A stretch of 64,000 nucleotides of DNA from Sorangium aterium (GTDB lineage: Bacteria > Myxococcota_A > Polyangia > Polyangiales > Polyangiaceae). Under the pieces are notes generated by a model, which saw only the letters and a program-made list of their open reading frames with translations, made no database searches and had not been told where the DNA came from. The DNA is taken from the NCBI RefSeq assembly GCF_028368935.1, contig NZ_JAQNDK010000003.1, forward strand, positions 1,674,001-1,738,000, read 5' to 3'. Shown in pieces: positions 1 to 64,000 of this stretch. Positions within the stretch are counted from its first letter, which is position 1; every line of letters starts with the position of its first letter. A program made the position numbers and the translations under genes.

Positions 1-115
1 TGTGCTTCCATCGATTCCATCCTCTAAACGACGCAGCAGCGTGCGTGCAAGCTCGAGCGGTCGCCCTCGGCGGTCTTTTTGATCTCGACGAACGGCGATC
101 GCGCTGTTTGTCGCT

Positions 116-1114
116 CTAAGGGTCTTCCTTGCCCACGTTCCCGAACAGCGCGTCGGACGCCGTGCCGACCATCACCACCGCGGCGAGCGCCACGGCGGCG
201 GCGATCGCGAGGGCGCCGAGTACCCGCGAGGGCTTCATCTGCCACCACATGGCGAGGCCGCTGAGCGCCCACACGACCAGCGTGATCCCGGTGATGTCCG
301 CGAAGAGCGCCCAGAGCCAGGCCACGCCGCCGTGGACGGGGAAATGATGCGTCTTGTGAAGCGTCTCGAGCACCTCGACGAAGCGAGGCCACCCCCGCGC
401 GCCGGCGGGCCGCCCGTCGAGCCGCCCCGTGCCCAGGTTGTATGTGACGTTCCAGGCGCGGCCGTCTGCGTCCCGCATACCGAAGCGCAGCTCGGGGCTG
501 ATCTTCGGGTGAGCGCGCAGCGGTCCCGCGGCGTCGACGCCGATCTTGGGCAGGAGATCCTTTATCTGCTCCTGCACCGCCGCCATCCTGTATCCAGGCA
601 GGTCGATCGCGACGCCGGCGAACGGGGGCGCGGGGGCATCGGGCTCGGGAGGATGGCTGGAGACTGTCGCGCTGCCGTCGTCGAGGCGCAGGATCACCAC
701 CTGGCGTCCCCCGCCCGCGCTCGGCGCCGCGAGCAGCGGCCACCCGGAGAACGCGCCTCGGGTCCCCGGATCGAGCGTGTAGCGCGAGGGCGAGCCGGCG
801 TTGAGCTGCTCGACGACCTGGCGCGCGAGCTCGCCCGGATCCCAGGGCTGGAACCCGGTGAGCGCCGACAGCCGCTCTCCCGAGAGCGACCGGCTGTCGA
901 TGTCTCGCCCGATCTGCGGGTGATTGAAGAGCGTGCCGCTGATCCCGAACAGCAGTATCCAGGGGAACAGCAGCAAGCCCAGGTACATGTGCACGCGGCG
1001 CACGACCTTCATGATCGTGCCGTAACGCGGCCGCCCGCGGGGGCCCCGTGGCGAACGGGGTCCTCGCGCGGCGTCGTCCCTCACCGCTTCTTCGTGATCG
1101 GGCGCGAGCGTCAT
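116..1114 (-). CDS. PepSY-domain inner-membrane protein, probable siderophore/iron uptake partner
   Basis: 332 residues. A basic N terminus is followed by a membrane segment (about residues 40-60, after KVVRRVHMYLGL), a long periplasmic part, then paired C-terminal membrane helices after the HKTHHF stretch. This is the layout of PepSY-associated TM proteins, several of which are inner-membrane iron or ferrisiderophore reductases or permeases. The start is chosen because its ATG overlaps the stop of the upstream lipoprotein gene as ATGA (1111-1114), a sign of translational coupling; a later in-frame ATG at 1012 is also possible. It is the last gene of a receptor-lipoprotein-PepSY operon, as in the XusABC xenosiderophore system of Bacteroides. 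The family call comes from sequence pattern; the iron role is inferred from context. Confidence 0.8.
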   Translation of the reverse strand: MTLAPDHEEAVRDDAARGPRSPRGPRGRPRYGTIMKVVRRVHMYLGLLLFPWILLFGISGTLFNHPQIGRDIDSRSLSGERLSALTGFQPWDPGELARQVVEQLNAGSPSRYTLDPGTRGAFSGWPLLAAPSAGGGRQVVILRLDDGSATVSSHPPEPDAPAPPFAGVAIDLPGYRMAAVQEQIKDLLPKIGVDAAGPLRAHPKISPELRFGMRDADGRAWNVTYNLGTGRLDGRPAGARGWPRFVEVLETLHKTHHFPVHGGVAWLWALFADITGITLVVWALSGLAMWWQMKPSRVLGALAIAAAVALAAVVMVGTASDALFGNVGKEDP

Positions 1115-2400
1115 CGGATCTTCGCGACGGAGAACGTGAGCCCAGGCGCGCTCACGCCCGCCTCACCGGGCCCGTCCTCGCCGATCTCGCGGAGCGTCGT
1201 CGACTCCTGGCCCTCGAACTCCAGCAGGTAGGTGCGGTCGCCGAGCGCGACGGACAGGACGCTGCCGCCGCCGGGCGCGGCGTCGAGCACCGTGGCGGTC
1301 GGCGTATCGCCGAGCGTCACGCTGGCCCACCGCCACGCCGCGGCGCTCGCCAGCACGCGCGGGTGGGTGTCGTCCGCGATCGCGAAGAGGCTCTCGTCGA
1401 GCACGCGCAGGAACGCCTTGCCGTCCGGGCCGCCGAAGAGCGAGCCGGCGGTGTCGCCGTCGAACAGCGCGCTCAGCTCGACGTGGAACTCGGGATCGAA
1501 CTGCCTCGTCTCGGGGTCGAAGCGCAGCATGCACGGGGCGGCTGCGTTGTCGGGGTTGAGCCGGTGCACCGCCGCGCCGTACGCCTCGGTGGCCACGTAG
1601 ATCATGCCGTCGGGCCCCTCGACCCCATCGCGCACGTAACCGCAGCGATCGTCGGTGACGACGGTCGCCTCGTCCGTCGCGCTGTCGACGACGACGACCG
1701 CGGCCACGCTCGGGACCTCCGGGCCGACGCGCCACCCGCCGAAGGTGATCACGTCGTCGCCCTGGCGAAGCGGCGGCGAGGAAGAATAGGTGAGCGTGGC
1801 GTCCGGGATCACAAGATCCTCGAGCGGAATGTCTCCGGTCACCGTCATCTCCGCGGGATTCCAGACCACCACCTGGGCGGTGGGACCATCGAAGAAGTAC
1901 GCCTTGGTCTCCGAGACGAAGTGGAACTGCGTGCCGTACTCGCCGATCTTCGCGAGGCCCTTGCCCTGGAAGCTGATGGTGTCCCCTTCCTCGAGGCTGC
2001 CGTCCTCCTGGAGGTCGTAGCGGGTCACGGTCGCCGCGGCGTCGCTCGCCACGAAGACCGCGCCTCCGCCGTCCAGCCCGACGCCGAGGGCGCGCCCCTG
2101 CACCTCGATCGCGTTCTCCAGCGACAGCGCCTCGGCGGAGTCGATGTCGTCCGTCACGGCGATGTAGCTCTGGGTGTCGCCGCCGTCCGGCCCGAACACC
2201 TGGATCGTGAGGGCGTACGCCGGCCCCGCGCTGGGTGTCCCCCCCGTGCCGCTGGTGGCTCCGCCGGCGCCGGTGCCTCCACCGCCGCCGCCTCCCGCGC
2301 CGCTGCTCGTGCCATCGCTCGTGTCGTCGCCACAGGCGGCGAAGCACGGGAGGAGCAGTGTCAAGAGGAGGGCATTCGCGTAGCGCGCACGAAATAACAT
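1111..2400 (-). CDS. Secreted beta-propeller-like lipoprotein (DUF4374/XusB-like), siderophore-associated
   Basis: 429 residues. A signal peptide ends in a lipobox (LLPCFAAC, Cys about 22), followed by a Thr/Ser/Gly-rich spacer and then repeated beta-rich segments of the kind found in YVTN/DUF4374-type propellers. The start at 2400 is fixed by a strong Shine-Dalgarno, AAGGAG, a few bases upstream; a longer frame begins further out but lacks the signal peptide at its N terminus. The gene lies 49 bp after the TonB-dependent receptor and overlaps the PepSY gene by 4 bp. In Bacteroides the equivalent middle gene (XusB) is a surface lipoprotein that binds ferric enterobactin. I assign DUF4374-like only by position and repeat character, so the family is provisional. 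The myxochelin literature also has small uptake genes (mxcB, mxcI) to which I could not match it. Confidence 0.7.
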   Translation of the reverse strand: MLFRARYANALLLTLLLPCFAACGDDTSDGTSSGAGGGGGGGTGAGGATSGTGGTPSAGPAYALTIQVFGPDGGDTQSYIAVTDDIDSAEALSLENAIEVQGRALGVGLDGGGAVFVASDAAATVTRYDLQEDGSLEEGDTISFQGKGLAKIGEYGTQFHFVSETKAYFFDGPTAQVVVWNPAEMTVTGDIPLEDLVIPDATLTYSSSPPLRQGDDVITFGGWRVGPEVPSVAAVVVVDSATDEATVVTDDRCGYVRDGVEGPDGMIYVATEAYGAAVHRLNPDNAAAPCMLRFDPETRQFDPEFHVELSALFDGDTAGSLFGGPDGKAFLRVLDESLFAIADDTHPRVLASAAAWRWASVTLGDTPTATVLDAAPGGGSVLSVALGDRTYLLEFEGQESTTLREIGEDGPGEAGVSAPGLTFSVAKIR

Positions 2401-2449
2401 GAAGGATCTCCTTGTGTCGGGTTTCAACTGCCGTCGCACGAACATCGGC

Positions 2450-5068
2450 TCACAGGCTCAAGGCGAGCTTGGCGTACGCCGCTCGCCCGGGGCGCTGGAT
2501 GCCGTGGAAGCTGAAGGCCTTCTCGTCGGTGAGGTTCTGCACCTCGACGGTCGAGCTCACCGTCCATCCGCCGCGCTCGACCAGGTACGTGAGCGCGAGC
2601 GTGTGCAGGAGCTGCGACGGGATCTCCGCCTTGGAGCGGGCCGCGCCGCGGCCTTCCGGGCCGACGAAGAACGCGTGTACGTAATCCGTGATCCAGGTGA
2701 GCGACAGGACATCGCGCCGCGCCGCGATCTCGGGCCACTGCGCGCGCGCGGCGACGCCGCCGAACAGGTACGGGAGGTTCTGGATGCGAACGTCGGTCGA
2801 GCCGTCCCGGAAGTCCTGCCATGTGACGTGACCGTCCACCGACAGCCAGTCACCCGGAGAGGTCCACCCGGCTGTCGACTCGAAGCCGACCGATCGCGCC
2901 GACAGCGTGTTGCCGTACGCCGAGTAGCCGAGGAACCTTTGCAGCGTGATCAGATCCTCGGTGAAGCGACCGAAGCCGTTGACGTTGAACCGGAGCTGTC
3001 CCACGGGGGTCTCCGCGCGCTCCAGGGTCACGCCGACGTTGACGTTGTGGCTCGCCTCCGGCTCCAGGTGGACGTTCGAGACGACGAGCCCTCCGTCGCC
3101 GAACAGCTCCTCCGGCGTCGGCAGGCGGGTGGCGACCTCGTACGAGGCCTTGGCGTAGATCGCGTCGGTGAAGCGGAAGCGCAGGCTGTCCCCTGCCCCC
3201 ACCCGGTGGGTCGCCCGATCGACGTCGCCGATCCGGCCGCTCGGCAGGTGTTCCCGGGTGCGGACCGACTGCAGGTAGAGCTTGGCGAAGGCGATGTTCG
3301 CGAGCCGGCCATCGAGTGGCCTCGCCTCGTACTCGACGCCTGCCACCCCGCTCCACAGGTCCCGCTCCGCGGTCAGCGGGTCCTTCTCGCGCTCGGCCAC
3401 GACAAGGTTCCTCCCGGTGCGCGTCACGTGGGTCGGAGAGAGCCCGAAGCGCAGGAGGTGATCTGTCGCGGGGTGCCACGCCGCGTTGACGCGGGCGAAG
3501 GCGGTGTGCTGACGGACTTGCTGGTCGTTCGCGTCCTCCCCGACCTCCCCCCGATACGGGCGCTCCTTGCAGCGGTCGGACCAGTCGTAGGTGCACGTGG
3601 CCATGTCGACGAAGGTCGTGCGCGCGTACGAGTACCCCGCGAGGGCGTCGAGCCGCGCCCTCCCGAAGAACGGCTGCGCATACCGCAGCAGCGCGCCGCC
3701 GGTCTGCCTGCCGAAGGTCGCCTCTCCGAAGGGCGGCGACGTGACCCTTCCGTCGAGCATGGTGACGAGCGGGCCGTGCTGCAGCTCCTTGTCGTGCGAG
3801 GTGAAGAAGGCGCGAACGAGCAGGCGATCGGCCCACGGCCGCCGGGTGACCCCCACCTCGGCCGCGCCGCCGGCCGCGACGTAGCCATCGTGGAACCGCC
3901 GGGCGCGCGCGGGCGACGGGCGCCCGCTCTCGTCGAACGCCATGACGTCGATCGGATAGTCGTTCCGCGCACGATCGACGAACCCGCTCGCGCGGGCGAA
4001 GAGGCCGCTCGGCGCGTGCGCGTGGCGCGCGCCGAGAGTCAGCCGGTACGTGCCGAAGGAGCCGACCTGGTAGGACGCCGCCGCGCCCGCGCCGCGCGTG
4101 TCCTGATCGGTCACCAGGTTCACCGCGCCGCCGAGCGCGTCCGAGCCGAAGCGCAGCGGGACGACGCCGCGGTAGATCTCGGCGCGCTCGACGAGGTTGA
4201 CAGGCACGTTGGCGACCCCGAAGGAGTGCCCGGCGAGGTCGAGCGGCACGCCGTCGAGGAAGAAGCGGATCCGGTCGTCGGTGAGGCCATTCAGCGAGAA
4301 GCGCGCGTCGGAGCCGAGCCCGCCGAGGCGGCGCACGCTCACGCCCTCGGCGCGCGACAGCACCTCGCCGAGATCCGCGGCCTGCCGCCTGGCCTCGACG
4401 GTCTCGATCACCTGGACCGCCTGCGCGGAGGTCCGGAGCCTCTCGGCCTCGGAGGCCCCTCGCACGCTCACCTCGATCGCAGGCAGAGCTGGCCCGGCGG
4501 CGCCCACGGCGGGCGCGGCCTCGGCGGCGCCTGCGACCGGCACGGCCGCGGGGACTGCCCGCCCGGCCGGCATCCCCGCACCGGGGACCGCCGCGGGGGG
4601 CGGCGCAGGCAGCCGGAAGTCGTGGCGGTAGAGGATGCGCGACGCGACGCTCCGGTCGCCTCGCCGGGCCGGCGTGAAGCGGAAGCGCAGCGCGGCTTCC
4701 CGCGCGGCCTCGTCGAACCCGTGGCCCGCGGGCTCGGCGACCTCTGCGCCGGTGACACGCCCTTCCGCGTCGATCGTCAGCCGCAGCACGACGCTCCCCT
4801 CCAACCCCGCCTCGCGCGCGGCCTGCGGATACGCCGCCTCGACGGCGCCCGTGAGCTCGGGCGGGCGCACCGCGGGCGCGGCGCCATCGCCCGGAGCGCG
4901 CGCCGCCGGCGCTGTCTCGGCCTGCGGAGCCGCTCCCTCGACGCCCTCGTCGGCAGGGGCCTCGTCGCTCGCCCGCGCGTCCGCTGCGAAGGCCAACAGG
5001 GCACCGCAGGGGGCGAGGATCAGAGTCCCGGCCAGCGCGGCGCAACGCAAGGGGCGTAATCGAATCAT
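2450..5068 (-). CDS. TonB-dependent outer-membrane siderophore receptor with N-terminal TonB-CTD-like domain
   Basis: 872 residues from the chosen ATG, which gives a clean signal peptide (MIRLRPLRCAALAG...ADARA). Earlier in-frame ATGs exist but would bury it. Order: signal peptide (1-33), acidic Ala/Pro linker, a TonB C-terminal-like domain (about 65-152, with YPxxAREAGLEGSVVLRLTID and the ALRFRFTPA end typical of energy-transducer TonB), a Pro/Ala linker, the plug (VIETVEA...GGLGSDARFSLNGL...RIRFFLDGVPL) and a 22-strand-type barrel ending in AKLALSL. Normally the TonB CTD sits on a separate inner-membrane protein, so the fusion is unusual. The gene follows the Com-like zinc-ribbon gene and precedes the lipoprotein and PepSY genes. 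Fur-like palindromes upstream and the adjacent myxochelin-type genes suggest a catecholate siderophore as ligand (inference). It may be the counterpart of MxcH. Confidence 0.9.
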   Translation of the reverse strand: MIRLRPLRCAALAGTLILAPCGALLAFAADARASDEAPADEGVEGAAPQAETAPAARAPGDGAAPAVRPPELTGAVEAAYPQAAREAGLEGSVVLRLTIDAEGRVTGAEVAEPAGHGFDEAAREAALRFRFTPARRGDRSVASRILYRHDFRLPAPPPAAVPGAGMPAGRAVPAAVPVAGAAEAAPAVGAAGPALPAIEVSVRGASEAERLRTSAQAVQVIETVEARRQAADLGEVLSRAEGVSVRRLGGLGSDARFSLNGLTDDRIRFFLDGVPLDLAGHSFGVANVPVNLVERAEIYRGVVPLRFGSDALGGAVNLVTDQDTRGAGAAASYQVGSFGTYRLTLGARHAHAPSGLFARASGFVDRARNDYPIDVMAFDESGRPSPARARRFHDGYVAAGGAAEVGVTRRPWADRLLVRAFFTSHDKELQHGPLVTMLDGRVTSPPFGEATFGRQTGGALLRYAQPFFGRARLDALAGYSYARTTFVDMATCTYDWSDRCKERPYRGEVGEDANDQQVRQHTAFARVNAAWHPATDHLLRFGLSPTHVTRTGRNLVVAEREKDPLTAERDLWSGVAGVEYEARPLDGRLANIAFAKLYLQSVRTREHLPSGRIGDVDRATHRVGAGDSLRFRFTDAIYAKASYEVATRLPTPEELFGDGGLVVSNVHLEPEASHNVNVGVTLERAETPVGQLRFNVNGFGRFTEDLITLQRFLGYSAYGNTLSARSVGFESTAGWTSPGDWLSVDGHVTWQDFRDGSTDVRIQNLPYLFGGVAARAQWPEIAARRDVLSLTWITDYVHAFFVGPEGRGAARSKAEIPSQLLHTLALTYLVERGGWTVSSTVEVQNLTDEKAFSFHGIQRPGRAAYAKLALSL

Positions 5069-5240
5069 GAGATCACCGGGCATGCTCACCGGAGCGTGAC
5101 GATGCGGCGCTCTGGCCGGCTCTGCGCAAGCTGGTTCTCGTGGCGTCTCGCTCGCCGGCTCCTCAGGCCTCTTCGGATGGCGCAAACCGCGCTGGCCAGG
5201 GGTCGCCGCCGCGAGCAGTCATGTCAGGGCTCTCGGGGAT

Positions 5241-5450
5241 TCAACCGCTCACGTCCTCCGCCGCCGGGACCGGGACGACGACGACGCGCTTGCACCGCCG
5301 GCACTTCAGCTCGACGCCGCCGGGCACATACCGGGCGAGCAGGCTGCCGCACCCGCAGCGCACGGCGTTGGGCTCGGCATGTCCAGCAACGCCGCAGTGA
5401 TCACACCGGCTGTCGAGCGGAGCCGTCGCCTTCGACATCAGGTTGTCCAT
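5241..5450 (-). CDS. Small Com-like zinc-ribbon protein
   Basis: 69 residues with CDHC (16-19), CGC (32-34) and CRRC (50-53). The span VRCGC-GSLLARY...GVELKCRRCKR closely follows the pattern of phage Mu Com (IRCxNCxKLL...IEIRCPRCKR), a zinc-ribbon translational activator of mom mRNA. The alternative start at Met5 (5438) is equally plausible, because no strong Shine-Dalgarno separates them. The start codon lies 11 bp downstream of a Fur-like palindrome (5462-5489), so this is probably the first gene of the iron-regulated minus-strand operon; 172 bp separate it from the receptor start. The Com resemblance is seen directly. A role as a translational or nucleic-acid-binding regulator in iron uptake is inference; a simple zinc or redox protein is the alternative. 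Confidence 0.7.
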   Translation of the reverse strand: MDNLMSKATAPLDSRCDHCGVAGHAEPNAVRCGCGSLLARYVPGGVELKCRRCKRVVVVPVPAAEDVSG

Positions 5451-5461
5451 CGTGGAACCCC

Positions 5462-5489
5462 ACTTTCAATATTGAAAGTCACTTTCAAT
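5462..5489. promoter_or_regulatory. Overlapping Fur-like palindromes upstream of the uptake operon
   Basis: Two perfect inverted repeats overlap: ACTTTCAATATTGAAAGT (5462-5479) and ATTGAAAGTCACTTTCAAT (5471-5489, a 9-1-9 palindrome of 19 bp with core TGAAAGT-C-ACTTTCA). A further TTTCAAT half-site follows. The length and 7-1-7 core symmetry match a Fur box (TGATAAT-N-ATTATCA class). This AT-rich block stands out in very GC-rich DNA. A TTGACA hexamer on the minus strand at 5524-5529 lies upstream, but I could not assign a convincing -10. Confidence 0.75.
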
Positions 5490-5727
5490 TTCAATCCGGA
5501 ACCTGCCATGCTACCAACAACGTTGTCAAGCGAAAGCGGTCGGGGAACGTCCGCGACGTCCGCGGAGGGCCGCGATGGTCCGCAGGTCGAGCAGCGCGAG
5601 ATCGCGCCCAAAACGGAGGCGATGTGCGCGATCGGCGCGCTCGCTCGGGTCGCCGGCGCCGTGCCTCGATGGCGCGGGCGGCCCCCCACCGGACGGTGGC
5701 CCGCGGCTGGGGTCCCAACGAATTCAC

Positions 5728-5757
5728 TTGACAATGCCCACCCTACCTCACCATAAA
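5728..5757 (+). promoter_or_regulatory. sigma70-like promoter of the mxcG operon
   Basis: A perfect -35 TTGACA (5728-5733), an 18-bp spacer and a -10-like CATAAA (5752-5757, 4 of 6 matches). It points toward mxcG and leaves a long leader of about 285 nt before the start codon. The second Fur-like element begins just downstream and would cover the transcription start. Confidence 0.6.
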
Positions 5758-5762
5758 CGAAC

Positions 5763-5784
5763 TTGAAAGTAGTTTTCATTTTCA
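5763..5784. promoter_or_regulatory. Fur-like operator overlapping the mxcG promoter
   Basis: The sequence TTGAAAGTAGTTTTCATT contains TGAAA-N5-TTTCA, an imperfect version of the 7-1-7 palindrome found at 5471-5489, plus an extra overlapping TTTTCA repeat. It lies immediately downstream of the candidate -10 box, a typical position for iron-dependent repression. It is less symmetrical than the partner site. Confidence 0.6.
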
Positions 5785-6049
5785 CTCAATCGCCGATGCC
5801 GAGGTGGGTGCGCTCATCGCGGGGTCGTCGAGCTGCGTCCGCCGCCTGGACGATGTCCGGCGCCCCTGCCCTGCGTGCTCTCGGGGCTCGGGCCCTGCTG
5901 CGCCGGCGGGCGCCGCTTTCGTTTTAACGGGCTGGCTCGGACGTCACGGCCGCCGTTGCGCCGTCGTCGCGGGCCGCAGATCGCCTGCCGCGAGCGTGCC
6001 TGTGGCGGCTGTCCCGTCGAGCGCCGGTTGAACCAGGAGGGTTGTCGTC

Positions 6050-9000
6050 ATGGTCGCTCCTCAGGACGCGCGCTGGCCGCTGTCGGCCGCGCAACACGGT
6101 ATCTGGCTAGGCCAGCAGCTCGACCCGGCGAGCCCTGTGTACAACGCGGGCGAGTGCGTCGAGATCTGCGGGCCCATCGATCTCGCCACCCTCGAGGCCG
6201 CGATACGCCAGGCCGTCTCCGAGACAGAGACGCTGCACGTGCGCTTCACGGGCGAGGCGGATGGACCGCGCCAGCGACTCGACCTGTCCCCTGACTTCCC
6301 TGTCCACCGCGTCGACGTCAGCGCGGCGCCGGACGCGTTCGCCGCGGCCGAGGCGTGGATGCGCGAGGATCTCGCGAGGCCTGTGGATCTCGCGCGCGGG
6401 CCCCTCTTCACGGAGGCGCTGTTCACGGCGGGGCCCGACAGGCTCTTCTGGTACCAGCGCGCGCACCACATCGCGCTGGACGGCTACGGCTTCTCGCTGA
6501 TCGCGCGGCGCGTGGCCGAGATCTACACCGCGCGGGCCGAGGGCCGCTCGAGCGAGAGCGGCGCCTTCGGCTCGCTGCGCCGGGTCGTCGACGAGGATCT
6601 GGCCTACCGCGCCTCCCCCGATCTGGAGCGCGATCGCGCCTTCTGGACGCAGCGCTTCGCCGACCGGCCCGAGCCGGTGAGCCTCGGCGACGAGCCGGCG
6701 CCCGCGTCGCGCGCCTGCCTGCGCCGGACGGCCTCGCTCGCGCCGTCCACCGTCGACCGGCTGAAGGACGTGGCGCGCCAGGCGAAGGCGACGTGGCCGG
6801 ACGTCGTGGTCGCCGCGACCGCGGCGTATGTGCACCGGCTCACCGGCGCGCCCGAGATCGTCCTGGGGCTGCCCGTGATGGGGCGCCTCGGCTCGGTGTC
6901 GCTGCGCATCCCGAGCATGGTCATGAACATCGTCCCGCTCCGGGTGCCGATCCCGGAGGGCGCGAGCTTGTCCGCGGTCACCCGGCAGGTCGCGGCCGAG
7001 CTCGCGGCCATCCGGCCCCACCTGCGTTATCGCTACGAGCAGCTCCGCCGGGATCTCAAGCTGATCGGCGGCAGCCGCCGGCTGTTCGGCCCGGTGGTCA
7101 ACATCATGCCGTTCGATTACGACCTGCGCTTCGCGGGGCATCGCGGCATCGCGCACAACATCGCCGCAGGCCCGGTCGAGGATCTGTCGTTCGGCATCTA
7201 CGCGAGGTCGGACGGGCGCGGGCCGCGGCTCGACCTCGACGCCAACCCGGCCTGCTACGGCGACGAGGACCTCTCGGCGCACCAGCGCCGGTTCCTCGCG
7301 TTCCTGGAGGCGGTCGCCGCCGCCCCCGAGCAGGCCCTCGATCGCGCCGAGATCGACCTCCCCCGCGCCGCGGCGCGCGCGCCGGGCGCGCACGCGGCCG
7401 CGGCCGGGCGGCCCGGCGCGCTGCTCGACGGGGGCCCGCTGCCCGCGCCGGCGCGCCCCGTCGTCGAGCAGATCGCCCTGCGCGCGCGCGAGCAGCCGGA
7501 CGCGACCGCCCTCCACCACGACCTCGAGCGCGTGACCTACGGAGAGCTCGACCTCGCCGCCCGGCAGCTCGCCGCCCGGCTCGCCGCGCTCGGCGCCGGG
7601 CCCGACACGCTGGTCGCGGTGCTCCTGCCGCGCAGCGTCGGCGCCATCACCGCGATCCTCGGCGCGCTCTACGCCGGCGCAGGCTACCTCCCCCTCGATC
7701 CGGACGGGCCGCAGCCGAGGACCACGGCGATCCTCGACGACGCCGGGCCGGCGATCGTCGTCACGACGTCGCAGCACGCCGCGAAGGTGGGGAGCGATCG
7801 CGCGGTGCACCTCGTGCTCCTGGACGAGGCGACGCGCGGCGCGCCGGCGCGGGCGCCGGTCCAGGGCGCAGAGGAGCACCTGGCGTACGTGATCTACACG
7901 TCCGGCTCCACCGGCCGCCCGAACGGCGTCATGATCGAGCGCGGCGCGCTGGCGCACTTCGTTGCAGCCGCGACCCACCGCTACGATCTGCGCCGCGACG
8001 ACCGGGTGCTGCAGTTCGCGCCGCTGCACTTCGACGCCAGCGTCGAGGAGATCTTCCTGACCCTGTGCGCGGGCGCCGCGCTGGTGCTGCGCACGGACGA
8101 GATGCTGCAGTCCGTGCCGCGGCTGCTCGACGCCTGCGAAAGGCACCGGATCACCATCCTGGATCTGCCGACCGCGTTCTGGCACGAGCTCGCCTACGGA
8201 CTCTCCACAGGCGCGGCGTCGCTCCCCGCGAGCGTCCGCACCGTCATCATCGGCGGCGAGGCGGCGCTGCCCGAGCGCGTCGAGCGCTTCCGCAGCGCCG
8301 TCGGTCGGCGCACGCGGCTGCTCAACACCTACGGCCCCACCGAGGCGACCGTCGTCGCCTCGGCCGCCACGCTGAGCGGCGGCGACGCGCCGGACGATGA
8401 ACACGAGGCGCCGATCGGCACGCCGCTGCCCGGCGTCCGCGCGGCCATCGTCGACACACACGCGCACGGCCGGCTGGTCTCGCAGGGCGCCGTGGGCGAG
8501 CTCCACCTCATCGGGCCCGGCCTGGCGCGGGGGTACCTCGGGCGGCCGGACCTCGACGCCGCGCGCTTCGTCGTCCTCGACCAGCTGGAGGGCCGCCCGC
8601 GCGCGTACCGCACCGGCGACCTGGTCCTCCAGCGGGCCGACGGGCAGATGGTCTTCGTCGGGCGCGTCGACGACGAGCTCAAGATCAGCGGCCATCGCGT
8701 CGATCCGCTCGAGATCGAGGCCGCGCTCCTGCGCCACCCTTCCGTGCGGGAGGCGGCCGTCATCGGGCACGCCTCGGCCGGCGGCGGCAAGCGCCTGTCC
8801 GCGTTCCTCGTCGCCGGGGACCCCGCCCCTTCGCCGGCCGAGCTCCGCAGGCACGCGCGCTCGCTGCTCCCCGCGGCCGCCATCCCCTCGGCCTTCGTGC
8901 TCACCGATCGGCTGCCGAGGACGAGCTCCGGCAAGATCGATCGCAAGGCGCTGCGCGAGGCGCCGATCGCCGCGACGGCGGAGCCGCCTGCCGCCGCGAC

Positions 9001-10465
9001 GGCGCTCGAGCGGCAGGTGCTGCAGGTCTGGGAGCAGGTGCTCGGCGTGAGCGGCCTGTCGGCGCACGACGATTTCTTCGAGCGCGGCGGCCAGTCGCTG
9101 CAGACGATCCAGGTCGCCAACCGGCTCAGCGTCGATCTCGGGCGGGAGATCCCCGTCGCGATGGTCTTCCGCCACCCGACCGTCGCGGCGCTCGCGCGCG
9201 CCCTCGACGAGGCGCAGGGCGCGGCGGCGGCGCAGACGAGCGGCGGGCCCCCCGGCGCCATGCTGGCCGACGCCGAGCTCCCCGAGGACGTCGTCCCCCG
9301 ATCGCTCGCGTGGTCCGGCGGCCGCGGTCGCCCGCGGCAGGTCGTGCTCACGGGCGCGAGCGGCTTCGTCGGCGCGCACCTGCTCCACGAGCTTCTGACA
9401 CAGACCGACGCGACAGTGGTCTGCCTGGTGCGCGCCGAGAGCGAGGCGCGCGCCGCCGAGCGGATCCGGCAGGCGCTCTCGAAGCAGCGCCTGCCGGTCG
9501 ACGGCATCGACGCGCGGGTGCTGGCCGTGCCCGCCGACCTGACGCAGCCCCGGCTCGGCCTGAGCGCAGCGCGGTTCGGCCAGCTCGCCGCGGAGTGCGA
9601 CGCCATCTACCACAACGCCGCGGTGGTCAGCCTCGTGCGCGACTACCGCAGCCTGCGCGCCGCCAACGTGATCGGCACGCGCGAGGCGCTCCGCCTGGCC
9701 GCGGCGGCGCGGCCGAAGCCGTTGCACCACGTGTCGACGCTCGCCGTTGCCCCGGGCATCGCGGCGAGCCCCGAGGTCGCGGAGGCGTTCGTGCCGCCGC
9801 ACCCCGGCCTGCGCGACGGCTACCAGCAGAGCAAGTGGGCGGCCGAGCGCCTCGTGCAGCAGGCCGCAGAGCGCGGGCTGCCGGTCGCCGTGTACCGCCT
9901 GGGCCGCGTCGTCGGCGCGCCCGGCACGGGCGTCGTCAACGAGCAGGACCTGGTCTTCCGGCTGCTGCGGGCCGGCATCCCGGCCGGCGTCCTGCCCGAT
10001 CTCGACGTGCGGGAGGTGTGGACGCCCGTCGACTACGTGGCGCGCGCGATCGTGCGGCTCTCGCTCACCACGCTCACCGCGCAGGCCACGGGCGCCGTGG
10101 TCAACGTCGCCCCCGCGCCCGAGGTCCGGCTGACGGAGCTCTTCGACTGGGCGCGCGACTACGGCTATCCGGTCGAGCGCCGCCCGGTCGCGGCGTGGCG
10201 CGCGCGGCTCAAGGACGGCGCCGACGCCGCGGACAGCGCGACGCTCGCGTTCTTCGATCTGCAGTCGGCCCCGGCCGACGGAGAGGCGACCTTCGGCATC
10301 GGGCGCGTGCGCTGCGACAACCTGGAGCGCGGCCTCGCCGGCGCCGGCATCGCGTGCCCGCCGATCGATCGCGCGCTCTTCTACCGCTACCTCGATCGCT
10401 GCGTCGAGGAAGGCCTCCTGCCGCCCCCTTCCAGCGCGGCGCAGCGGGCGCCGCGACCCTCATGA
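6050..10465 (+). CDS. mxcG: NRPS (C-A-T-Red) of myxochelin type, lysine-activating
   Basis: 1471 residues. The condensation domain has HHIALDG at about 139-145. The adenylation domain (about 470-965) carries YTSGSTGRPNG, FDASVEE (661-667) and LPRTSSGKIDRK (Lys about 962). The carrier domain has GGQSL with the phosphopantetheine Ser at about 1016. The terminal thioester-reductase domain has the NADPH-binding TGASGFVGAH near 1100 and catalytic Tyr1258/Lys1262 (YQQSK). There is no thioesterase, so release is reductive. My hand-aligned specificity code, D-A-E-A-I-G-T-V-V-K, resembles published lysine codes (DAESIGSVAK). This organisation is that of MxcG of Stigmatella, which condenses 2,3-dihydroxybenzoate onto both amines of lysine and releases an aldehyde or alcohol. 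An AGGAGG lies upstream. DHB biosynthesis genes are not in this window. Confidence 0.92.
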   Translation: MVAPQDARWPLSAAQHGIWLGQQLDPASPVYNAGECVEICGPIDLATLEAAIRQAVSETETLHVRFTGEADGPRQRLDLSPDFPVHRVDVSAAPDAFAAAEAWMREDLARPVDLARGPLFTEALFTAGPDRLFWYQRAHHIALDGYGFSLIARRVAEIYTARAEGRSSESGAFGSLRRVVDEDLAYRASPDLERDRAFWTQRFADRPEPVSLGDEPAPASRACLRRTASLAPSTVDRLKDVARQAKATWPDVVVAATAAYVHRLTGAPEIVLGLPVMGRLGSVSLRIPSMVMNIVPLRVPIPEGASLSAVTRQVAAELAAIRPHLRYRYEQLRRDLKLIGGSRRLFGPVVNIMPFDYDLRFAGHRGIAHNIAAGPVEDLSFGIYARSDGRGPRLDLDANPACYGDEDLSAHQRRFLAFLEAVAAAPEQALDRAEIDLPRAAARAPGAHAAAAGRPGALLDGGPLPAPARPVVEQIALRAREQPDATALHHDLERVTYGELDLAARQLAARLAALGAGPDTLVAVLLPRSVGAITAILGALYAGAGYLPLDPDGPQPRTTAILDDAGPAIVVTTSQHAAKVGSDRAVHLVLLDEATRGAPARAPVQGAEEHLAYVIYTSGSTGRPNGVMIERGALAHFVAAATHRYDLRRDDRVLQFAPLHFDASVEEIFLTLCAGAALVLRTDEMLQSVPRLLDACERHRITILDLPTAFWHELAYGLSTGAASLPASVRTVIIGGEAALPERVERFRSAVGRRTRLLNTYGPTEATVVASAATLSGGDAPDDEHEAPIGTPLPGVRAAIVDTHAHGRLVSQGAVGELHLIGPGLARGYLGRPDLDAARFVVLDQLEGRPRAYRTGDLVLQRADGQMVFVGRVDDELKISGHRVDPLEIEAALLRHPSVREAAVIGHASAGGGKRLSAFLVAGDPAPSPAELRRHARSLLPAAAIPSAFVLTDRLPRTSSGKIDRKALREAPIAATAEPPAAATALERQVLQVWEQVLGVSGLSAHDDFFERGGQSLQTIQVANRLSVDLGREIPVAMVFRHPTVAALARALDEAQGAAAAQTSGGPPGAMLADAELPEDVVPRSLAWSGGRGRPRQVVLTGASGFVGAHLLHELLTQTDATVVCLVRAESEARAAERIRQALSKQRLPVDGIDARVLAVPADLTQPRLGLSAARFGQLAAECDAIYHNAAVVSLVRDYRSLRAANVIGTREALRLAAAARPKPLHHVSTLAVAPGIAASPEVAEAFVPPHPGLRDGYQQSKWAAERLVQQAAERGLPVAVYRLGRVVGAPGTGVVNEQDLVFRLLRAGIPAGVLPDLDVREVWTPVDYVARAIVRLSLTTLTAQATGAVVNVAPAPEVRLTELFDWARDYGYPVERRPVAAWRARLKDGADAADSATLAFFDLQSAPADGEATFGIGRVRCDNLERGLAGAGIACPPIDRALFYRYLDRCVEEGLLPPPSSAAQRAPRPS

Positions 10466-10510
10466 CACCGGCTCACGGACGACAACCTCCAGCCTGAGAG
10501 AACGACCACG

Positions 10511-11833
10511 ATGACCACACAGACGATCGACACACGGGACAGGAAGCAGGGAGGCGGCGCGCCGCAAGGCGCCGCGGAGGGGCTTCGCCTCGACCGCTCG
10601 AACGCGCTGCTCGCCGAGGCGCGAAGGCTCATCCCCGGCGTCACGCAGTCGCTCATGAAGCGGCCGGAGATGTTCGCGCTCGGCTCGTTCCCCGTGTACC
10701 TCGAGGGCGGCGAGGGCGCGCTGGTGCGCGACGTCGATGGCAACCAGTACATCGACTACATCTGCGGCCTCGGGGCGAACACGCTGGGGCACAACCACCC
10801 CGCGGTCGTCGACGCCATCCGGCGGCGGCTCGACAGCGGCATCCTTCACTCGCTGCCGACGGAGGTCGAGGTCACCGCCACGCAGGACCTCGTCGCGCTG
10901 ACCCCGGGCGCCGAGATGGCCCGCTTCTTCAAGACCGGCGCGGACGCGACGTCCGCGGCCATCCGGCTCGCCCGCCACGTGACCGGCAAGGAGAAGGTCG
11001 TCACCGTCGGCTACAACGGCTGGCACGATCACTTCATGTTCGACACCCCCGGCGTCCCGGCGGTGCTGCGCGAGTACACACACCGCATGCCGCTCATGGC
11101 CGAGGCCGACGAGCAGCCGCTGCTCGATCTCATCGCGAGCAAGGGCTCGGAGCTCGCGCTCGTGCTGCTCTCGCTGCCCTACAAGCGGTGCGTCTCGGCG
11201 GAGTACCTGCGCAAGGTGCGCGAGGCGTGCCGCGCCCACGGCGTGCTGTTCGTCCTCGACGAGGTGGTCACCGGCTTCCGGCTCGCGCTCGGCGGCGCGC
11301 AGCAGTTCTACCAGATCGAGGCTGATTTCGTGTGCCTCTCCAAGGGCATCGCCGCGGGCATGCCGCTGTCGGCGATCGCCGGGCCGCGCCAGGTGATGAG
11401 CCGGCTCTCGGAGCTCCAGGTGTCGACGACGTTCGGCGGCGAGATGCTCTCGCTGGAGGTCTGCAGGGCGGCGCTGCGCGAGTACCGCGAGACCGACTAC
11501 ATCTCGAAGGTCGCCGCGCTCGGGAAGCGGCTGCGCGAGGGCATCAACCGGCGCGCAGAGCAGGGCGGCTTCCCGCTGCGCGTCGTGGGGTACGACGCGA
11601 TCCCCTTCTTCCTCATGGCCGAGGATCTGGCCGTCCACACGAAGCGCATGGAGCCGTTCGTCGGCGCGATGGCGAGGCGCGGCGTCCTGCTGCGGCGCGA
11701 CGTCAACTTCCTCTGCGGCGCGCACACCGAGGCGCAGATCGATCACACGATCGACGCGGCGCACGACGCGCTGATCGAGCTGGCGAGCCGCGGCGTCATC
11801 GAGCGCGGCGCGGGCGCGAAGGCCCAGAGCTGA
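10511..11833 (+). CDS. mxcL: PLP aminotransferase of glutamate-1-semialdehyde aminomutase family, myxochelin B formation
   Basis: 440 residues, class-III aminotransferase fold: the conserved YNGWHDHF motif, the PLP-phosphate and substrate region, the LDEVVTGFR Asp motif, and the PLP lysine in CLSKGIAAGMPLSA (Lys about 278). It is close to HemL-type aminomutases but sits 45 bp after an NRPS ending in a reductase domain. In Stigmatella, MxcL transaminates the aldehyde released by MxcG to give the amine myxochelin B; without it the aldehyde is reduced to the alcohol myxochelin A. The role here is by homology and gene order. True hemL is the alternative, but it would be out of place in this operon. 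Confidence 0.88.
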   Translation: MTTQTIDTRDRKQGGGAPQGAAEGLRLDRSNALLAEARRLIPGVTQSLMKRPEMFALGSFPVYLEGGEGALVRDVDGNQYIDYICGLGANTLGHNHPAVVDAIRRRLDSGILHSLPTEVEVTATQDLVALTPGAEMARFFKTGADATSAAIRLARHVTGKEKVVTVGYNGWHDHFMFDTPGVPAVLREYTHRMPLMAEADEQPLLDLIASKGSELALVLLSLPYKRCVSAEYLRKVREACRAHGVLFVLDEVVTGFRLALGGAQQFYQIEADFVCLSKGIAAGMPLSAIAGPRQVMSRLSELQVSTTFGGEMLSLEVCRAALREYRETDYISKVAALGKRLREGINRRAEQGGFPLRVVGYDAIPFFLMAEDLAVHTKRMEPFVGAMARRGVLLRRDVNFLCGAHTEAQIDHTIDAAHDALIELASRGVIERGAGAKAQS

Positions 11834-11843
11834 GCCCACCGTC

Positions 11844-13097
11844 GTGCAGAACGCTCGCTCCGAACGGACCCTCCTGTTCCTCATCGCCGCGGTCCAGTTC
11901 GTCAACCTGCTCGACTTCATGGTCGTCATGCCGCTCGGGCCGGACTTCGCTGTCGCGCTCGGCATCCCGATGTCCGACATCGGCCTGATCGGCGGCAGCT
12001 ACACAGCGGCGGCGGCGGTCTCGGGGGTCGCCGGCGCGTTCTTCCTGGACCGCTTCGACCGGCGCAGCGCGCTCGCCGTCGCGATGCTCGGCCTCGTCCT
12101 CGGCACGGCCGCGGGCGGCCTCGCCACCGGCTTGCCGAGCCTCCTCGCGGCGCGCGTGCTCGCCGGCGCCTTCGGAGGGCCCGCGACCTCGATCGCCTTC
12201 TCCATCGTCGCGGACGCGATCCCGCCGCAGCGGCGCGGCAAGGCGATGGGCGTCGTGATGGGCGCCTACTCCCTGGCCGCGGTGCTCGGCGTGCCGGCCG
12301 GCCTCGAGCTCGCGCGGCGCGGCGGCTTCCAGGCGCCGTTCTTCGCCGTCGCGGCGCTCGGGCTCGCCGTCGCGGGGCTCGCCCTGCTGCTGCTCCCCTC
12401 GATGCGCGGCCACCTCGCCGGGGCGCGGGCGCGCGCCGAGGAAAACGCCCTGCGCGAGCTCCGCGCGCTCGTCGGCCGCCCGCTCGTGCTGCTCTCGTAC
12501 GCGACGACGGCGGCCATGACGATGGCGTCGTTCCTCGTCATCCCGAACATCTCGGCCTACGTGCAGCACAACCTCGGCTATCCGCGCGAGCGGCTCGGAC
12601 TGCTCTACCTCGTGGGCGGCGCGCTCACCTTCGTCGTGATGCGCACCGCGGGCGCGCTGATCGATCGCATCGGCGCGTTCCGCACGAGCCTGGTCGGGGC
12701 GGCGACGCTCGTGGCCGTCCTCTATGCCGGGTTCCACTCGTACGTGCCGGGGCTGCCCGTGCTCGTCGTCTTCGTCGCCTTCATGACGGGAACGGCGATC
12801 CGCAACATCTCCCACAGCACGCTCGCCTCGAAGGTGCCGCTCCCCTCCGAACGGGCGCGCTTCGGATCCATCCAGTCGGCCGTGGATCACCTCTCGTCGG
12901 CGCTCGCCGCGTTCCTCGCGGCCCGGATGCTGCACGAGCTCCCCGATCGGCGCCTCGACGGCATGGACGCCGTGGCCGCGCTGGCGATCGCGTTCACGCT
13001 CGCGTCGTCGTGCCTGATCTCCCTGATCGAGCGACACCTCGCCCTCGGGGCGTCGAGCAGCGCCGGCGCCGCGCGCGCGCTGGAGGGCCGCGGCTAG
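11844..13097 (+). CDS. mxcK: Major facilitator superfamily transporter, probable siderophore exporter
   Basis: 417 residues starting at GTG, 10 bp after mxcL. About 12 hydrophobic segments, an MFS A-motif-like loop (DRFDRRSALA, near 70) and a second one mid-protein (DRIGAFRTS). It resembles drug/arabinose-efflux MFS proteins. Position as the third gene of the mxcG-mxcL unit fits the permease gene described in myxochelin clusters (MxcK), which would export the siderophore. The MFS assignment is firm; the substrate is inferred from the operon and the symbol is tentative. Confidence 0.8.
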   Translation: MQNARSERTLLFLIAAVQFVNLLDFMVVMPLGPDFAVALGIPMSDIGLIGGSYTAAAAVSGVAGAFFLDRFDRRSALAVAMLGLVLGTAAGGLATGLPSLLAARVLAGAFGGPATSIAFSIVADAIPPQRRGKAMGVVMGAYSLAAVLGVPAGLELARRGGFQAPFFAVAALGLAVAGLALLLLPSMRGHLAGARARAEENALRELRALVGRPLVLLSYATTAAMTMASFLVIPNISAYVQHNLGYPRERLGLLYLVGGALTFVVMRTAGALIDRIGAFRTSLVGAATLVAVLYAGFHSYVPGLPVLVVFVAFMTGTAIRNISHSTLASKVPLPSERARFGSIQSAVDHLSSALAAFLAARMLHELPDRRLDGMDAVAALAIAFTLASSCLISLIERHLALGASSSAGAARALEGRG

Positions 13098-13159
13098 CTC
13101 CGCCTGTCGCGATCCGTGGCGGGAACAAGCCGCGGACGCGTCCTCCCGCCTGCAGCGCG

Positions 13160-14182
13160 TCAGCGTTGATTGGGGGTGTCGACCCTCAAGGGGCGTTCAT
13201 CGTACGCCCTGAAGACCAGGTCCTGCAGCTCGGCGTGCTGGGCTTCCGCCTCCTGGAGATCCTGCTGGAGGCGCAGGAATCGGCTCCAGCCATCCGCCGT
13301 CATGTAGTTGCGCGGGCTGGGGTTGACCAGGATGGGAGCCCTCCCGTACGGAGACAGGAAATCGAAGCTCTGATTGTCGAGCATGTCCATCATCCCGCGG
13401 AACATCGACGCTCTGACGCGCTGGCTGAGCCGCGTCGTGTAGGTGAAGGCGAAGCCGAACTGATCCTCGATGGCCTCGTGGAGATACAGGTGCTCGATCA
13501 AGGCTCGCCGGCCGCGCAACCAGTCGAGCCAGCCCTGGGTGGCGGCCGACGTGAGGTTGAGCCGCTGGGCATGGTGATCGAACTGCGGCGCCGCCGCCTC
13601 GTGGGTGTTCTTTCGGGCCCAGATCGAGAGCGCTCGCAGGCGAACGCGGCCGTTCAGGAGGGGGGCGTACCGGACGATCAGGAAGTCGTAGACCAGCCGG
13701 TACGTGGTGAGCAGGCTCTCGCCCGACGTCGAATAGTCGATCAGCGCGATCGAGGTGATGCCGCCTGCGTTCTGCACATAGGGCAGGAGCACGTTGCGGA
13801 AGTGGGTGCCGGCGCGCTCGCTCTCCTGCGCCGTCGCCGCATCTCCGGCCAGCCGCGCCGACGAGAACGGTAGAATACAGACATGAGGGGTGTGCCTCAT
13901 CAGCCAGGCCGCGATCGGGGTCGGGCTACGCCCGAGACAGACGAACAGCGTCTCCTTGCCATAGCGCCGGAGGATCGACCTGCTCAGCATGCAGAACCCG
14001 AGCAGCGCCTGGGGCCGGTTCTCGAGCGGCGATGCGCCGGCCTCCAGCAGCCGCACCATGTTCCTGCGCGGCGTCGTGGCGATGCGATTCTGCAGCTCCC
14101 CGACGTGGTGGTTCGTGACGCGGTCGAGGTCGAGGTCGCGCGTGGGCTTCTTGAGCAGGTCGAGATCGTCGTAGGAGGGCAT
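13160..14182 (-). CDS. Uncharacterised protein with phosphoribosyltransferase-like motif
   Basis: 340 residues from the ATG chosen; a GTG 33 bp upstream is also in frame. The middle contains ETLFVCLGRSPTPIAAWL followed about 80 residues later by IALIDYSTSGESLLTTYRLV. The latter has the hydrophobic strand, acidic residue and T/SSGES turn of a PRPP-binding loop, and the former resembles the hood-side strand of PRTase folds. No signal peptide or membrane segment. It converges with the MFS gene, and downstream it shows no operon partner. I do not recognise a named family; a nucleotide- or phosphate-binding role is inference. Confidence 0.6.
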   Translation of the reverse strand: MPSYDDLDLLKKPTRDLDLDRVTNHHVGELQNRIATTPRRNMVRLLEAGASPLENRPQALLGFCMLSRSILRRYGKETLFVCLGRSPTPIAAWLMRHTPHVCILPFSSARLAGDAATAQESERAGTHFRNVLLPYVQNAGGITSIALIDYSTSGESLLTTYRLVYDFLIVRYAPLLNGRVRLRALSIWARKNTHEAAAPQFDHHAQRLNLTSAATQGWLDWLRGRRALIEHLYLHEAIEDQFGFAFTYTTRLSQRVRASMFRGMMDMLDNQSFDFLSPYGRAPILVNPSPRNYMTADGWSRFLRLQQDLQEAEAQHAELQDLVFRAYDERPLRVDTPNQR

Positions 14183-14676
14183 GCTCGTGATTCCGCCAGA
14201 GGCGATTCGAGACACTCACGCCGGCAGCGGCCGGCGCTGTGCTGCCACTCCGCGTGAGGTGGCTCGCCGTGCATTGTCTCCGGGGCGCCTCCCCGGGTCA
14301 AAAATGTACCGCGATCACGCGAGCCTTGCGCGCCGGCCGAGCACCGCCGGTGCTCCGGGCGACGCCCGCTCGCCGACCGTCCCCGGTCGGATGCTCAGCT
14401 TCTTCGCCAGGGTCTGCCCCCTCGAGGAGCGGCGGGCCGACGCAGGCGCCTGTCCCGATCGCTCGCCGATCCGCGATCGCGGGGGACGAGCGTGAGCGTC
14501 CGGAGAACGCGTGTCCGGCCGGGCGCCGCTCACCGGGCTGGCCTGGTTTCCATCTCTGATTCCCCTCGGCAGGGACAACACTCCATTGGGGGTGACCCCT
14601 TGGGACGGCGGAGAAAAGCTCCAGGGTCGGCTTGCACGGCCGCTCCTCCCATGCTCTTTGTCGGCACCCCTCATCC
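14183..14676. other. Intergenic region between divergent genes
   Basis: About 490 bp. It contains a GC hairpin CCGACCG-TCCC-CGGTCGG (14373-14390) and a short palindrome GGGGTGACCCC (within 14589-14602). I see no convincing promoter hexamers or coding frame, although it must contain the promoters of the PRTase-like and protease genes. Confidence 0.35.
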
Positions 14677-15594
14677 ATGGCGTCACCCTCTCTCGTCCTG
14701 CGTTTCGCAGGGTGCATTGGCTGTCTTGTCGCGGCCCTCGTCCCACGCAGCGTCATCGCCGTCCTCCCGGCCAAGGCCTCGCCCGCCCTGGAGGCGGCGG
14801 CCGCGCCCGCCGCGGCGGCTCTGCCCCTCGCGACCGGCGCGCCCGCGCCCGTCATCGCGGGCGCCGCGCGCTCCGTCGTCGCCGTGGCCGTATCGCACCA
14901 CGATCCCAGGAGCGGCGAGCGACGCGTGAGCCTGTGCAGCGGCGCGCTCGTCGAGCCGAACCTCGTCTTGACGGCGCGTCACTGCATCTCGCGCAACCTG
15001 ACAGCGGCCCCTCGCTGCGATCGCTCGGGCAAGTCGCACAACGGCGATCACGTCGGCGCAACCATCGATCCTTCCGAGATCGCCATTTACACAGGGGACC
15101 ATATCGATGTCTCCCGCGACGCTGCGCGGGCGCGCGCCGTGACCACGCTGCACGGGAAAGAACGCGTCCTCTGCGACGCGGACATCGCCTATCTCGTGCT
15201 CGATCGGCCCCTCACCGACGTGGCGCCCCTGCGGATGCGCGAGGTCGGGGCGATCGATCCAGGCGACAGCGTGATCGCCGTCGGGTACGGCGGCGGAGCG
15301 TCCAACCGGCTCGGCGTCCGGGCCGCGCGCGGTCCGCGCCTCGTCGCCGCCGTCGGTCCCCGCGCCGATCCGGCGACCGGCAAGGTCCTCGGTCCGCGCG
15401 AGTTCGAGATCGAGGGGGCGACCTGCGCCGGCGACTCGGGAGGTCCGGTGATCGACGCCGACCGCGGCGACGTGGTGGGCGTCACCTCGCGAGGCGCGGG
15501 GTGCACCGCGGCCGGCAACCACGTTTATACGCGCACGGACGCCTTCGCCGCGCTGACGGCCGAGGCCCGCACAGCCGCGCTCGCACAGCGCTGA
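14677..15594 (+). CDS. Secreted trypsin-like (S1) serine protease
   Basis: 305 residues from the ATG that places a signal peptide (SLVLRFAGCIGCLVAALVP) at the N terminus. A Pro/Ala-rich propeptide is followed by an S1 domain with all three catalytic signatures: LTARHC (His), DADIAYLVLD (Asp) and CAGDSGGPV (Ser). Paired cysteines (CSGALVEPN...RHC, and those flanking the active Ser) support an exported, disulfide-bonded enzyme. Stand-alone gene; a nutritional, lytic or predatory role is inference. No strong Shine-Dalgarno is visible. Confidence 0.85.
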   Translation: MASPSLVLRFAGCIGCLVAALVPRSVIAVLPAKASPALEAAAAPAAAALPLATGAPAPVIAGAARSVVAVAVSHHDPRSGERRVSLCSGALVEPNLVLTARHCISRNLTAAPRCDRSGKSHNGDHVGATIDPSEIAIYTGDHIDVSRDAARARAVTTLHGKERVLCDADIAYLVLDRPLTDVAPLRMREVGAIDPGDSVIAVGYGGGASNRLGVRAARGPRLVAAVGPRADPATGKVLGPREFEIEGATCAGDSGGPVIDADRGDVVGVTSRGAGCTAAGNHVYTRTDAFAALTAEARTAALAQR

Positions 15595-15850
15595 GCTCCG
15601 CGCGCCATCGCCGCCGGCTCGCCTCGGTGAGCACGAGCGTCGGGACGCGCGCGGCAGGAGCAGACCGTGTGCAGCCGCGGCACAGCGCGCGATGCGCGGT
15701 CGTGCCGGCACGTCGCTCGCATCGCGCAGAGTCGACGGAAGAAGACAGACGAAGACAGACACGGGATCGACGCTCGTGCGGTCAGGATCGCGTCCGCGAT
15801 GACGCTGCCTCGCCCGCGCCGATGACCACTTTCCCGGAGGGATCGGAACC

Positions 15851-17230
15851 ATGTCGTTGCTGGACACGACCAGGGGCTTCTTGACGCCCGAGCTCATCTC
15901 GGCCGCAACGAAGGGGCTGGGCCTGAGCGATGAATCGCCGACGAGCGTGCGCGCCGCCGCGGAGAGCTCGGTGCCGACGCTGCTCGCCGGAATGGCTCAG
16001 GTCGCCTCTTCGGAGGGCGGCGCAGCGCAGCTGTTCAGGATGATCACGGAGCGGGACTACGAAGGCCTCCTCGGGAGAGCAGGGCCCCTCCGCGCCGAGC
16101 AGGCCGAGGAGCTTTCGCATCATGGGCAGTCGATGATCGCCCGCCTGTTCGGAGAGCGCGCGAGCGGGATGATCGAGCTCATCTCCCGCTCCTCCGGCGC
16201 GGAGCAGCGGTGCTCGACCGCGATGCTGGGCCTGGTCGCTCCGATCGTCGCGTGCGTGCTCGGCCGCGAGGTGAGGTCGAGAGGGCTGACCGCGCGGGGG
16301 CTGTCCGATCTGCTCTCCCATCAGAAGCAAGCCTTCAAGGACGATCCACGCGCCCCGGCGGGCCTCCCTGGCTTCCTCACTCCCTCGATCGCGGCGAGCG
16401 CTCCCTTCGTCGCGGCGGCGCGCGAACGGCCGCGCGACGCGGTGTCGTCGGCCCCGCCCCGAATGGCGACCTCTTCGACCCCGCTTTCCTCACGTGAAGG
16501 GCTCCTCCGCAACACGCAGACGCGAGAATGGCTGCTCCCGACCTTGCTGGCAGCGGCGGTGCTCGGAGGCCTCTGGGCGTTCGTCCGCGAACGAAGGCTG
16601 GACCGCGCCGCCGCCGAGCCCACGCACGAAGCCCCGATCGCGGCGGCTCCGAGGGAGGACCTCGCTCAGCCCGTCGCGCCGCCGCCGCAGGCCGAGCCGC
16701 CGCGCGCCGAAGCGCCCACGGCCGCCGCGCCCAGCGACGCGCCGCCCAGCGCGCCGGAGATCGTCGAGCAGCTCAAGATCACGGCCGGAGAGATGACGCT
16801 CCCGGGCGGCAAGGTCCTCTCCGTCGACGAGCACGGCTCCGAGGCGGAGATCGCGCGGTACCTCGACGCCGGAGCCGCGGATGGCCCCAAGCGCTTCTCG
16901 ATGGAAGGCATCAACTTCCAGTTCGGGACCACGGAGCTGACCGAAGCGTCGCGACCGAAGCTCGACGCGCTGGCCACCATCCTCGACGCCTATCCCTCCG
17001 CGCGGGTGCGCATCGAAGGGCACACCGACTCCGTGGGCGGCGCCGAGGGGAACAAATCGCTCTCTCTGGCGCGAGCCCAGGCGGTGCGCGACGAGCTCGC
17101 CGCGCGGCAGATCGCTCCCGATCGCATCGAGGTGGCCGGGATGGGCGCCGATCAACCGGTGGCGCCGAACGACAGCGCCGGGGGACGCGCGCAGAACCGC
17201 CGGATCGACGTCACGGTCCTGAGCCGCTGA
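15851..17230 (+). CDS. DUF937-OmpA-domain membrane protein
   Basis: 459 residues. N-terminal DUF937-like helical domain (about 1-170: repeated hydrophobic helices with LLDTTRGFLTPEL, VPTLLAGMA and the LGREV/GLTARGLSDLL pattern), a single membrane helix (LLPTLLAAAVLGGLWAFV, near 230), a Pro/Ala-rich linker, then a peptidoglycan-binding OmpA domain (about 340-459) with NFQFGTTELT, IEGHTDSVGG and the final AQNRRIDVTV. The topology suggests a cytoplasmic N domain and a periplasmic wall-anchored C domain. A GGAGGGA precedes the ATG. Function beyond envelope anchoring is unknown. Confidence 0.8.
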   Translation: MSLLDTTRGFLTPELISAATKGLGLSDESPTSVRAAAESSVPTLLAGMAQVASSEGGAAQLFRMITERDYEGLLGRAGPLRAEQAEELSHHGQSMIARLFGERASGMIELISRSSGAEQRCSTAMLGLVAPIVACVLGREVRSRGLTARGLSDLLSHQKQAFKDDPRAPAGLPGFLTPSIAASAPFVAAARERPRDAVSSAPPRMATSSTPLSSREGLLRNTQTREWLLPTLLAAAVLGGLWAFVRERRLDRAAAEPTHEAPIAAAPREDLAQPVAPPPQAEPPRAEAPTAAAPSDAPPSAPEIVEQLKITAGEMTLPGGKVLSVDEHGSEAEIARYLDAGAADGPKRFSMEGINFQFGTTELTEASRPKLDALATILDAYPSARVRIEGHTDSVGGAEGNKSLSLARAQAVRDELAARQIAPDRIEVAGMGADQPVAPNDSAGGRAQNRRIDVTVLSR

Positions 17231-17264
17231 AGCCGCGGCTCACCCCCCTCCACGCCAGGAGCAA

Positions 17265-17304
17265 GGTACCGGCGCCGGCCTGCGGAAGCAGGGTACCGGC
17301 GCCG
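17265..17304. repeat. Direct repeat in convergent intergenic gap
   Basis: GGTACCGGCGCCG occurs twice (17265-17277 and 17292-17304), each copy containing the self-complementary CGGCGCCG. It lies between the two convergent genes and could form stem-loops that act as a shared terminator; no T-tract is present. Confidence 0.4.
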
Positions 17305-17308
17305 ATCT

Positions 17309-18199
17309 TCAGATCTCCCCGTAGGCCCTTGCGATCACCCGGCGGGCCACCGACTGGATGCCGGTGTGCTCGAAGTAGTTGGTGGCGAGATCGATCGCGG
17401 CCGCGAGGCCATCGAGCTTGCCGCCCGCCGCGCCGAGGTGCCCGCTGATCCGCTCGAGCACGCCCTGCCGCTCGATGCCCTTCTTCGCAATGAAGCCGGC
17501 GATCGCCGTTTGCGACGCGCCGAGGCTCTCTTTCATGATCTCGCGCTTGGCATCCACGCTCCCGCCTGGCAGGTATCCCAGCAGGCGCGCAAAGCGGCTT
17601 TGCTGGCCGAGCTGCTCGTTCGTCGCGCTAGAAACGGTGTCCACGACCCGAGCGAGGAAGTCGGGGCCGAGCGGGATCATGCCGTCGCACACGATCCAGG
17701 CGGCGAGGCGCATCGCGTCGTCCTTCTCGTAGCTGGCGAGCGAGGCGGCGAAGTCGCCGATGCTGTCGCCCGGCAGCCCGTTGATCGAGCAGAACGCCGC
17801 GAGCTCGGCGACGAGCTTCACGCCCGCATCGATGGCCTGGGTGGTGTCGGCCTTGGGCGTGATCTTCGACAGGAAGGAGAGAAAATCGGACGCGTCGCCG
17901 ATCTTGCGCGCGATCGTCGCCACGCCGGCGAGGCCGCTCGTGTCGTCGACCAGCCGGAAGATCCGGACCGCGCGCTGGTAGCCCTGCTCCGACTCCGCAT
18001 AGAGGGCGATCGCACGCTCGCCGACCTGCTGGATGAGGCCCTGATCCTCCTCGCCGGTGACGAGCTTGATCATCTCCTCGAAGCTCGTGACGTTCTTCCA
18101 CTCGCCCGGCACGATGTAGTCGAGCGCCCCCAGCAGCCGAGTGGTCATGCTCGACTTCGGGAGGTCTTCGAGGATGGAGTGAATCGATTCGCGCGTCAT
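17309..18199 (-). CDS. Uncharacterised alpha-helical protein
   Basis: 296 residues, predicted mostly helical, without signal peptide or clear membrane segment. No catalytic motif that I recognise. Repeated Ala/Gly/Asp helices (for example KIGDASDFLSFLSKITPKAD and FAASLASYEKDDAMRLAAWIV) give a HEAT-like impression only. Its start lies 9 bp after the stop of the upstream lipoprotein gene, so the two are co-transcribed and probably act together. No function assigned. Confidence 0.6.
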   Translation of the reverse strand: MTRESIHSILEDLPKSSMTTRLLGALDYIVPGEWKNVTSFEEMIKLVTGEEDQGLIQQVGERAIALYAESEQGYQRAVRIFRLVDDTSGLAGVATIARKIGDASDFLSFLSKITPKADTTQAIDAGVKLVAELAAFCSINGLPGDSIGDFAASLASYEKDDAMRLAAWIVCDGMIPLGPDFLARVVDTVSSATNEQLGQQSRFARLLGYLPGGSVDAKREIMKESLGASQTAIAGFIAKKGIERQGVLERISGHLGAAGGKLDGLAAAIDLATNYFEHTGIQSVARRVIARAYGEI

Positions 18200-18208
18200 G
18201 GGGGCCCT

Positions 18209-18694
18209 TCAGAGGTTCGCTAGACCGCTCAGGTCAAATCGCTTCAGCCATTCTTTTCGCGCCTCGGGGTCCAGGGTCTGGGATGACACCTTCACCTGGA
18301 AACGATTCTTGACGAGGATCGCGGACTGGTTCTTCCCGACGGTCACGACCGGCATGCCGGCGAGGTGATCCGTCGCGCTCGCGAACTTGGCGACGACCTG
18401 GGGATCGCCCGCCGTGTCGGAGATGGATAGGGAGGCCACGTCGCCGCCGTCCTTTCGCAGCTTGGCCTCCGCGTAGCCAGGCTTCTCCGCGGTGAAGACG
18501 CGGCTCGTCCCCTCGGCTCCCTCCGGGGGGAAGAACGCATTGAACGCGGATCCTGGCTTGATGTCAGGGGCGGCGCTCGCGGCAGGCGTGGGCGCCTTGG
18601 CCGCCGCCTCGTCCCAGCGCGAGGGAGGTTCCTTCTGGCAGGCGACCAGCAAGAGCGCGACGGAGAAGAGCAGGGATGGCGTTCTCGTGTTCAT
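18209..18694 (-). CDS. Small lipoprotein, uncharacterised
   Basis: 161 residues from the ATG that gives a lipoprotein signal (LLFSVALLLVACQK, lipidated Cys about 19). A short Ala/Pro spacer leads to a globular domain of about 110 residues with VFTAEKPGYAEAKL and VTVGKNQSAILVKNRFQVKVSS, which looks beta-rich. It is first gene of a two-gene operon with the helical protein downstream. No family recognised. The upstream 280 bp (18695-18975) hold no other gene that I can support. Confidence 0.65.
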   Translation of the reverse strand: MNTRTPSLLFSVALLLVACQKEPPSRWDEAAAKAPTPAASAAPDIKPGSAFNAFFPPEGAEGTSRVFTAEKPGYAEAKLRKDGGDVASLSISDTAGDPQVVAKFASATDHLAGMPVVTVGKNQSAILVKNRFQVKVSSQTLDPEARKEWLKRFDLSGLANL

Positions 18695-18975
18695 CGTGTC
18701 TCCGGTCCGGTGCTGGCGCTGCGTGCACCCCCGCGACGATCGCCAACGTCTGAGCATCGGCCGTGCCATGTCGCGGCGACTGCCGTGGCGAGGAGAGACA
18801 CGATCTCGGAGCAGGATGGCGACGAGCGGCCGCTCGTTGGATAGGCGTGCAGGACGTGCTCACGCCCCTCCGCCGTGACGGCGCGTGACCGCGGTCCCGC
18901 CGGCGCCGCCCGCTCGTCTCGCACCCACGGGGCGTTCTCCGCTACGCGGAGGGCCAGCTCACGGCTTATCGTTGC

Positions 18976-20439
18976 TTACGTGTGCACTCTCGGGAGCACT
19001 TGCTCGAGGACGCCGACGGTGCCGTTGTCCCTTTCTACATGAAAGCGGACCGACAGGTTGTTGTTCTTGTCCCAGTCATCTCCGCCGTCGCTCGGATCGA
19101 GGATCGCAAAGTTGCGGTGGGTGACGCAGTACTTGTGATCCGATCCCGCGATCTCCCGGAGGGATCCCTTGATGTCTCCGTTGAACAGGTTCTGACTACC
19201 GCCGTTGGTCAGCACCGAGAGGATCATGCCGAACATCCCCTTGGGAGGTGGGCGCGCGATGCCGGATGCGGTCACCTGGTACAGGCGCGGCCGCGAGCGC
19301 GGCTTCCCGAACCCGAGGCCCGTGTCGATGTGCGCCATGGTGCCCACGTGGATATCGCCGCCCAGGAGCGTCACCTGGGTGCCAGGGCTGAAGCCGGCGA
19401 AATTCATGAGAGACATCAGGAAGCGCCTGCATTCGTTCTGGTTGTTGGAGGCCGCCCAGCCGTCCCGGATATCGTCGAGTGTGGCCTTGCTGAACACGCT
19501 CGAGAGCGCCTCGGCGGCCGCGAGCGGCAGGTAGACGACCGGCGTGCCGACCACGACAAGGAGGTGCCTGAGATCGAGCGCCGCGAGCTCGTTGAGCCTG
19601 AGCTCGAGGTCGTCGAGCTGCTGCTTGCCGAGGATCGTCCCGTTCTTCCACGAGCGCTGCGACCGCCCATCGACCGCGAGGATGGCGACGTCGCCATACT
19701 TCGCGATCCAGCCGAACCCCGAGCTGCTCAGGCGGTCCCTTGGGCTCAGCGCCATCTGAAACTCCTTGAACGCCTGCTCCGCGGCCCTGTAGCGCTCCAC
19801 GGCCTGCGCGGTGCCGTCGTTGTTGTTCGACCCCCAGCCATCGTAGATCTCGTGGTCGTCCCACATCATGATGTTCGGGCAGCTCCCGAGGACCGCCGCC
19901 ACGTCGGGGTGCGACCACGTCTGCGCGTAGTGCCTGCGGTACGCGGCGGTGCGCCCCTCCGAGGGCGACCACCCCGTGGGATCGCCGTCGCCGTAGATCT
20001 GGTCTCCGGCGTGGACAAGGAGGTTCACCTTGCCTTCGTCCACGAGGGCCTTGAGCGCCCGCCACATCGCCCCGCGCCGCTCCTTGGGAAACTCGTGATT
20101 GTCGATGTCGTTGCAGCTCACGAGGCCGATACGGATCGGCCCGTTCGCGACGGTGCGGAAGGCGGAGCCGTTGATGCTCAGGTTGTCCGCGGGTGTAGGG
20201 AGCGGATCTCCTGCGTCGTGCTCCACGATGCCGTAGCGAACCCTCTCGCCGCTCAGCCCGCTCAGCTCGAACGTGGCGAGCCCGAAGGGCGGCGCGCTGT
20301 TGATCGGCACGTCGAGCGTGCGAACGCCGTTGTCGTCCGCGAACGCCAGCCTCGCTCTCGCCTTGGGCCTCTCGAAGACGGCCAGGATCCTGCTGGTTGT
20401 CTGCGTCGTGTGACCGATGACTGCGCTTTTGAACGCCAT
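18976..20439 (-). CDS. PhoD-like metallophosphatase
   Basis: 487 residues. The start at 20439 is supported by GGGAGG just upstream; an in-frame ATG further out would add a charged tail with no homologous character. PhoD/PhoX-type metal-ligand motifs appear in order: LVSCNDID, HAGDQIYGDGD, WDDHEIYDGWG and LLGGDIHVG. An N-terminal beta-sandwich of about 100 residues precedes the catalytic domain, as in PhoD. Unlike Bacillus PhoD there is no Tat signal (no twin Arg), so this copy appears cytoplasmic. Likely phosphodiesterase or phosphatase; substrate unknown. Confidence 0.8.
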   Translation of the reverse strand: MAFKSAVIGHTTQTTSRILAVFERPKARARLAFADDNGVRTLDVPINSAPPFGLATFELSGLSGERVRYGIVEHDAGDPLPTPADNLSINGSAFRTVANGPIRIGLVSCNDIDNHEFPKERRGAMWRALKALVDEGKVNLLVHAGDQIYGDGDPTGWSPSEGRTAAYRRHYAQTWSHPDVAAVLGSCPNIMMWDDHEIYDGWGSNNNDGTAQAVERYRAAEQAFKEFQMALSPRDRLSSSGFGWIAKYGDVAILAVDGRSQRSWKNGTILGKQQLDDLELRLNELAALDLRHLLVVVGTPVVYLPLAAAEALSSVFSKATLDDIRDGWAASNNQNECRRFLMSLMNFAGFSPGTQVTLLGGDIHVGTMAHIDTGLGFGKPRSRPRLYQVTASGIARPPPKGMFGMILSVLTNGGSQNLFNGDIKGSLREIAGSDHKYCVTHRNFAILDPSDGGDDWDKNNNLSVRFHVERDNGTVGVLEQVLPRVHT

Positions 20440-20621
20440 GGTCCGCCTCCCTGGCGAGAGCTCGTCAGGCTCGTTGTCTACCTGCGGTTCCGGGCAACCC
20501 GCGCGATCCGGCCCGGGGCCCCGCCTCCCGACGACCTGGCGGGCATGATCCCCTATGTTTCGTCGCGGGCGGCCGAACGCAAGTTTTTCGGCTCGCGCCG
20601 AGGCCCTCTCACGTCTCGCGC

Positions 20622-21896
20622 TCACCGCGTCGGGGGCGGGAGCGCGGCGTCGGCGGGCGCGACGCCGGCGGCGACCACGGGGTAGCCCTGGCCTCGGCGC
20701 GTCCCGGCCGCCTGCGTGACGAACAGCAGCGAGAACCCGGGGTAGACCGCCACCGCGGGCGCACGCGGCGAGAGCGCGGACGACGCGCCGAACACCGGCG
20801 CGACGGCGCGCTCTAGCGGGCCGTCGTGGCCCAGGCGGGCGGCCAGGCCGATGGCCGAGCGCCCGGCGCTGTCCCTTCCGGCGTAGTAGACGCGAAGGAG
20901 CGGGCGACCCGTGGCGGAGACGGCGAGCGCCGGGGCGGGATCGGAGACGGCCGCGCTGTCGAAGGGCTCGCCCTCCGCCGCCGGCGCGCCGGCGCCTTCC
21001 GGGGCGCCGGCGCCGACGATGGACGCCGGCTCGAGCGCGGGACCGCCGCCGACGCGCTCCCAGGCGAGGCCGTCGTCGCTGCGCGCCTCGCCAAGGAACG
21101 AGGCGCCCGCCTCGCCGGCGACCTCGTAGAACATGCGCAGCGAGCCGTCGGGCAGGCGGACCACGCCGGGGCTCCTCGGGATCGCGCCGCGCTCCCAGCC
21201 GTCGCCGTCGGGCAGGCGGACCACGCCGGGGCTCCTCGGGATCGCGCCGCGCTCCCAGCCGTCGCCGTCAGCGGCCGGCGCGAGCACGGGCGCCGGCTCG
21301 CGCGTGAAGGCGAGCCCATCGGCGCTGCGCGCCAATCCGATGCCGCCCGCCGCCGCGTAGTAGAGCCAGATCTCGCCGCGCACGAGCACCGCCGAGGGGG
21401 CCGCCACCGTGCCGCCTTCCCAGGGCAGCTCCGGCGCGAGGACCGTCACCGACGATCGCTCGAACGAGCGGCCGTCCGCGGCATCGTAGCGGACGACGGC
21501 GTTCGGCGGAGCGAGGGGGTCTGGCGGGGCGTCCTCGGGGTGGAGGGTGGCCGCGAAGAAGCCGGCGGCGGCGAGCGTCGAGGGATCGTCGTCGAGATCG
21601 ACGACGGACGCGTCGCGCACGAAGCGCTCGTCGTCCTCCATGACGTGCGGGGCCGTCCGCGCGTTGCCTAGCTCCTCCCCCGCGATCTCCCGGAACGGGC
21701 CGGCGTGGGCGTTCGGCAGGCTGCCCTCGCCGCCCTCCGACGGGAGCGTCGCGCAGGCGGCGAACAACCCTGCTGCGACGAGCGCGAGCGCCCGCAGAGA
21801 CGATGGCTCCAACGCCAGACGTGGCCCAGTCCCTGGCGAACAGGCGGTGACACGACATGTGTGCCGACGTTCATCGATCTGCATGTGAAATGTCAC
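20622..21896 (-). CDS. Lipoprotein with glycosidase-like beta-propeller repeats and internal 60-bp duplication
   Basis: 424 residues by the longest ATG frame. A lipobox LVAAGLFAAC sits at about 48, unusually deep, so the real start may be a non-ATG codon closer to it. Repeated blocks of the form PSAVLVRGEIWLYYAA, GIGLARSADGLAFTR and SPGVVRLPDGSLRMFYEV resemble five-bladed propellers of GH43/GH62-like or sialidase-type proteins, although no catalytic triad is clear. The block GDGWERGAIPRSPGVVRLPD is present twice in tandem (see the repeat entry). It follows the FadL-like pair but reads toward the PhoD gene. Carbohydrate binding is inference. Confidence 0.65.
   Translation of the reverse strand: MTFHMQIDERRHTCRVTACSPGTGPRLALEPSSLRALALVAAGLFAACATLPSEGGEGSLPNAHAGPFREIAGEELGNARTAPHVMEDDERFVRDASVVDLDDDPSTLAAAGFFAATLHPEDAPPDPLAPPNAVVRYDAADGRSFERSSVTVLAPELPWEGGTVAAPSAVLVRGEIWLYYAAAGGIGLARSADGLAFTREPAPVLAPAADGDGWERGAIPRSPGVVRLPDGDGWERGAIPRSPGVVRLPDGSLRMFYEVAGEAGASFLGEARSDDGLAWERVGGGPALEPASIVGAGAPEGAGAPAAEGEPFDSAAVSDPAPALAVSATGRPLLRVYYAGRDSAGRSAIGLAARLGHDGPLERAVAPVFGASSALSPRAPAVAVYPGFSLLFVTQAAGTRRGQGYPVVAAGVAPADAALPPPTR
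21144..21269. repeat. Perfect 60-bp tandem duplication inside a coding gene
   Basis: Positions 21144-21209 are identical to 21204-21269: a 60-bp unit in two full copies plus 6 bp, in frame, duplicating exactly 20 residues of the lipoprotein. Perfect identity suggests a recent slippage event or an assembly effect. Confidence 0.9.
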
Positions 21897-21911
21897 TATG
21901 TGTGCGCCGCC

Positions 21912-23282
21912 TCAGAACGCCGCCGTCACCGTCGCCCCCAGGTTCAGCATCGTCCCGTCGGCCCGGTAATCCCCAACGAAATCCGCCGGGTTGTCCTTCT
22001 CGACCACCACCTCTGGCAGCACCGACAGCTGCCCGTGCAGGTCGATCCGGAGCGACCCTGGCAGCTCCTCCAGCGGCCGGTTCAGGACGACGCCCGCCCC
22101 CAGCGACATCGTGTGCCGGTCCGCGTCGACGTAGTTCGTCACGCCCTTCTGCGGCGGCACCGGGGACCTCTCGTAGACGTAGCCCGCGCGGAGCGGGATC
22201 TCGATCGCGCGGCGCTCGCCCTGCCCGGCCACCTTGCGCAGGCCCCCCGCCGCCGGGATGACGTACTCGACACCCAGCCTCGGCACGAACCGATCCCCGA
22301 ACCGGAGCGGCGCGACGGCCGTGGGCCTCGGATCGTCGGGCAGGTCGATCGGCACCTCCGGCGGAGGCGCCGCCTCGAGGTGCGCCCGCGTCCTCGCCAC
22401 CGGGCTCTCGTAGGCCGACCAGTTCACCCACGTCACGTCCAGGTTCACGCGGAGGCCGCGGATCCGCTGGAAGCTCGCCCCCACGACGACCTGCCGCGGC
22501 AGGAACGCGTCGACGGTGCGCGACTCGAGCTCGTACAGGAGCGGCACCTCGATGCCCGCGAAGTCCACGACCCCCTGCAAGCGCGCGTCGATCGCGAGGG
22601 GGAGCTTCGCCTCCCCGCGGTAGGCGATGCCCACGAAGCCGAGCTCTCCGGCGCGCACCCGGGCGCCGAGGTGCGGATAGCGGATCGACGTGAGATCCGC
22701 GTCCACCTCGTGCCGGAGCGCCGAGTCGTAGGGAGACAGCGCGTCCGCGCGGCCCGTCACCGCGAAGCGGCCCCGCGTCGAGGCGAGGAACGCGACGCCG
22801 CCGCCGAGCTCGAGGAACGGGAGCGGGCGGACCGCGACGCTCGCGGCGAGGAAGAGGATCGACAGCCGGTCGTCGTAGAGCTCCCAGCGCGGCGTCTCCT
22901 GGCGGATCGCCTCGATCCGCGACAGCCCGTCGTCCGGCAGGAACGTCGCCAGGCCGAGCGCGAACGGCACCCCGAGCACCTCGCCGGGCACGACCAGGCC
23001 GCCCGCGAGCCCGTGGACGTCGCGCACGCCGCTGTCGCGGCCGTTCGTGCGCAGGCGGTTCGACGCGTAGCCGTAGCCGATCGAGAGGCCGAGGCCCGTC
23101 GCGCCGCAGAGGCCCGCCGGGTTGTAGTAGCTCGCCGAGAAATCGGTCGCGTCCGCCACGAGCGCGCCGCCCATCGAGGCGCCGCGCGAGCCGAGGCCAT
23201 ACGCGTCGGGCGCATGCGCGCGCGCTCGCCCCGCGGCGGCGAGCGAGAGCAGCGCGGCAGCGGCGCAGGGGAGCCGGCGCAT
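21912..23282 (-). CDS. FadL/OmpP1-family outer-membrane transporter
   Basis: 456 residues with a signal peptide (LPCAAAALLSLAAAGRARA). After it comes YGLGSRGASMGGALVADATDFSASYYNPAGL, the characteristic FadL N-terminal hatch region (GxRxxxMGGAxxAxxxDxxAxxxNPAxL). The rest is a long run of amphipathic beta strands ending in aromatic GATVTAAF. The start is set by a TGATG overlap with the stop of the upstream paralogue (23280-23284), showing translational coupling. Transport of hydrophobic compounds is the family role; the substrate here is unknown. Confidence 0.85.
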   Translation of the reverse strand: MRRLPCAAAALLSLAAAGRARAHAPDAYGLGSRGASMGGALVADATDFSASYYNPAGLCGATGLGLSIGYGYASNRLRTNGRDSGVRDVHGLAGGLVVPGEVLGVPFALGLATFLPDDGLSRIEAIRQETPRWELYDDRLSILFLAASVAVRPLPFLELGGGVAFLASTRGRFAVTGRADALSPYDSALRHEVDADLTSIRYPHLGARVRAGELGFVGIAYRGEAKLPLAIDARLQGVVDFAGIEVPLLYELESRTVDAFLPRQVVVGASFQRIRGLRVNLDVTWVNWSAYESPVARTRAHLEAAPPPEVPIDLPDDPRPTAVAPLRFGDRFVPRLGVEYVIPAAGGLRKVAGQGERRAIEIPLRAGYVYERSPVPPQKGVTNYVDADRHTMSLGAGVVLNRPLEELPGSLRIDLHGQLSVLPEVVVEKDNPADFVGDYRADGTMLNLGATVTAAF

Positions 23283-24604
23283 CAGAACGCCACCCCGAGC
23301 GTCGTCCCGCCCGCGACGAGCACGCCCCGCGTGCGCACGGGGCCGGCGCCGCGCTCCACGTCGCCCGCCGCTCCCTCCTCCCGCTTCCGGTGCGCGCGCC
23401 GCAGGAGCAGCTGGACCTGGCCGAACAGGTCCAGCGTCAGCCGCGGCAGCGGCGCCGAGAGCGCGAGCCCGTAGCCGAGCGAGAGCGCGACGCGCGCGTT
23501 GTCGTAGACGTTGGACGCGCCCGTCTGCTCCGGCGCGGGCGACGGCTCGAAGAACGCGCCGGCGCGCGCGTACGCCGTGGCGCCCCGCCCCAGCGCGAGG
23601 CTGCGCTCCACGCCGGCGCGCGGCACGACCGTGTCCGAGTACCCCGGGTCCTCGGGCACCGGCGCCGCGCACGAGCCGGCGAACGGCTCGCCCGTCTCGG
23701 GGTCGACCTCCGGGCAGCGAACCGTCGCCTCGAGCGCTCCTGGGTAGTCCGACCAGCGCTTGTACGTCGCGCCGATCGCCACCTTCCACGGCCCCTTCAC
23801 GCGCGCCACCTCGAGCGCGATCTGCGCGGGATCGTACTGCGCGATCCCCGCGATGTGGAGCAGCGGCACGGCGATCCCCCCGAGATCCTCGGCGTGGATG
23901 ACGACGTTGAACCGCCCGACGAGCGCGCCGCGGAACGCCGCCCCGACGCGGTAGGCGCCGACGTCGTAGCTCGCGCCGAGGATCGGCCCGTAGCTCGCGA
24001 CGAGCGTGTCCTCGACGAGGGTGCCCACGCGGCCGGAGGCGTCGGTCGCCACCGTCACCGCGCCGGACAGCGCCGCCAGCGCGGCGAAGCCGGCGCCCAC
24101 CCGGACGCCGCGCCCCACCCGCGCGCCGAGCGCCGCCTGCACCGCGACCGACTGGGTGCGATCCGCCAGCGGGAACTGCGGCGTCTCCGGGTAGAGGATC
24201 CGCCCGCGGACCACCACGTCGAACGGCGCGAAGAAGCCGAGGCCGATCGTCACGCGATCCGCGAGCGCGCCGCCGAACGGGATCGGCACCGTCGCGCCGA
24301 TCACGCTGCCGCGCAGCGGCGCGTAGGACAGCCGCACGTCGCCGGCGCGGAGGTCGAAGATCGCGCCCGCGAGCCCCAGCGTGAGCCGGCGCTCGCGCGA
24401 CAGCGACAGGAGCGCCGGGTTCGCGTGGACGGCCTCGTAGCCCTCCGCTGCCGCGGCGCCGGTCGCGCCCAGGGCGCTCGAGCGCGCGCCGAAGCCGAGC
24501 ACGTCCTCCGGCGACGCCTGCGCCGCGGCGCCGTGTGCGAGGGCGAGCCCCGCCGCCAGGAGCGGCGCGAACCCGCGCCCCCTCCGGCGGATCCGGCGAA
24601 ACAT
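23282..24604 (-). CDS. FadL/OmpP1-family outer-membrane transporter, tandem paralogue
   Basis: 440 residues with a signal peptide (FAPLLAAGLALAHGAAAQA) and the FadL-like opening LGFGARSSALGATGAAAAEGYEAVHANPALLSLS, then beta-barrel strands ending TTLGVAF. It contains a Cys pair in an extracellular-loop-like insert (CPEVDPETGEPFAGSC). It is the first gene of a two-gene operon with the downstream paralogue, and divergent from rlmN with only 51 bp between, so the two promoters must overlap or be very compact. Confidence 0.82.
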   Translation of the reverse strand: MFRRIRRRGRGFAPLLAAGLALAHGAAAQASPEDVLGFGARSSALGATGAAAAEGYEAVHANPALLSLSRERRLTLGLAGAIFDLRAGDVRLSYAPLRGSVIGATVPIPFGGALADRVTIGLGFFAPFDVVVRGRILYPETPQFPLADRTQSVAVQAALGARVGRGVRVGAGFAALAALSGAVTVATDASGRVGTLVEDTLVASYGPILGASYDVGAYRVGAAFRGALVGRFNVVIHAEDLGGIAVPLLHIAGIAQYDPAQIALEVARVKGPWKVAIGATYKRWSDYPGALEATVRCPEVDPETGEPFAGSCAAPVPEDPGYSDTVVPRAGVERSLALGRGATAYARAGAFFEPSPAPEQTGASNVYDNARVALSLGYGLALSAPLPRLTLDLFGQVQLLLRRAHRKREEGAAGDVERGAGPVRTRGVLVAGGTTLGVAF

Positions 24605-24655
24605 GCGCGCGCGACCGTAGACTGGGCCGCCCTGGCGCGCTAGTCGGTATCCGCC

Positions 24656-25897
24656 GTGGATCTCAGCCCTCGAAGCAGCCCGGACGAACGCCGCCCCCGC
24701 CTCGCGCTCCAGGCCGTGCTGCCGGAGGAGCTCGCCGGAGCGTGCGGCATCGACATCGCCGACGCGCGCCGCATCGTCTCCCTGGCGCACCGCCTCGGCG
24801 AGCTCCCCGCCCGCGCGCCCGCGACCGTCCGGCGCGCCGCGCTCGACGCGGCGCGGTCGGCGGGCGAGATCAGGACGCTCGCGCTCGTCGAGCGGCGCGC
24901 GAGCGCCGAGGATCCGTTCGTGAAGTACGCCTTCCGCCTCGAGGACGGGGCGACGGTCGAGTCGGTGCGCATCCCGCTCGAGCGGCCGGGCCGGTACTCG
25001 GCGTGCGTGAGCTCGCAGGTCGGCTGCGCGCTCGCGTGCGCCTTCTGCGCCACCGGGCGCATGGGCCTCACGCGCAACCTGGAGGCGTGGGAGATCGTCG
25101 AGCAGGTGCGGCTCATCCGCCGCGATCTCGACGCCACGATCGGAGGCGGCGCGCGCGTCCATGGAGTGCTGTTCCAGGGCATGGGCGAGCCGCTCGCGAA
25201 CGCCGACCGGGTCATCCAGGCGATCCGGGTGCTCTCCGAGCCGAGCGCGCAGGCCATCGACATGCGCAACATCACCGTCTGTACGGCGGGGCTCCCGTCC
25301 GGCATCCGGCGGCTCGCGGCCGAGGTCCCCGCGGTCCGGCTCGGCCTGTCGCTCGGCTCGGTGCGCCCCGGCAAGCGGCGCCTGCTCATGCCGATCGACG
25401 GCGCGCACCCGCTCGACGAGGTCCTCGCGGCCGTGGGCGAGCACGCGCGCGCGAGCGGGCACGCGCCGATGTGGGCGTACACGCTCCTCGCGGACCAGAA
25501 CGACACGGACGACGACGCCGCGTGCCTGGCCGCGCTCGCCCGCGGCTTCGCGGCGCAGCACGGCATCTCTCCCCGGCTCAGCCTCATCCCCTACAACGCG
25601 ATAGGCGCGCCCGGCGATCCCCTGCCCTCGCCGGGCGGCGGCGATGAACGCGGCGCGTCGGCCGATCCGTTCGTGCGCTCGGCGCGGCTCGACGCGTTCC
25701 GCGCGGTCCTCTCCGCCGCCGGCGTCGGCTCGATCGTGCGCTACTCGGGCGGGGGCGACGTCGGCGCGGCGTGCGGGCAGCTCGCGCGGCCTCTGGCGGA
25801 GGCGCAGCGGCCGGGCGGCCGCCGGGCGCCGCCCCGCGCCGGGGCGACCGCGGGCGCGGCCGACGCCGGGCCAGGCGCGCCGCCCAGGCCAGCGTGA
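24656..25897 (+). CDS. rlmN: RlmN-family dual-specificity RNA methyltransferase (radical SAM)
   Basis: 413 residues, GTG start. Radical-SAM cluster CALACAFC (CxxxCxxC) preceded by the conserved CVSSQVG Cys, MGEPLAN, and the C-terminal DVGAACGQLA with the Cys that carries the transferred methyl. These define RlmN, which methylates C2 of A2503 in 23S rRNA and A37 of some tRNAs. Some core positions deviate from E. coli RlmN: the motif around the second half reads LSLGSVRPGKRRLLMPIDG and the usual RGDDI before the final Cys is GGGDV. A divergent paralogue is therefore possible. A Gly/Asp-rich loop near 330 and a Gly/Arg/Ala-rich tail are extra. Confidence 0.82.
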   Translation: MDLSPRSSPDERRPRLALQAVLPEELAGACGIDIADARRIVSLAHRLGELPARAPATVRRAALDAARSAGEIRTLALVERRASAEDPFVKYAFRLEDGATVESVRIPLERPGRYSACVSSQVGCALACAFCATGRMGLTRNLEAWEIVEQVRLIRRDLDATIGGGARVHGVLFQGMGEPLANADRVIQAIRVLSEPSAQAIDMRNITVCTAGLPSGIRRLAAEVPAVRLGLSLGSVRPGKRRLLMPIDGAHPLDEVLAAVGEHARASGHAPMWAYTLLADQNDTDDDAACLAALARGFAAQHGISPRLSLIPYNAIGAPGDPLPSPGGGDERGASADPFVRSARLDAFRAVLSAAGVGSIVRYSGGGDVGAACGQLARPLAEAQRPGGRRAPPRAGATAGAADAGPGAPPRPA

Positions 25898-25941
25898 GCG
25901 TCGCTATGGATCCCCGCTCCCGCGCGCGCTAGCTTGCGCGC

Positions 25942-26670
25942 GTGTTCGGCTTCAGCTTCAGCGAGATCATGGTGCTCGCCATCGTGGGCATCATCGTGGT
26001 CGGTCCCCGGCGGCTGCCAGCGATGATGCGAACGGCGGGGAGCTGGATCGCCAGGCTCCGCCGCTTGAGCACGGAGCTCCGGACGCAGAGCGGCATCGAC
26101 GATCTGATCCGCTCGGAGGGGCTGGAGCGTGAGCTCCGCGAGCTCCGCGCCCTCTCGCGGGTCAACGTGATCGAGACGCTGGTGAACCCCGTCGTCGGCG
26201 CCGTGACCGCCGGTACGGTCGCCTCGTCCACGCCGCGCGTGAGGCCGCCGGATCCCGAGCCGCCGCCGCCGCCCGACGTGAAGCCGCTCCGGGAGCGCGA
26301 GTACCCCGTCCTCGGCTGCGACGCCTACGGCGTGACGCTGGACGCGGCGCCGGACGGCGCGACCAGCCTGCCGGCCGCAGCAGAGAGCGCGACCCCCACG
26401 GAGACGGCGGACGCGGCGGACGCCACGGCCGGCGTGGCCGGCGCAGACACAACGGCTGGCGCGGCAGACGCCACGGCCGACGCGGGGTCAGCCGCGGTCG
26501 CTGTGACCGCGGCCGCAGACACCGCCGCGGTCACAGCGACCGCGGCCGCAGACACCGCCGCGGTCACAGCGACCGCGGCACCAGACAACGCCACGGTCAC
26601 AGCGACCGCGGCCGCAGACACCGCCGCGGCGACGCAGGGCCTGGCGACCGGAAACGGAGCGACGTCATGA
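25942..26670 (+). CDS. tatB: Sec-independent translocase component TatB
   Basis: 242 residues, GTG start. N-terminal membrane helix FSFSEIMVLAIVGIIVVGPRRLP with the Gly-Pro hinge, followed by an amphipathic helix (MMRTAGSWIARLRRLSTELR), which matches TatB/TatA. The length and the longer amphipathic segment favour TatB. The C-terminal 120 residues are low complexity, with 11-residue repeats DTAAVTATAAA encoded by 33-bp DNA repeats; this part is unlikely to be structured. Overlaps tatC by 4 bp (ATGA). A separate tatA must lie elsewhere. Confidence 0.85.
   Translation: MFGFSFSEIMVLAIVGIIVVGPRRLPAMMRTAGSWIARLRRLSTELRTQSGIDDLIRSEGLERELRELRALSRVNVIETLVNPVVGAVTAGTVASSTPRVRPPDPEPPPPPDVKPLREREYPVLGCDAYGVTLDAAPDGATSLPAAAESATPTETADAADATAGVAGADTTAGAADATADAGSAAVAVTAAADTAAVTATAAADTAAVTATAAPDNATVTATAAADTAAATQGLATGNGATS
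26518..26631. repeat. 33-bp tandem repeats in the tatB tail
   Basis: Units start at 26518, 26551, 26584 and 26617 (the last partial). Each begins GACACCGCCGCGGTCACAGC or a near variant and encodes DTAAVTATAAA. Confidence 0.85.
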
Positions 26671-27557
26671 GCCAGGAGCAGGCGGCGGCGGTGAAGAGCG
26701 GCTCCCCGGAGGCGACGGGCGCGCCGAGCGAGGCCGCGGCGGAGCCCGACGAAGACAAGCCGATGTCGTTCTGGGAGCACCTCGACGAGCTGCGCAAGCG
26801 GCTCGTCCGGAGCATCCTTGTCTTCTTCGCGGCCTGCGTCGTGGGGTGGGAGGTGCGCGAGGAGCTCTTGCACTTCCTGACCGTCCCGTTCGTGCAGGCG
26901 TGGCGGGAGCAGAACCTGCCGGGCAACCCCTCGCTCCACTTCGGCGCGCCCGCGGCCGCCTTCGTCGCCTACTTCAAGCTGTCGATGATCGGCGGCGCGG
27001 CGATGGCCTCGCCGTTCATCTTCTACCAGCTGTGGGCGTTCGTCGCGCCCGGCCTCTACGCCCGCGAGAAGCGCTACGTCATCCCGTTCGTCCTGTTCTC
27101 GACGATCCTGTTCGTCGGCGGCGGCCTGTTCGGCTGGCGGGCGGCCTTCCCGATCTCGTTCGGTTACTTCCTCAGCCTGGCCGGCACGGTCGGCGGCGAC
27201 GGGGTGACGATCACGCCGACCGTGATGATGGGCGACTACCTCGACTTCGTCGCCCAGCTCCTGCTCGGCTTCGGGATCATCTTCGAGATCCCGCTCATCG
27301 TGCTCTTCCTCTCCATCGCCGGCCTCGTCAACTACATCCAGCTCATCATGTTCGGCCGCTGGTTCGTGTTCGGCGCCTTCGTCGTGGCCGCCGTCCTGAC
27401 GCCGCCGGACGTCACGAGCCAGCTCGTCATGGCCGTGCCGATGTGCCTGCTCTACGTGCTCTCGATCGGCCTCGCGTACATCTTCGGCAAGCCGCCGACC
27501 GACGCCCAGCGCGCGGCCTACAAGGCGCGCAAGGACAAGGAAGTCACCAAGGGCTGA
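26667..27557 (+). CDS. tatC: Sec-independent translocase component TatC
   Basis: 296 residues. TatC signature at the N terminus (MSFWEHLDELRKRLVRS) with a 30-residue cytoplasmic extension before it, then six hydrophobic segments including LPGNPSLHFGAPAAAFVAYFKLS, LWAFVAPGLYAREKRYV and the periplasmic-loop region. TatC with TatB forms the receptor for twin-arginine signal peptides. It is co-transcribed with tatB. The C-terminal GKPPTDAQRAAYKARKDKEV tail is cytoplasmic. Confidence 0.95.
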   Translation: MSQEQAAAVKSGSPEATGAPSEAAAEPDEDKPMSFWEHLDELRKRLVRSILVFFAACVVGWEVREELLHFLTVPFVQAWREQNLPGNPSLHFGAPAAAFVAYFKLSMIGGAAMASPFIFYQLWAFVAPGLYAREKRYVIPFVLFSTILFVGGGLFGWRAAFPISFGYFLSLAGTVGGDGVTITPTVMMGDYLDFVAQLLLGFGIIFEIPLIVLFLSIAGLVNYIQLIMFGRWFVFGAFVVAAVLTPPDVTSQLVMAVPMCLLYVLSIGLAYIFGKPPTDAQRAAYKARKDKEVTKG

Positions 27558-27567
27558 CGGGCGGCGC

Positions 27568-27693
27568 GGCGCAGCTCGGCACGCTGCGCCCTCTCGTCCG
27601 TGCGCCCTCCTCGGCGACCGGCGCAGCTCAAAACGCTGCGCCTTCTCGTCCGCGCGCCCTCCTCGGCGACGGCGCAGCTCAAAACGCTGCGCC
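27568..27693. repeat. Three tandem hairpin repeats between convergent tatC and lgt
   Basis: A 51-52-bp unit is present three times. Each contains a perfect 8-bp stem GGCGCAGC / GCTGCGCC around a 7-nt loop (27568-27590, 27620-27642, 27671-27693; loop TCGGCAC in the first copy, TCAAAAC in the other two), followed by a conserved spacer of the CTCGTCCGCGCGCCCTCCTC type. Placed between two convergent genes, it could act as a bidirectional terminator or a REP-like element. Confidence 0.8.
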
Positions 27694-27728
27694 CCCTCCT
27701 CCGCGCACCGTCCTCCGCCGCGCGGAGG

Positions 27729-28667
27729 TCAGGCGGCGGGCGCGGCCGCCGCGGGCGCTGCCTTCCGGGTCCGCGCCACGTGGATCGCGACCGCGGCGCC
27801 GGCCATCGCGAGCCCGATGAGCTGCGACGTCGACAGGCCGAGGAGGCCCCCGCGGTCGTCGGCGCGCGCGAACTCGAGCACGAAGCGCCCGAACGCGTAG
27901 AGGCCGAGGAACGTCGCGAAGACCTGCCCGTCGTACCGCTTCCGGCCGTGCACGTAGAGCAGGCAGATCGCCGCGATGGCGAACGACATCGCCGACTCGT
28001 AGATCTGCGTCGGGTGCACCGGGTGCGACGGCAGGCGCGGGCTCGTGAGCTCGAGCAGCTTGAACTGCGCCTCGCTCGCGGGGCTGTTCGGCGGGAACGA
28101 GAGCCCGAACGCCCCTTCGGTGCGCAGGCCGAAGCAGCAACCGGCGAGCAGGCAGCCCATCCGGCCGAACCCGAGGCCCAGCGGGACGGCGAAGCCCGCC
28201 ATGTCCGCCGCCTTCCAGAACGGGAACCGATCGCGCTTGAGCAGCCAGTACGCCATCCCCGACGCGCCAAGGAAGCCGCCGTAGTACGTCAGGCCGCCCG
28301 CCCAGAACTTCGCCCACGCCAGGCAATCGCGCTCGATCGGGTGGCAGACCCCCTTCGCCGCGTCCCAGACGCCGTGGTACCGCGACGCGCAGAGCGCCTG
28401 CTCGACCTTCCAGTCGACGAGCGACGGGTCGGTGCACAGGTGCACGTAATCCCAGAAGTACCCGTCGGCGACGACGTGGAGGAGCCTGCCGCCGACGACG
28501 CCCGCGAGCAGGCAGGCGAGCCCCAGGTCGACGATCACGTCCGGATCCTGGCCAATCCGCCGCGCCCACAGCGCGCCGATGGCCGTCGCGAAGAGGAAGC
28601 CGGTCAGCAGCAGCAGGAAGTAGGCGGGGAACGCGACGTCGAGCAGGCGGAACAGCTCGGGCCGCAT
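27729..28667 (-). CDS. lgt: Prolipoprotein diacylglyceryl transferase
   Basis: 312 residues, multi-pass membrane protein. Lgt hallmarks: GGRLLHVVADG, GGLTYYGGF, GFGRMGCLLAGCCFG (the conserved R-x-G-C/N segment) and HPVHPTQIYES, then the C-terminal helices with FARADDRGG. It attaches diacylglycerol to the lipobox Cys of prelipoproteins, the step before LspA. The ATG lies 2 bp after the stop of the upstream lspA, so they are one operon. An extra Cys-containing periplasmic insert (CTDPSLVDW...CASRYHG...CHPIERDC) is longer than in E. coli Lgt. It serves the many lipoproteins seen in this window. Confidence 0.93.
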   Translation of the reverse strand: MRPELFRLLDVAFPAYFLLLLTGFLFATAIGALWARRIGQDPDVIVDLGLACLLAGVVGGRLLHVVADGYFWDYVHLCTDPSLVDWKVEQALCASRYHGVWDAAKGVCHPIERDCLAWAKFWAGGLTYYGGFLGASGMAYWLLKRDRFPFWKAADMAGFAVPLGLGFGRMGCLLAGCCFGLRTEGAFGLSFPPNSPASEAQFKLLELTSPRLPSHPVHPTQIYESAMSFAIAAICLLYVHGRKRYDGQVFATFLGLYAFGRFVLEFARADDRGGLLGLSTSQLIGLAMAGAAVAIHVARTRKAAPAAAAPAA

Positions 28668-28669
28668 GG

Positions 28670-29428
28670 TCAGCCCGCGGACGCCTTCGCGCCGGACGCC
28701 TTGCCGGCGAGCTCGGGGCGGTGGGGGGAGAACATGTCGATCGCCATCAGCCCGACGCCCACGACGATCGCGATGTCGGCCACGTTGAACGTCGGCCACA
28801 CGAACGTCGAGGTGAGCCGGACCTGGATGAAGTCGATGACGTACCCGTAACGGATGCGGTCGACGAGGTTCCCGAGCGCGCCGCCGAGCACGAGCGGCAG
28901 CCCCCACCTGAGCGCGGTCTGGGAGGGGTGGAGCTTGCGGTACAGCGAGACGATGAAGACGATCGCCGCGAGCGAGACCAGCAGGAAGAACGGGCGGCGG
29001 ATCGCCTCGCTCTCGTCGCCCAGGATGCCCCACGCCCCGCCGTGGTTCTTCGCGAAGATCAGGTTCAGGTGATCCTTGATCACCTCGATCTTCCGGAACG
29101 AGAGCGGCCGCGGCGCGGCGGTGAGGTCCGTGAGCCCCTGCGGATCCAGCCGGTCCTTGGCCCACCACTTCGAGCCGAGATCGGCGGCGAGGGTGATGGC
29201 AGAGACGGCGATCAGGAACACGTACGAAGGCCGGTAGGTGGGCTTCGTCGGCGCGACAACGTCGTCGGCGTCCCCCTCCTGCGAGGAGGCGCGCCCGTCG
29301 TGGTCGCGTTCGCCGGCGGAGGCCAGCGGCTCGCCGGCCGGCGCGTTCACGGGGGCGGAGCGATGCGACTCCGCATGGGCACCTTCGTTCTCGGCGGGAG
29401 CGTCTCGCGGCGTCGCTTCTTCAGTCAT
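28670..29428 (-). CDS. lspA: Lipoprotein signal peptidase II (copy 1, with N-terminal extension)
   Basis: 252 residues. Four hydrophobic segments and both LspA catalytic-Asp motifs, GNLVDRIRYG and NVADIAIVVG. The first 65 residues are an acidic, Gly/Ala-rich extension absent from E. coli LspA (164 aa); a later start is possible but I see no better one. It cleaves the signal peptide after diacylglycerol transfer by Lgt. It shares an operon with lgt downstream and lies 179 bp after a second lspA. Confidence 0.92.
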   Translation of the reverse strand: MTEEATPRDAPAENEGAHAESHRSAPVNAPAGEPLASAGERDHDGRASSQEGDADDVVAPTKPTYRPSYVFLIAVSAITLAADLGSKWWAKDRLDPQGLTDLTAAPRPLSFRKIEVIKDHLNLIFAKNHGGAWGILGDESEAIRRPFFLLVSLAAIVFIVSLYRKLHPSQTALRWGLPLVLGGALGNLVDRIRYGYVIDFIQVRLTSTFVWPTFNVADIAIVVGVGLMAIDMFSPHRPELAGKASGAKASAG

Positions 29429-29525
29429 GCGGAGCGCGTTCCTCTACGACAAACCGAGCGCTCCGGCAAAGGCTTCCCTCCGCGGGCGCCGCCGCGCGCG
29501 TCTTTCACGTCTTGCGCGTCGCAGG

Positions 29526-29561
29526 TGCCTTGCGTGACTTGCGCGACTTGCGTGACTTGCG
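29526..29561. repeat. Nonamer tandem array between the lspA genes
   Basis: Four 9-bp units of TGACTTGCG type (29526-29534 TGCCTTGCG, 29535-29543, 29544-29552 CGACTTGCG, 29553-29561). It lies in the 179-bp gap between the two lspA genes and does not look coding. Confidence 0.75.
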
Positions 29562-29607
29562 CGCGCCGCGTGCCATCCGCTCCGGCCGAGCCGCCCGCTC
29601 GCGTCCT

Positions 29608-30291
29608 TCAGCTGGCCGGCGGCACGGGCGGAGGCGCTTCCGTCGATAGCGGAGGGGTGGGGTCGCCGCCTGCCAGGCCCTCCGAGGCGCCGCGAGTGTC
29701 TGGCGACGGCGCGTTCGCCCTGCGGGTCGCGACGATCATGTCCTTGGACATCAGGAGGACCCCCGCGACGATCGCGATGTCCGCCACGTTGAACGTCGGC
29801 CAGTGAAACTCCCGACCGCCGCGGATCACGTACACGTCGATGAAGTCGATGACCCAGCCATAGCGGATCCGGTCGACCAGGTTGCCCATCGCGCCGCCGA
29901 GCGCCAGCGCGAGCCCCCACTTCATCCCGGTCTGGTCCCTGTGGACGCGCCGGTAGATCGAGAAGATGAAGACCATCGCCGCGGCGGAGACGAACAGGAA
30001 GAACGGCCGCCGCAGGCCGTCCGGGAGGCCGCGCAGGAAGCTCCAGGCGCCGCCGGGGTTCTGCGCGAAGATGAAATCGAGGTGGTCCGGGATGATCGTG
30101 AGGACCTTCGCGCCCGACCGCTTCGGGTCGAACCCGGTGAGGCGCGCGTGCGCCCACCCCTTCGTCACCAGGTCGGCGGCGCACGAGACGAGCGCCACGA
30201 CGGCCAAGAAGCGGAGCGAGGCGCGCTCCTCGCTGGGGAGGTCGTCGGGAAGGTGCGCGGCGGGCGACGCTTGCGGTGCGTCCGAGGACAT
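29608..30291 (-). CDS. lspA: Lipoprotein signal peptidase II (copy 2)
   Basis: 227 residues. The start at 30291 gives MSSDAPQASPAAHLPDDLP and then the first membrane helix. The catalytic-Asp motifs GNLVDRIRYGWVIDF and NVADIAIVAG are intact, so it should be active. It differs from copy 1 in the N-terminal 30 residues and in a Pro-rich C-terminal tail. In Myxococcus xanthus multiple lspA copies are linked to self-resistance to the LspA inhibitor myxovirescin (antibiotic TA); a similar or specialised role here is possible but not shown. Same operon direction as lgt. Confidence 0.9.
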   Translation of the reverse strand: MSSDAPQASPAAHLPDDLPSEERASLRFLAVVALVSCAADLVTKGWAHARLTGFDPKRSGAKVLTIIPDHLDFIFAQNPGGAWSFLRGLPDGLRRPFFLFVSAAAMVFIFSIYRRVHRDQTGMKWGLALALGGAMGNLVDRIRYGWVIDFIDVYVIRGGREFHWPTFNVADIAIVAGVLLMSKDMIVATRRANAPSPDTRGASEGLAGGDPTPPLSTEAPPPVPPAS

Positions 30292-30370
30292 CGTCTTCGC
30301 TTCTACGCGATGGCGTGGCACGGAGCAAACAGCCTCGAGCAGAGCGATGCCCGGCGGCGGTTGCCTCCGT

Positions 30371-30402
30371 GCTTCCATGCTTCCGCGCTTCCACGCTTCC
30401 GT
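30371..30402. repeat. Octamer tandem array
   Basis: Four copies of GCTTCCNN (CAT-, CGC-, CAC-, CGT-ended) at 30371-30402 with 8-bp period. It lies in the 183-bp gap between the DUF4398-like lipoprotein and lspA copy 2, upstream of the latter. Confidence 0.7.
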
Positions 30403-30474
30403 TCGTCCGTCTCGCGCCTTCCGGTTCCGTCTTCCGTTCTCGCCCGCGCCTCCTCGGCCGATCGCCGCGCCGGT

Positions 30475-30942
30475 TCACCTCCGGTTCAGGATCACCAGCG
30501 GACGCTCCGGGGCGCGCGATCGCGCCGGCGCCTTTTCCCGTCCGGGAGGAGCGGCCGGAGCGGCCGGGTCGACCGCCGGCGCCCCCCTCCTTCGCAGCGC
30601 GAGGTGCACCTCGCCGTACGCCTGGAGGGCCGCGCCGCGCTGCCGCTCCGTGGCCGCCGTGCGCCCCAGCGACTCGGCCAGCTGCGCCCGGCGCCCCGCG
30701 AGGTACGCGAGATCCCTCGCCTCGGCGAGCTCGCTCCCCCCGGCGAACGCGCGCTCCGCGCGCTCCATCGCCTCGGTGGCGCCCCGCAGGTCCGCGGGCG
30801 CGAGCTCTGCCGCCGCGCTCATCCGGGCGCGCTCGTAGCTCTTCCTCGCCTCGATGAGCTCCTTCGGCGGGAGCGGGGCGCTCGCGCACCCCAGGAGACC
30901 GCCGACGAGCAGAATGGCCACCGTCCCGTGATTGGTTCGCAT
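30475..30942 (-). CDS. DUF4398-like lipoprotein
   Basis: 155 residues. Lipobox VGGLLGCAS (lipidated Cys about 19), then a helical domain with LIEARKSYERARMSAAAELAPADLRGATEAMERAERAFAGG, the pattern of DUF4398-like small envelope proteins, and a Pro/Ala/Arg-rich tail (with PLVILNRR at the end). The ATG is preceded by GAGGAGG at a good distance. It is paired with a similar smaller protein 32 bp upstream. Such proteins are often found with OmpA-type proteins; none is adjacent here. Periplasmic function unknown. Confidence 0.75.
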   Translation of the reverse strand: MRTNHGTVAILLVGGLLGCASAPLPPKELIEARKSYERARMSAAAELAPADLRGATEAMERAERAFAGGSELAEARDLAYLAGRRAQLAESLGRTAATERQRGAALQAYGEVHLALRRRGAPAVDPAAPAAPPGREKAPARSRAPERPLVILNRR

Positions 30943-30974
30943 GATTCCGCGCCTCCTCTCCGTGTCCGTGAGCC

Positions 30975-31328
30975 CTAGCGGAGCTGTCGCTGGATGGATC
31001 CGACCTCCTCGAGCGCCTCGTGCGTGCGGGCCTGAGCCTGCGCCTCGCGCAGGAGGGCGAGCGCGAGCTCCGCGTCCGCCTGCGCGCGCAGGAGCATGCG
31101 CTGCGCCCGCTCGGGCACGCCGTCGGCCGACAGCGTCGTCGCCCGCTGCACCTGCTCCCGGGCGAGGCGGAGGTGGGCTTCCGCCCGCGGGTCCTCGTCG
31201 GCTCCGACCTCCTCGGCGGCTCGAATCATCGCCTCCGACGCGCCGAGCCGCTCGCCGAAGCTCGGAGCGTACGCGGCGCACCCCGCCGCCGACGCGCCGA
31301 AGAGCGTCAAGAACACTGCGTTTTTCAT
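30975..31328 (-). CDS. Small DUF4398-like lipoprotein
   Basis: 117 residues from the ATG at 31328, which has GAGGTG upstream; an ATG 9 bp earlier is in frame. Signal peptide FLTLFGASAAGCAAY (lipidated Cys about 17), then charged helices (AEEVGADEDPRAEAHLRLAREQVQRATTL...AERAQRMLLRAQADAELALALL). Both this and the neighbour are heptad-rich. The two genes lie in one operon and probably arose by duplication. Confidence 0.72.
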   Translation of the reverse strand: MKNAVFLTLFGASAAGCAAYAPSFGERLGASEAMIRAAEEVGADEDPRAEAHLRLAREQVQRATTLSADGVPERAQRMLLRAQADAELALALLREAQAQARTHEALEEVGSIQRQLR

Positions 31329-31959
31329 GTGCGACACCTCGTTGCCAGCCCCGGACGAGGGGTCGTCCGGAGAAGGCGGGTGAAAGAGCGGATGGGATCA
31401 TCGACTCCGGATCTCCGTCGTCGATCGGCTCTTCCTCAGGCAACCAGCACACCAGCGCCGACGGCCTCGGGGCGGCGCCTGACCCCGCCCGCGAGAGGCG
31501 CCGCCCTGCGTCCGTCGGTGCAGGAGGAATCACGACGGCACTGAGACATCGCCTCACGCGCCGTATCCGGGCTTCCCATCCGTTGCGCGCAAACGAGCCA
31601 TTCGCCGGAGCCCCGGCGTATGTCGCGCGCCGCGGCTGAACCACACGAGAGCCCCAGACACCGGATCTCGTTCGAGGACGGGAGAGGCCCGCTCTCCGCT
31701 GTACGCCCGCCTGCCGCGGCGGCCCGCCGCGACCGCGTTCCGCGCCGGTCTGCTACGCCCGCCTGCCGCGCCGATCCGCCGCGTCAGCGCTTCGCCCGCG
31801 CGCCGCCCTCCCCTCGCCTGCGCGCCGCCCTCCCCTCGCCCGCGCGCCGCCTGCCGAGATCCCGGCCGCGCAGACCAGCGCAGCGCCACGCCGGTCGACG
31901 TGTGCGTCGCGCCCGATCCGGTTGAGTGACACGGCGCATCTGTTTAGTATACCTGCGTC
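31329..31959. other. GC-rich intergenic region with short direct repeats
   Basis: 630 bp before the helicase gene, divergent from the lipoprotein pair. Between 31700 and 31860 there are repeated blocks of CGCCCGCCTGCCGCG (twice) and GCGCGCCGCCCTCCCCTCGCC (two to three times). I see no convincing coding frame, promoter or RNA gene. Confidence 0.45.
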
Positions 31960-34362
31960 ATGCCGTCGCCCCCCTGGAAGATCGAGACCGGCGTCGAGAC
32001 CGTCATCTCGTCGTGGCTTGCCTCCGGCTACGTCCGCCCTTGTTTCACCGCGGATCGCGAGCTTCCGCCGGCCGACGCGCGCACCTCACCGATGCCCGAC
32101 GCGCTCTCGCCGGCGCTCCGCGGCGCCCTGGAGCGGCGCGGCATCTCCCGGCTCTACGACCACCAGGCGCGGGCCTTCGCGGCGGCCCGCGCGAAGCCCG
32201 CAGGCCCGCGCGCCGCGGCGGAGCCGGCGCAGGCGGGGCGGCACGTGGTCGTCGCGACGCCCACCGCCAGCGGCAAGAGCCTCTGCTTCCATCTCCCGGT
32301 GCTCGACGCGCTCGCCGAGGGCGCCGCGTCGGGCCAGGGCGGCAGCGCGATCTACCTGTACCCCACCAAGGCGCTCGCCCGGGACCAGGAGGCCGGCCTG
32401 CACGCGCTCATCCGCGAGGCGGGGCTCACGATCCCGGCGATCGTGTACGACGGGGACACGCCGGGCGACGCCCGGCGGGCGGCGCGCGAGCGCAGCCCGA
32501 TCGTCATGACCAACCCCGACATGCTCCACGCGGGGATCCTGCCGCACCACGCGCACTGGGCGCGGACGTTCCAGCGCCTGCGCTACGTCGTGCTGGACGA
32601 GCTCCACACCTACCGCGGCGTGTTCGGGTCGCACGTCGCCCACGTCCTCGCCCGGCTGCGCCGGGTCGCCGCGTTCCACGGATCGAGCCCGACCTTCCTC
32701 TGCGCGACGGCGACGATCGGCAACCCGCGGGCGCACGCCGCGCGCCTGCTGGGCATCGCCGAGGACGAGCTCGAGCTCATCGACGAGTCCGGCGCCCCGC
32801 GGGGGCCGCGGCGCTTCTTCCTGTACAACCCGCCCGTGGTGAACGCGGAGCTCGGGGTGCGCGCCAGCACCCTGAAGAGCGCGGTGCGCCTCGCCGGGGA
32901 TCTCGCCCGCGCCCGCGTGCCCACGCTGGTGTTCGGCCAGTCGCGCAACTCGGTCGAGATCATGCTGAAGTACCTGCGCGAGGGCGTCGGCAAGGAGATC
33001 GGGGCGGAGGACGCGATCATGGCGTACCGCGGCGGCTACCTCCCGGAGACGCGCCGGCGGGTCGAGCGGGGGCTGCGCGAGGGCGAGATCCTGTGCGTCG
33101 TGGCCACGAACGCCCTCGAGCTCGGCATCGACATCGGCGAGCTCGACGCGGTGATCTGCGCCGGCTACCCCGGCTCGGTCGCCGAGACGTGGCAGCGCTT
33201 CGGCCGGGCGGGCCGGCGCGGCAAGACGAGCATCGCGGTCCTGTGCGCCACCAGCGCGGCGCTCGATCAGTACCTCGCGAGGAACCCGGGGTACCTGCTG
33301 GAGCGCGGGGCCGAGTCGGCCCGGATCGATCCGCAGAACACCGAGATCCTCGTGCAGCACCTCAAGTGCGCGGCGTTCGAGCTGCCGTTCCTCAAGGGGG
33401 AGCCGTACGCGGCGATGCAGCCGGACGACACCGTGGCGGCGCTCCGCTTCCTGCAGGACAACGGGGTCGTGCACGAGTCGAACGATCGCTTCCACTGGGC
33501 GACCGACGCTTATCCGGCGAACCACGTGAGCCTGCGCTCGGTGGGCTGGGACAACTTCGTCATCATCGACAAGGCCCTTGGCAAGACGCTCGCGGAGCTC
33601 GACTGGCGCGCGGCGCCGACGATGCTCCACGAACAGGCCATCTACCAGCACGACGGCGAGCAGTACCAGGTCGAGCGGCTCGATTACGAGAACCACAAGG
33701 CCTTCGTGACGAAGGTCGTCCCCGACTATTTCACGACCGCGCTCACCCACCGGAAGGTGAGCATCCTCGACGAGAGCGCGGCCGCCCCGCTCGGCCGGGC
33801 GACCGCCTCCTTCGGCGAGGTGAGCATCGTGGAGAAGGTGGTCGGGTACAAGAAGATCAAGTTCTACACGCACGAGAACACGGGATATGGCGATGTGCGG
33901 TTGCCCGACATCCAGATGCACACCACCTCGTTCTGGCTCACCGTGCCCGAGCCGCTCTGCGAGGAGCTCGGCCTCGGCCGCGCGACCGCTATCGACGGCC
34001 TGCGCGGGATCGCGCGGGCGCTGGAGACGGTCGCGACGCTCTCGCTCATGTGCGATCCGCGCGACATCGGCCAGACCCTCGAGGACGGGAGCGAGGCGCG
34101 GGAGGCCCCGGCCGGCGGAGAGGCGGCCGGGGTCTTCGATCCGACGCTGTTCCTGTTCGACAACATGCCAGGCGGCGTCGGGCTCTCCGAGCGCATCTAC
34201 GAGCAGCGCGACGAGCTCCTCGCGCGCACGCGGCAGCTCATCGCCGGGTGCGGCTGCGACGAGGCCGGCTGCCCGCTCTGCGTCGGCGCCACGGAGACCA
34301 TCGACGCGAAGCGCAAGCGCGCGGCGCTCGGGCTCCTCGCGATCTTGCTTCACCAGGCGTGA
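31960..34362 (+). CDS. MrfA/YprA-like DEAD/DEAH helicase with DUF1998 zinc domain
   Basis: 800 residues. Superfamily-2 helicase core: Q-motif-like YDHQARAF, Walker A ATPTASGKS (near 103), motif II DELH, motif III ATATI, and helicase C motifs with QRFGRAGRRGK (motif VI). The C-terminal DUF1998-type region ends in four Cys, CGCDEAGCPLC (near 768), that would bind zinc. This is the architecture of Bacillus MrfA (YprA), a 3'-5' helicase that repairs mitomycin damage together with MrfB, an exonuclease not seen here. A role in DNA repair is inferred from the family. Stand-alone gene. Confidence 0.85.
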   Translation: MPSPPWKIETGVETVISSWLASGYVRPCFTADRELPPADARTSPMPDALSPALRGALERRGISRLYDHQARAFAAARAKPAGPRAAAEPAQAGRHVVVATPTASGKSLCFHLPVLDALAEGAASGQGGSAIYLYPTKALARDQEAGLHALIREAGLTIPAIVYDGDTPGDARRAARERSPIVMTNPDMLHAGILPHHAHWARTFQRLRYVVLDELHTYRGVFGSHVAHVLARLRRVAAFHGSSPTFLCATATIGNPRAHAARLLGIAEDELELIDESGAPRGPRRFFLYNPPVVNAELGVRASTLKSAVRLAGDLARARVPTLVFGQSRNSVEIMLKYLREGVGKEIGAEDAIMAYRGGYLPETRRRVERGLREGEILCVVATNALELGIDIGELDAVICAGYPGSVAETWQRFGRAGRRGKTSIAVLCATSAALDQYLARNPGYLLERGAESARIDPQNTEILVQHLKCAAFELPFLKGEPYAAMQPDDTVAALRFLQDNGVVHESNDRFHWATDAYPANHVSLRSVGWDNFVIIDKALGKTLAELDWRAAPTMLHEQAIYQHDGEQYQVERLDYENHKAFVTKVVPDYFTTALTHRKVSILDESAAAPLGRATASFGEVSIVEKVVGYKKIKFYTHENTGYGDVRLPDIQMHTTSFWLTVPEPLCEELGLGRATAIDGLRGIARALETVATLSLMCDPRDIGQTLEDGSEAREAPAGGEAAGVFDPTLFLFDNMPGGVGLSERIYEQRDELLARTRQLIAGCGCDEAGCPLCVGATETIDAKRKRAALGLLAILLHQA

Positions 34363-34391
34363 GCCCGGCGGCGGTCGCCCCGACGCGCGCG

Positions 34392-35213
34392 TTAACTCCG
34401 TTTCACAGCGAAGCCGGCGAACGCCTGCATGACGGGCATCAGCTCCAGCCGGTTCACGTTGACGTGCTCCGGGAGCGTCGCGCACCAGACGACGGCCTCG
34501 GCCACGTCCTCGGCCGAGAGCGGCTTCACTCCCTGGTACACGGCGGCGGCCTTGTCCCGATCGCCCTTGAAGCGCACCACCGAGAACTCCGTCTCGGCGA
34601 GCCCGGGCTCGATGTCGGTGACGCGAACCCGGCTGCCGAGGAGATCCGCGCGCAGGTTCAGCGAGAACTGCGCCACGAACGCCTTGCACGCGCCATAGAC
34701 GTTGCTCCCGGGATACGGCGTCTCGGCCGCCACCGAGCCGATGTTGATGACGTGCCCCCGGTCGCGCGCCACCATGCCGGGCAGGAGCGCCCGCGTGCAG
34801 TGGAGCAACCCCTTGATGTTGGTGTCGACCATCTGCTCCCAGTCGTCGGGATCCGCCGTGTGCGCCGGCGAGAGGCCGATGGCGCCGCCCGCGTTGTTGA
34901 CGAGCACCGACACCTCCGACAGCTCCGCCGGGAGCTCCGCGATCGCCCGGTCCACCGCCGCCCGATCGCGCACATCCAGCCGGACGAGGTGGACCGCCGC
35001 GGCCCGCGGCCGCGCGCCGTCGCGGGATTCGCGTGACGCGCCCGCCCCACCCATGAGCTCGGCGGCGAGCGCCTCCAGGCGCTCGTAGCGGCGCGCCGCG
35101 AGGACGAGGCGGGCGCCCAGGCCGGCGAAGCGACGGGCGATCGCGGCGCCAAATCCAGCAGAAGCGCCCGTGATGAAGACAACCGGCGCGGGATCGTTCG
35201 TGGCAGCGTGCAT
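34392..35213 (-). CDS. Short-chain dehydrogenase/reductase (YdfG-like)
   Basis: 273 residues. TGASAGFGAAIA (cofactor loop), NNAGG, GSVAAE and the catalytic YGACK (Tyr/Lys). The sequence FFVITGAS plus the dimer-end VKRS match the classical SDR fold of YdfG, an NADP-dependent 3-hydroxy acid dehydrogenase. Two adjacent ATGs (35213, 35216) give starts; AGGA lies at a better distance for the former. It converges with the helicase gene, and is divergent from the kinase across 263 bp. The substrate cannot be told from sequence. Confidence 0.85.
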   Translation of the reverse strand: MHAATNDPAPVVFITGASAGFGAAIARRFAGLGARLVLAARRYERLEALAAELMGGAGASRESRDGARPRAAAVHLVRLDVRDRAAVDRAIAELPAELSEVSVLVNNAGGAIGLSPAHTADPDDWEQMVDTNIKGLLHCTRALLPGMVARDRGHVINIGSVAAETPYPGSNVYGACKAFVAQFSLNLRADLLGSRVRVTDIEPGLAETEFSVVRFKGDRDKAAAVYQGVKPLSAEDVAEAVVWCATLPEHVNVNRLELMPVMQAFAGFAVKRS

Positions 35214-35476
35214 CATGTCCTGAGCGGACTTGTACCAGACCCACGCAGATCCAGCGACATCCACCTGGCTCCGCGCCCCCGAGCCCCTGCCGCGCTCGCG
35301 ATGGGCGCTCGTCGTGGACGTGTCGCCGCCGCCCGCGCTGGCGATCGTGACAGCCATGTTTCGGCACAAAGGGGAACACCGCGAGTCGATTTGTGCAATC
35401 GACCGCAGCATCTCTGGAGATCGAGCGCTGTCGCCCCTTTACCCCGCCCCTCGGTGCAATCTAGAGTCGGGGCACC

Positions 35477-37093
35477 GTGGAGAGCGCGCCATCGAGGGGG
35501 GTTGTTCTGGGGCGTTACGCCATTGGACCGCGGATGGCGCGCGGCGGGATGGGCGAGGTGTTTCGCGCGGTCGCGCTCGGGCCGGACGGCGAGGAGGTCC
35601 CGGTCGCCATCAAGCGAATCGTCCCGATGCACGCCGGCAGCGACGATCTCCGGCAGCTCTTCATCGCCGAGGCGAGCATGATGACCCGCCTCAAGCACCC
35701 CAACATCGATGAGGTGCTCGACTTCGGCGTCGACGAAGCGGGCGACTTCTACCTGGTGCTCGAGCTCGTGTCCGGAACGGATCTCGGGCGACTCTGCAAG
35801 GGGCTCTGGGCGCGCGGGGAGTCGGTGCCGGTGCCGATCGCGCTCTTCGTCGCCGCCCAGGTGCTCGAGGGGCTGGGCTACGCGCACGAGCGCTCGGCCG
35901 CCGAGGGGCGGCTGATGGTGCACCGCGACGTGAGCCCTGGAAACGTGCTCATCTCGCTGAGCGGCGTCGTGAAGATCGCGGACTTCGGCGTGGCGATCGC
36001 CACGCGGGGCGAGGTGGGGGACGCCGCCAGGCGCGACCTGGTCGGGAAGCCGAGCTACATGCCGCCCGAGCAGTTCGATGGCGAGCGCGTCGACGCGCGC
36101 GCCGACGTGTTCGCCCTCGGGGTGGTCCTCTTCCAGATGCTCACCGGCACGCGGCCCTTCCCCGGGAGCAGCGCCGCCTCGCGGATGGCGGCGGCGCGCG
36201 AGGGGCAGATGCTGCGGGCGAGCGAGCGGCGCCCGGAGGTGAGCCCCGCGCTGGAGGCGATCCTCGCGCGCGCGCTCGCGCCGCGCCGGGACGACCGCTT
36301 CCCCGACGCGCGCGCGATGCTGGAGGCGATCGAGGCGCTGCGCGAGGCAGGCCACGAGATCGGCACGCCGGAGGACCTCGGGGCGCTCGTGAGCGCGGCG
36401 CTGAAGGAGTCGCCGGAGTCGCGTCCGCCGGGCCCCCACACGCCCGAGCTCCCCGAGGACGAGGACGACCTGGAGGGGGGCGAGCTGACGCGCGCCGACG
36501 CGGACAGCCCCTTCACGCTGCGCGCGACGCGGCGCCCCGGCGCACCGTCGCAGGTGCTCGGCGGCGAGGCCGAGGCGCTCGATGGCATCGACGCGGCGCT
36601 CCCGGCGCCGTCGAGCGCCCCGGTGAGCGGCGGGTTCCACGTCGTGGCGCCGGCGTCCGGCGACGACGGCTCGCTCGATCCGCTCCTGGCCTCGAGCCTG
36701 AGGGGGGCGGTCTCCCTGGCGCCGAGGCCGCGCGACGAGGCGCGGCCTCCGTCCTCGGCGCCGGGCGCGGTCCTCCCGCCGGCCGGGGCGACGCGGCAGC
36801 GCCTGCTCGCGGGGGCGATCGCCTGCGCCGCGCTGGCGGGGATCGCGATCGCCAGCGTGCGCGTCGGCCGCGGCGGACCGAGCGCAGCCTCCCCCGCAGC
36901 CGTGCACCGCGTCGTTCGGGCAGTGCAGCCGCAGATCGCCGCCGCCGTGCAGGCCGCGCTGTTGCCCCTGCGAAGAGCTCCTTCCCCTGCGAGCCGCGCC
37001 GAGGGCGCTGCGCCGGCCGCGGGCTCCACCGCGGACGCTGCGCCGACCGCGGTCTCCGGCCCCGCCGCTGCGCCGGCCACGGACACCCCGTGA
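35477..37093 (+). CDS. Hanks-type Ser/Thr protein kinase, membrane-anchored
   Basis: 538 residues, GTG start. Complete kinase motifs: ARGGMGEVF (Gly loop), AIKRI (Lys), VHRDVSPGNVLI (catalytic loop) and ADFGVAIA (metal-binding DFG). So it should be active. After the kinase (about 10-275) comes a Pro/Glu/Asp-rich linker, one membrane helix (LLAGAIACAALAGIAIASV, near 443-460) and a short Ala/Pro-rich extracytoplasmic tail without a sensor domain. Myxobacteria carry many such kinases. The neighbour downstream, 45 bp away, is a methyltransferase-like lipoprotein. Confidence 0.92.
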   Translation: MESAPSRGVVLGRYAIGPRMARGGMGEVFRAVALGPDGEEVPVAIKRIVPMHAGSDDLRQLFIAEASMMTRLKHPNIDEVLDFGVDEAGDFYLVLELVSGTDLGRLCKGLWARGESVPVPIALFVAAQVLEGLGYAHERSAAEGRLMVHRDVSPGNVLISLSGVVKIADFGVAIATRGEVGDAARRDLVGKPSYMPPEQFDGERVDARADVFALGVVLFQMLTGTRPFPGSSAASRMAAAREGQMLRASERRPEVSPALEAILARALAPRRDDRFPDARAMLEAIEALREAGHEIGTPEDLGALVSAALKESPESRPPGPHTPELPEDEDDLEGGELTRADADSPFTLRATRRPGAPSQVLGGEAEALDGIDAALPAPSSAPVSGGFHVVAPASGDDGSLDPLLASSLRGAVSLAPRPRDEARPPSSAPGAVLPPAGATRQRLLAGAIACAALAGIAIASVRVGRGGPSAASPAAVHRVVRAVQPQIAAAVQAALLPLRRAPSPASRAEGAAPAAGSTADAAPTAVSGPAAAPATDTP

Positions 37094-37138
37094 GCGGCCT
37101 CGCTTGCGGCGCTCGGTCCGCTCGGTTAGCAGCGCGGC

Positions 37139-38014
37139 ATGCGACGCCCTCACGTCCTCCTTGCCCTCGCCCTGACCGCGCTCGCCGGCTGTAGCGCCTC
37201 GCCGCCCGCAGCTCCGCCTCCGACGGCTGCGCCTCCGGCTCAGCCCGACGCGCCGCCCGCTGCGGCGGCCCCCGCCCCAGGCGACGCGGCCGCCTCGACG
37301 CCGCCGCCGGCCACCTCGGTCGACGTGCCCGCTGCCCTGCGCGCCGTCGTCGACGCCGCCGATCGCGCGGACGCCGACCGGGCGCTCGATGCCGGCCGTA
37401 AGCCTGCGGAGATGCTCGCATTCTTCGGCATCCAGCCGGGGATGAAGGTCGCGGAGCTCGCGGCGGGGGGCGGCTACTCGGCCGAGCTCCTGGCTCGGGC
37501 GGTCGGGCCGGGAGGGGTCGTCTATGCGCAGAACAACCGCTTCGTCCTCGAGCGCTTCGCCGAGAAGCCGTGGAGCGAGCGGCTCAAGAAGCCCGTGATG
37601 AAGCCGGTGGTCCGGGTCGATCGCGAGCTCGACGACCCGTTGCCGCCCGAGGCGCGCGATCTCGACGCCGTGTTCCTCGTGCTCTTCTACCACGACACGG
37701 TGTGGATGGAGGCGGACCGGGCCGCGATGAACCGCGCGGTCTTCCGCGCGCTCAAGCCCGGCGGTGTGTTCGCGATCGTCGATCATGCGGGGCGCGCCGG
37801 GACAGGCGTGACCGAGGTGAAGACGCTCCACCGCATCGAGGAGAAGATCGTGCGCGAGGAGATCGAGCGGGCCGGCTTCCGTCTCGCGGCCGAGGCGACC
37901 TTCCTCCGGAGCGCCGCGGACACGCGCGACTGGAACGCCTCGCCCATGGTGGCGGGCGAAAAGCGGGGCACGAGCGATCGCTTCGTCCTGAAGTTCGTCA
38001 AGCCCGGAGGCTGA
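37139..38014 (+). CDS. Lipoprotein with SAM-methyltransferase-like fold
   Basis: 291 residues. A lipoprotein signal (VLLALALTALAGCSAS, lipidated Cys about 18) and Pro/Ala linker of 45 residues precede a class I methyltransferase-like domain: VAELAAGGGYSAELLA (motif I, but GGG instead of GxGxG), LDAVFLVLFYHDTVW, LKPGGVFAIVDH (motif IV/V-like) and the terminal strand. Export implies no cytoplasmic SAM, so either the protein binds another ligand or it was retained for structure. Similar periplasmic methyltransferase-like proteins are known in proteobacteria. Likely co-transcribed with the kinase. Confidence 0.75.
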   Translation: MRRPHVLLALALTALAGCSASPPAAPPPTAAPPAQPDAPPAAAAPAPGDAAASTPPPATSVDVPAALRAVVDAADRADADRALDAGRKPAEMLAFFGIQPGMKVAELAAGGGYSAELLARAVGPGGVVYAQNNRFVLERFAEKPWSERLKKPVMKPVVRVDRELDDPLPPEARDLDAVFLVLFYHDTVWMEADRAAMNRAVFRALKPGGVFAIVDHAGRAGTGVTEVKTLHRIEEKIVREEIERAGFRLAAEATFLRSAADTRDWNASPMVAGEKRGTSDRFVLKFVKPGG

Positions 38015-38107
38015 GCCGCCGCAGCGGCCTGGGCTCATCGCTGGCAGCGGGTGGCGGCGGCGCACGCCATCCGCCGCCTCCGCCGCCCCACGGGGCGAGG
38101 GCGGCGC

Positions 38108-39217
38108 TCACCCGTCGGAGCGAACGCAGCGCGCGAGCCGCCGATCGCGGACCGTGTGGTCCTGCGATGCGCCGTTCGTGAAGTTGACGAGGACGGCCTT
38201 CTCCGCGCTGCCGATGGCGGGCGTCGACGACCAGAAGACGTCCGACGGCGTCCCCGGGAAGGCCTCCAGGTCGATCGCCGGCCCGGACAGCCGATCATCG
38301 ACGATCGAGAGCAGCTCCTTCGCGCTCGGCAGCCGCCAGTCGCTCTTCGCGGCGAGGTCGAGCCCTTCGCAGTGCGCGAGCGCGTCGCTCCAGATGAACC
38401 GGGTCTGGGAGGCGTGGCGCTGCCAGACGAGCCCCGTCGAGCGATCGAGCACCCAGTCCTCGCCGGGCGAGAGATCGGCCGGCGCGATCCCCTTCACGCC
38501 TCCGACGCACAGCGCCCGCGCGCCGGCCGTGTCGTCCTTCGGGAAGAAGCCGAGGGACGCATCGCTGGCCAGCACGCCCCAGGCGAACGACGTGTCTGCG
38601 GCGACGTCGGTCGCGGACCAGTAGAAGCTGTCCTGGCTGGACGTGAAGAAGATATCGGGAAACGCCGTGATATGGCCGAAATCCAGGATGGAGACGAGCT
38701 CGATCCGCGTCGGCACGCGCCAGTCCGAGAGGCCGCCGATCCCCTGGGCGCTGAGCGCCGCGCAGTGCTCCTGCGCGCCGACCAGCGTGAACATCGCGTT
38801 CTCCGCCACCTTTTCCCAGGTGAGCCCGGTCACCGAGTCTTTCACCGCGCCGTTGGCTTCTGTGTAGGAGGGAACGGCGATCTCGTAGTTCCCGTCCTGT
38901 CCGAAGAAGGGCGCCGAGGGTCCTGGGCACTCCTCCAGCACGGTCGTCCCGTTCGAGCACCGCGTCGTCGGCGAGTCCGGCCATGTCACCGGCACGGGCG
39001 GCGGCCCTCCGCCGGTCCCTCCCCCGGCGCCCCCGCCGCCGATCGGCTCGCTGCCGCCGCCGCCGATCGGCTCGCTGCCGCCACCGCCGGTCGAGCCCAC
39101 GGTGCCGGTGCCGACCTGAAAGGGCTCTCCGATGCATCCGGCGAGCGTGACGGACTCCACGAGCAACGCGGCCAACAGCCAGGTGAAGCGAAGGGCGTGA
39201 GGGGTCTCGTTGGGCAT
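38108..39217 (-). CDS. DUF1566 lipoprotein
   Basis: 369 residues from the ATG that gives the lipoprotein signal (LLAALLVESVTLAGC, lipidated Cys about 28). A Gly/Ser/Pro-rich spacer with GGGGSEPI repeats leads to two DUF1566 modules: GLTWEKVAENAMFTLVGAQEHCAAL...SDWRVPTRIELVSI and GLVWQRHASQTRFIWSDALAHCEGL...SDWRLPSAKELLSI. DUF1566 proteins are cell-surface or secreted, of unknown function, and often carry C-type-lectin-like folds. It converges with the methyltransferase lipoprotein. Shine-Dalgarno weak. Confidence 0.78.
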   Translation of the reverse strand: MPNETPHALRFTWLLAALLVESVTLAGCIGEPFQVGTGTVGSTGGGGSEPIGGGGSEPIGGGGAGGGTGGGPPPVPVTWPDSPTTRCSNGTTVLEECPGPSAPFFGQDGNYEIAVPSYTEANGAVKDSVTGLTWEKVAENAMFTLVGAQEHCAALSAQGIGGLSDWRVPTRIELVSILDFGHITAFPDIFFTSSQDSFYWSATDVAADTSFAWGVLASDASLGFFPKDDTAGARALCVGGVKGIAPADLSPGEDWVLDRSTGLVWQRHASQTRFIWSDALAHCEGLDLAAKSDWRLPSAKELLSIVDDRLSGPAIDLEAFPGTPSDVFWSSTPAIGSAEKAVLVNFTNGASQDHTVRDRRLARCVRSDG

Positions 39218-39559
39218 GGGCAAGCGGCGGCGCCTGGAAAGGATCCGGGCCAGCAGCCTATCATTCACCGGGGCACGGGGGTCGACTTCCTCGCAGGCGC
39301 CTCGCGCGGCAGGCTCGCGTCGTTGCCCCCCGCCGGCCGCCCGCCGCTTCGTTCCCCCCGCGCCCGCGTCGACGGCGTTCGCGCCGCCCGCGCGGGTCGG
39401 CCGGCCCGTGAGAGGCGAAGCGAGCATGATGGAAGAACGACGCGCAGCGGAGAGTGGGGTTGAGCCCCTGCACCTCGGTGCCTCTCCGCCGCGTCGATTT
39501 CTTCTACGCAGGTCGCGTCTGGCGCCCTTTCCACCTTTGCGGACAGAGGGGCCGTCGCG
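39218..39559. other. Intergenic region
   Basis: 342 bp between two minus-strand genes. It contains the upstream region of the DUF1566 gene and the downstream region of the protease gene. I see nothing in it beyond ordinary GC-rich sequence. Confidence 0.3.
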
Positions 39560-41149
39560 TCACGGCGTCGTGTAATCGACCTTCACCGTGTACGTGCTCT
39601 CCGCATATCCCTGCACGAGGAGGAAGGCCTCCGACTGCCCTTCCGGGACCGTCAGCTCGCACGTCTCGTCCGCCCCGTCGAGGTAAGGCCGGCAGTCGAA
39701 GGCGCTCAGCGTGGGCTGCTCCCCGAACCGCACGTAGAGATCGGGATCTCCGGTACCGCTCATCACGGCCCGGAAGGTCGTGCCAGGGACCACCGAGATC
39801 GGCCCATGGGACGCCGTCTCGCGCCGCGAGACGCTGCCCTCGAAGCTCGTCGAGGTCTCGGTGCCGCCCGCGGTGCCGCCGCCTCCGGGCTCGCCTCCGG
39901 GCGCCTTCGGCGCGGAGTAGCGCACGTCGATGTCGTAGGTCGAGGCCGTGAAGCCGTTCACCTTGACGAAGGCCCTCGTCTTGCCCGCGGGCACATCGAG
40001 CGTGCATGTCTCGTTGGCGTCGCTGAGGTAAGGCCGGCAATCGAACGATCTCGCCGTCGGCGCGTCGCCGAACTTCACGAAGAGATCGGGGTCTCCGGTC
40101 CCGGTCATGACGACGGTGAGGGTCGTCCCGGGCACGACCTCGAACCCCTCGGCGGGCCCGACCGTCTCGAAGGCTCCCCGGGCGAGGCGCCCGCTGAAGT
40201 GCTCGGTGGTCGGCTCCCCGGTCGGCTCCCCGGTCGGCTCTCCGCCGCCTCCACCACCTCCGCCGCCTCCACCACCTCCGCCGCCTCCACCACCTCCGCC
40301 GCCTCCGCTCGGCGTGCCGTAGAGCGATTGGACGCCCGCGATGTCCTTCTCCGTGAGGACGAGCGTGCTGTCGCCGGTGCCGTTGCACTGGGGATAGTGC
40401 ATGACGGACGCGCCATCGTACTCGGTGAGGGCACGCCAGTTGTCGTCCTCGAAGCAGGTGCCCGACTCAGGACGGGTGTGCTCGTGACGGAAGCCAAGGG
40501 TGTGCCCTAGCTCGTGGCGGAGAATGCCCGTGAGCGTGGGCCGCGTGCTGTCGAAAGCGTTCCCGTCGATCAGCACGTTCCGCGAGTACCTCGACTGGCC
40601 GGGGAAGAAGGCGCGCGCCAGGTACTGACCGCCGGTGTTGACGGGGTTCACGTCGAACAGGACCTGGCTGGTGCTCGATGTGCAGTTCGCGTCGGCCGAT
40701 TCGACATGGATGAAGTCGACGTCCGTGACGTCCTCCCAGGCCTTGACGGCATCCGCCATCGCCGTCACGACCGCCCCGTACTTGTCCCCGAATCTCTTGC
40801 TCACGCAGTAGGAGAGGTTGTGCCGCTGCTCCGCCGTCCAGATGACGTCTTCCCCCCCTTCCTGGTTGACGATCAGCGCACCATCGCGCACATGCGCCTC
40901 CCAGAACTCGCGCAGATGCTTGATATCTACGACCGGCGTGTCCCCGTTAACAATGTAGATGCCAGTGTCAGGCTCGCGGAACACCGTCCGCTCGAACCGC
41001 TCAAATCCCAGCTGATTCGTGCCGACTTCCTCGGTGTCGGCGCCACCGACGTCTGCCGAGCAACCGGCCGCGGCGGCGGTCAAACCAGCGATCACCAAAA
41101 CGAGCTTACGGGCGATCACATTGCTCTCGTGCGGCTTTGCAGGATGCAT
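39560..41149 (-). CDS. Secreted astacin-like zinc metalloprotease with two PPC domains
   Basis: 529 residues. The start is supported by AAAGGAG just upstream of the ATG. Lipoprotein signal peptide LVLVIAGLTAAAAGCSAD, propeptide, then a catalytic domain with HELGHTLGFRHEHTRPE (zinc ligands and Glu, the astacin/metzincin signature) and SVMHY (Met-turn). A tract of 22 glycines and a (GEPT)3 segment link it to two pre-peptidase C-terminal beta-sandwich domains (each FxGxLxRGxFETVGP...GTGDPDLFVKFG and ...GTGDPDLYVRFG). Such enzymes are secreted proteases. The glycine run is encoded by an 18-bp DNA repeat. AT-rich upstream DNA with TACAAT at 41278-41283 (minus strand) could be the -10. Confidence 0.88.
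   Translation of the reverse strand: MHPAKPHESNVIARKLVLVIAGLTAAAAGCSADVGGADTEEVGTNQLGFERFERTVFREPDTGIYIVNGDTPVVDIKHLREFWEAHVRDGALIVNQEGGEDVIWTAEQRHNLSYCVSKRFGDKYGAVVTAMADAVKAWEDVTDVDFIHVESADANCTSSTSQVLFDVNPVNTGGQYLARAFFPGQSRYSRNVLIDGNAFDSTRPTLTGILRHELGHTLGFRHEHTRPESGTCFEDDNWRALTEYDGASVMHYPQCNGTGDSTLVLTEKDIAGVQSLYGTPSGGGGGGGGGGGGGGGGGGGGGGEPTGEPTGEPTTEHFSGRLARGAFETVGPAEGFEVVPGTTLTVVMTGTGDPDLFVKFGDAPTARSFDCRPYLSDANETCTLDVPAGKTRAFVKVNGFTASTYDIDVRYSAPKAPGGEPGGGGTAGGTETSTSFEGSVSRRETASHGPISVVPGTTFRAVMSGTGDPDLYVRFGEQPTLSAFDCRPYLDGADETCELTVPEGQSEAFLLVQGYAESTYTVKVDYTTP
40242..40306. repeat. 18-bp tandem repeat encoding a polyglycine linker
   Basis: CCGCCGCCTCCACCACCT repeats exactly three times (40242-40259, 40260-40277, 40278-40295) plus 11 bp. 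On the coding strand it makes part of the 22-Gly run of the metalloprotease; just downstream in the protein is a 12-bp repeat for GEPT. Likely to vary in copy number. Confidence 0.85.
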
Positions 41150-41647
41150 TTGGAGCTCCTTTCGGGGGAGGCGAATCACGCTGTCCACGCGAACTCGATG
41201 AGACCCAAATGCCTTAACCCGATTTGACCCTCAGTCGGATAGCCAAATCTGACCGCCGTTCATAAAAAGGGTTCAGGATTGTAAAAAATTTCGAAGAGAG
41301 CGGATACGGTTCCCTTGTCACGGGAAAATTCCTGTCACACGCGAAGTGAACAGATCACGTCGGACAGATACACTGGAAAACAACACATCTTGAGCTCGGG
41401 CAATGCGTACTTGCATCGCAGCGGCATCAGGATCCTCCTGCCTTCGTTGCGTCGATGAAAGGCGCGGAACGCACGCATGCAACGCGACGGCTGCGGCGCG
41501 GCGCGTGCGGGCGCAGCTGCGAGCGCCGTGGCAGCCGACGACGCGCGGATGCCTCCGCGGACGCCGAGCGCGGCGCGATCGTTCAGGCTGGCGTCGGAAC
41601 AGTCGGAACAGCGCGCAGCGCTCGTCGCGCGGGATGACGGCGGGCGT
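41150..41647. other. AT-rich upstream region of the metalloprotease
   Basis: 498 bp. 41220-41400 is noticeably AT-rich for this genome (runs such as AAAAAATTTCG and CATAAAAAGGG) and contains a minus-strand TACAAT at 41278-41283, a possible -10, with a leader of about 130 nt to the protease start. No coding frame is supported in it. Confidence 0.4.
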
Positions 41648-43285
41648 TCACCCGCGCGCTGACAGGATCCGGCTGAACGCCTCGCCGACGGCGCGCGCGA
41701 GCTCGACCATCCGGCGCGAGCCGCTCGAGGTGTCGAGGATCCGATCGGCGACCAGGATCATCGCGGGCCGGCCGACGACCTGCACGGCGACGGCGGCGAC
41801 GTCGAGGCTCGGGTTGACCATGACGTCGAGCAGCGGCGCGTGGGTGGGGGTGCCGGGGATCGGGCCGACGTAGAGGTGGGTCGCCACGGCCGTGGCGAGC
41901 ACGCTCGGCTGATCCATCGGGAGGGAGAGCTTGCGCAGCGCCTCCTGGTCGCCGAACTCCGCGTTGCACGCGAACCCGCGAAAGACCCCGCGGTGCGCGG
42001 CGAAGATGGCGACACGCCCGGCGAACAGCCGCAGTCCCCGGAGCGCGAGCCGGATGACGTCGTCGCGCGTGCGCGCGAGGTACAGCGCGTCGATGACGTC
42101 GCTCAGATCGACGAAGGGCTGCGGCGGCGGATCGTCGTCGAGGGGATCGGCGCGCTCCGGCTCGGGCGCCGGAGGCAGCGCCGGGAGCCGCCCGGAGTGC
42201 CGGCTCGACGGCGGCGCGGCGCTCTCCGGGCGAGCCCTGCCGCTGCCCGGCGCCGGGGCCTCTGCAGTGGCGGAGCGGCGGCGCGAGAGCGGCGCGAGGC
42301 CGGAGGGCGCGTCGAGCGGCAGCCGGCCGAGGCGCCGCGTCGAGGGGGCCGGCTCCCGCCCGGCGCTGTCCGGCGCGCGGTCGGGGCCAGGCGAGGCCTG
42401 GGGCATGATCGAGGCGAGCAGCTTGAAGGGCGGCGAGATCTCCACGGGCGGAGGCGGCGGAAAGGAGACGGCGGGCGGCTCCACCGCCGGCGCGCGCAGG
42501 GCCGCCTGACGCCCGGTCGCCCTCCCGCCCGCGCCGCGTTCGGCGTCCGCCGGGCGGCGAGCGCTCGAGGGAGAGCCGCGCGCGCCGGGGGCCGCCTTGG
42601 AGTGGCGGAGCGGCAGGATCGCGTCCTCGTGCGCCGCAGGCGTGTCCGCGCGCTGAGCGTGACCGTTGCGCGCCGCTCCGCGGTGGCCGTGCTTGCCGCT
42701 CGGCGCCTCGACGAGGCCCGCCTCGTCGAACGAGGGCACCGAGGCGCGACGGATCAGCGGGATGGGCACCTCGGACGACGGCGGCGGCGGGATGGTCGAC
42801 TGGGGCGCGCCGTGCGGAAACGCCGGGGTCGCGCGCCGCGCGCGGGAGGGGACCTGCTCCCGCTCGTCGAGATCGAGGGCGCGGATGGCCTCCTCGACCG
42901 CCGTGATCGGCGCGCGGACGATGCGCACCGGCGCGCCGAGGTGGAAGCTGAACTCGTCGGCGATGTGGCGATCGAGCGGATCGGCCGCCGCGACGTCGAT
43001 GGTGCCGACGCCGGGATCGATGCGGATCGGGACGGCGCCGAGGCGGCGGCACATGGCGCGCGGCAAGCGCGCGACGAGCTCTCGCGCGCCGACGACCTGC
43101 CGGAGCGCGAGGCCGCCGTGGCGATCGAGCTCCTCCTCGAGGGCGCGCTCGCTGATGGCGGCGCGGTCGATGAGGGCGCGAGGGAACGGGATGCCCCGCA
43201 GGACCGCCACGAAGAGGGCGGCTTCGACCTCAGCCTTGGAGACGGCGCCGGCGGCGATGAGGAGGCGGCCCAGGTCTAGCGACAC
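41648..43285 (-). CDS. GspE N-terminal-domain protein with C-terminal GAF-like region
   Basis: 545 residues from a GTG that starts at VSLDLGRLLIAAG; an earlier ATG frame adds 19 residues with no matching character, so the start is uncertain. The first 150 residues match the N-terminal domain of type II secretion/type IV pilus ATPases (MshEN/GSPII_E_N: LGRLLIAAGAVSKAEVEAAL...AISERALEEELDRHGGLALRQ...RRLGAVPIRIDPGVGTIDVAAADPLD). No ATPase follows; instead there is a 230-residue Pro/Arg/Ala-rich linker and a C-terminal GAF-like domain (VIDALYLARTRDDVIRLALRGLRLFAGRVAIFAAHRGVFRGF). Such proteins in myxobacteria are proposed c-di-GMP-binding or regulatory proteins; this is inference. Confidence 0.7.
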   Translation of the reverse strand: MSLDLGRLLIAAGAVSKAEVEAALFVAVLRGIPFPRALIDRAAISERALEEELDRHGGLALRQVVGARELVARLPRAMCRRLGAVPIRIDPGVGTIDVAAADPLDRHIADEFSFHLGAPVRIVRAPITAVEEAIRALDLDEREQVPSRARRATPAFPHGAPQSTIPPPPSSEVPIPLIRRASVPSFDEAGLVEAPSGKHGHRGAARNGHAQRADTPAAHEDAILPLRHSKAAPGARGSPSSARRPADAERGAGGRATGRQAALRAPAVEPPAVSFPPPPPVEISPPFKLLASIMPQASPGPDRAPDSAGREPAPSTRRLGRLPLDAPSGLAPLSRRRSATAEAPAPGSGRARPESAAPPSSRHSGRLPALPPAPEPERADPLDDDPPPQPFVDLSDVIDALYLARTRDDVIRLALRGLRLFAGRVAIFAAHRGVFRGFACNAEFGDQEALRKLSLPMDQPSVLATAVATHLYVGPIPGTPTHAPLLDVMVNPSLDVAAVAVQVVGRPAMILVADRILDTSSGSRRMVELARAVGEAFSRILSARG

Positions 43286-43587
43286 TCGCTGCACAATACC
43301 AGAAAGGACGCTGCCAGCGTGCAGCGCCCCGCATCCGGTCACGACGGACGCTGCGCCTTCCGGACGGGCGGCAGGAGGGCAGCGGGCGCGTTCCCTCGCC
43401 AGCGCAGGCGGCGGGGTGGCGCGCTGGGCGAGCGAGCAGGCCAGGCGAGCTCATGCGCTCACACCGAGCCCCGGCTCACGTCCTGGCGTGGAGCGCTGGC
43501 TCACGCCCTCACGTCGAGCGTTTCCGCGGCGGAGCCCTGTGGCCGATACAACAACAGGCCTGGGAAGGGCCGAGAGACCTCGAGTCC
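43286..43587. other. Intergenic region
   Basis: 302 bp between two minus-strand genes. Short imperfect repeats of GGCTCACG/GCTCACGCC type occur near 43470-43520. I see no promoter or coding frame that I would support. Confidence 0.3.
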
Positions 43588-43887
43588 TCAGCGGGAGAAC
43601 TGAAAGACCACCTCGCTCTGCCGCACGAGACCCAGGTTGTCGCGCGCGATCCTCTCCACGGCGGTCGGGTCGTCGCGCAGGCGCGCCACCTTGCCGCGGA
43701 GGGCCTCGATTTGCCGCCCGAGGTCGGCATTCTCCTCCTCGACGTCGGCGAGCTCTCTCTCGAGCTCCCGCAGGCGGGGCAGCCCCTGCGGCGAGAAGAT
43801 CATGATCGGTGCGCCCACGACGGCGACGATGAGCACCGCGATGGGGAGGGTCCGCTCCAGGAACTGCGCTATTCGACGCACAGGCAT
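43588..43887 (-). CDS. FtsB/DivIC-family septum formation protein
   Basis: 99 residues from the ATG preceded by GGAGGA. Short cytoplasmic tail (MPVRRIAQFLERT), a membrane helix (LPIAVLIVAVVGAPIMIF), then a coiled coil with heptad pattern LRELERELADVEEENADLGRQIEALRGKVARL, and the family ending DPTAVERIARDNLGLVRQSEVVFQF. This is the layout of FtsB/DivIC, which with FtsL and FtsQ controls the divisome. It is divergent from the pseudokinase-TPR gene. FtsB versus DivIC cannot be separated from sequence. Confidence 0.85.
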   Translation of the reverse strand: MPVRRIAQFLERTLPIAVLIVAVVGAPIMIFSPQGLPRLRELERELADVEEENADLGRQIEALRGKVARLRDDPTAVERIARDNLGLVRQSEVVFQFSR

Positions 43888-44196
43888 CCGCTCGCACGTC
43901 CTCCGCGCTCCTGTCAACTTTCCTCCAGGGTTCCTGCAACTCCGCGTTACCTTTACCCGGACTCTCGGCGGGCAGGCGCGGTGAGCACGACCCCGCGCGC
44001 CACGTCGATCCACGTCGATTGCGCCCACGTCGAGCGCCGCCGTCGCGCCGCGCGCCGCGGAAGCGCCCTGCAAAACAGGCGATCGTCGGATGTCGCATGG
44101 AGCCCCAAGCTTCGCTAGCATGCCCCACGTCCCCCGCCGTCCGGTAGGTCCGCTGCGCGCGCAACGCCGGCACGATGGCTCGGCCCGAGGAGTCCC
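43888..44196. other. Divergent promoter region
   Basis: 309 bp between the FtsB/DivIC gene and the TPR pseudokinase gene, which point away from each other. Both genes have good Shine-Dalgarno sequences; I cannot pick promoter hexamers with confidence. No coding frame supported. Confidence 0.35.
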
Positions 44197-47100
44197 ATGT
44201 CCATTGATATCGTTCGAGGCGAGCTCGAGCGCCTCTTTTCGCTCGATGAAATGATGGCCCTGTCGTCCGACCTCCTCGGCTTCAACCCGGCCGAGATCGG
44301 GGGCAGCGCCTCCAAGGCCTCCTTCGCGCGCGCCCTCACGGATCATTGCGTGGAGCTCGACGCCATCGATGCGTTGATCGATGCCGTCATCGCCTCACGC
44401 GCAGAGGTCGACGCGCGCGTCCGCGCCCTCGGCGCTCATGGGCTCGGCCTGCCGGAAGAGATCGGGCCCGGCGAGGCGTTCGGCGACTACATCGTCACGA
44501 GAAAAATCGGCGAGGGCCCCCGGGGCCTCGTCTACGCGGCGACCCGGGGGACCGAGCCGCGGACGCTCAAGGTGCTCCGGCGCGAGGCGACCCGGGACAG
44601 CCGGGCGGTGCGCAGGTACCTCACCCACGTCCGCCTGGCCGCGCAGGTGCACCACGAGAACCTGGCGAGCGGCGTCGACGCGGGGATCGTGGGCGGCCGG
44701 GCGTTCGTGGCGTACGCGCACGTCGACGGGCTGCCGCTCTCGGCGCGCCTCGCGCGCTCGGGGCCGCTCCACATCAACGAGGCGAAGCCGCTGCTCCGAG
44801 GGATCCTCGGCGGCCTCGCCGCGCTCCACGAGCAGCGCCTCGTCCACGGCGCGCTCAAGCTCGAGAACGTCGTCGTGGCCCGCGGCGAGGACGGGGAGCC
44901 GCTCCCGGTCCTCGTCGACGTCGGCGGCGACCGGCTCGGCGCCGGGTGGTCCAGCCCGGAGCTCGTCGAGGCGGCCAGCCCCGAGCAGCTGCGCGGCGAG
45001 AGCGTCGGCCCCGCGAGCGATCTCTACGCCTTCGGCGCGCTGCTCTTCGAGCTCCTCACGGGCAAGCCCGTGTTCTCGGGCGCCGCCGCGGTCGACATCG
45101 CCGTCGCGCACCTCATCGAGCCGCCGCCGCCGCCGAGCGCTGTCGCGCCGCGCGGCTGGGTGGGCAAGGACGTCGACGAGCTCTCGGGCCGCCTGCTCGC
45201 GAAGGCGCAGGACGCCCGGCCGAGGGGGACGCGCGCGGTGCTCGACGCGATCGAGCCGCTCGGCAAGCCGCAGCAGAAGGAGGCGGCGATCGAGGGCGCG
45301 CAGCTGAACGACCTCATCGATCGGCTCGTCGCGAGCCCGATGGACACGGAGCTCGCGCTCGCCGTCGAGGCGGCCGTCGATCGGGGAGCGGACCCGGGGC
45401 GCGTGGCCGAGGCGCTCGTGATGGCCTCGGAGCAGATCGACGCGGGCTCGGCGCCCGGCCAGGGCGATGACCAGGCGGCCGCTGCGAAGAAGCTCCTGCA
45501 CTTCCGGGCGGCCAGGATCTACGAGAAGGGGCGGCTGCACGACAAGGCGGAGGCGGTCTACCTGCGCCTGCTCGAGCTCGCCCCGGGCGACGACATCGCC
45601 TTCAGCGCGCTCGAGGAGCTCCGCAAGGCGCTCGGCAAGCACGAGGAGCTCGTGGAGATGCTCCTCCAGCGGAGCGAGCGCGCCGAGACCGCCGGCGAGC
45701 GCGCCCGGGCGCTCAACGAGATCGGGCACCTCTACGTGCGGGAGCTCGACGACAAGGACCAGGGGGTGTTCGCCTTCGCCCAGGCGCTCGCGCAGGATCC
45801 GGAGCAGGACGCCTACGCCGTCGACCTGGAGCGCGCGGCCGGCAACGACATGAAGATCTGGTCCGAGGCGCTCCAGATCCTGAGCCAGGCGAGCACCGAC
45901 GAGGCGATGCCGGCCGAGGCGAAGCTCGCGCTCTTCAACCGGCTCGGGCCCTGGTATGCGGAGAAGGTCGCGCGGGCGGACCTCGGGATCCCGTGCTTCC
46001 AGTTCGTGCTCGGGCTCGACCCCGCGAACGAGGAGGCGCTGGAGGGGCTCTCGCAGGTCTACCGCCGCGCCCAGCAGTGGCAGGAGCTCGTCCAGGTGCT
46101 GCTCTCGCGGGCCGACCGCGCCGCGACGCCGGGGGAGGCGCGCGACCTCCGCGCCGCGGCGGCCGAGCTCCTGGAGACGAAGCTGAGCGACGCGGGCCGC
46201 GCGCGCGACCTGTACGAGCAGATCTTCGCCGAGGATCCGGGGCACACGAGGACGTGCGAGGCGCTGCTCAGGATCTACCGGCGCGCCGAGGATCACGCGG
46301 GCTACGCCAAGATCCTCGAGCGGCGCGCGGAGGCGCAGCGGGGCGAGGAGCGCGTCGACACGATCTGCAAGCTCGCCGAGCTCTACGAGGACCGGCTCGG
46401 GGACCTGGGCGAGGCGACGCGCCGCTACGAGGCGGCGCTCGAGCTCGATCCGGCCAGCCTGACGGCCCTGCGCGGGCTCGATCGCATCCACAGCCGCGCC
46501 GGCAGCTACGCGGCGCTCCTCCAGAACCTGGCGCGCCAGATCGACGTCAGCGCGACGCCGCGCCAGAAGATCAACCTCTACGAGCGGATCGCCGGCATCC
46601 ACGACGAGGAGTTCCTCGACCACGCGAAGGCGGCCGAGGCCCTCGAGGCGATCCTCGGGATCGACAGCGCGCACGAGGGCTCGCTCGCCGCGCTCGGGCG
46701 GCACTACCGCGCCCTCGAGCGCTGGGAGGACGTGGTGTCGCTCTACGAGCGGCAGCTCGGCATCGTGTCCGACGACAGGCGCCGGGAGGAGCTGCTGCTC
46801 GCGATGGGGCGCGTGCTCCTCGAGCAGATCGGCTCGCCCGAGCGCGCCCGCAAGGCCTACGAGCGGGTGCTCGCGATCGATCCCCACCACGCGGGGGCCC
46901 TGGAGTCGCTCGCGCACGTGCGGGCCGCGACGGGCGACGCCGCGGCGGCGCTGAGCGCGATCGAGTCGCTCGCGGCGACGGCGAAGACCGCGGAGAGCAG
47001 GGCCGATCTCTGGATCCGCGCGGCGAAGATGCTCGAGGAGAAGGGCGATCGGGACGGGGCGATCGAGCGCTACAAGATGGCCCTCGACGCGCAGCCGCAG

Positions 47101-49494
47101 AACGCGGGCGCGTCCTCGGCGCTGCGCGCGGCTTACCTCGCCCGGGGCGACGCGACGAGCGCCGTCGAGCTCATCGCGCGCGAGGCCGAGGCCGCGGAGG
47201 GCAACCTCGCCAAGGGCCGCCTGTACGGCGAGATGGCCCTGCTGCTCCGGGAGCGCCTCAAGGACGACGGGCGCGCGGCGGAGGCCGCGACGAGGGCGGT
47301 CGACCTCGATCCGACGTGCGTGCCCGGGCTCATGATCTCGGGCGATCTCGCGTTCGAGGCGGGCCGCTTCCTCGAGGCGGCGCGGCACTACGAGCTCCTG
47401 GCGAGCCGGGTCGACGTCCTGCCGAAGGAGCAGGGGCTCAAGCTGCTCCTCCGCTACGTCGACGCGCTCGGCAAGAGCGGCTCGAGCGGCAAGGCGATCG
47501 GCACGGTGAAGGCGCTGCTCGCGCTCGCGCCGGACGACCCGGCCGCGCTCGCGCGGGCCGCCAGGGTCAACCTCGACGCGGGCAGGGCCAAGGAGGCCGC
47601 GGAGCTCTACGGCCGCCTCGTGGACCGCTTCGGCGCCGGCCTGCCGGAGCGCGACCGGGCGGAGGCGCTCCTCGGGCTCGGCGAGGCGAGGCTCGCGGCC
47701 GGCGATCCGGACGGCGCGGTGGCCGCGCTGAACGGCGCCGCCGATCTCCTCCCGGAGTCCCCTGCCCCGCTCGCCCTGCTCTCCAAAGTGTTCGAGGCCA
47801 AGGGGGACTGGGAGGAGGTCGTGCGCCTCAAGCACCGGCGGCTCGACGTGGTGACCGGCGAGGAGCGGAGCGCGCTCCTGCTCGAGATCGGCGACCTGCT
47901 CGCGGCGCACCTCCACGACCGGGCGCGCGCCGCGAAGAGCTACGTGGCCGCGCTGGACGAGCGCCCGGACGACCGGAAGATCCTCACCAAGCTGATGCAG
48001 CTCTACAGCGAGGAGAAGGACTGGTCGAAGCTCGTCGACATCGTCCTCAAGCTCGCCGCCAAGATCGACGACAGCCGGCAGAAGGCGAAGTACCTGCACA
48101 CGGCGGCGATCGTGAGCGCGCGGCAGCTCGGCGATCTCGACCGCGCCGCCGCGTTCTACGACGAGGTGCTGGCGCTCGACCCGTCGCTCACCCGGGCGCT
48201 CGCGGAGGCGATCGAGCTCCGCGGCGAGAAGGGCGACCACGAGGAGGTGGAGCGCCTGCTCAAGGTCGAGCTCGACAGGGCGACCGAGGAGAACGACACG
48301 GCGAAGATGCTCGAGACGTTCGACCGGCTGGGCGCCCTCTACAAGGACAAGCTCGGCTGGGCGAGCGAGGCGATCGACGCCTACGAGGCAGCGCAGACGC
48401 TCGATCCCGACAGCGAGGAGCGGAACGAGCTCCTTGTGAACCTCTACGCCAGCAACCCGGCGGAGTACCTGGACAAGGCGGTGGCCGCGCAGGCCCCGAT
48501 CCTGCGGCGCAACCCGTACAAGCCGGACGCGTACCGGCTGCTCCGGAAGATGTACACAGAGGCGAAGCGCGCCGACGCGGCCTTCTGTCTGTGCCAGGTG
48601 CTCTGCTGCCTGAGCGCCGCCGAGCCGGACGAGGAGCGCTTCTTCCGGCGCCTTCGCCCCGACACGGCCGCGGCGGCGCAGCAGCCGCTCGACGACGACG
48701 CGTGGGCGACCGCGCTCGTCCACCCCGACGCGGATCCGCTCCTGACCGCGGTCTTCGGCGTCATCGAGCCGGCCGTGCTCAGGAAGAACGGGCGGCCGCT
48801 GGAGGAGCTCGGTTACCAGCTCGCCTACCAGCTCGATCTCTCGCGTCACCCCTACCCGATGTCGCAGACGCTCTACTACGCGGCGGGCGTCCTGGGGCTC
48901 TCGCCGCCGCTCACGTTCCAGGATCCGAACGACGGCGGCGGCGTCTCGTTCCTCCACGCGCACGTCCCGGCGATCGTGCTCGGCGCCGCGGCGCTCCAGA
49001 TGGACCTGCCCACGCAGGCCGCCGCGTTCATCGCGGCCCGCCACCTCACTTATTACCGCCCGGGCATGTACCTCCGGCACCTGGTGCCGACGGGCACCGG
49101 CCTGCGCGCCTGGCTGTTCGCGGCGATCAAGCTGATCTCGCCCACGTTCCCGATCACGAAGGAGCTGGAGGGGCCCGTGATGGACGACCTGGCCGTCCTG
49201 GAGCCCATCCTCGTCGGGCCGGCGCGCGATCAGCTCGCGAGCGCCGTGACGAAGCTGCTCCAGGCCGGCGCCATCGACCTGAAGCGCTGGGTGTCCGGCG
49301 TCGACCTGACGGCCGACCGCGCGGGGTTCCTCCTCGCCAACGACCTCGAGCTGGCGCAGGAGATGATCAAGGCGACCGACGAGGCGAGCGCCGCCCTGCC
49401 CCACAAGGAGAGGCTCAAGGAGCTCACGCTCTACGCGGCCAGCGAGGAGTACTTCGCCATCCGGCAGCGGCTCGGCATCAACATCGACAGCTGA
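44197..49494 (+). CDS. Giant pseudokinase-TPR repeat protein
   Basis: 1765 residues, with GAGGAG before the ATG. After an N-terminal helical region (1-90), a kinase-like domain (about 95-360) keeps the Gly loop (IGEGPRGLVYAA) and the ATP Lys (RTLKVLR), but HRD is HGA (HGALKLENVVV) and DFG is DVG (LVDVGGD), so catalytic and metal Asp are lost or altered. From about 390 to 1480 runs a continuous array of TPR-like helices (KAEAVYLRLLELAPGDDIAF, RARDLYEQIFAEDPGHTRT, KAYERVLAIDPHHAGAL and many more), followed by a 280-residue C-terminal domain with long helices (LGAAALQMDLPTQAAAFIAARHLTYYRPG). Large TPR-kinase proteins are typical of myxobacteria; here the kinase part is probably a scaffold or ATP sensor. 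Confidence 0.85.
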   Translation: MSIDIVRGELERLFSLDEMMALSSDLLGFNPAEIGGSASKASFARALTDHCVELDAIDALIDAVIASRAEVDARVRALGAHGLGLPEEIGPGEAFGDYIVTRKIGEGPRGLVYAATRGTEPRTLKVLRREATRDSRAVRRYLTHVRLAAQVHHENLASGVDAGIVGGRAFVAYAHVDGLPLSARLARSGPLHINEAKPLLRGILGGLAALHEQRLVHGALKLENVVVARGEDGEPLPVLVDVGGDRLGAGWSSPELVEAASPEQLRGESVGPASDLYAFGALLFELLTGKPVFSGAAAVDIAVAHLIEPPPPPSAVAPRGWVGKDVDELSGRLLAKAQDARPRGTRAVLDAIEPLGKPQQKEAAIEGAQLNDLIDRLVASPMDTELALAVEAAVDRGADPGRVAEALVMASEQIDAGSAPGQGDDQAAAAKKLLHFRAARIYEKGRLHDKAEAVYLRLLELAPGDDIAFSALEELRKALGKHEELVEMLLQRSERAETAGERARALNEIGHLYVRELDDKDQGVFAFAQALAQDPEQDAYAVDLERAAGNDMKIWSEALQILSQASTDEAMPAEAKLALFNRLGPWYAEKVARADLGIPCFQFVLGLDPANEEALEGLSQVYRRAQQWQELVQVLLSRADRAATPGEARDLRAAAAELLETKLSDAGRARDLYEQIFAEDPGHTRTCEALLRIYRRAEDHAGYAKILERRAEAQRGEERVDTICKLAELYEDRLGDLGEATRRYEAALELDPASLTALRGLDRIHSRAGSYAALLQNLARQIDVSATPRQKINLYERIAGIHDEEFLDHAKAAEALEAILGIDSAHEGSLAALGRHYRALERWEDVVSLYERQLGIVSDDRRREELLLAMGRVLLEQIGSPERARKAYERVLAIDPHHAGALESLAHVRAATGDAAAALSAIESLAATAKTAESRADLWIRAAKMLEEKGDRDGAIERYKMALDAQPQNAGASSALRAAYLARGDATSAVELIAREAEAAEGNLAKGRLYGEMALLLRERLKDDGRAAEAATRAVDLDPTCVPGLMISGDLAFEAGRFLEAARHYELLASRVDVLPKEQGLKLLLRYVDALGKSGSSGKAIGTVKALLALAPDDPAALARAARVNLDAGRAKEAAELYGRLVDRFGAGLPERDRAEALLGLGEARLAAGDPDGAVAALNGAADLLPESPAPLALLSKVFEAKGDWEEVVRLKHRRLDVVTGEERSALLLEIGDLLAAHLHDRARAAKSYVAALDERPDDRKILTKLMQLYSEEKDWSKLVDIVLKLAAKIDDSRQKAKYLHTAAIVSARQLGDLDRAAAFYDEVLALDPSLTRALAEAIELRGEKGDHEEVERLLKVELDRATEENDTAKMLETFDRLGALYKDKLGWASEAIDAYEAAQTLDPDSEERNELLVNLYASNPAEYLDKAVAAQAPILRRNPYKPDAYRLLRKMYTEAKRADAAFCLCQVLCCLSAAEPDEERFFRRLRPDTAAAAQQPLDDDAWATALVHPDADPLLTAVFGVIEPAVLRKNGRPLEELGYQLAYQLDLSRHPYPMSQTLYYAAGVLGLSPPLTFQDPNDGGGVSFLHAHVPAIVLGAAALQMDLPTQAAAFIAARHLTYYRPGMYLRHLVPTGTGLRAWLFAAIKLISPTFPITKELEGPVMDDLAVLEPILVGPARDQLASAVTKLLQAGAIDLKRWVSGVDLTADRAGFLLANDLELAQEMIKATDEASAALPHKERLKELTLYAASEEYFAIRQRLGINIDS

Positions 49495-49763
49495 GGACCG
49501 TCCCAGGCCGCGGAGCGCTGGCGCCCGGCCTCGATCTACGCCTGCCGGGACCGCCGCCGGCGGAATCTGGCAGGCCGGGTCAACTGGATCATCGACGATC
49601 CAGCTGCGGGATGTCGCTTCCTGCCCACTTCCGCACCGGACTGGTTGACGGATAAATCCTCAAATTGCTAGGCTGCTGGCCGGCATTAGGCCCTTTTCGA
49701 TCGTATGTTAGCTCGCCGCAGCGTGGCAGCGGGCAGCCTGAGCGATTGTGTGAAAGCACGCCC

Positions 49764-51671
49764 ATGGCGGCAAAGAAGACCCGAAAAACTTCGAAAAAAG
49801 ACCGGAAGAGAGCGACCAAGGCCAGCGCGGCAAGCTCGAGGCGAGCAACCTCGACAGCGCGGACACGGAAGGCGAAGCCTGCCGCCCGCTCCGCCGCGCG
49901 CAAGCCGAAGCGGAAGGCCGCATCCTCTCGTCCTGCTGCGCGACGCACCGCTGCTGTGAAGGCGGCAAAGCGGCGGAAAACCACGACAAAACGGGCGACC
50001 ACCCGCAAGTCGGCTGCCCCGGCGCGGCGCAAGGCGGCGCGCACGACCCGTACGGGCGCGAGGAAGAAAGCGGCGGTCGGGAGGGCGAAGAAGGCCACCC
50101 GCGCGGCCGCGAAGCGAACGAGCGCGTCGAAGGCGAAGAAGGCCGCGGCCAGGACGAAGGCCAGGTCGACGCGCACCGCCGCCAAGCTCAGGACGACCAA
50201 GGCCAGGGCGAAGGCCAGGGCGACGAAGGTCAAGGCGAGGGCGGCGAAGGCCAGGGCGACGCGGGCGAAGACGGCGAGGGCCAAGGCCACGAAGGCCAGG
50301 GTGACCCGCGCCAGGGTCGCAAAGCCGAGGGCCGCGAAGGTCAGGGCCGCGAAGACCAGGGCGGTCGCCGGGCGGGCGCGGAAAGCGAAGGCCGCGAAGA
50401 CGAAGGCCGCGCGGGTCAAGGCCACGAAGCCGAGGCTCGTGCGGGTCAAGGCCGCCAAGCCGAGGCTCGTGCGGGTCAAGGCCGCCAAGCCGAGGCTCGT
50501 GCGGGTCAAGGCCACGAAGCCGAGGCTCGTCAGGAGAAAGGTCGCGGCGCGCTCCGAGCGGGCGCTCGCGGCGCCGGCGGCGGAGCCGACGAAGCTCCGC
50601 AAGAAGCTGAAGCTGAGGCTCGACGATCAGCCGAAGCTCAAGGAGAAGCCGAAGCTCAAGGAGAAGCTGAAGCTCAAGGACGTCGCGGAGCAGGCCGCGC
50701 CGAGCGAGGTCGAGCGACCGCGCCGGGCGAGCGACAGACCGTCACGCACGAGCGACAAGCCGGTCGCCGACAAGAAGAGCGCGCGGCCTGGCGGGGCGAA
50801 GGGGAAGAGCGCAGGGGCGTCGATCGAGCGCCGTCCGGGTCGCGCCCCGCTCCGGGAGGCGCCGCGGGTGGTCACCCTGCCGCTGCCGATGCTGCCGCCG
50901 CCTCGGCGAGCCACCATCGAGGAGCGCAGCGCGATCATCGAGCAGCGGTTGAACGCGCAGTCGGAGGACTTCCGGCGGCGCTACATCGACAGCCTCGATA
51001 TGTCGTGGATTTACCACGACAGCGCGCTCGAAGGGGTTGTCTACACGTTCGACGAGCTGCGCGCGGCCCTCGCCGGCCCGGCGCCGCTCGTCACGGACTC
51101 GAGCCTTCAGCCGACGTACGATGACATCCGGCGGCACAAGGAGGCCATCGCGTACGTGCGCGAGCAGGGCGAGAACAAGCGGGCCCCGCTCACGCTCGAC
51201 TGCATGAAGAAGCTGTACCTGATCCTCCATCCGGAGGAGGGGGATCTCAAGACGGTCAAATACCGCAAGGACATCCCCCAGCATCGGCTCTACTTCCACG
51301 AGTACGCTCCGCCGGACAAGATCGCCTACAAGGTGCGTCAGATCATCGACTGGCTGAACGACCCCGAGACGCGGAAGACGCGGAACGGCATCCGGATCGC
51401 CGCGCGCGCGCACTACGATCTGCTGCGGGTCTATCCGTTCCCGAACGACAGCGGCAAGGTCGCGAGGCTGTTCATGAACATGCTGCTGCTCCGCACGGGC
51501 CTGCCTCCGTCGATCATCCACTCGACCGAGCGGCAGCGCTACTACGAGGCGCTGAAGGGCTCGGCGACGACGGTGCTGCAGATGGTGCAGGAGTCGGTGG
51601 AAAACGCGCTCGCGAGCGTCGAGAAGCTCCTCGATGAGCATGAGACGCGGAAGCGCGCCTTCGTCAGCTGA
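49764..51671 (+). CDS. Histone H1-like/Fic-domain fusion with degenerate Fic motif
   Basis: 635 residues from the ATG at MAAKKTRK; an earlier ATG would add 33 residues. Residues 1-270 are Lys/Arg/Ala-rich, like bacterial histone H1 or HctB (KARATKVKARAAKARATRAK), including four KPRLVRVKAA repeats made by 30-bp DNA repeats (50427-50546). A charged linker (KLKEKPKLKEKLKLKD) follows. The C-terminal part (about 380-635) is a Fic domain: the inhibitory-helix-like DSALEG (420) and the Fic loop YPFPNDSGKVAR (557-568). Compared with HPFxDGNGRxxR the catalytic His is Tyr, D/E is Asn and GNGR is DSGK, so AMP transfer is unlikely. A nucleoid-bound regulator is possible. It overlaps the extended reading of nth. 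Confidence 0.82.
   Translation: MAAKKTRKTSKKDRKRATKASAASSRRATSTARTRKAKPAARSAARKPKRKAASSRPAARRTAAVKAAKRRKTTTKRATTRKSAAPARRKAARTTRTGARKKAAVGRAKKATRAAAKRTSASKAKKAAARTKARSTRTAAKLRTTKARAKARATKVKARAAKARATRAKTARAKATKARVTRARVAKPRAAKVRAAKTRAVAGRARKAKAAKTKAARVKATKPRLVRVKAAKPRLVRVKAAKPRLVRVKATKPRLVRRKVAARSERALAAPAAEPTKLRKKLKLRLDDQPKLKEKPKLKEKLKLKDVAEQAAPSEVERPRRASDRPSRTSDKPVADKKSARPGGAKGKSAGASIERRPGRAPLREAPRVVTLPLPMLPPPRRATIEERSAIIEQRLNAQSEDFRRRYIDSLDMSWIYHDSALEGVVYTFDELRAALAGPAPLVTDSSLQPTYDDIRRHKEAIAYVREQGENKRAPLTLDCMKKLYLILHPEEGDLKTVKYRKDIPQHRLYFHEYAPPDKIAYKVRQIIDWLNDPETRKTRNGIRIAARAHYDLLRVYPFPNDSGKVARLFMNMLLLRTGLPPSIIHSTERQRYYEALKGSATTVLQMVQESVENALASVEKLLDEHETRKRAFVS
50427..50546. repeat. 30-bp tandem repeats in the histone-like region
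   Basis: Units of AAGCCGAGGCTCGTGCGGGT... start at 50427, 50457, 50487 and 50517 (the last diverges after 14 bp). Each encodes KPRLVRVKAA. Near-identity at DNA level indicates recent expansion. Confidence 0.88.
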
Positions 51672-51792
51672 GACGGCAGAGGGCGGTCGCGCGCGAGGCC
51701 TCGCCCTGACTGGGCGGGGTGCGCGCCGACCGCCCGCGTCGGCCGCTGTCCATCCCGCAGGTCCACATCGAGACGAGGGCGTCGCCGCGCCG

Positions 51793-52590
51793 GTGAAGCG
51801 GCCGAGCAAGGCGGCTCCCGGGGGTGCCCTCAGGGCGGCGAAGACGCGCGCGCCGAGGCCCGAGAAGGCGGCGGTCGCCGACGCGGCTCGGCCGACGCCG
51901 GCGCGCGCAGCGCCGAGCGCGCCGCAGGCCACCTTCGCGCGGCTGCGCGCGCTGCACCCGGACGCCCACTGCGAGCTGGATCATCGCTCCTCGTTCGAGC
52001 TCCTCGTCGCGACGGTGCTCAGCGCCCAGACGACGGACGTGCTGGTCAACAAGGTGACACCCCACCTGTTCGGCGCGTATGCCGACGCCCGCGCGCTCGC
52101 CAGCGCCGACGCCGCCGAGGTGGGCGCGCTCCTCCGGCGGCTCGGGATGGGCATGTTCAACCAGAAGGCGAGGAACATCGTGGGGCTCGCGCGAGGCCTC
52201 GTCGAGCGGCACGGCGGCGAGGTGCCGAGGACGCTCGCCGAGCTCGTGAAGCTGCCCGGCGTCGGGCGCAAGACGGCGAACGTGGTGCTCGGCGTCGCCT
52301 TCGGAGCGCCGGAGGGCGTCGTGGTCGATACACACGTGCAGCGCCTGTCGCAGCGGCTCGGGTGGACGACCAGCGACAAGCCAGAGCAGATCGAGCGCGA
52401 CCTCGTGGCGCTCTTCCCGCGGCGCGACTGGGACATGCTGTCCCACACGCTGATCTTTCACGGCCGCCGGATCTGCTTCGCGAAGAAGCCAGCGTGCGGA
52501 GGCTGCGGGATCAGCGACGCGTGCCCGAGCGCATTTCACGCAGAGAACGTGGGGCGCAAGCCGCCGCGGCGCCGCGGCGCCGCGCCGTGA
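51793..52590 (+). CDS. nth: Endonuclease III
   Basis: 265 residues from a GTG at 51793; a longer ATG frame (51634) would overlap the Fic gene by 38 bp and add a low-complexity tail. The catalytic part matches E. coli Nth (211 aa): LVATVLSAQTTDVLVNKVTPHLF, helix-hairpin-helix LPGVGRKTANVVL with the catalytic Lys, DTHVQRLSQRLG with the catalytic Asp, and the 4Fe-4S ligands CFAKKPACGGCGISDAC (Cx6Cx2Cx5C). It removes oxidised pyrimidines in base excision repair. About 50 extra N-terminal residues are Ala/Pro/Arg-rich. Confidence 0.9.
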   Translation: MKRPSKAAPGGALRAAKTRAPRPEKAAVADAARPTPARAAPSAPQATFARLRALHPDAHCELDHRSSFELLVATVLSAQTTDVLVNKVTPHLFGAYADARALASADAAEVGALLRRLGMGMFNQKARNIVGLARGLVERHGGEVPRTLAELVKLPGVGRKTANVVLGVAFGAPEGVVVDTHVQRLSQRLGWTTSDKPEQIERDLVALFPRRDWDMLSHTLIFHGRRICFAKKPACGGCGISDACPSAFHAENVGRKPPRRRGAAP

Positions 52591-52670
52591 ACGTCAGCCG
52601 CGCTCGGCGCACACGCTGGGTGTCGAGCGCACCGACGGAAGGTGAAAGCAGGCGAACGCGGCGCATCGTC

Positions 52671-52705
52671 GCCCAGCGCCCAGCGCCCAGCGCCCAGCGC
52701 CCAGC
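52671..52705. repeat. Heptamer tandem array (GCCCAGC)5
   Basis: Five perfect 7-bp copies in the gap between nth and the Cys-rich lipoprotein gene. 7-bp period, non-coding context. Confidence 0.85.
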
Positions 52706-52753
52706 GAGCTGTTTATCGCGCTGGAGCCGAGGGCGCGGGATAAACTTGGGCCA

Positions 52754-53050
52754 ATGAAGGCTCCGCACATGATCCTCGCCCTCACTTGCCTCGTCACCGC
52801 CGCGTGCAGCCCTCTGGAGGACGATCTCTGCGACTACCAGTGCGACTGCGAGGGGTGCAGCGACCGCGAGTACGGCGACTGCCTCGATCGCTACGATCAC
52901 AGGTACGTGGACGCCGACCGCCGCGACTGTGTCGACGAGTACGACGCTCTCCTGGAGTGCGAGGACGACACCGGGGTCTGCAACCGCGATGATAAATGGA
53001 GTACGTCCTGTAAGTACGAGAACGACGCTCTGAATCGCTGCATCGACTAG
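52754..53050 (+). CDS. Small Cys-rich lipoprotein
   Basis: 98 residues. Signal peptide MILALTCLVTAACSP with a lipobox (TAAC, lipidated Cys about 18), then a short acidic domain with ten cysteines in patterns CDYQCDCEGC, CLDRYDHRYV, DCVDEYDALLEC and CNRDDKWSTSC...RC, probably forming disulfides in the periplasm or on the surface. No homologue family recognised. The heptamer array lies 49-83 bp upstream of its start. Confidence 0.65.
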   Translation: MKAPHMILALTCLVTAACSPLEDDLCDYQCDCEGCSDREYGDCLDRYDHRYVDADRRDCVDEYDALLECEDDTGVCNRDDKWSTSCKYENDALNRCID

Positions 53051-53101
53051 TAGCACCGGGCGCCCGACCTGAGCCGGCCGCCCGGCCTCGTGGCAGCCGG
53101 C

Positions 53102-54178
53102 TCAGGTCCCGCCGCCGGGCGCGACGGCGGCGCCGGGCGCGATGGCGCCAGCGCTGCGGAAGGCCGCGACGAGCTGCTCCGACGCCGTGTAGGGGTCGAC
53201 CGTGCGCTGCGCGACGGCGTGCACCGCGGCCTCGAGCGCAGGGCCGAGCGCGGCGACGGCGGCGTCGGTGAGCGCGTCACGGAGCTGCACGTGCATCGCT
53301 TCGCGCAGGCGCTCCTCGCGGCGCGCAGCGCCGGCCTCGGTCCCGAACAGCCACGCTCGGTGCCCCTCCAGCTTGTCCACGAGCGCCGCCACGCCCTCGT
53401 TACGTGTGGCCACGGTCCGCGCGATCACGGGCTCCCACGGCCCTTCGACCGGCTCTCCTCCGGGAGATGGCGCCCCCTGCGCGCGGGCGTGGAGCGCCGC
53501 GGCGCTGTGCCCGCGCGCCCGCCCGGAGGCCGCCGCCACCTCTCCGCCGAGCGCGATCATGAGCTCCAGATCGCGCACCGCCGCGTCGGCCCCGTCCCGG
53601 TCGGCCTTGTTCACGGCGAAGACGTCGGCGCACTCCAGGATGCCCGCCTTGATCGCCTGCACCTCGTCGCCCATCCCCGGCGCGGCGACGACCAGGGTGG
53701 TGTGCGCCATCCGGGTGATCTCGAGCTCGTCCTGCCCGACGCCGACGGTCTCGACCAGCACGACGTCCGCGCCCCAGGCGTCGAGCACCCGCACGACGTC
53801 CACCACCGAGCGCGACAGCCCGCCGAGCGCGCCCCGGGTCGCCAGCGACCGGATGAACACGTCGGGATCGCTGAAGTGGGCCTGCATGCGGATGCGATCG
53901 CCGAGGATCGCGCCGCCGGTGAACGGGCTCGTGGGATCGACCGCCACCACGGCGACGCGGCGACCCTGCCCCCGGAACACGCTGATCAGCCGATCCGTGA
54001 GCGTGCTCTTGCCTGCCCCCGGGTTCCCCGTCACGCCGAGGATCCAGGCGCGGCCGGTATGGGGGAAGAGATCCTTCAGGATCGCGGCATAGTCGCCGAC
54101 GCGGTCGTCGACGAGCCGGCAGGCCCGCGCCGTCGCGCGCGTCTCGCGGGCGAGGACCTTGTCTGCGAGCGGATGCAC
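53102..54178 (-). CDS. meaB: MeaB/ArgK-family GTPase (methylmalonyl-CoA mutase chaperone)
   Basis: 358 residues, GTG start. G3E-type GTPase: Walker A VTGNPGAGKST, switch region VAVDPTSPFTGGAILGDRIRM, DVVLVETVGVGQDE (Walker B/base) and NKAD (guanine specificity). MeaB loads and protects adenosylcobalamin-dependent methylmalonyl-CoA mutase; no mutase gene is in this window. Near residue 240 there is an insertion of about 35 residues (Ala/Gly/Pro-rich, VAAASGRARGHSAAALHARA) absent from typical MeaB. It converges with the Cys-rich lipoprotein gene. Confidence 0.9.
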   Translation of the reverse strand: MHPLADKVLARETRATARACRLVDDRVGDYAAILKDLFPHTGRAWILGVTGNPGAGKSTLTDRLISVFRGQGRRVAVVAVDPTSPFTGGAILGDRIRMQAHFSDPDVFIRSLATRGALGGLSRSVVDVVRVLDAWGADVVLVETVGVGQDELEITRMAHTTLVVAAPGMGDEVQAIKAGILECADVFAVNKADRDGADAAVRDLELMIALGGEVAAASGRARGHSAAALHARAQGAPSPGGEPVEGPWEPVIARTVATRNEGVAALVDKLEGHRAWLFGTEAGAARREERLREAMHVQLRDALTDAAVAALGPALEAAVHAVAQRTVDPYTASEQLVAAFRSAGAIAPGAAVAPGGGT

Positions 54179-54244
54179 GCGAGCGGCTTAGGCCCGGCGA
54201 TGCCGGAACACAACCGGCCCGCGGCCAACGCCGCGCCGGCCTAC

Positions 54245-54562
54245 CTACCCTGCCCCGCCGCCGGCCGTGCCGCCGCCGCCCGCCGTGCCATCACCGCCGG
54301 CCGTGCCGCCGCCGCCGCCCGCCGTGCCACCACCGCCGGCCGTGCCGCCGCCGGCCGTGCCATCACCGCCGGCCTCACCGCCGCCGGCCTCACCGCCGCC
54401 GCCGGACGATCCGGCGCCTGCTCCGCCCTCCCCGCCCGCCGACGAGCCGGCGCCCCCGGCGCCCCCGACGGCGTCGAAGATCGGCCTCGTGTCGCCGCAC
54501 GCGACGACGAGCAGAGCCCAGAGCACAGCGCACGAGGTGAAAGCGAGAGCGCGATTCCACAT
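54245..54562 (-). CDS. Small lipoprotein with Gly-rich repeat tail
   Basis: 105 residues; AAGGA precedes the chosen ATG. Lipobox LLVVACGDT (lipidated Cys about 22), then DTRPIFDAVGGAGGAGSSAG and a tail of GTAGGG, GEAGG and GDGTAGGG repeats encoded by GCCGCCGCCGGCCGTGCC-type DNA repeats (54250-54400). Such Gly-rich lipoproteins are common in Sorangium-like genomes. No folded domain is visible; it may be a truncated or spacer-like surface protein. It reads toward meaB. Confidence 0.55.
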   Translation of the reverse strand: MWNRALAFTSCAVLWALLVVACGDTRPIFDAVGGAGGAGSSAGGEGGAGAGSSGGGGEAGGGEAGGDGTAGGGTAGGGGTAGGGGGTAGGDGTAGGGGTAGGGAG

Positions 54563-54624
54563 GGGTACGTCCTTGCCACGAGACGCCGGGCGGCACGCTC
54601 GCAAAATTCAGCGACGTGCTCCTG

Positions 54625-55419
54625 TCATGGCGCCGCGCGCGGCTGCCGCTCGAAGCGCCGCCAGCGGCCATCGATGAGCCGCTCGTGCGGCAGGTACTGC
54701 GCCTTGTAGACAAGCCGCGAGCAGCGCTCGACGTACAGGCCGAGGTACAGGTAGCGGAGGCCCCAGGAGCGGCACAGCTCGAGCTGCTTCAGGATCGAGA
54801 AGACACCGGGGCTCAGCGGCTCCAGCTCGGGCTCATAGAAAGAGTAGACCGCGGACAGGGAATCCTGCCCCCGATCCACGACGGCGACCCCGACGAGACG
54901 GCCGCCGACGCGATAGCGCATCTCGAACGTCTCGCAGCAGCTGTCCACGAGGAACGCCTCGTACCCCGCGGCGCCGAGCGGGCCGTCGTCGCGCATCAAC
55001 CCCCGGCCGTGCTTGTGCCGGTTGTACAGGATGATCTTCTCTCGCGTGGTCACGGGCGGGCCGATCTCCACGTCCACCACGCGCTCTCCACGGCGGAGCA
55101 CCCGGCGCTGCGTGCGGCCGGGGACGAACTCACGAACGACGATCCGGATCGGCTCGCACGCGCGGCACGAGGGGCACTGGGTGCGGTAGAGCAGCTTGCC
55201 ATGGCGACGGTTGCCCGCGACGAGCCTCTGGTCGAACTCCGCACGGGTGAGCGGGCGGATGGGCACGCGCAGCGGCATCCGGGCTTCGGCTTCGGGCAGG
55301 TACGGACAGGGGCTCACCTCGTCATGGACCGTGAGCTCGATAGGGTTCGCTCCCTCGTCCAGCCGAGGGAGCTCGGCGTCCTGCCCCGCTACCGAATCTC
55401 GCTCGCTCGATGAGCCCAT
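54625..55419 (-). CDS. bpt: Aminoacyl-tRNA-protein transferase (Bpt/ATE family)
   Basis: 264 residues from the ATG that starts MGSSSERD; an earlier ATG adds residues without family character. ATE/Bpt signatures: N-terminal Cys region SPCPYLPEAEARMPLRV, TQCPSCRACEPIRI, ILYNRHKHGRG and the C-terminal block GVFSILKQLELCRSWGLRYLYLGLYVERCSRLVYKAQYLPHERL. Bacterial Bpt transfers leucine from tRNA to N-terminal Asp/Glu, marking proteins for ClpAP via the N-end rule. Stand-alone gene. Confidence 0.87.
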   Translation of the reverse strand: MGSSSERDSVAGQDAELPRLDEGANPIELTVHDEVSPCPYLPEAEARMPLRVPIRPLTRAEFDQRLVAGNRRHGKLLYRTQCPSCRACEPIRIVVREFVPGRTQRRVLRRGERVVDVEIGPPVTTREKIILYNRHKHGRGLMRDDGPLGAAGYEAFLVDSCCETFEMRYRVGGRLVGVAVVDRGQDSLSAVYSFYEPELEPLSPGVFSILKQLELCRSWGLRYLYLGLYVERCSRLVYKAQYLPHERLIDGRWRRFERQPRAAP

Positions 55420-55804
55420 GTCGGTGTCGATCCGAGCGCTCGATCCCCCCATCGAGCTCCCGGCCGCTAGATCAAGGGGATGCCTGTTGCACTGCCACGT
55501 CAAGCAAAACCCAGAGCGGCCCTGGCCCGCTGAGAGCTCCGCCCGCTTGCGCCCCGCTGGTCCGTGTCGCACATCTACCCACGCAAACCCACGTGCTACC
55601 CACGCAGGCTGCATCCTCCGGTTTTCCGGCTCCGGGCCTGGGCGATCCGGGCGTTGCGCGAAGAGCCCGAGCCCGAGCCCGCGCGGCGCGCCCTTTTCGC
55701 TCGGCCCGGAGGCCAGTATGACCGCGCGCGCGACCGCGACAGGGACGTCCCATCGACCATCGAGCGCCCGAGTCGCGCGAGCGCCTCAAGAAAGGCCGAA
55801 CGCT
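55420..55804. other. Intergenic region between bpt and yhbY
   Basis: 385 bp. CTACCCACGCA occurs twice (55575-55585 and 55596-55606), with related ACCCACG between. I see no strong promoter; the promoters of both divergent genes should be here. A long in-frame extension upstream of yhbY looks non-coding. Confidence 0.4.
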
Positions 55805-56107
55805 TTGGATCTGACAGGAAAGCAGCGCCGCCACCTCCGCGCGCTGGGGCATCACCTCGACCCGGTCGTGCAGCTCGGCAAGGCCGGCTTGACCGACGGC
55901 GTCGTCGCGGCCGTCGACGCCGCCCTGGAGCGGCACGAGCTCGTGAAGATACGCCTGGGCACCGAGTGCCCGGACGAGCTGGACGACGTCGCGGACTCCC
56001 TCTCCGAGAAGCTCCGCGCCGCGGTCGCGCAGACGCTGGGGCGGACGATCCTGCTGTACCGGCGCCACCCCAAGGAGCCGAAGATCAAGCTGCCCGCGGG
56101 CAGCTGA
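55805..56107 (+). CDS. yhbY: YhbY/CRS1-type RNA-binding protein
   Basis: 100 residues, TTG start supported by AAAGG upstream and because LDLTGKQRRHLR is the conserved beginning. It has VVQLGKAGLTDGVVAAVDAALERHELVKIRL, the GxxG-type RNA-binding loop of the CRM domain, and ILLYRRHPKEPKIKLP at the end. The E. coli protein (97 aa) binds pre-50S ribosomal particles. Size and sequence match well. It converges with the large flavoprotein gene. Confidence 0.88.
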   Translation: MDLTGKQRRHLRALGHHLDPVVQLGKAGLTDGVVAAVDAALERHELVKIRLGTECPDELDDVADSLSEKLRAAVAQTLGRTILLYRRHPKEPKIKLPAGS

Positions 56108-56251
56108 GCGCAAGCGCCCGCCGCGCGCGCCCACCCCATGCGCGGCCTCGGGCGCATCGAGTCGACGAGACGTCGACGAGACGCCGCCGAGGCCGCCTTC
56201 CCACGTGCCGCGGCGGCGAGGCCTCGGATCGCCGAGGCCCCGGAGCCGACG

Positions 56252-59200
56252 TCACACGTGCCGGAGCGTGGGGCGCTCGGCCAGCAGGTGATCGAGCCAG
56301 GCGTTCGACAGCTTCTCCTGCACCGTGTTGGCCCGGAGCCTCGCGGCGAGGTTCTTGAAGTCGACGTGGTCGATGAGCTGGTCCTGGTTGAAGCACGAGA
56401 AGACCAGCGTCTCCTTGCCCGTCTCCGGGTCCACGTGCCGCTGGAGGCACTGCGCGCAGACCTCCTTCATCATGCACTGCATCGGCGAGTTGATGCTCGC
56501 GATGCCCACGTGCTTCGGATCCAGGTGCGGCGCCAGCACGCCGTGCCGCGCCTCGCGCACGGCGTTCATCATCTTGTCCGAGCCGATCGCGATGATGCGC
56601 CGGACCTCCGAGAGGGCCGCCAGCTCACCGCCGAACTGGCGCTCGGCGTAGGCCCGCATCGCCTGGACGATGTTGCCGCGGAAGTGGCGGTCGGTCGCGC
56701 GCCGCGGGGTGACCTCGGCGCCGCCGTCCGTGCACCAGATGACCTGGTCGGTCGCCACCTCGATCTCGTCCTGCTTGAAGAGATCCTCGCCCCGCCTGTA
56801 GCCGGCGAAGTAGATCACGCGGGCGCCGCGCGCCTTGAGCGCCTTCGCGATCGAGAACAGGACGGCGTTGCCGAGCCCGCCGCCGGCGAGCAGCACCGTC
56901 TCTCCCTCGGGGATGTCCGTGGGCGTCCCGGTCGGCCCCATCACGACGACCTCCTCGCCCGGGCGCAGCGCGGCGAGCAGGCGCGAGGACGCGCCCATCT
57001 CGAGCGCGATGAGCGACAGCAGCCCCTTCTCCTTGTCGACCCACGCGCCCGTGAGCGCGAGGCCCTCCATCGCGAGCCGCGTGCCGCGGATCACGGGCGA
57101 GCGCACCTCGTAGTTCTGCAGCCGGTAGAACTGCCCGGGCTCGAACTTCCGCGCCGCCGCGGGCGCGCGCACGACCACCTCGACGATCGTCGGCGTGAGC
57201 CGCTGGACCCGCTCGACCACCGCGCCGAGGTCGTGATCGAGGCGGGCGAAGAGGTCGCGCCGCCGCGCGTCGCGCGCGGCCTGCGGCTCCTCGCCGAGCC
57301 GGGCGATGTCGTGGCGGAACAGCGCGACGACGGACGGGTACGCGTCCTTGGCGCTCGCCATCGCCTTCACGACGCTCCCCGCGTAGTGGGGGTGGTTGTC
57401 GCCGTAGAAGCTCACCGCGTGCTCGCCGTCGTTGTAGCTCGTGAAGAAGCCCTCCCGCGGCTTGGCCGGCTCCACCTTGAGCGCGCCGCCCTCGTCGACG
57501 TAGGCGCGGTGCGGCTGGAAGAACTGCCGCCACTTGTCGAACACGAACGAGCCCGGGCGCTCCTTCTCGTACGTGACGTTGGGGCTCGTCCCGGCCGCGA
57601 CGCACACGGTGCGGGCGGGGATCGAGACCGCCTGCCCCGCGCTCCGCCACTTGCCGTCCACGATCTCCTGCCGATCGAAGACGAGCGAGGAGACGCACCC
57701 GCGCTCGTCGAGCACCGCCTCGACCGGGGCGAGGTTCTCGACGTAGCGGATCCCCTCCTCGAGCGACTTGGCGACCTCCTCGTGGTTCAGCCGGTACGCC
57801 GGCGAATCGATGAGCCGCTTCCGGTAGACCAGCGAGACGCCTCCCCACGCGTCGATCAGGCCCTGGAAGCGCGGCGGGCGCCCCTCGCGCGCGGCGCGCG
57901 CGCGCTCGTCGCGGATCTCCTCCGCGTGGCGCCGCTGCTCGGCCAGGAACTCCCGCTCCTCCTCGTCGAACATCGCGAGGACGGCCGCCTCTCCGCGCTC
58001 CGCGACCAGCGCATCGAGCCGATCGGCCGTCTTCTCGGCCTGCACGACGTAGTACGCGGCGAGCTCCGTCGCGGTGTCGATCGCCGTGAGGCCGCCGCCG
58101 ATCACCACCGCCGGCAGGCGCACCTGGAGGTTCGCGAGCGCCGAGCGCTTGTAGGCCCCGGCCAGCTGGAGCGCCATCAGGAAGTCCGACGCCTTGCGGA
58201 TGCCGCGCGCGAGGTTGTTCTTGAGCGGGATGATCGTCGGACGCCCCGCGCCCGCCGCGATCGCGACGTGGTGGAACCCGAGCCGGAAGGCGTCGTCGAG
58301 ATCGATCGTCCCGCCGAACCGCACGCCGCCGTAGATCCGCAGCAGCCGCTGTCGGGCGAGCGTAACGTACAGGACGGTGAGGAAGTTCTTGTCCCATCGC
58401 ACCGTGATCCCGTACTCGCTCACCCCGCCGAAGCCGAGGAGGACGCGCTCGTCGAGCTCCGTGTAGAGCCGCTTGAAATCCTTGACCGGGCGCGGCGGGC
58501 GCGACTCGTCGCCCGTGAGCTCGACGGGCAGCGGCTCGATCTTCAGCCCGTCGATCGCCACGCATGCGAAGCCCTGCCGCGTGAGGTGGTGCGACAGCGT
58601 GTAGCCGGCCGGGCCGAGGCCGACGACGAGCACGTTCTTGCCGTTGTACGGCAGCGCGTGCGGCCGCAGCGCGTCGAGCGGGTTCCAGCGCGTGAGGAGC
58701 CCGTAGATCTCGAGGCCCCACGGGAGCGACAGCACGTCCGTGAGCACCGCGGTCTCGATCTGCGGGATGTCCACCGGCTCCTGCTTCTGGAAGACGCACG
58801 CCTTCATGCAGTCGTTGCAGATGCGGTGACCGGTGCCGGGGCACATCGGGTTGTCGACGCAGACGAGCGCGAGCCCGGCGATCGACTCGCCCCGCCCCCG
58901 CATGGTGTGCATCTCGCTGATCTTCTCGTCGAGCGGGCAGCCGTTCAGCTCGACGCCGAGCGGGTTCGCCTTGATCGCCCCGGTCTTGTTGTCGCGCAGG
59001 CCCTTCGAGCACGAGTCCTTGTCGCGATCGTGGCAGAAGAGGCAATAGTCGACCTGGCTCTCGACCTCGCGCGGCGGCGCGCGGCGGTCGGTCAGCGCGA
59101 AGCCGTCGCGATCCCTCCGCTCGTGCTCGGGGCCGACGAGGAGCTCGGCCGAGCCCGGGCTGCCGTTCGCGCCCTTTCTCTGCAGCTGGACGAGCTCCTG

Positions 59201-60091
59201 GTAGTCCAGCGTGCGCGGCGCCTTCAGCGTCGGCCACCGCCGCGCCGGATCGTGCTCGTCCGCGCGACGCGCCGCGAGCCACGCCTCGACGGCGTCGAGC
59301 GCGAGCGCCACGACCGCCCCGTCCTCGGCCTCCGTCGGCTCCGCGCCGGCGACCGCCACCGCCGGCGCCACGCTCTCGGCGAGCGCCTGGTCCTCCCGCA
59401 GCGCCGCGCGCACCTTCGCCGCCCGCTCGCGCAGCTCGTCCGTCCACTTCGCGCCGCCGGCCTTGGCGGCCTTGCGGGCGATCTCGTCGACCTCGATCAG
59501 GGCGAGCGTCGCGCGCGCGATCGCGAGCTCCTCCGCGGCGGAGCCGCCGTCGAGCGCGCTCGCAGGCGCGCCCACGGCCGCGAGCGACCGCCGCGCCGCG
59601 TGCGCCGCCTCGACGTGCGTGCCCCGCCACGCCTTCCCCGGGTTCGGCTTGAACAGGCGCTTCTTCGAGAACTCGCGCTTGAAGTCCCAGAGCGCGCTCC
59701 GCTCGAGGGTCGCGTCGATCTGCGCCTGCGTCTCCCGCTCGACCCGGAAGAGCATCGCCACGAAGCGGCCGACGTGGGGCGCCGCCGCGAGGAGCGCCTC
59801 CGAGACCTGCTCCGGCGTGAGCGCGGGCCGTCCCGCGCCGCCGCCCTCCGCGCCGGAGGCCTCCGCCTGCGCCGCGCGCAGCGAGGCCCGGTACGCGTCG
59901 AAGCGCGCGTAGGCGCCCTCGTCCGCCGCGTGGAAATACTCCTCGAAGCGCTCCGTCAGCTCGGCGAGCTTCGCGGGGTCGAAGAGGTCGGCGTAGCCGA
60001 AACCAGGGAGCCCGAGCTCGAGCTCGGAGGCATCCGAGGTCGCCTGCACCCACGAAGAGAAGTCAGCCTGCACTCCAGCGTTCGCTTCCAT
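56252..60091 (-). CDS. Fused NfnB/NfnA-like (GltD + PyrK-type) flavoprotein oxidoreductase
   Basis: 1279 residues. N-terminal region 1-300 is helical, with no recognised domain. Then Cys-rich motifs for iron-sulfur clusters (CLFCHDRDKDSC...CPLDEK; CPGTGHRICNDCMKAC), a GltD-like FAD/NAD(P)H part with VLVVGLGPAGYTLSHHL (FAD GxGxxG) and AVVIGGGLTAIDTATEL (NAD(P)H), and C-terminally a PyrK/ferredoxin-reductase-like part with QFYRLQNYEV, TVLLAGGGLGNAVLFSIAKAL and a 2Fe-2S Cys set (CMMKEVCAQC...FSC). In NfnAB these two parts are separate subunits that catalyse transhydrogenation between NADH, NADPH and ferredoxin. The single-chain order is therefore notable. It converges with yhbY. Biochemistry is inferred. 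Confidence 0.78.
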   Translation of the reverse strand: MEANAGVQADFSSWVQATSDASELELGLPGFGYADLFDPAKLAELTERFEEYFHAADEGAYARFDAYRASLRAAQAEASGAEGGGAGRPALTPEQVSEALLAAAPHVGRFVAMLFRVERETQAQIDATLERSALWDFKREFSKKRLFKPNPGKAWRGTHVEAAHAARRSLAAVGAPASALDGGSAAEELAIARATLALIEVDEIARKAAKAGGAKWTDELRERAAKVRAALREDQALAESVAPAVAVAGAEPTEAEDGAVVALALDAVEAWLAARRADEHDPARRWPTLKAPRTLDYQELVQLQRKGANGSPGSAELLVGPEHERRDRDGFALTDRRAPPREVESQVDYCLFCHDRDKDSCSKGLRDNKTGAIKANPLGVELNGCPLDEKISEMHTMRGRGESIAGLALVCVDNPMCPGTGHRICNDCMKACVFQKQEPVDIPQIETAVLTDVLSLPWGLEIYGLLTRWNPLDALRPHALPYNGKNVLVVGLGPAGYTLSHHLTRQGFACVAIDGLKIEPLPVELTGDESRPPRPVKDFKRLYTELDERVLLGFGGVSEYGITVRWDKNFLTVLYVTLARQRLLRIYGGVRFGGTIDLDDAFRLGFHHVAIAAGAGRPTIIPLKNNLARGIRKASDFLMALQLAGAYKRSALANLQVRLPAVVIGGGLTAIDTATELAAYYVVQAEKTADRLDALVAERGEAAVLAMFDEEEREFLAEQRRHAEEIRDERARAAREGRPPRFQGLIDAWGGVSLVYRKRLIDSPAYRLNHEEVAKSLEEGIRYVENLAPVEAVLDERGCVSSLVFDRQEIVDGKWRSAGQAVSIPARTVCVAAGTSPNVTYEKERPGSFVFDKWRQFFQPHRAYVDEGGALKVEPAKPREGFFTSYNDGEHAVSFYGDNHPHYAGSVVKAMASAKDAYPSVVALFRHDIARLGEEPQAARDARRRDLFARLDHDLGAVVERVQRLTPTIVEVVVRAPAAARKFEPGQFYRLQNYEVRSPVIRGTRLAMEGLALTGAWVDKEKGLLSLIALEMGASSRLLAALRPGEEVVVMGPTGTPTDIPEGETVLLAGGGLGNAVLFSIAKALKARGARVIYFAGYRRGEDLFKQDEIEVATDQVIWCTDGGAEVTPRRATDRHFRGNIVQAMRAYAERQFGGELAALSEVRRIIAIGSDKMMNAVREARHGVLAPHLDPKHVGIASINSPMQCMMKEVCAQCLQRHVDPETGKETLVFSCFNQDQLIDHVDFKNLAARLRANTVQEKLSNAWLDHLLAERPTLRHV

Positions 60092-60301
60092 ACCCGCGGC
60101 AAATGCTTTCTATTTCAAGGAGGGTTCGCTCACCCGACGATGGCCTGCCCACGCGGCCTCGAGAGCGACGTAAGGTAGCACCTGGCCGCACCTTCGACCT
60201 GTCGCTCGGGCAACAATCATCGCAATCGGATTGCGTCTGTCAGCTCGACGAACGCGCAACGGCTGCGCGCTCATCGACGCGGCTGCCGGCAGCGCGGAGC
60301 G

Positions 60302-61648
60302 TCAGAACCCCTGTGAGACGACGCGCTCGATCGTATGCGTCGAGATGTTGCCCGCGACGACCTCTGGATCGCGCAGCAGCGCCTGGTGCAGCGGGATGTT
60401 CGTGCGGATGCCGCCGATGATGAACTCGTCGAGCGCGCACCGGAGCCTGGCGATCGCCTCGGCCCGGTTCGCGCCGTGCGCGATCACCTTGGCCACCAGC
60501 GAGTCGTAGGAGCTCGGCACGCGGAAACCGCCGTACACGCCGGAGTCGACGCGGATCCCGACGCCGCCGGGCGAGTGGTACTCGGTGATGAGGCCCGGCC
60601 ACGGCACGAACGAGCGCGCGTCCTCGGCGTTGATCCGGCACTCGATGGCGTGGCCACGGAAGCTCCAGGGCCGCGTGTCGGGCAGCGAGAGCCGCTCGCC
60701 AGCAGCGGCGAGGATCTGCTGCGCGACCAGATCGACGCCGGTCACCATCTCGGTGACCGGGTGCTCGACCTGGACGCGGGTGTTCATCTCCATGAAGAAG
60801 AGCTCGCCCCGCTCATCCATCAGGAACTCGAGCGTGCCCAGGCCGGTGTAGCCGGTCTCGAGGATCGCGCCCCTGATGATGTCGCCCATCCGGGAGCGCT
60901 TCTCGTTGTCCATCGCCGGGCTGGGCGACTCCTCCATCACCTTCTGGTGCCGGCGCTGGAGCGAGCACTCGCGCTCGCCGAGCGTCCACACGCCCCCGTG
61001 CTGATCCGCGAGCACCTGGAACTCGATGTGGCGCGGCGCCTCGACGTAGCGCTCGAGGTAGACGTCCGGGTTCTTGAAGCCGCTCAGGGCCTCCTGCGTC
61101 GCGATCTCGAACGAGCGCTGCACCTCGCCGGCCTCGCGGACGATGCGCATGCCCCTGCCGCCGCCGCCGCCGGAGGCCTTCAGGATCACCGGATAGCCGA
61201 CGCGCTCGGCCTGCTCGGCCGCGTCCGCCGCGCTCTTGAGCACGCCCGTGCCGCTGAGCATGGGGATGCCGAAGCGCTTGGCGACCTCGCGCGCGGACAC
61301 CTTGTCGCCCCAGGTCCGCATCGCCTCCGCGGTCGGCCCGATGAAGGTGAGGCGGCACTTCTTGCAAAGCTCGGCGAACTTCGCGTTCTCCGAGAGGAAC
61401 CCGTAGCCCGGATGGATCGCGTCGGCGCCCGTGACCTCCGCGGCCGCGATGATCTGCGGGATGTTGAGGTAGCTCTTCGACGCCTCGGCAGGGCCGACGC
61501 ACACGGCCTCGTCCGCGAACCGGACGTGCAGCGCCGCGGCGTCCGCCTCGGAGTGGATGGCGACCGTGCGGATGCCGAGCAGGCGGCAGGCGCGGATGAC
61601 ACGCATCGCGATCTCGCCGCGATTGGCGATCAGGATCTTCTGGAACAC
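60302..61648 (-). CDS. accC: Acetyl-CoA carboxylase, biotin carboxylase subunit
   Basis: 448 residues, same length as E. coli AccC (449). ANRGEIAMRVIRA start, HPGYGFLSEN, ASGGGGGRGM (ATP-grasp Gly loop), the ATP-binding EFLMDERGELFFMEMN with RVQVEHPVTE, and GHAIECRINAED. It carboxylates biotin on AccB, the first step of malonyl-CoA synthesis. Last gene of the roadblock-aroQ-accB-accC operon. Confidence 0.96.
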   Translation of the reverse strand: MFQKILIANRGEIAMRVIRACRLLGIRTVAIHSEADAAALHVRFADEAVCVGPAEASKSYLNIPQIIAAAEVTGADAIHPGYGFLSENAKFAELCKKCRLTFIGPTAEAMRTWGDKVSAREVAKRFGIPMLSGTGVLKSAADAAEQAERVGYPVILKASGGGGGRGMRIVREAGEVQRSFEIATQEALSGFKNPDVYLERYVEAPRHIEFQVLADQHGGVWTLGERECSLQRRHQKVMEESPSPAMDNEKRSRMGDIIRGAILETGYTGLGTLEFLMDERGELFFMEMNTRVQVEHPVTEMVTGVDLVAQQILAAAGERLSLPDTRPWSFRGHAIECRINAEDARSFVPWPGLITEYHSPGGVGIRVDSGVYGGFRVPSSYDSLVAKVIAHGANRAEAIARLRCALDEFIIGGIRTNIPLHQALLRDPEVVAGNISTHTIERVVSQGF

Positions 61649-61669
61649 GGCACCCTCGCCCGGGCAGCG

Positions 61670-62197
<528 letters not shown>

Positions 62198-62236
62198 CGA
62201 TGTTTGCCGCCTTTCAACCAGAGTGACGGCGCATGT

Positions 62237-62704
62237 TCAACCTCTTTCGTCGGATCGCAGCTTCTCCAGATGCCCGAGCAGGCCGATCAGCCCAAGGACG
62301 TACGAGCTCGCACCGAAGCCCGCGACGCGCGCCATGCACGCAGGCGCGATGCGGGAGCGACGGCGGAACGGCTCTCGGCCGTCCGGGTTGGAGATGTGCA
62401 CTTCGACGGTAGGAAGCGCGCTCGCGCGGATCGCGTCATAGAGCGCGATGGAGGTGTGCGTGTAGGCACCGGCGTTGAGGAGGATGCCGTGGAAGCCGCG
62501 ATCGCCAGCGTGGCTGATCGCGGTCACGAGCTCCCCCTCGCAGTTCGATTGCATGCACGACACCGAGGCGCCGTGGCCCTTCGCGGCCTCCTCGACGGCG
62601 CGGTGGATGTCATCCAGCGTGGCCTTGCCGTAGATCGCTGGCTCGCGCTTGCCCAGTCGATCGAGGTTCGGCCCGGAGATGACCGAGATGCTGAAGCCGC
62701 TCAG
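62237..62704 (-). CDS. aroQ: Type II 3-dehydroquinate dehydratase, CTG start
   Basis: 155 residues. Type II DHQase motifs: ISVISGPNLDRLGKREPAIYG (catalytic Tyr and Arg region), SNCEGELV, ILLNAGAYTHTSIAL, VEVHISNPDGREPFRRRS. Removes water from 3-dehydroquinate in the shikimate pathway. No ATG, GTG or TTG lies near the proper N terminus; the CTG at 62704-62702 overlaps the mglB-like stop (CTGA) and has a GAAGGAG Shine-Dalgarno with a 5-nt spacer, so it is the likely start. It is followed by accB, 39 bp away. Confidence 0.9.
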   Translation of the reverse strand: MSGFSISVISGPNLDRLGKREPAIYGKATLDDIHRAVEEAAKGHGASVSCMQSNCEGELVTAISHAGDRGFHGILLNAGAYTHTSIALYDAIRASALPTVEVHISNPDGREPFRRRSRIAPACMARVAGFGASSYVLGLIGLLGHLEKLRSDERG

Positions 62705-63060
62705 GCGAGCTCCTTCAGCAGCACCGGCACCTTGGTGCGCAGGAGGTACCGGGCCTTGCCGATGTTCGCGTCGGGCGTCATCGAGAAGGCCACGAAGTAC
62801 GAGTTGTTCACGACGCGGATCAGGGTCGTGACCTTCTCCGCCTGGATCGCGATCTCGGCGGCATTGCCCGCGTCGAGCATCTCGGCGGCGCGCTGGATCG
62901 ACTTCAACACGACGCTGAACTCCGCGCCGATGGTGGTGATGTCGAACGCGGCCCCCGGCTTGGAATAGCTGTCGACCGGGATCCCCTCGAAATCCATGAG
63001 AAGGGTCGCGATGCCGCCCTCGGTGTTCTCTACGACTTCCTTCAGCACGGCCTGGAACAT
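62701..63060 (-). CDS. Roadblock/LC7-domain protein (MglB-like)
   Basis: 119 residues. Roadblock/LC7 fold: VLKEVVENTEGGIATLLMDFEGIPVDSY, FDITTIGAEFSVVLKSIQRAAEMLDAG, NNSYFVAFSMTPDANIGKARYLLR. In Myxococcus MglB (159 aa) is the GAP of the polarity GTPase MglA; this shorter version has no mglA beside it. The link with aroQ, accB and accC is a recurring deltaproteobacterial arrangement whose meaning is unclear. The upstream promoter region (63061-63696) is shared with the aconitase-like gene. Confidence 0.8.
   Translation of the reverse strand: MFQAVLKEVVENTEGGIATLLMDFEGIPVDSYSKPGAAFDITTIGAEFSVVLKSIQRAAEMLDAGNAAEIAIQAEKVTTLIRVVNNSYFVAFSMTPDANIGKARYLLRTKVPVLLKELA
62710..62716 (-). promoter_or_regulatory. 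Shine-Dalgarno inside the upstream gene, deciding the aroQ CTG start
   Basis: GAAGGAG lies within the last codons of the roadblock gene, 5 nt before a CTG that overlaps that gene's TGA stop. It supports translational coupling of aroQ. Confidence 0.6.
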
Positions 63061-63696
63061 GCGCCGAGATTACCCAAGCGCGGCACGATCGGGAAAACAA
63101 ACGAACCTGGGCCGGCATCTCGCGCCGCAGCCCGGGAGAGCCGGCGCTCATCATCGTCGCCCGACCCGCTCGGCCGCGCGCGAGCGGAGCCGATGGCGAC
63201 CGGCCGCGCGCGGCGGCGGCGGCAGACGGCGCTGCGCGGCATCGGCGCGAGGGAGCGCGGGCGCAGCGCCACGAAAGCTCGATCCGGCCGCCTGCCACCG
63301 GACCAGCGGGACGAGCGCAACCGACGCAACCGACGCAACCGACGCAACCGACGCAACCGACGCAACCGACGCCACGAGACGCGACAGACGAAGCGCCGCG
63401 AAACGTTGGACCGGGCGGGCGCTTTGCCTCTTGCATCCTGGTCCCAGCCGGGCGATTCCCGCCCCTGGGGGCCCGCTCCAAAGCACGCCTTGACCCTCGT
63501 CCAGGCGAGCGGCTAACGTGCGGCCGTTCTTTCGCCTCGCGGCAAGGCCCGGAGGCGGATCCCACCGGCGCGTCTCGCCGGGGGGCCGACGTCAAACGTG
63601 GTCGGGAGCGGCGTGCGCCGTACCCGCCATCTCATCAAGAAAAACAAGGACGGCCCAACATCTATGCGTGCTCGAGCCGGGGATCCCCCCCGCACG
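63061..63696. other. Divergent intergenic region with nonamer array
   Basis: 636 bp between the roadblock gene and the aconitase-family gene. It carries the CGACGCAAC nonamer array (63313-63375). The rest is GC-rich without a supported coding frame; the promoters must lie here. No tRNA or terminator seen. Confidence 0.4.
63313..63375. repeat. Nonamer tandem array (CGACGCAAC)
   Basis: Five perfect copies at 63322-63366 flanked by one degenerate unit on each side (GAGCGCAAC, CGACGCCAC), seven in total. Same 9-bp period as the array at 29526-29561 but a different unit. Confidence 0.88.
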
Positions 63697-64000
63697 ATGC
63701 CCCAGAAGATCCTCGCCGGGCGGGCGGCGGATCCTCAGCTGCGCGGTGATCTCGTCCAGGTCAAGGTCGACCAGGTGATCCTCTCCAGGGCGCCGTCGCG
63801 CGCGCTGGCCGAGGCCATCGCCACGGGCATGAAGAAGACGCCGGTCGAAGTCGCCGTCGCCTACGACGGCACCTGCGTGGCCGACGCGAGCTCGCTCGCG
63901 GATATCGACGAGGGCAGCCCGCACTCGGTGTCGCCCGAGTTCCCGACCTACAACATCCCGATCGCGCGGCCCGGCATCGGCTTCCCTGCGCCGGTTCACC
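63697..64000 (+). CDS. Aconitase/isopropylmalate dehydratase family, large subunit (partial)
   Basis: 101 residues before the window ends. MPQKILAGRAADPQLRGDLVQVKVDQVIL is the conserved opening of aconitase-family dehydratases (usual pattern xxEKILxxH...GDxVxxxVDxxxxxD), and PGIGFPAPVH at the window edge resembles the (P)GIxHxV region. The Fe-S cysteines and most of the enzyme lie beyond the edge. Aconitase, LeuC-type and homoaconitase cannot be separated here. Reads away from the roadblock operon. Confidence 0.6.
   Translation, partial: MPQKILAGRAADPQLRGDLVQVKVDQVILSRAPSRALAEAIATGMKKTPVEVAVAYDGTCVADASSLADIDEGSPHSVSPEFPTYNIPIARPGIGFPAPVH

What the first reader, a model, noticed from the sequence alone, without database searches (positions are those of the whole stretch)
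49764..51671. Histone-like tail fused to a degenerate Fic domain
Lys/Arg/Ala-rich H1-like repeats put a Fic fold on DNA, but the active-site His is Tyr and the phosphate loop is altered (YPFPNDSGKVAR). A nucleoid-associated Fic pseudoenzyme, beside nth, may be an unreported regulator.
Basis: partly seen in the sequence, partly recalled or inferred. Interest (0 to 1): 0.75.

Follow-up and report, generated by a model that had tools for sequence, protein, structure and literature searches.

The report
Histone-tailed, histidine-less Fic protein
A gene of a soil myxobacterium joins a long positively charged, histone-like tail to a Fic-type enzyme fold that has lost the residue Fic enzymes normally need; the fold with its altered active site is kept as a single-copy gene across this group of bacteria, so it is probably not decayed but doing something other than standard AMP transfer.

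Summary
The 635-aa ORF at 49764-51671 has a strongly basic N-terminal half (residues 1-290: 39% K+R, net +108) and a C-terminal Fic domain (Pfam E 6e-9; AlphaFold model pLDDT 91, closest to FICD, Z 26) with Tyr where the catalytic His should be. 'Degenerate' is the wrong word. The same non-canonical site, [YF]-P-F-x-x-[DHQ]-S-G-K-x-x-R, recurs in 84 distinct orthologues. Across 124 family members the His position is aromatic in 122, Ser in 1, His in 1; the inhibitory-helix Glu/Asp-Gly, a flap Arg and Tyr and the last motif Arg are always kept. The gene was found, in one copy, in 99 of 103 sampled genomes of the class, under strong purifying selection (dN/dS 0.05-0.12), as one clade apart from 8 canonical Fics. 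The tail is a later addition: long in 28 of 84. nth adjoins in 9 of 108 loci. Most likely: a conserved Fic-fold protein that binds a phosphate-bearing ligand without His-based AMP transfer, tethered to nucleic acid by its tail in one lineage. Pseudoenzyme or new chemistry is open; nothing was assayed. New variant of a known kind.

The parts
49764..51671 (+). whole gene: 635-aa protein, basic tail + linker + Fic-fold domain
   Evidence: Met kept in all six genomes of the genus compared; single copy in the genome
49764..50633 (+). residues 1-290: K/R/A-rich histone H1-like tail (39% K+R, net +108)
   Evidence: composition; dN/dS 0.20-0.41, frame kept through length changes between species; longest basic stretch by far among 2326 sampled ORFs
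50388..50530 (+). 30-bp tandem repeat, 4.8 copies, coding the AKPRLVRVKA-type decapeptide repeat
50634..50912 (+). residues 291-383: fast-evolving linker (dN/dS 0.29-0.90)
50913..51668 (+). residues 384-635: Fic-fold domain, class II layout (inhibitory helix N-terminal)
   Evidence: dN/dS 0.05-0.12
51006..51044 (+). residues 415-427, WIYHDSALEGVVY: inhibitory-helix motif with Glu423-Gly424
   Evidence: E423 and G424 84 of 84; E 37 / D 3 and G 40 of 40 deeper members
51261..51320 (+). residues 500-519, YRKDIPQHRLYFHEYAPPDK: re-sculpted flap; R501, P505, H507, Y510, F511, H512, K519 are 84 of 84 in the orthologues
   Evidence: R501 and Y510 also 40 of 40 in deeper members
51432..51467 (+). residues 557-568, YPFPNDSGKVAR: altered Fic core motif (Tyr at the catalytic-His position)
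51634..52590 (+). neighbour: nth-type endonuclease III (mechanical ORF; true start may lie further in)
   Evidence: HhH-GPD E 3.7e-21; adjacent in 9 of 108 loci

Best explanation
This is a member of a vertically inherited, single-copy family of Fic-fold proteins of the Myxococcota in which the His-centred AMP-transfer site has been replaced by a fixed alternative site: an aromatic residue at the His position, no conserved metal-binding acid, Ser/Thr or Pro plus Gly at the anion-binding turn, and the last Arg kept opposite the Glu of an N-terminal inhibitory helix. Shown here: the fold (predicted), the replacement, its conservation, the single copy, and purifying selection. Inferred: the pocket still binds a phosphate-bearing ligand such as a nucleotide, and the protein works as a ligand-gated binding protein (a pseudoenzyme that reports or scaffolds through the flap and the inhibitory helix), not as a standard AMPylator. 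In the Polyangiaceae-type lineage the protein gained a long histone H1-like tail that most likely holds it non-specifically on DNA or RNA, so that whatever it binds or senses is dealt with at the nucleoid; DNA binding is inferred from charge and composition alone.
For: Fic fold: (FICD 6i7g Z 26.4, rmsd 2.5 over 237 residues). His position: Phe 42, Tyr 40, Ser 1, His 1 of 84 orthologues; Phe 19, Tyr 17, Trp 4 of 40 deeper members. Kept over all 124: inhibitory Glu (Asp in 3), Gly424, Arg501, Tyr510, Arg568. Of 244 domain columns 43 are at least 97% invariant: 24 of 45 in the inhibitory-helix, flap and core-motif segments against 19 of 199 elsewhere. dN/dS 0.05-0.12 in the domain. Distribution: 56 of 59 genomes (own included) match at E 1e-3, of which G026 holds only a fragment and G028 only an ordinary Fic, leaving 54 with a long, strong match; in the phylum survey 31 of 34 same-family, 35 of 36 same-order and 33 of 33 other same-class genomes, one match each but for three genomes with two partial matches, two of which (G274, G356) are adjacent pieces on one contig. 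One clade against 8 canonical Fics, SH-aLRT 99.9. Tail. Precedents seen as passages: BepC, a non-canonical FIC with no activity found, which binds and relocates GEF-H1 (PMC8401265); CbFic2, a class II Fic stimulated by DNA binding (PMC10628234).
Against: Invariance of polar pocket and flap residues (H507, Y510, H512, K519, and K565 in 80 of 84) fits an active enzyme with other chemistry at least as well as a pseudoenzyme; helix, flap and motif are partly conserved in Fic proteins in general. Position 9 of the core motif, Lys in 80 of 84 orthologues, is Thr 12, Lys 6, Arg 6, Val 6 and others in the 40 deeper members, so ligand binding need not be the same throughout. AvrB has a divergent motif and is an enzyme (PMC10866546, passages). 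No shared neighbour gives a functional clue. Basic tails can also bind RNA or other polyanions; the tail-less orthologues show that the core function does not need it. The gene was not found at E 1e-30 in 4 of 103 same-class genomes, one of which (G026) has a fragment.
Confidence: 0.45

Rival explanations
1. Altered-chemistry enzyme: the fold still transfers a group from a (di)phosphate-charged cosubstrate to a target, but with other catalytic residues (for example the invariant flap His/Tyr or Lys565) instead of the core-motif His, as AvrB does with a nucleotide sugar.
For: Invariant residues concentrate in the helix, flap and motif segments. Divergent-motif AvrB is a rhamnosyltransferase that needs no divalent cation (PMC10866546, passages). 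Single copy and strong constraint fit a housekeeping enzyme. A clade of Doc proteins (D2) also has the catalytic His replaced, by Gln (PMC4454073, passages).
Against: Flap His507/His512 and Lys565 are not conserved in the deeper members (H507 25 of 40, H512 16 of 40, Lys at motif position 9 in 6 of 40), so of the side chains I checked only the inhibitory Glu/Asp, Arg501, Tyr510 and Arg568 are family-wide. No substrate is known.
Confidence: 0.33
2. The tail is not a DNA tether: it binds RNA or ribosomes, or is a neutral, easily expanding low-complexity extension tolerated in high-GC genomes; only the Fic domain matters. (This can hold together with either reading of the Fic domain.)
For: Long in 28, short in 8 and not seen in 48 of 84 orthologues; built partly of tandem repeats; sequence turns over fast, dN/dS 0.20-0.41 against 0.05-0.12 in the domain.
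Against: The basic make-up recurs across orthologues while the sequence changes, dN/dS is well under 1, and such long tails are rare in the sampled part of this genome. A lysine-rich tail on another protein and a K/A-rich extension of nth in a related genome (L037) suggest a recurrent nucleic-acid-directed device.
Confidence: 0.3
3. An ordinary AMPylating or deAMPylating Fic despite the odd motif.
For: Class II layout with the inhibitory Glu and last Arg kept; one member (L090) has His at the site.
Against: The general-base His is absent in 123 of 124, the metal-binding acid is not conserved, and GNG is replaced. Papers seen as passages state that this His is required for Fic AMPylation.
Confidence: 0.05
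4. A decaying gene, or a chance fusion or misassembly.
For: The loss of the catalytic His, and in the genome survey some genomes with a stop inside the matched stretch or the gene in two pieces.
Against: Same fusion in six genomes of the genus and in further genera such as Minicystis; dN/dS 0.05-0.12; motif kept in 84 orthologues.
Confidence: 0.01

Closest known systems
FICD/HYPE (class II Fic; PDB 6i7g and others)
   Same: Fold over nearly the whole domain (Z 26.4), N-terminal inhibitory helix with Glu-Gly, last Arg of the core motif, [FY]-R before the flap.
   Different: FICD has HPFIDGNGR and AMPylates; here YPFPNDSGK, a different flap, no TPR part, a basic tail instead.
BtFic BT_2513 (3cuc)
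   Same: Bacterial class II Fic; the first entry after the FICD entries in the structure comparison (Z 25.1) and third in the sequence table (E 1e-16).
   Different: Its aligned stretch reads IHPFEDGNGRIAR, a canonical site.
CbFic2 (8cil)
   Same: Class II Fic that binds DNA, in part non-specifically (passages of PMC10628234).
   Different: DNA binding by a C-terminal HTH domain; canonical HPFDDGNGRIGR motif; active AMPylator/deAMPylator.
BepC FIC domain and other non-canonical Bartonella FICs
   Same: Non-canonical FIC for which no activity was found and which acts by binding a partner (passages of PMC8401265).
   Different: Keeps a His in the motif (a figure legend names H146); host-directed effector with a BID domain; inhibitory helix on a separate antitoxin (partly recalled).
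Doc clade D2 (Qx[FY]x[DE][GV]NKR)
   Same: A whole clade of the Fic/Doc fold with the catalytic His replaced (passages of PMC4454073).
   Different: Gln instead of an aromatic residue, Doc type, GNKR-like rest of the motif kept.
AvrB
   Same: Fido fold with divergent core motif (Z about 12).
   Different: Known rhamnosyltransferase (passages of PMC10866546); 9% identity in the structure alignment; not among the 22 sequence matches.
Histone H1-like proteins (Pfam HC2, PF07382)
   Same: K/A/R-rich, repetitive, acid-poor tail (likeness by composition).
   Different: No Pfam HC2 match to this protein at E up to 1; the tail is fused to a Fic domain.

Membership tests
Fic fold (Pfam PF02661, Fic/DOC) | Profile match over the curated cut-off | tested here: met
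   37 bits, cut-off 24; 6 of 6 more distant members tested also over cut-off
Fic fold (Pfam PF02661, Fic/DOC) | Fic three-dimensional fold | tested here: met
   AlphaFold model pLDDT 91.4; FICD chains top both structure comparisons; a predicted, not solved, structure
Canonical AMPylating Fic enzyme | Catalytic His of HxFx[DE]GNGRxxR | tested here: not met
   Tyr557 here; His in 1 of 124 members
Canonical AMPylating Fic enzyme | Metal-binding acid and GNG anion hole | tested here: not met
   x-[DHQ]-S-G-K in orthologues; position 5 variable
Canonical AMPylating Fic enzyme | AMP transfer activity | not testable with these tools
   needs purified protein
Class II Fic | Inhibitory helix [ST]xxxE[GN] N-terminal to the core, with partner Arg | tested here: inconclusive
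   Position, Glu423-Gly424 and Arg568 are met, 84 of 84, but the [ST] residue is Asp here (DSALEG; Asp419 84 of 84), so the literal motif is not
Pseudoenzyme | Absence of catalysis | not testable with these tools
   only the loss of the known catalytic residue is shown
Histone H1-like / HC2 nucleoprotein | Profile match (PF07382) | tested here: not met
   not among families at E up to 1; in the whole genome one sub-threshold match, elsewhere
Nucleoid-associated protein | DNA binding in vitro or nucleoid localisation | not testable with these tools
   inferred from charge and composition only
Fic toxin-antitoxin module | Adjacent small antitoxin gene | tested here: inconclusive
   the neighbour survey kept only ORFs of at least 90 aa, so a smaller antitoxin gene would have been missed
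Fic toxin-antitoxin module | Patchy, mobile distribution | tested here: not met
   found in 99 of 103 same-class genomes; tree largely groups by family; no relative in viral contigs by tblastn; 132 plasmid records match, each under 60% identity, 13 of the 15 listed annotated as Fic family protein

The most novel reading that the evidence does not exclude
An ancient core protein of the Myxococcota in which the Fic fold was rebuilt for a new job (a His-independent transferase or a nucleotide/phosphometabolite sensor locked by its own inhibitory helix), later anchored to the chromosome in the Polyangiaceae by a histone H1-like tail: a chromosome-bound Fic-derived signalling protein unlike any I found described.
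Probability: 0.35. Interest if true: 0.8.

Novelty: new variant of a known kind. Interest (0 to 1): 0.57.

Why it matters
Fic proteins are best known as toxins, effectors or stress enzymes defined by one histidine. A Fic-fold family that lacks it, yet is single-copy and nearly universal in a whole bacterial class, says the fold has a stable cellular job outside His-based AMP transfer, and offers a clean, tail-less and tailed set of natural variants with which to test what the inhibitory helix and pocket do when the usual catalysis is gone. If the tail tethers it to the nucleoid, it also links the Fic fold to chromosome biology in bacteria.

Tried and rejected
Operon logic: nth is adjacent in 9 of 108 loci; elsewhere immediate neighbours look like HisF (8), methionine aminopeptidase (10), TolC-like (9), ThiE (18), a TlpA/thioredoxin-like protein (20), RibA (14) or a branched-chain aminotransferase (11) (counts within 500 bases; named by eye from the sequences, no family search of them), so a functional link to DNA repair was set aside. 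Several loci have short flanks, so the counts are lower bounds.

Mobile origin: set aside. In the viral scan 10 stretches matched a pattern, none encoded a relative. A toxin-antitoxin role is unlikely from the distribution but not excluded: ORFs under 90 aa were not examined.

A second canonical class II Fic as partner in the same genome: the only other Fic-profile match is a protein with HCFVDGNKR, Doc-type by my reading.

A family named for it: Pfam only generic Fic; NCBIfam XopAC and mob_myst_B (and, for the domain alone, hemerythrin) far below their cut-offs.

Papers: seven searches; from the titles and abstract starts listed I saw no paper on this family. One search (Fic + myxobacteria + AMPylation) held one off-topic paper. 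This covers only the held open-access library. Seven papers were seen as found passages only.

The VIA-align rows are a second look at Foldseek's own candidates.

A control against the simple picture: L197 (genome G032) holds a different, two-segment Fic-like protein with RPFDGGNER, also without the His, so His loss is not unique to this family in these genomes.

Rows dropped before counts: 13 duplicate domains among 97 loci. For alignment A1 (50 rows): 28 of 84 by an 85% identity filter, L092 for an unreadable stretch, and L014, L044, L051, L056, L059 by my choice for long extra stretches. In the rooted tree 45 of 124 rows plus 8 of the 17 outgroup loci. Of the distant matches I read 28 of the 40 from other classes and 12 of the 33 from other orders of the class. 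Tail lengths use stop-to-stop ORFs, and some contigs begin close to the gene. In those 40 distant members a tail was reported only for the 10 with at least 60 residues before the domain, 0 of 10. That no other same-class genome lacks the gene is read from the order of the list, where 217 further misses are not printed.

The general motif HxFx[DE]GNGRxxR was recalled, then seen in papers.

Full report
What was reported and what is there. The ORF 49764-51671 (+) encodes 635 aa. All six genomes of the genus compared (own included) share the Met and MAAKKTRKT[SA]KKDRKRATKAS; some ten codons before it are also kept in frame, so an earlier non-ATG start is not excluded. The window lies in a 13.5-Mb genome; the nearest named orthologues are Sorangium strains, 96-98% identical over the Fic domain.

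The tail. Residues 1-290 hold 56 K, 57 R, 84 A and 5 D/E (net +108), followed by a 93-residue linker. Part is a 30-bp tandem repeat. Between the six genomes the frame is kept through length changes, and dN/dS is 0.20-0.41 in the tail, 0.29-0.90 in the linker and 0.05-0.12 in the Fic domain, so the tail is coding and constrained more in kind than in sequence. Such a long basic stretch (388 residues; next 122, 66, 61) occurs once in 2326 stop-to-stop ORFs of at least 100 aa from 464 kb of this genome. In 84 distinct orthologues it is long (100 or more residues) in 28, short (40-99) in 8 and not seen in 48. All 28 long tails lie in the 52-row clade of the window's family and near relatives, and parsimony needs at least 4 changes between long and not long. 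It is thus a lineage-specific addition.

The fold. Pfam calls Fic at 6.2e-9. phmmer against solved structures puts FICD, its C. elegans homologue and BtFic first (E 4e-17 to 1e-16), with Tyr557 opposite FICD's catalytic His. The AlphaFold model on 50 aligned orthologues has pLDDT 91.4 and pTM 0.90; Foldseek and VIA-align rank FICD first (Z 26.4, rmsd 2.5 over 237 residues).

The site. In 84 orthologues the core motif is [YF]-P-F-x-x-[DHQ]-S-G-K-x-x-R: His position Phe 42, Tyr 40, Ser 1, His 1; Ser 82/Thr 2; Gly 84; Lys 80; last Arg 84. In the inhibitory helix, D-S-A-[LI]-E-G, Asp, Glu and Gly are 84 of 84, and in the flap YRKDxPxHRxYFH R501, P505, H507, Y510, F511, H512 and K519 are 84 of 84. 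Of 244 columns 43 are at least 97% invariant; 24 of 45 lie in the helix, flap and motif segments against 19 of 199 elsewhere; these segments are partly conserved in Fic proteins in general, so this shows constraint, not novelty. The single His member (L090) reads HPFARHSGK.

How far it reaches. A profile of 50 orthologues was run over 377 genomes of the phylum at E 1e-30: 140 have it, namely the window's own, 31 of 34 of the same family, 35 of 36 of the same order, 33 of 33 other same-class genomes (by the order of the printed list) and 40 of 273 others. I read 40 of the distant loci, 28 from other classes and 12 from other orders of the class. Two further flavours appear outside the class: YPFRRNPGTTARL with a SPVHRDY flap, and [FW]PFDERTGVVGRL-like with an RDTSPGVY-like flap. 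In these 40 the His position is Phe 19, Tyr 17, Trp 4; inhibitory Glu 37, Asp 3; Gly424, Arg501, Tyr510 and last Arg 40 of 40. Six of six tested are Fic by Pfam. In a tree with 8 canonical Fics (3 from plasmids, 5 from relatives' genomes) the 45 family rows used form one clade, SH-aLRT 99.9 (quick search, several long branches). So the loss of His looks ancestral to the sampled family. Presence outside the phylum is untested.

Controls. Weak matches and plasmid matches were fetched (17 loci) and read: 16 of 17 have HP[FY]xxGNGR, and 11 of these also have a [ST]xxxE[GN] stretch in the same frame. The alignment at the His position is therefore sound. The seventeenth, L197, reads RPFDGGNER: another Fic-like protein without the His, outside this family.

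Context. Of 108 loci with flanks, nth adjoins in 9; other clades have other, housekeeping-like neighbours. The upstream gene here is a 1765-aa kinase-TPR protein, next to the gene in 8 of 108 loci. No promoter-like match was found and terminator-like sites are at chance, 3 against 2.6 expected. The only other Fic-profile protein of this genome is Doc-like. ORFs under 90 aa were not examined.

How it most likely works. Standard Fic catalysis needs the His as general base (passages), which this family lacks, so ordinary AMP transfer is unlikely. Yet the pocket, flap and inhibitory Glu-Arg pair are held tightly, which argues for a retained ligand. I favour a ligand-gated pseudoenzyme (0.45), with an AvrB-like altered transferase close behind (0.33; AvrB passages). 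BepC shows a non-canonical FIC acting by binding, and CbFic2 shows a Fic enzyme stimulated by DNA binding. The H1-like tail would keep the protein at nucleic acid in one lineage. This last step is inference.

Novelty. The fold is known, a His-less Doc clade has been noted, and DNA-binding Fics exist. A phylum-level, single-copy, aromatic-for-His Fic family of class II layout, and its fusion to a histone-like tail, were not seen in the listings of seven searches of the held papers. I rate it a new variant of a known kind.

Noticed in passing
window 51634-52590; L037 6760-7645: In a related genome (L037) the nth-type endonuclease III beside the gene carries a K/A-rich N-terminal extension; the window's own is milder. 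Basic tails may recur on DNA-acting proteins in this clade.
   Followed up: partly
L189 (G000:C2:845148-845324): Another protein of this genome has a C-terminal PAKKA-type lysine-rich tail, the only (sub-threshold) HC2 profile match in the genome.
   Followed up: partly
L090 6004-6741: One orthologue of 84 has His (CAC) at the catalytic position while keeping the rest of the altered motif.
   Followed up: no
L197 (G032:C3:54000-56200): A separate, two-segment Fic-like protein in a relative reads RPFDGGNERLGR, that is, also without the catalytic His.
   Followed up: no
G127, G274, G356: The gene is matched in two pieces in three same-order genomes (in G127 on two contigs); split, frameshift or assembly error not resolved.
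   Followed up: no
window 44197-49494: 1765-aa protein with an N-terminal Ser/Thr kinase domain and many TPR repeats directly upstream, next to the gene in 8 of 108 loci.
   Followed up: no
window 49589-50602, minus strand: 337-aa open frame antisense to the tail, probably a by-product of its GC-rich repetitive coding; no evidence that it is a gene.
   Followed up: no
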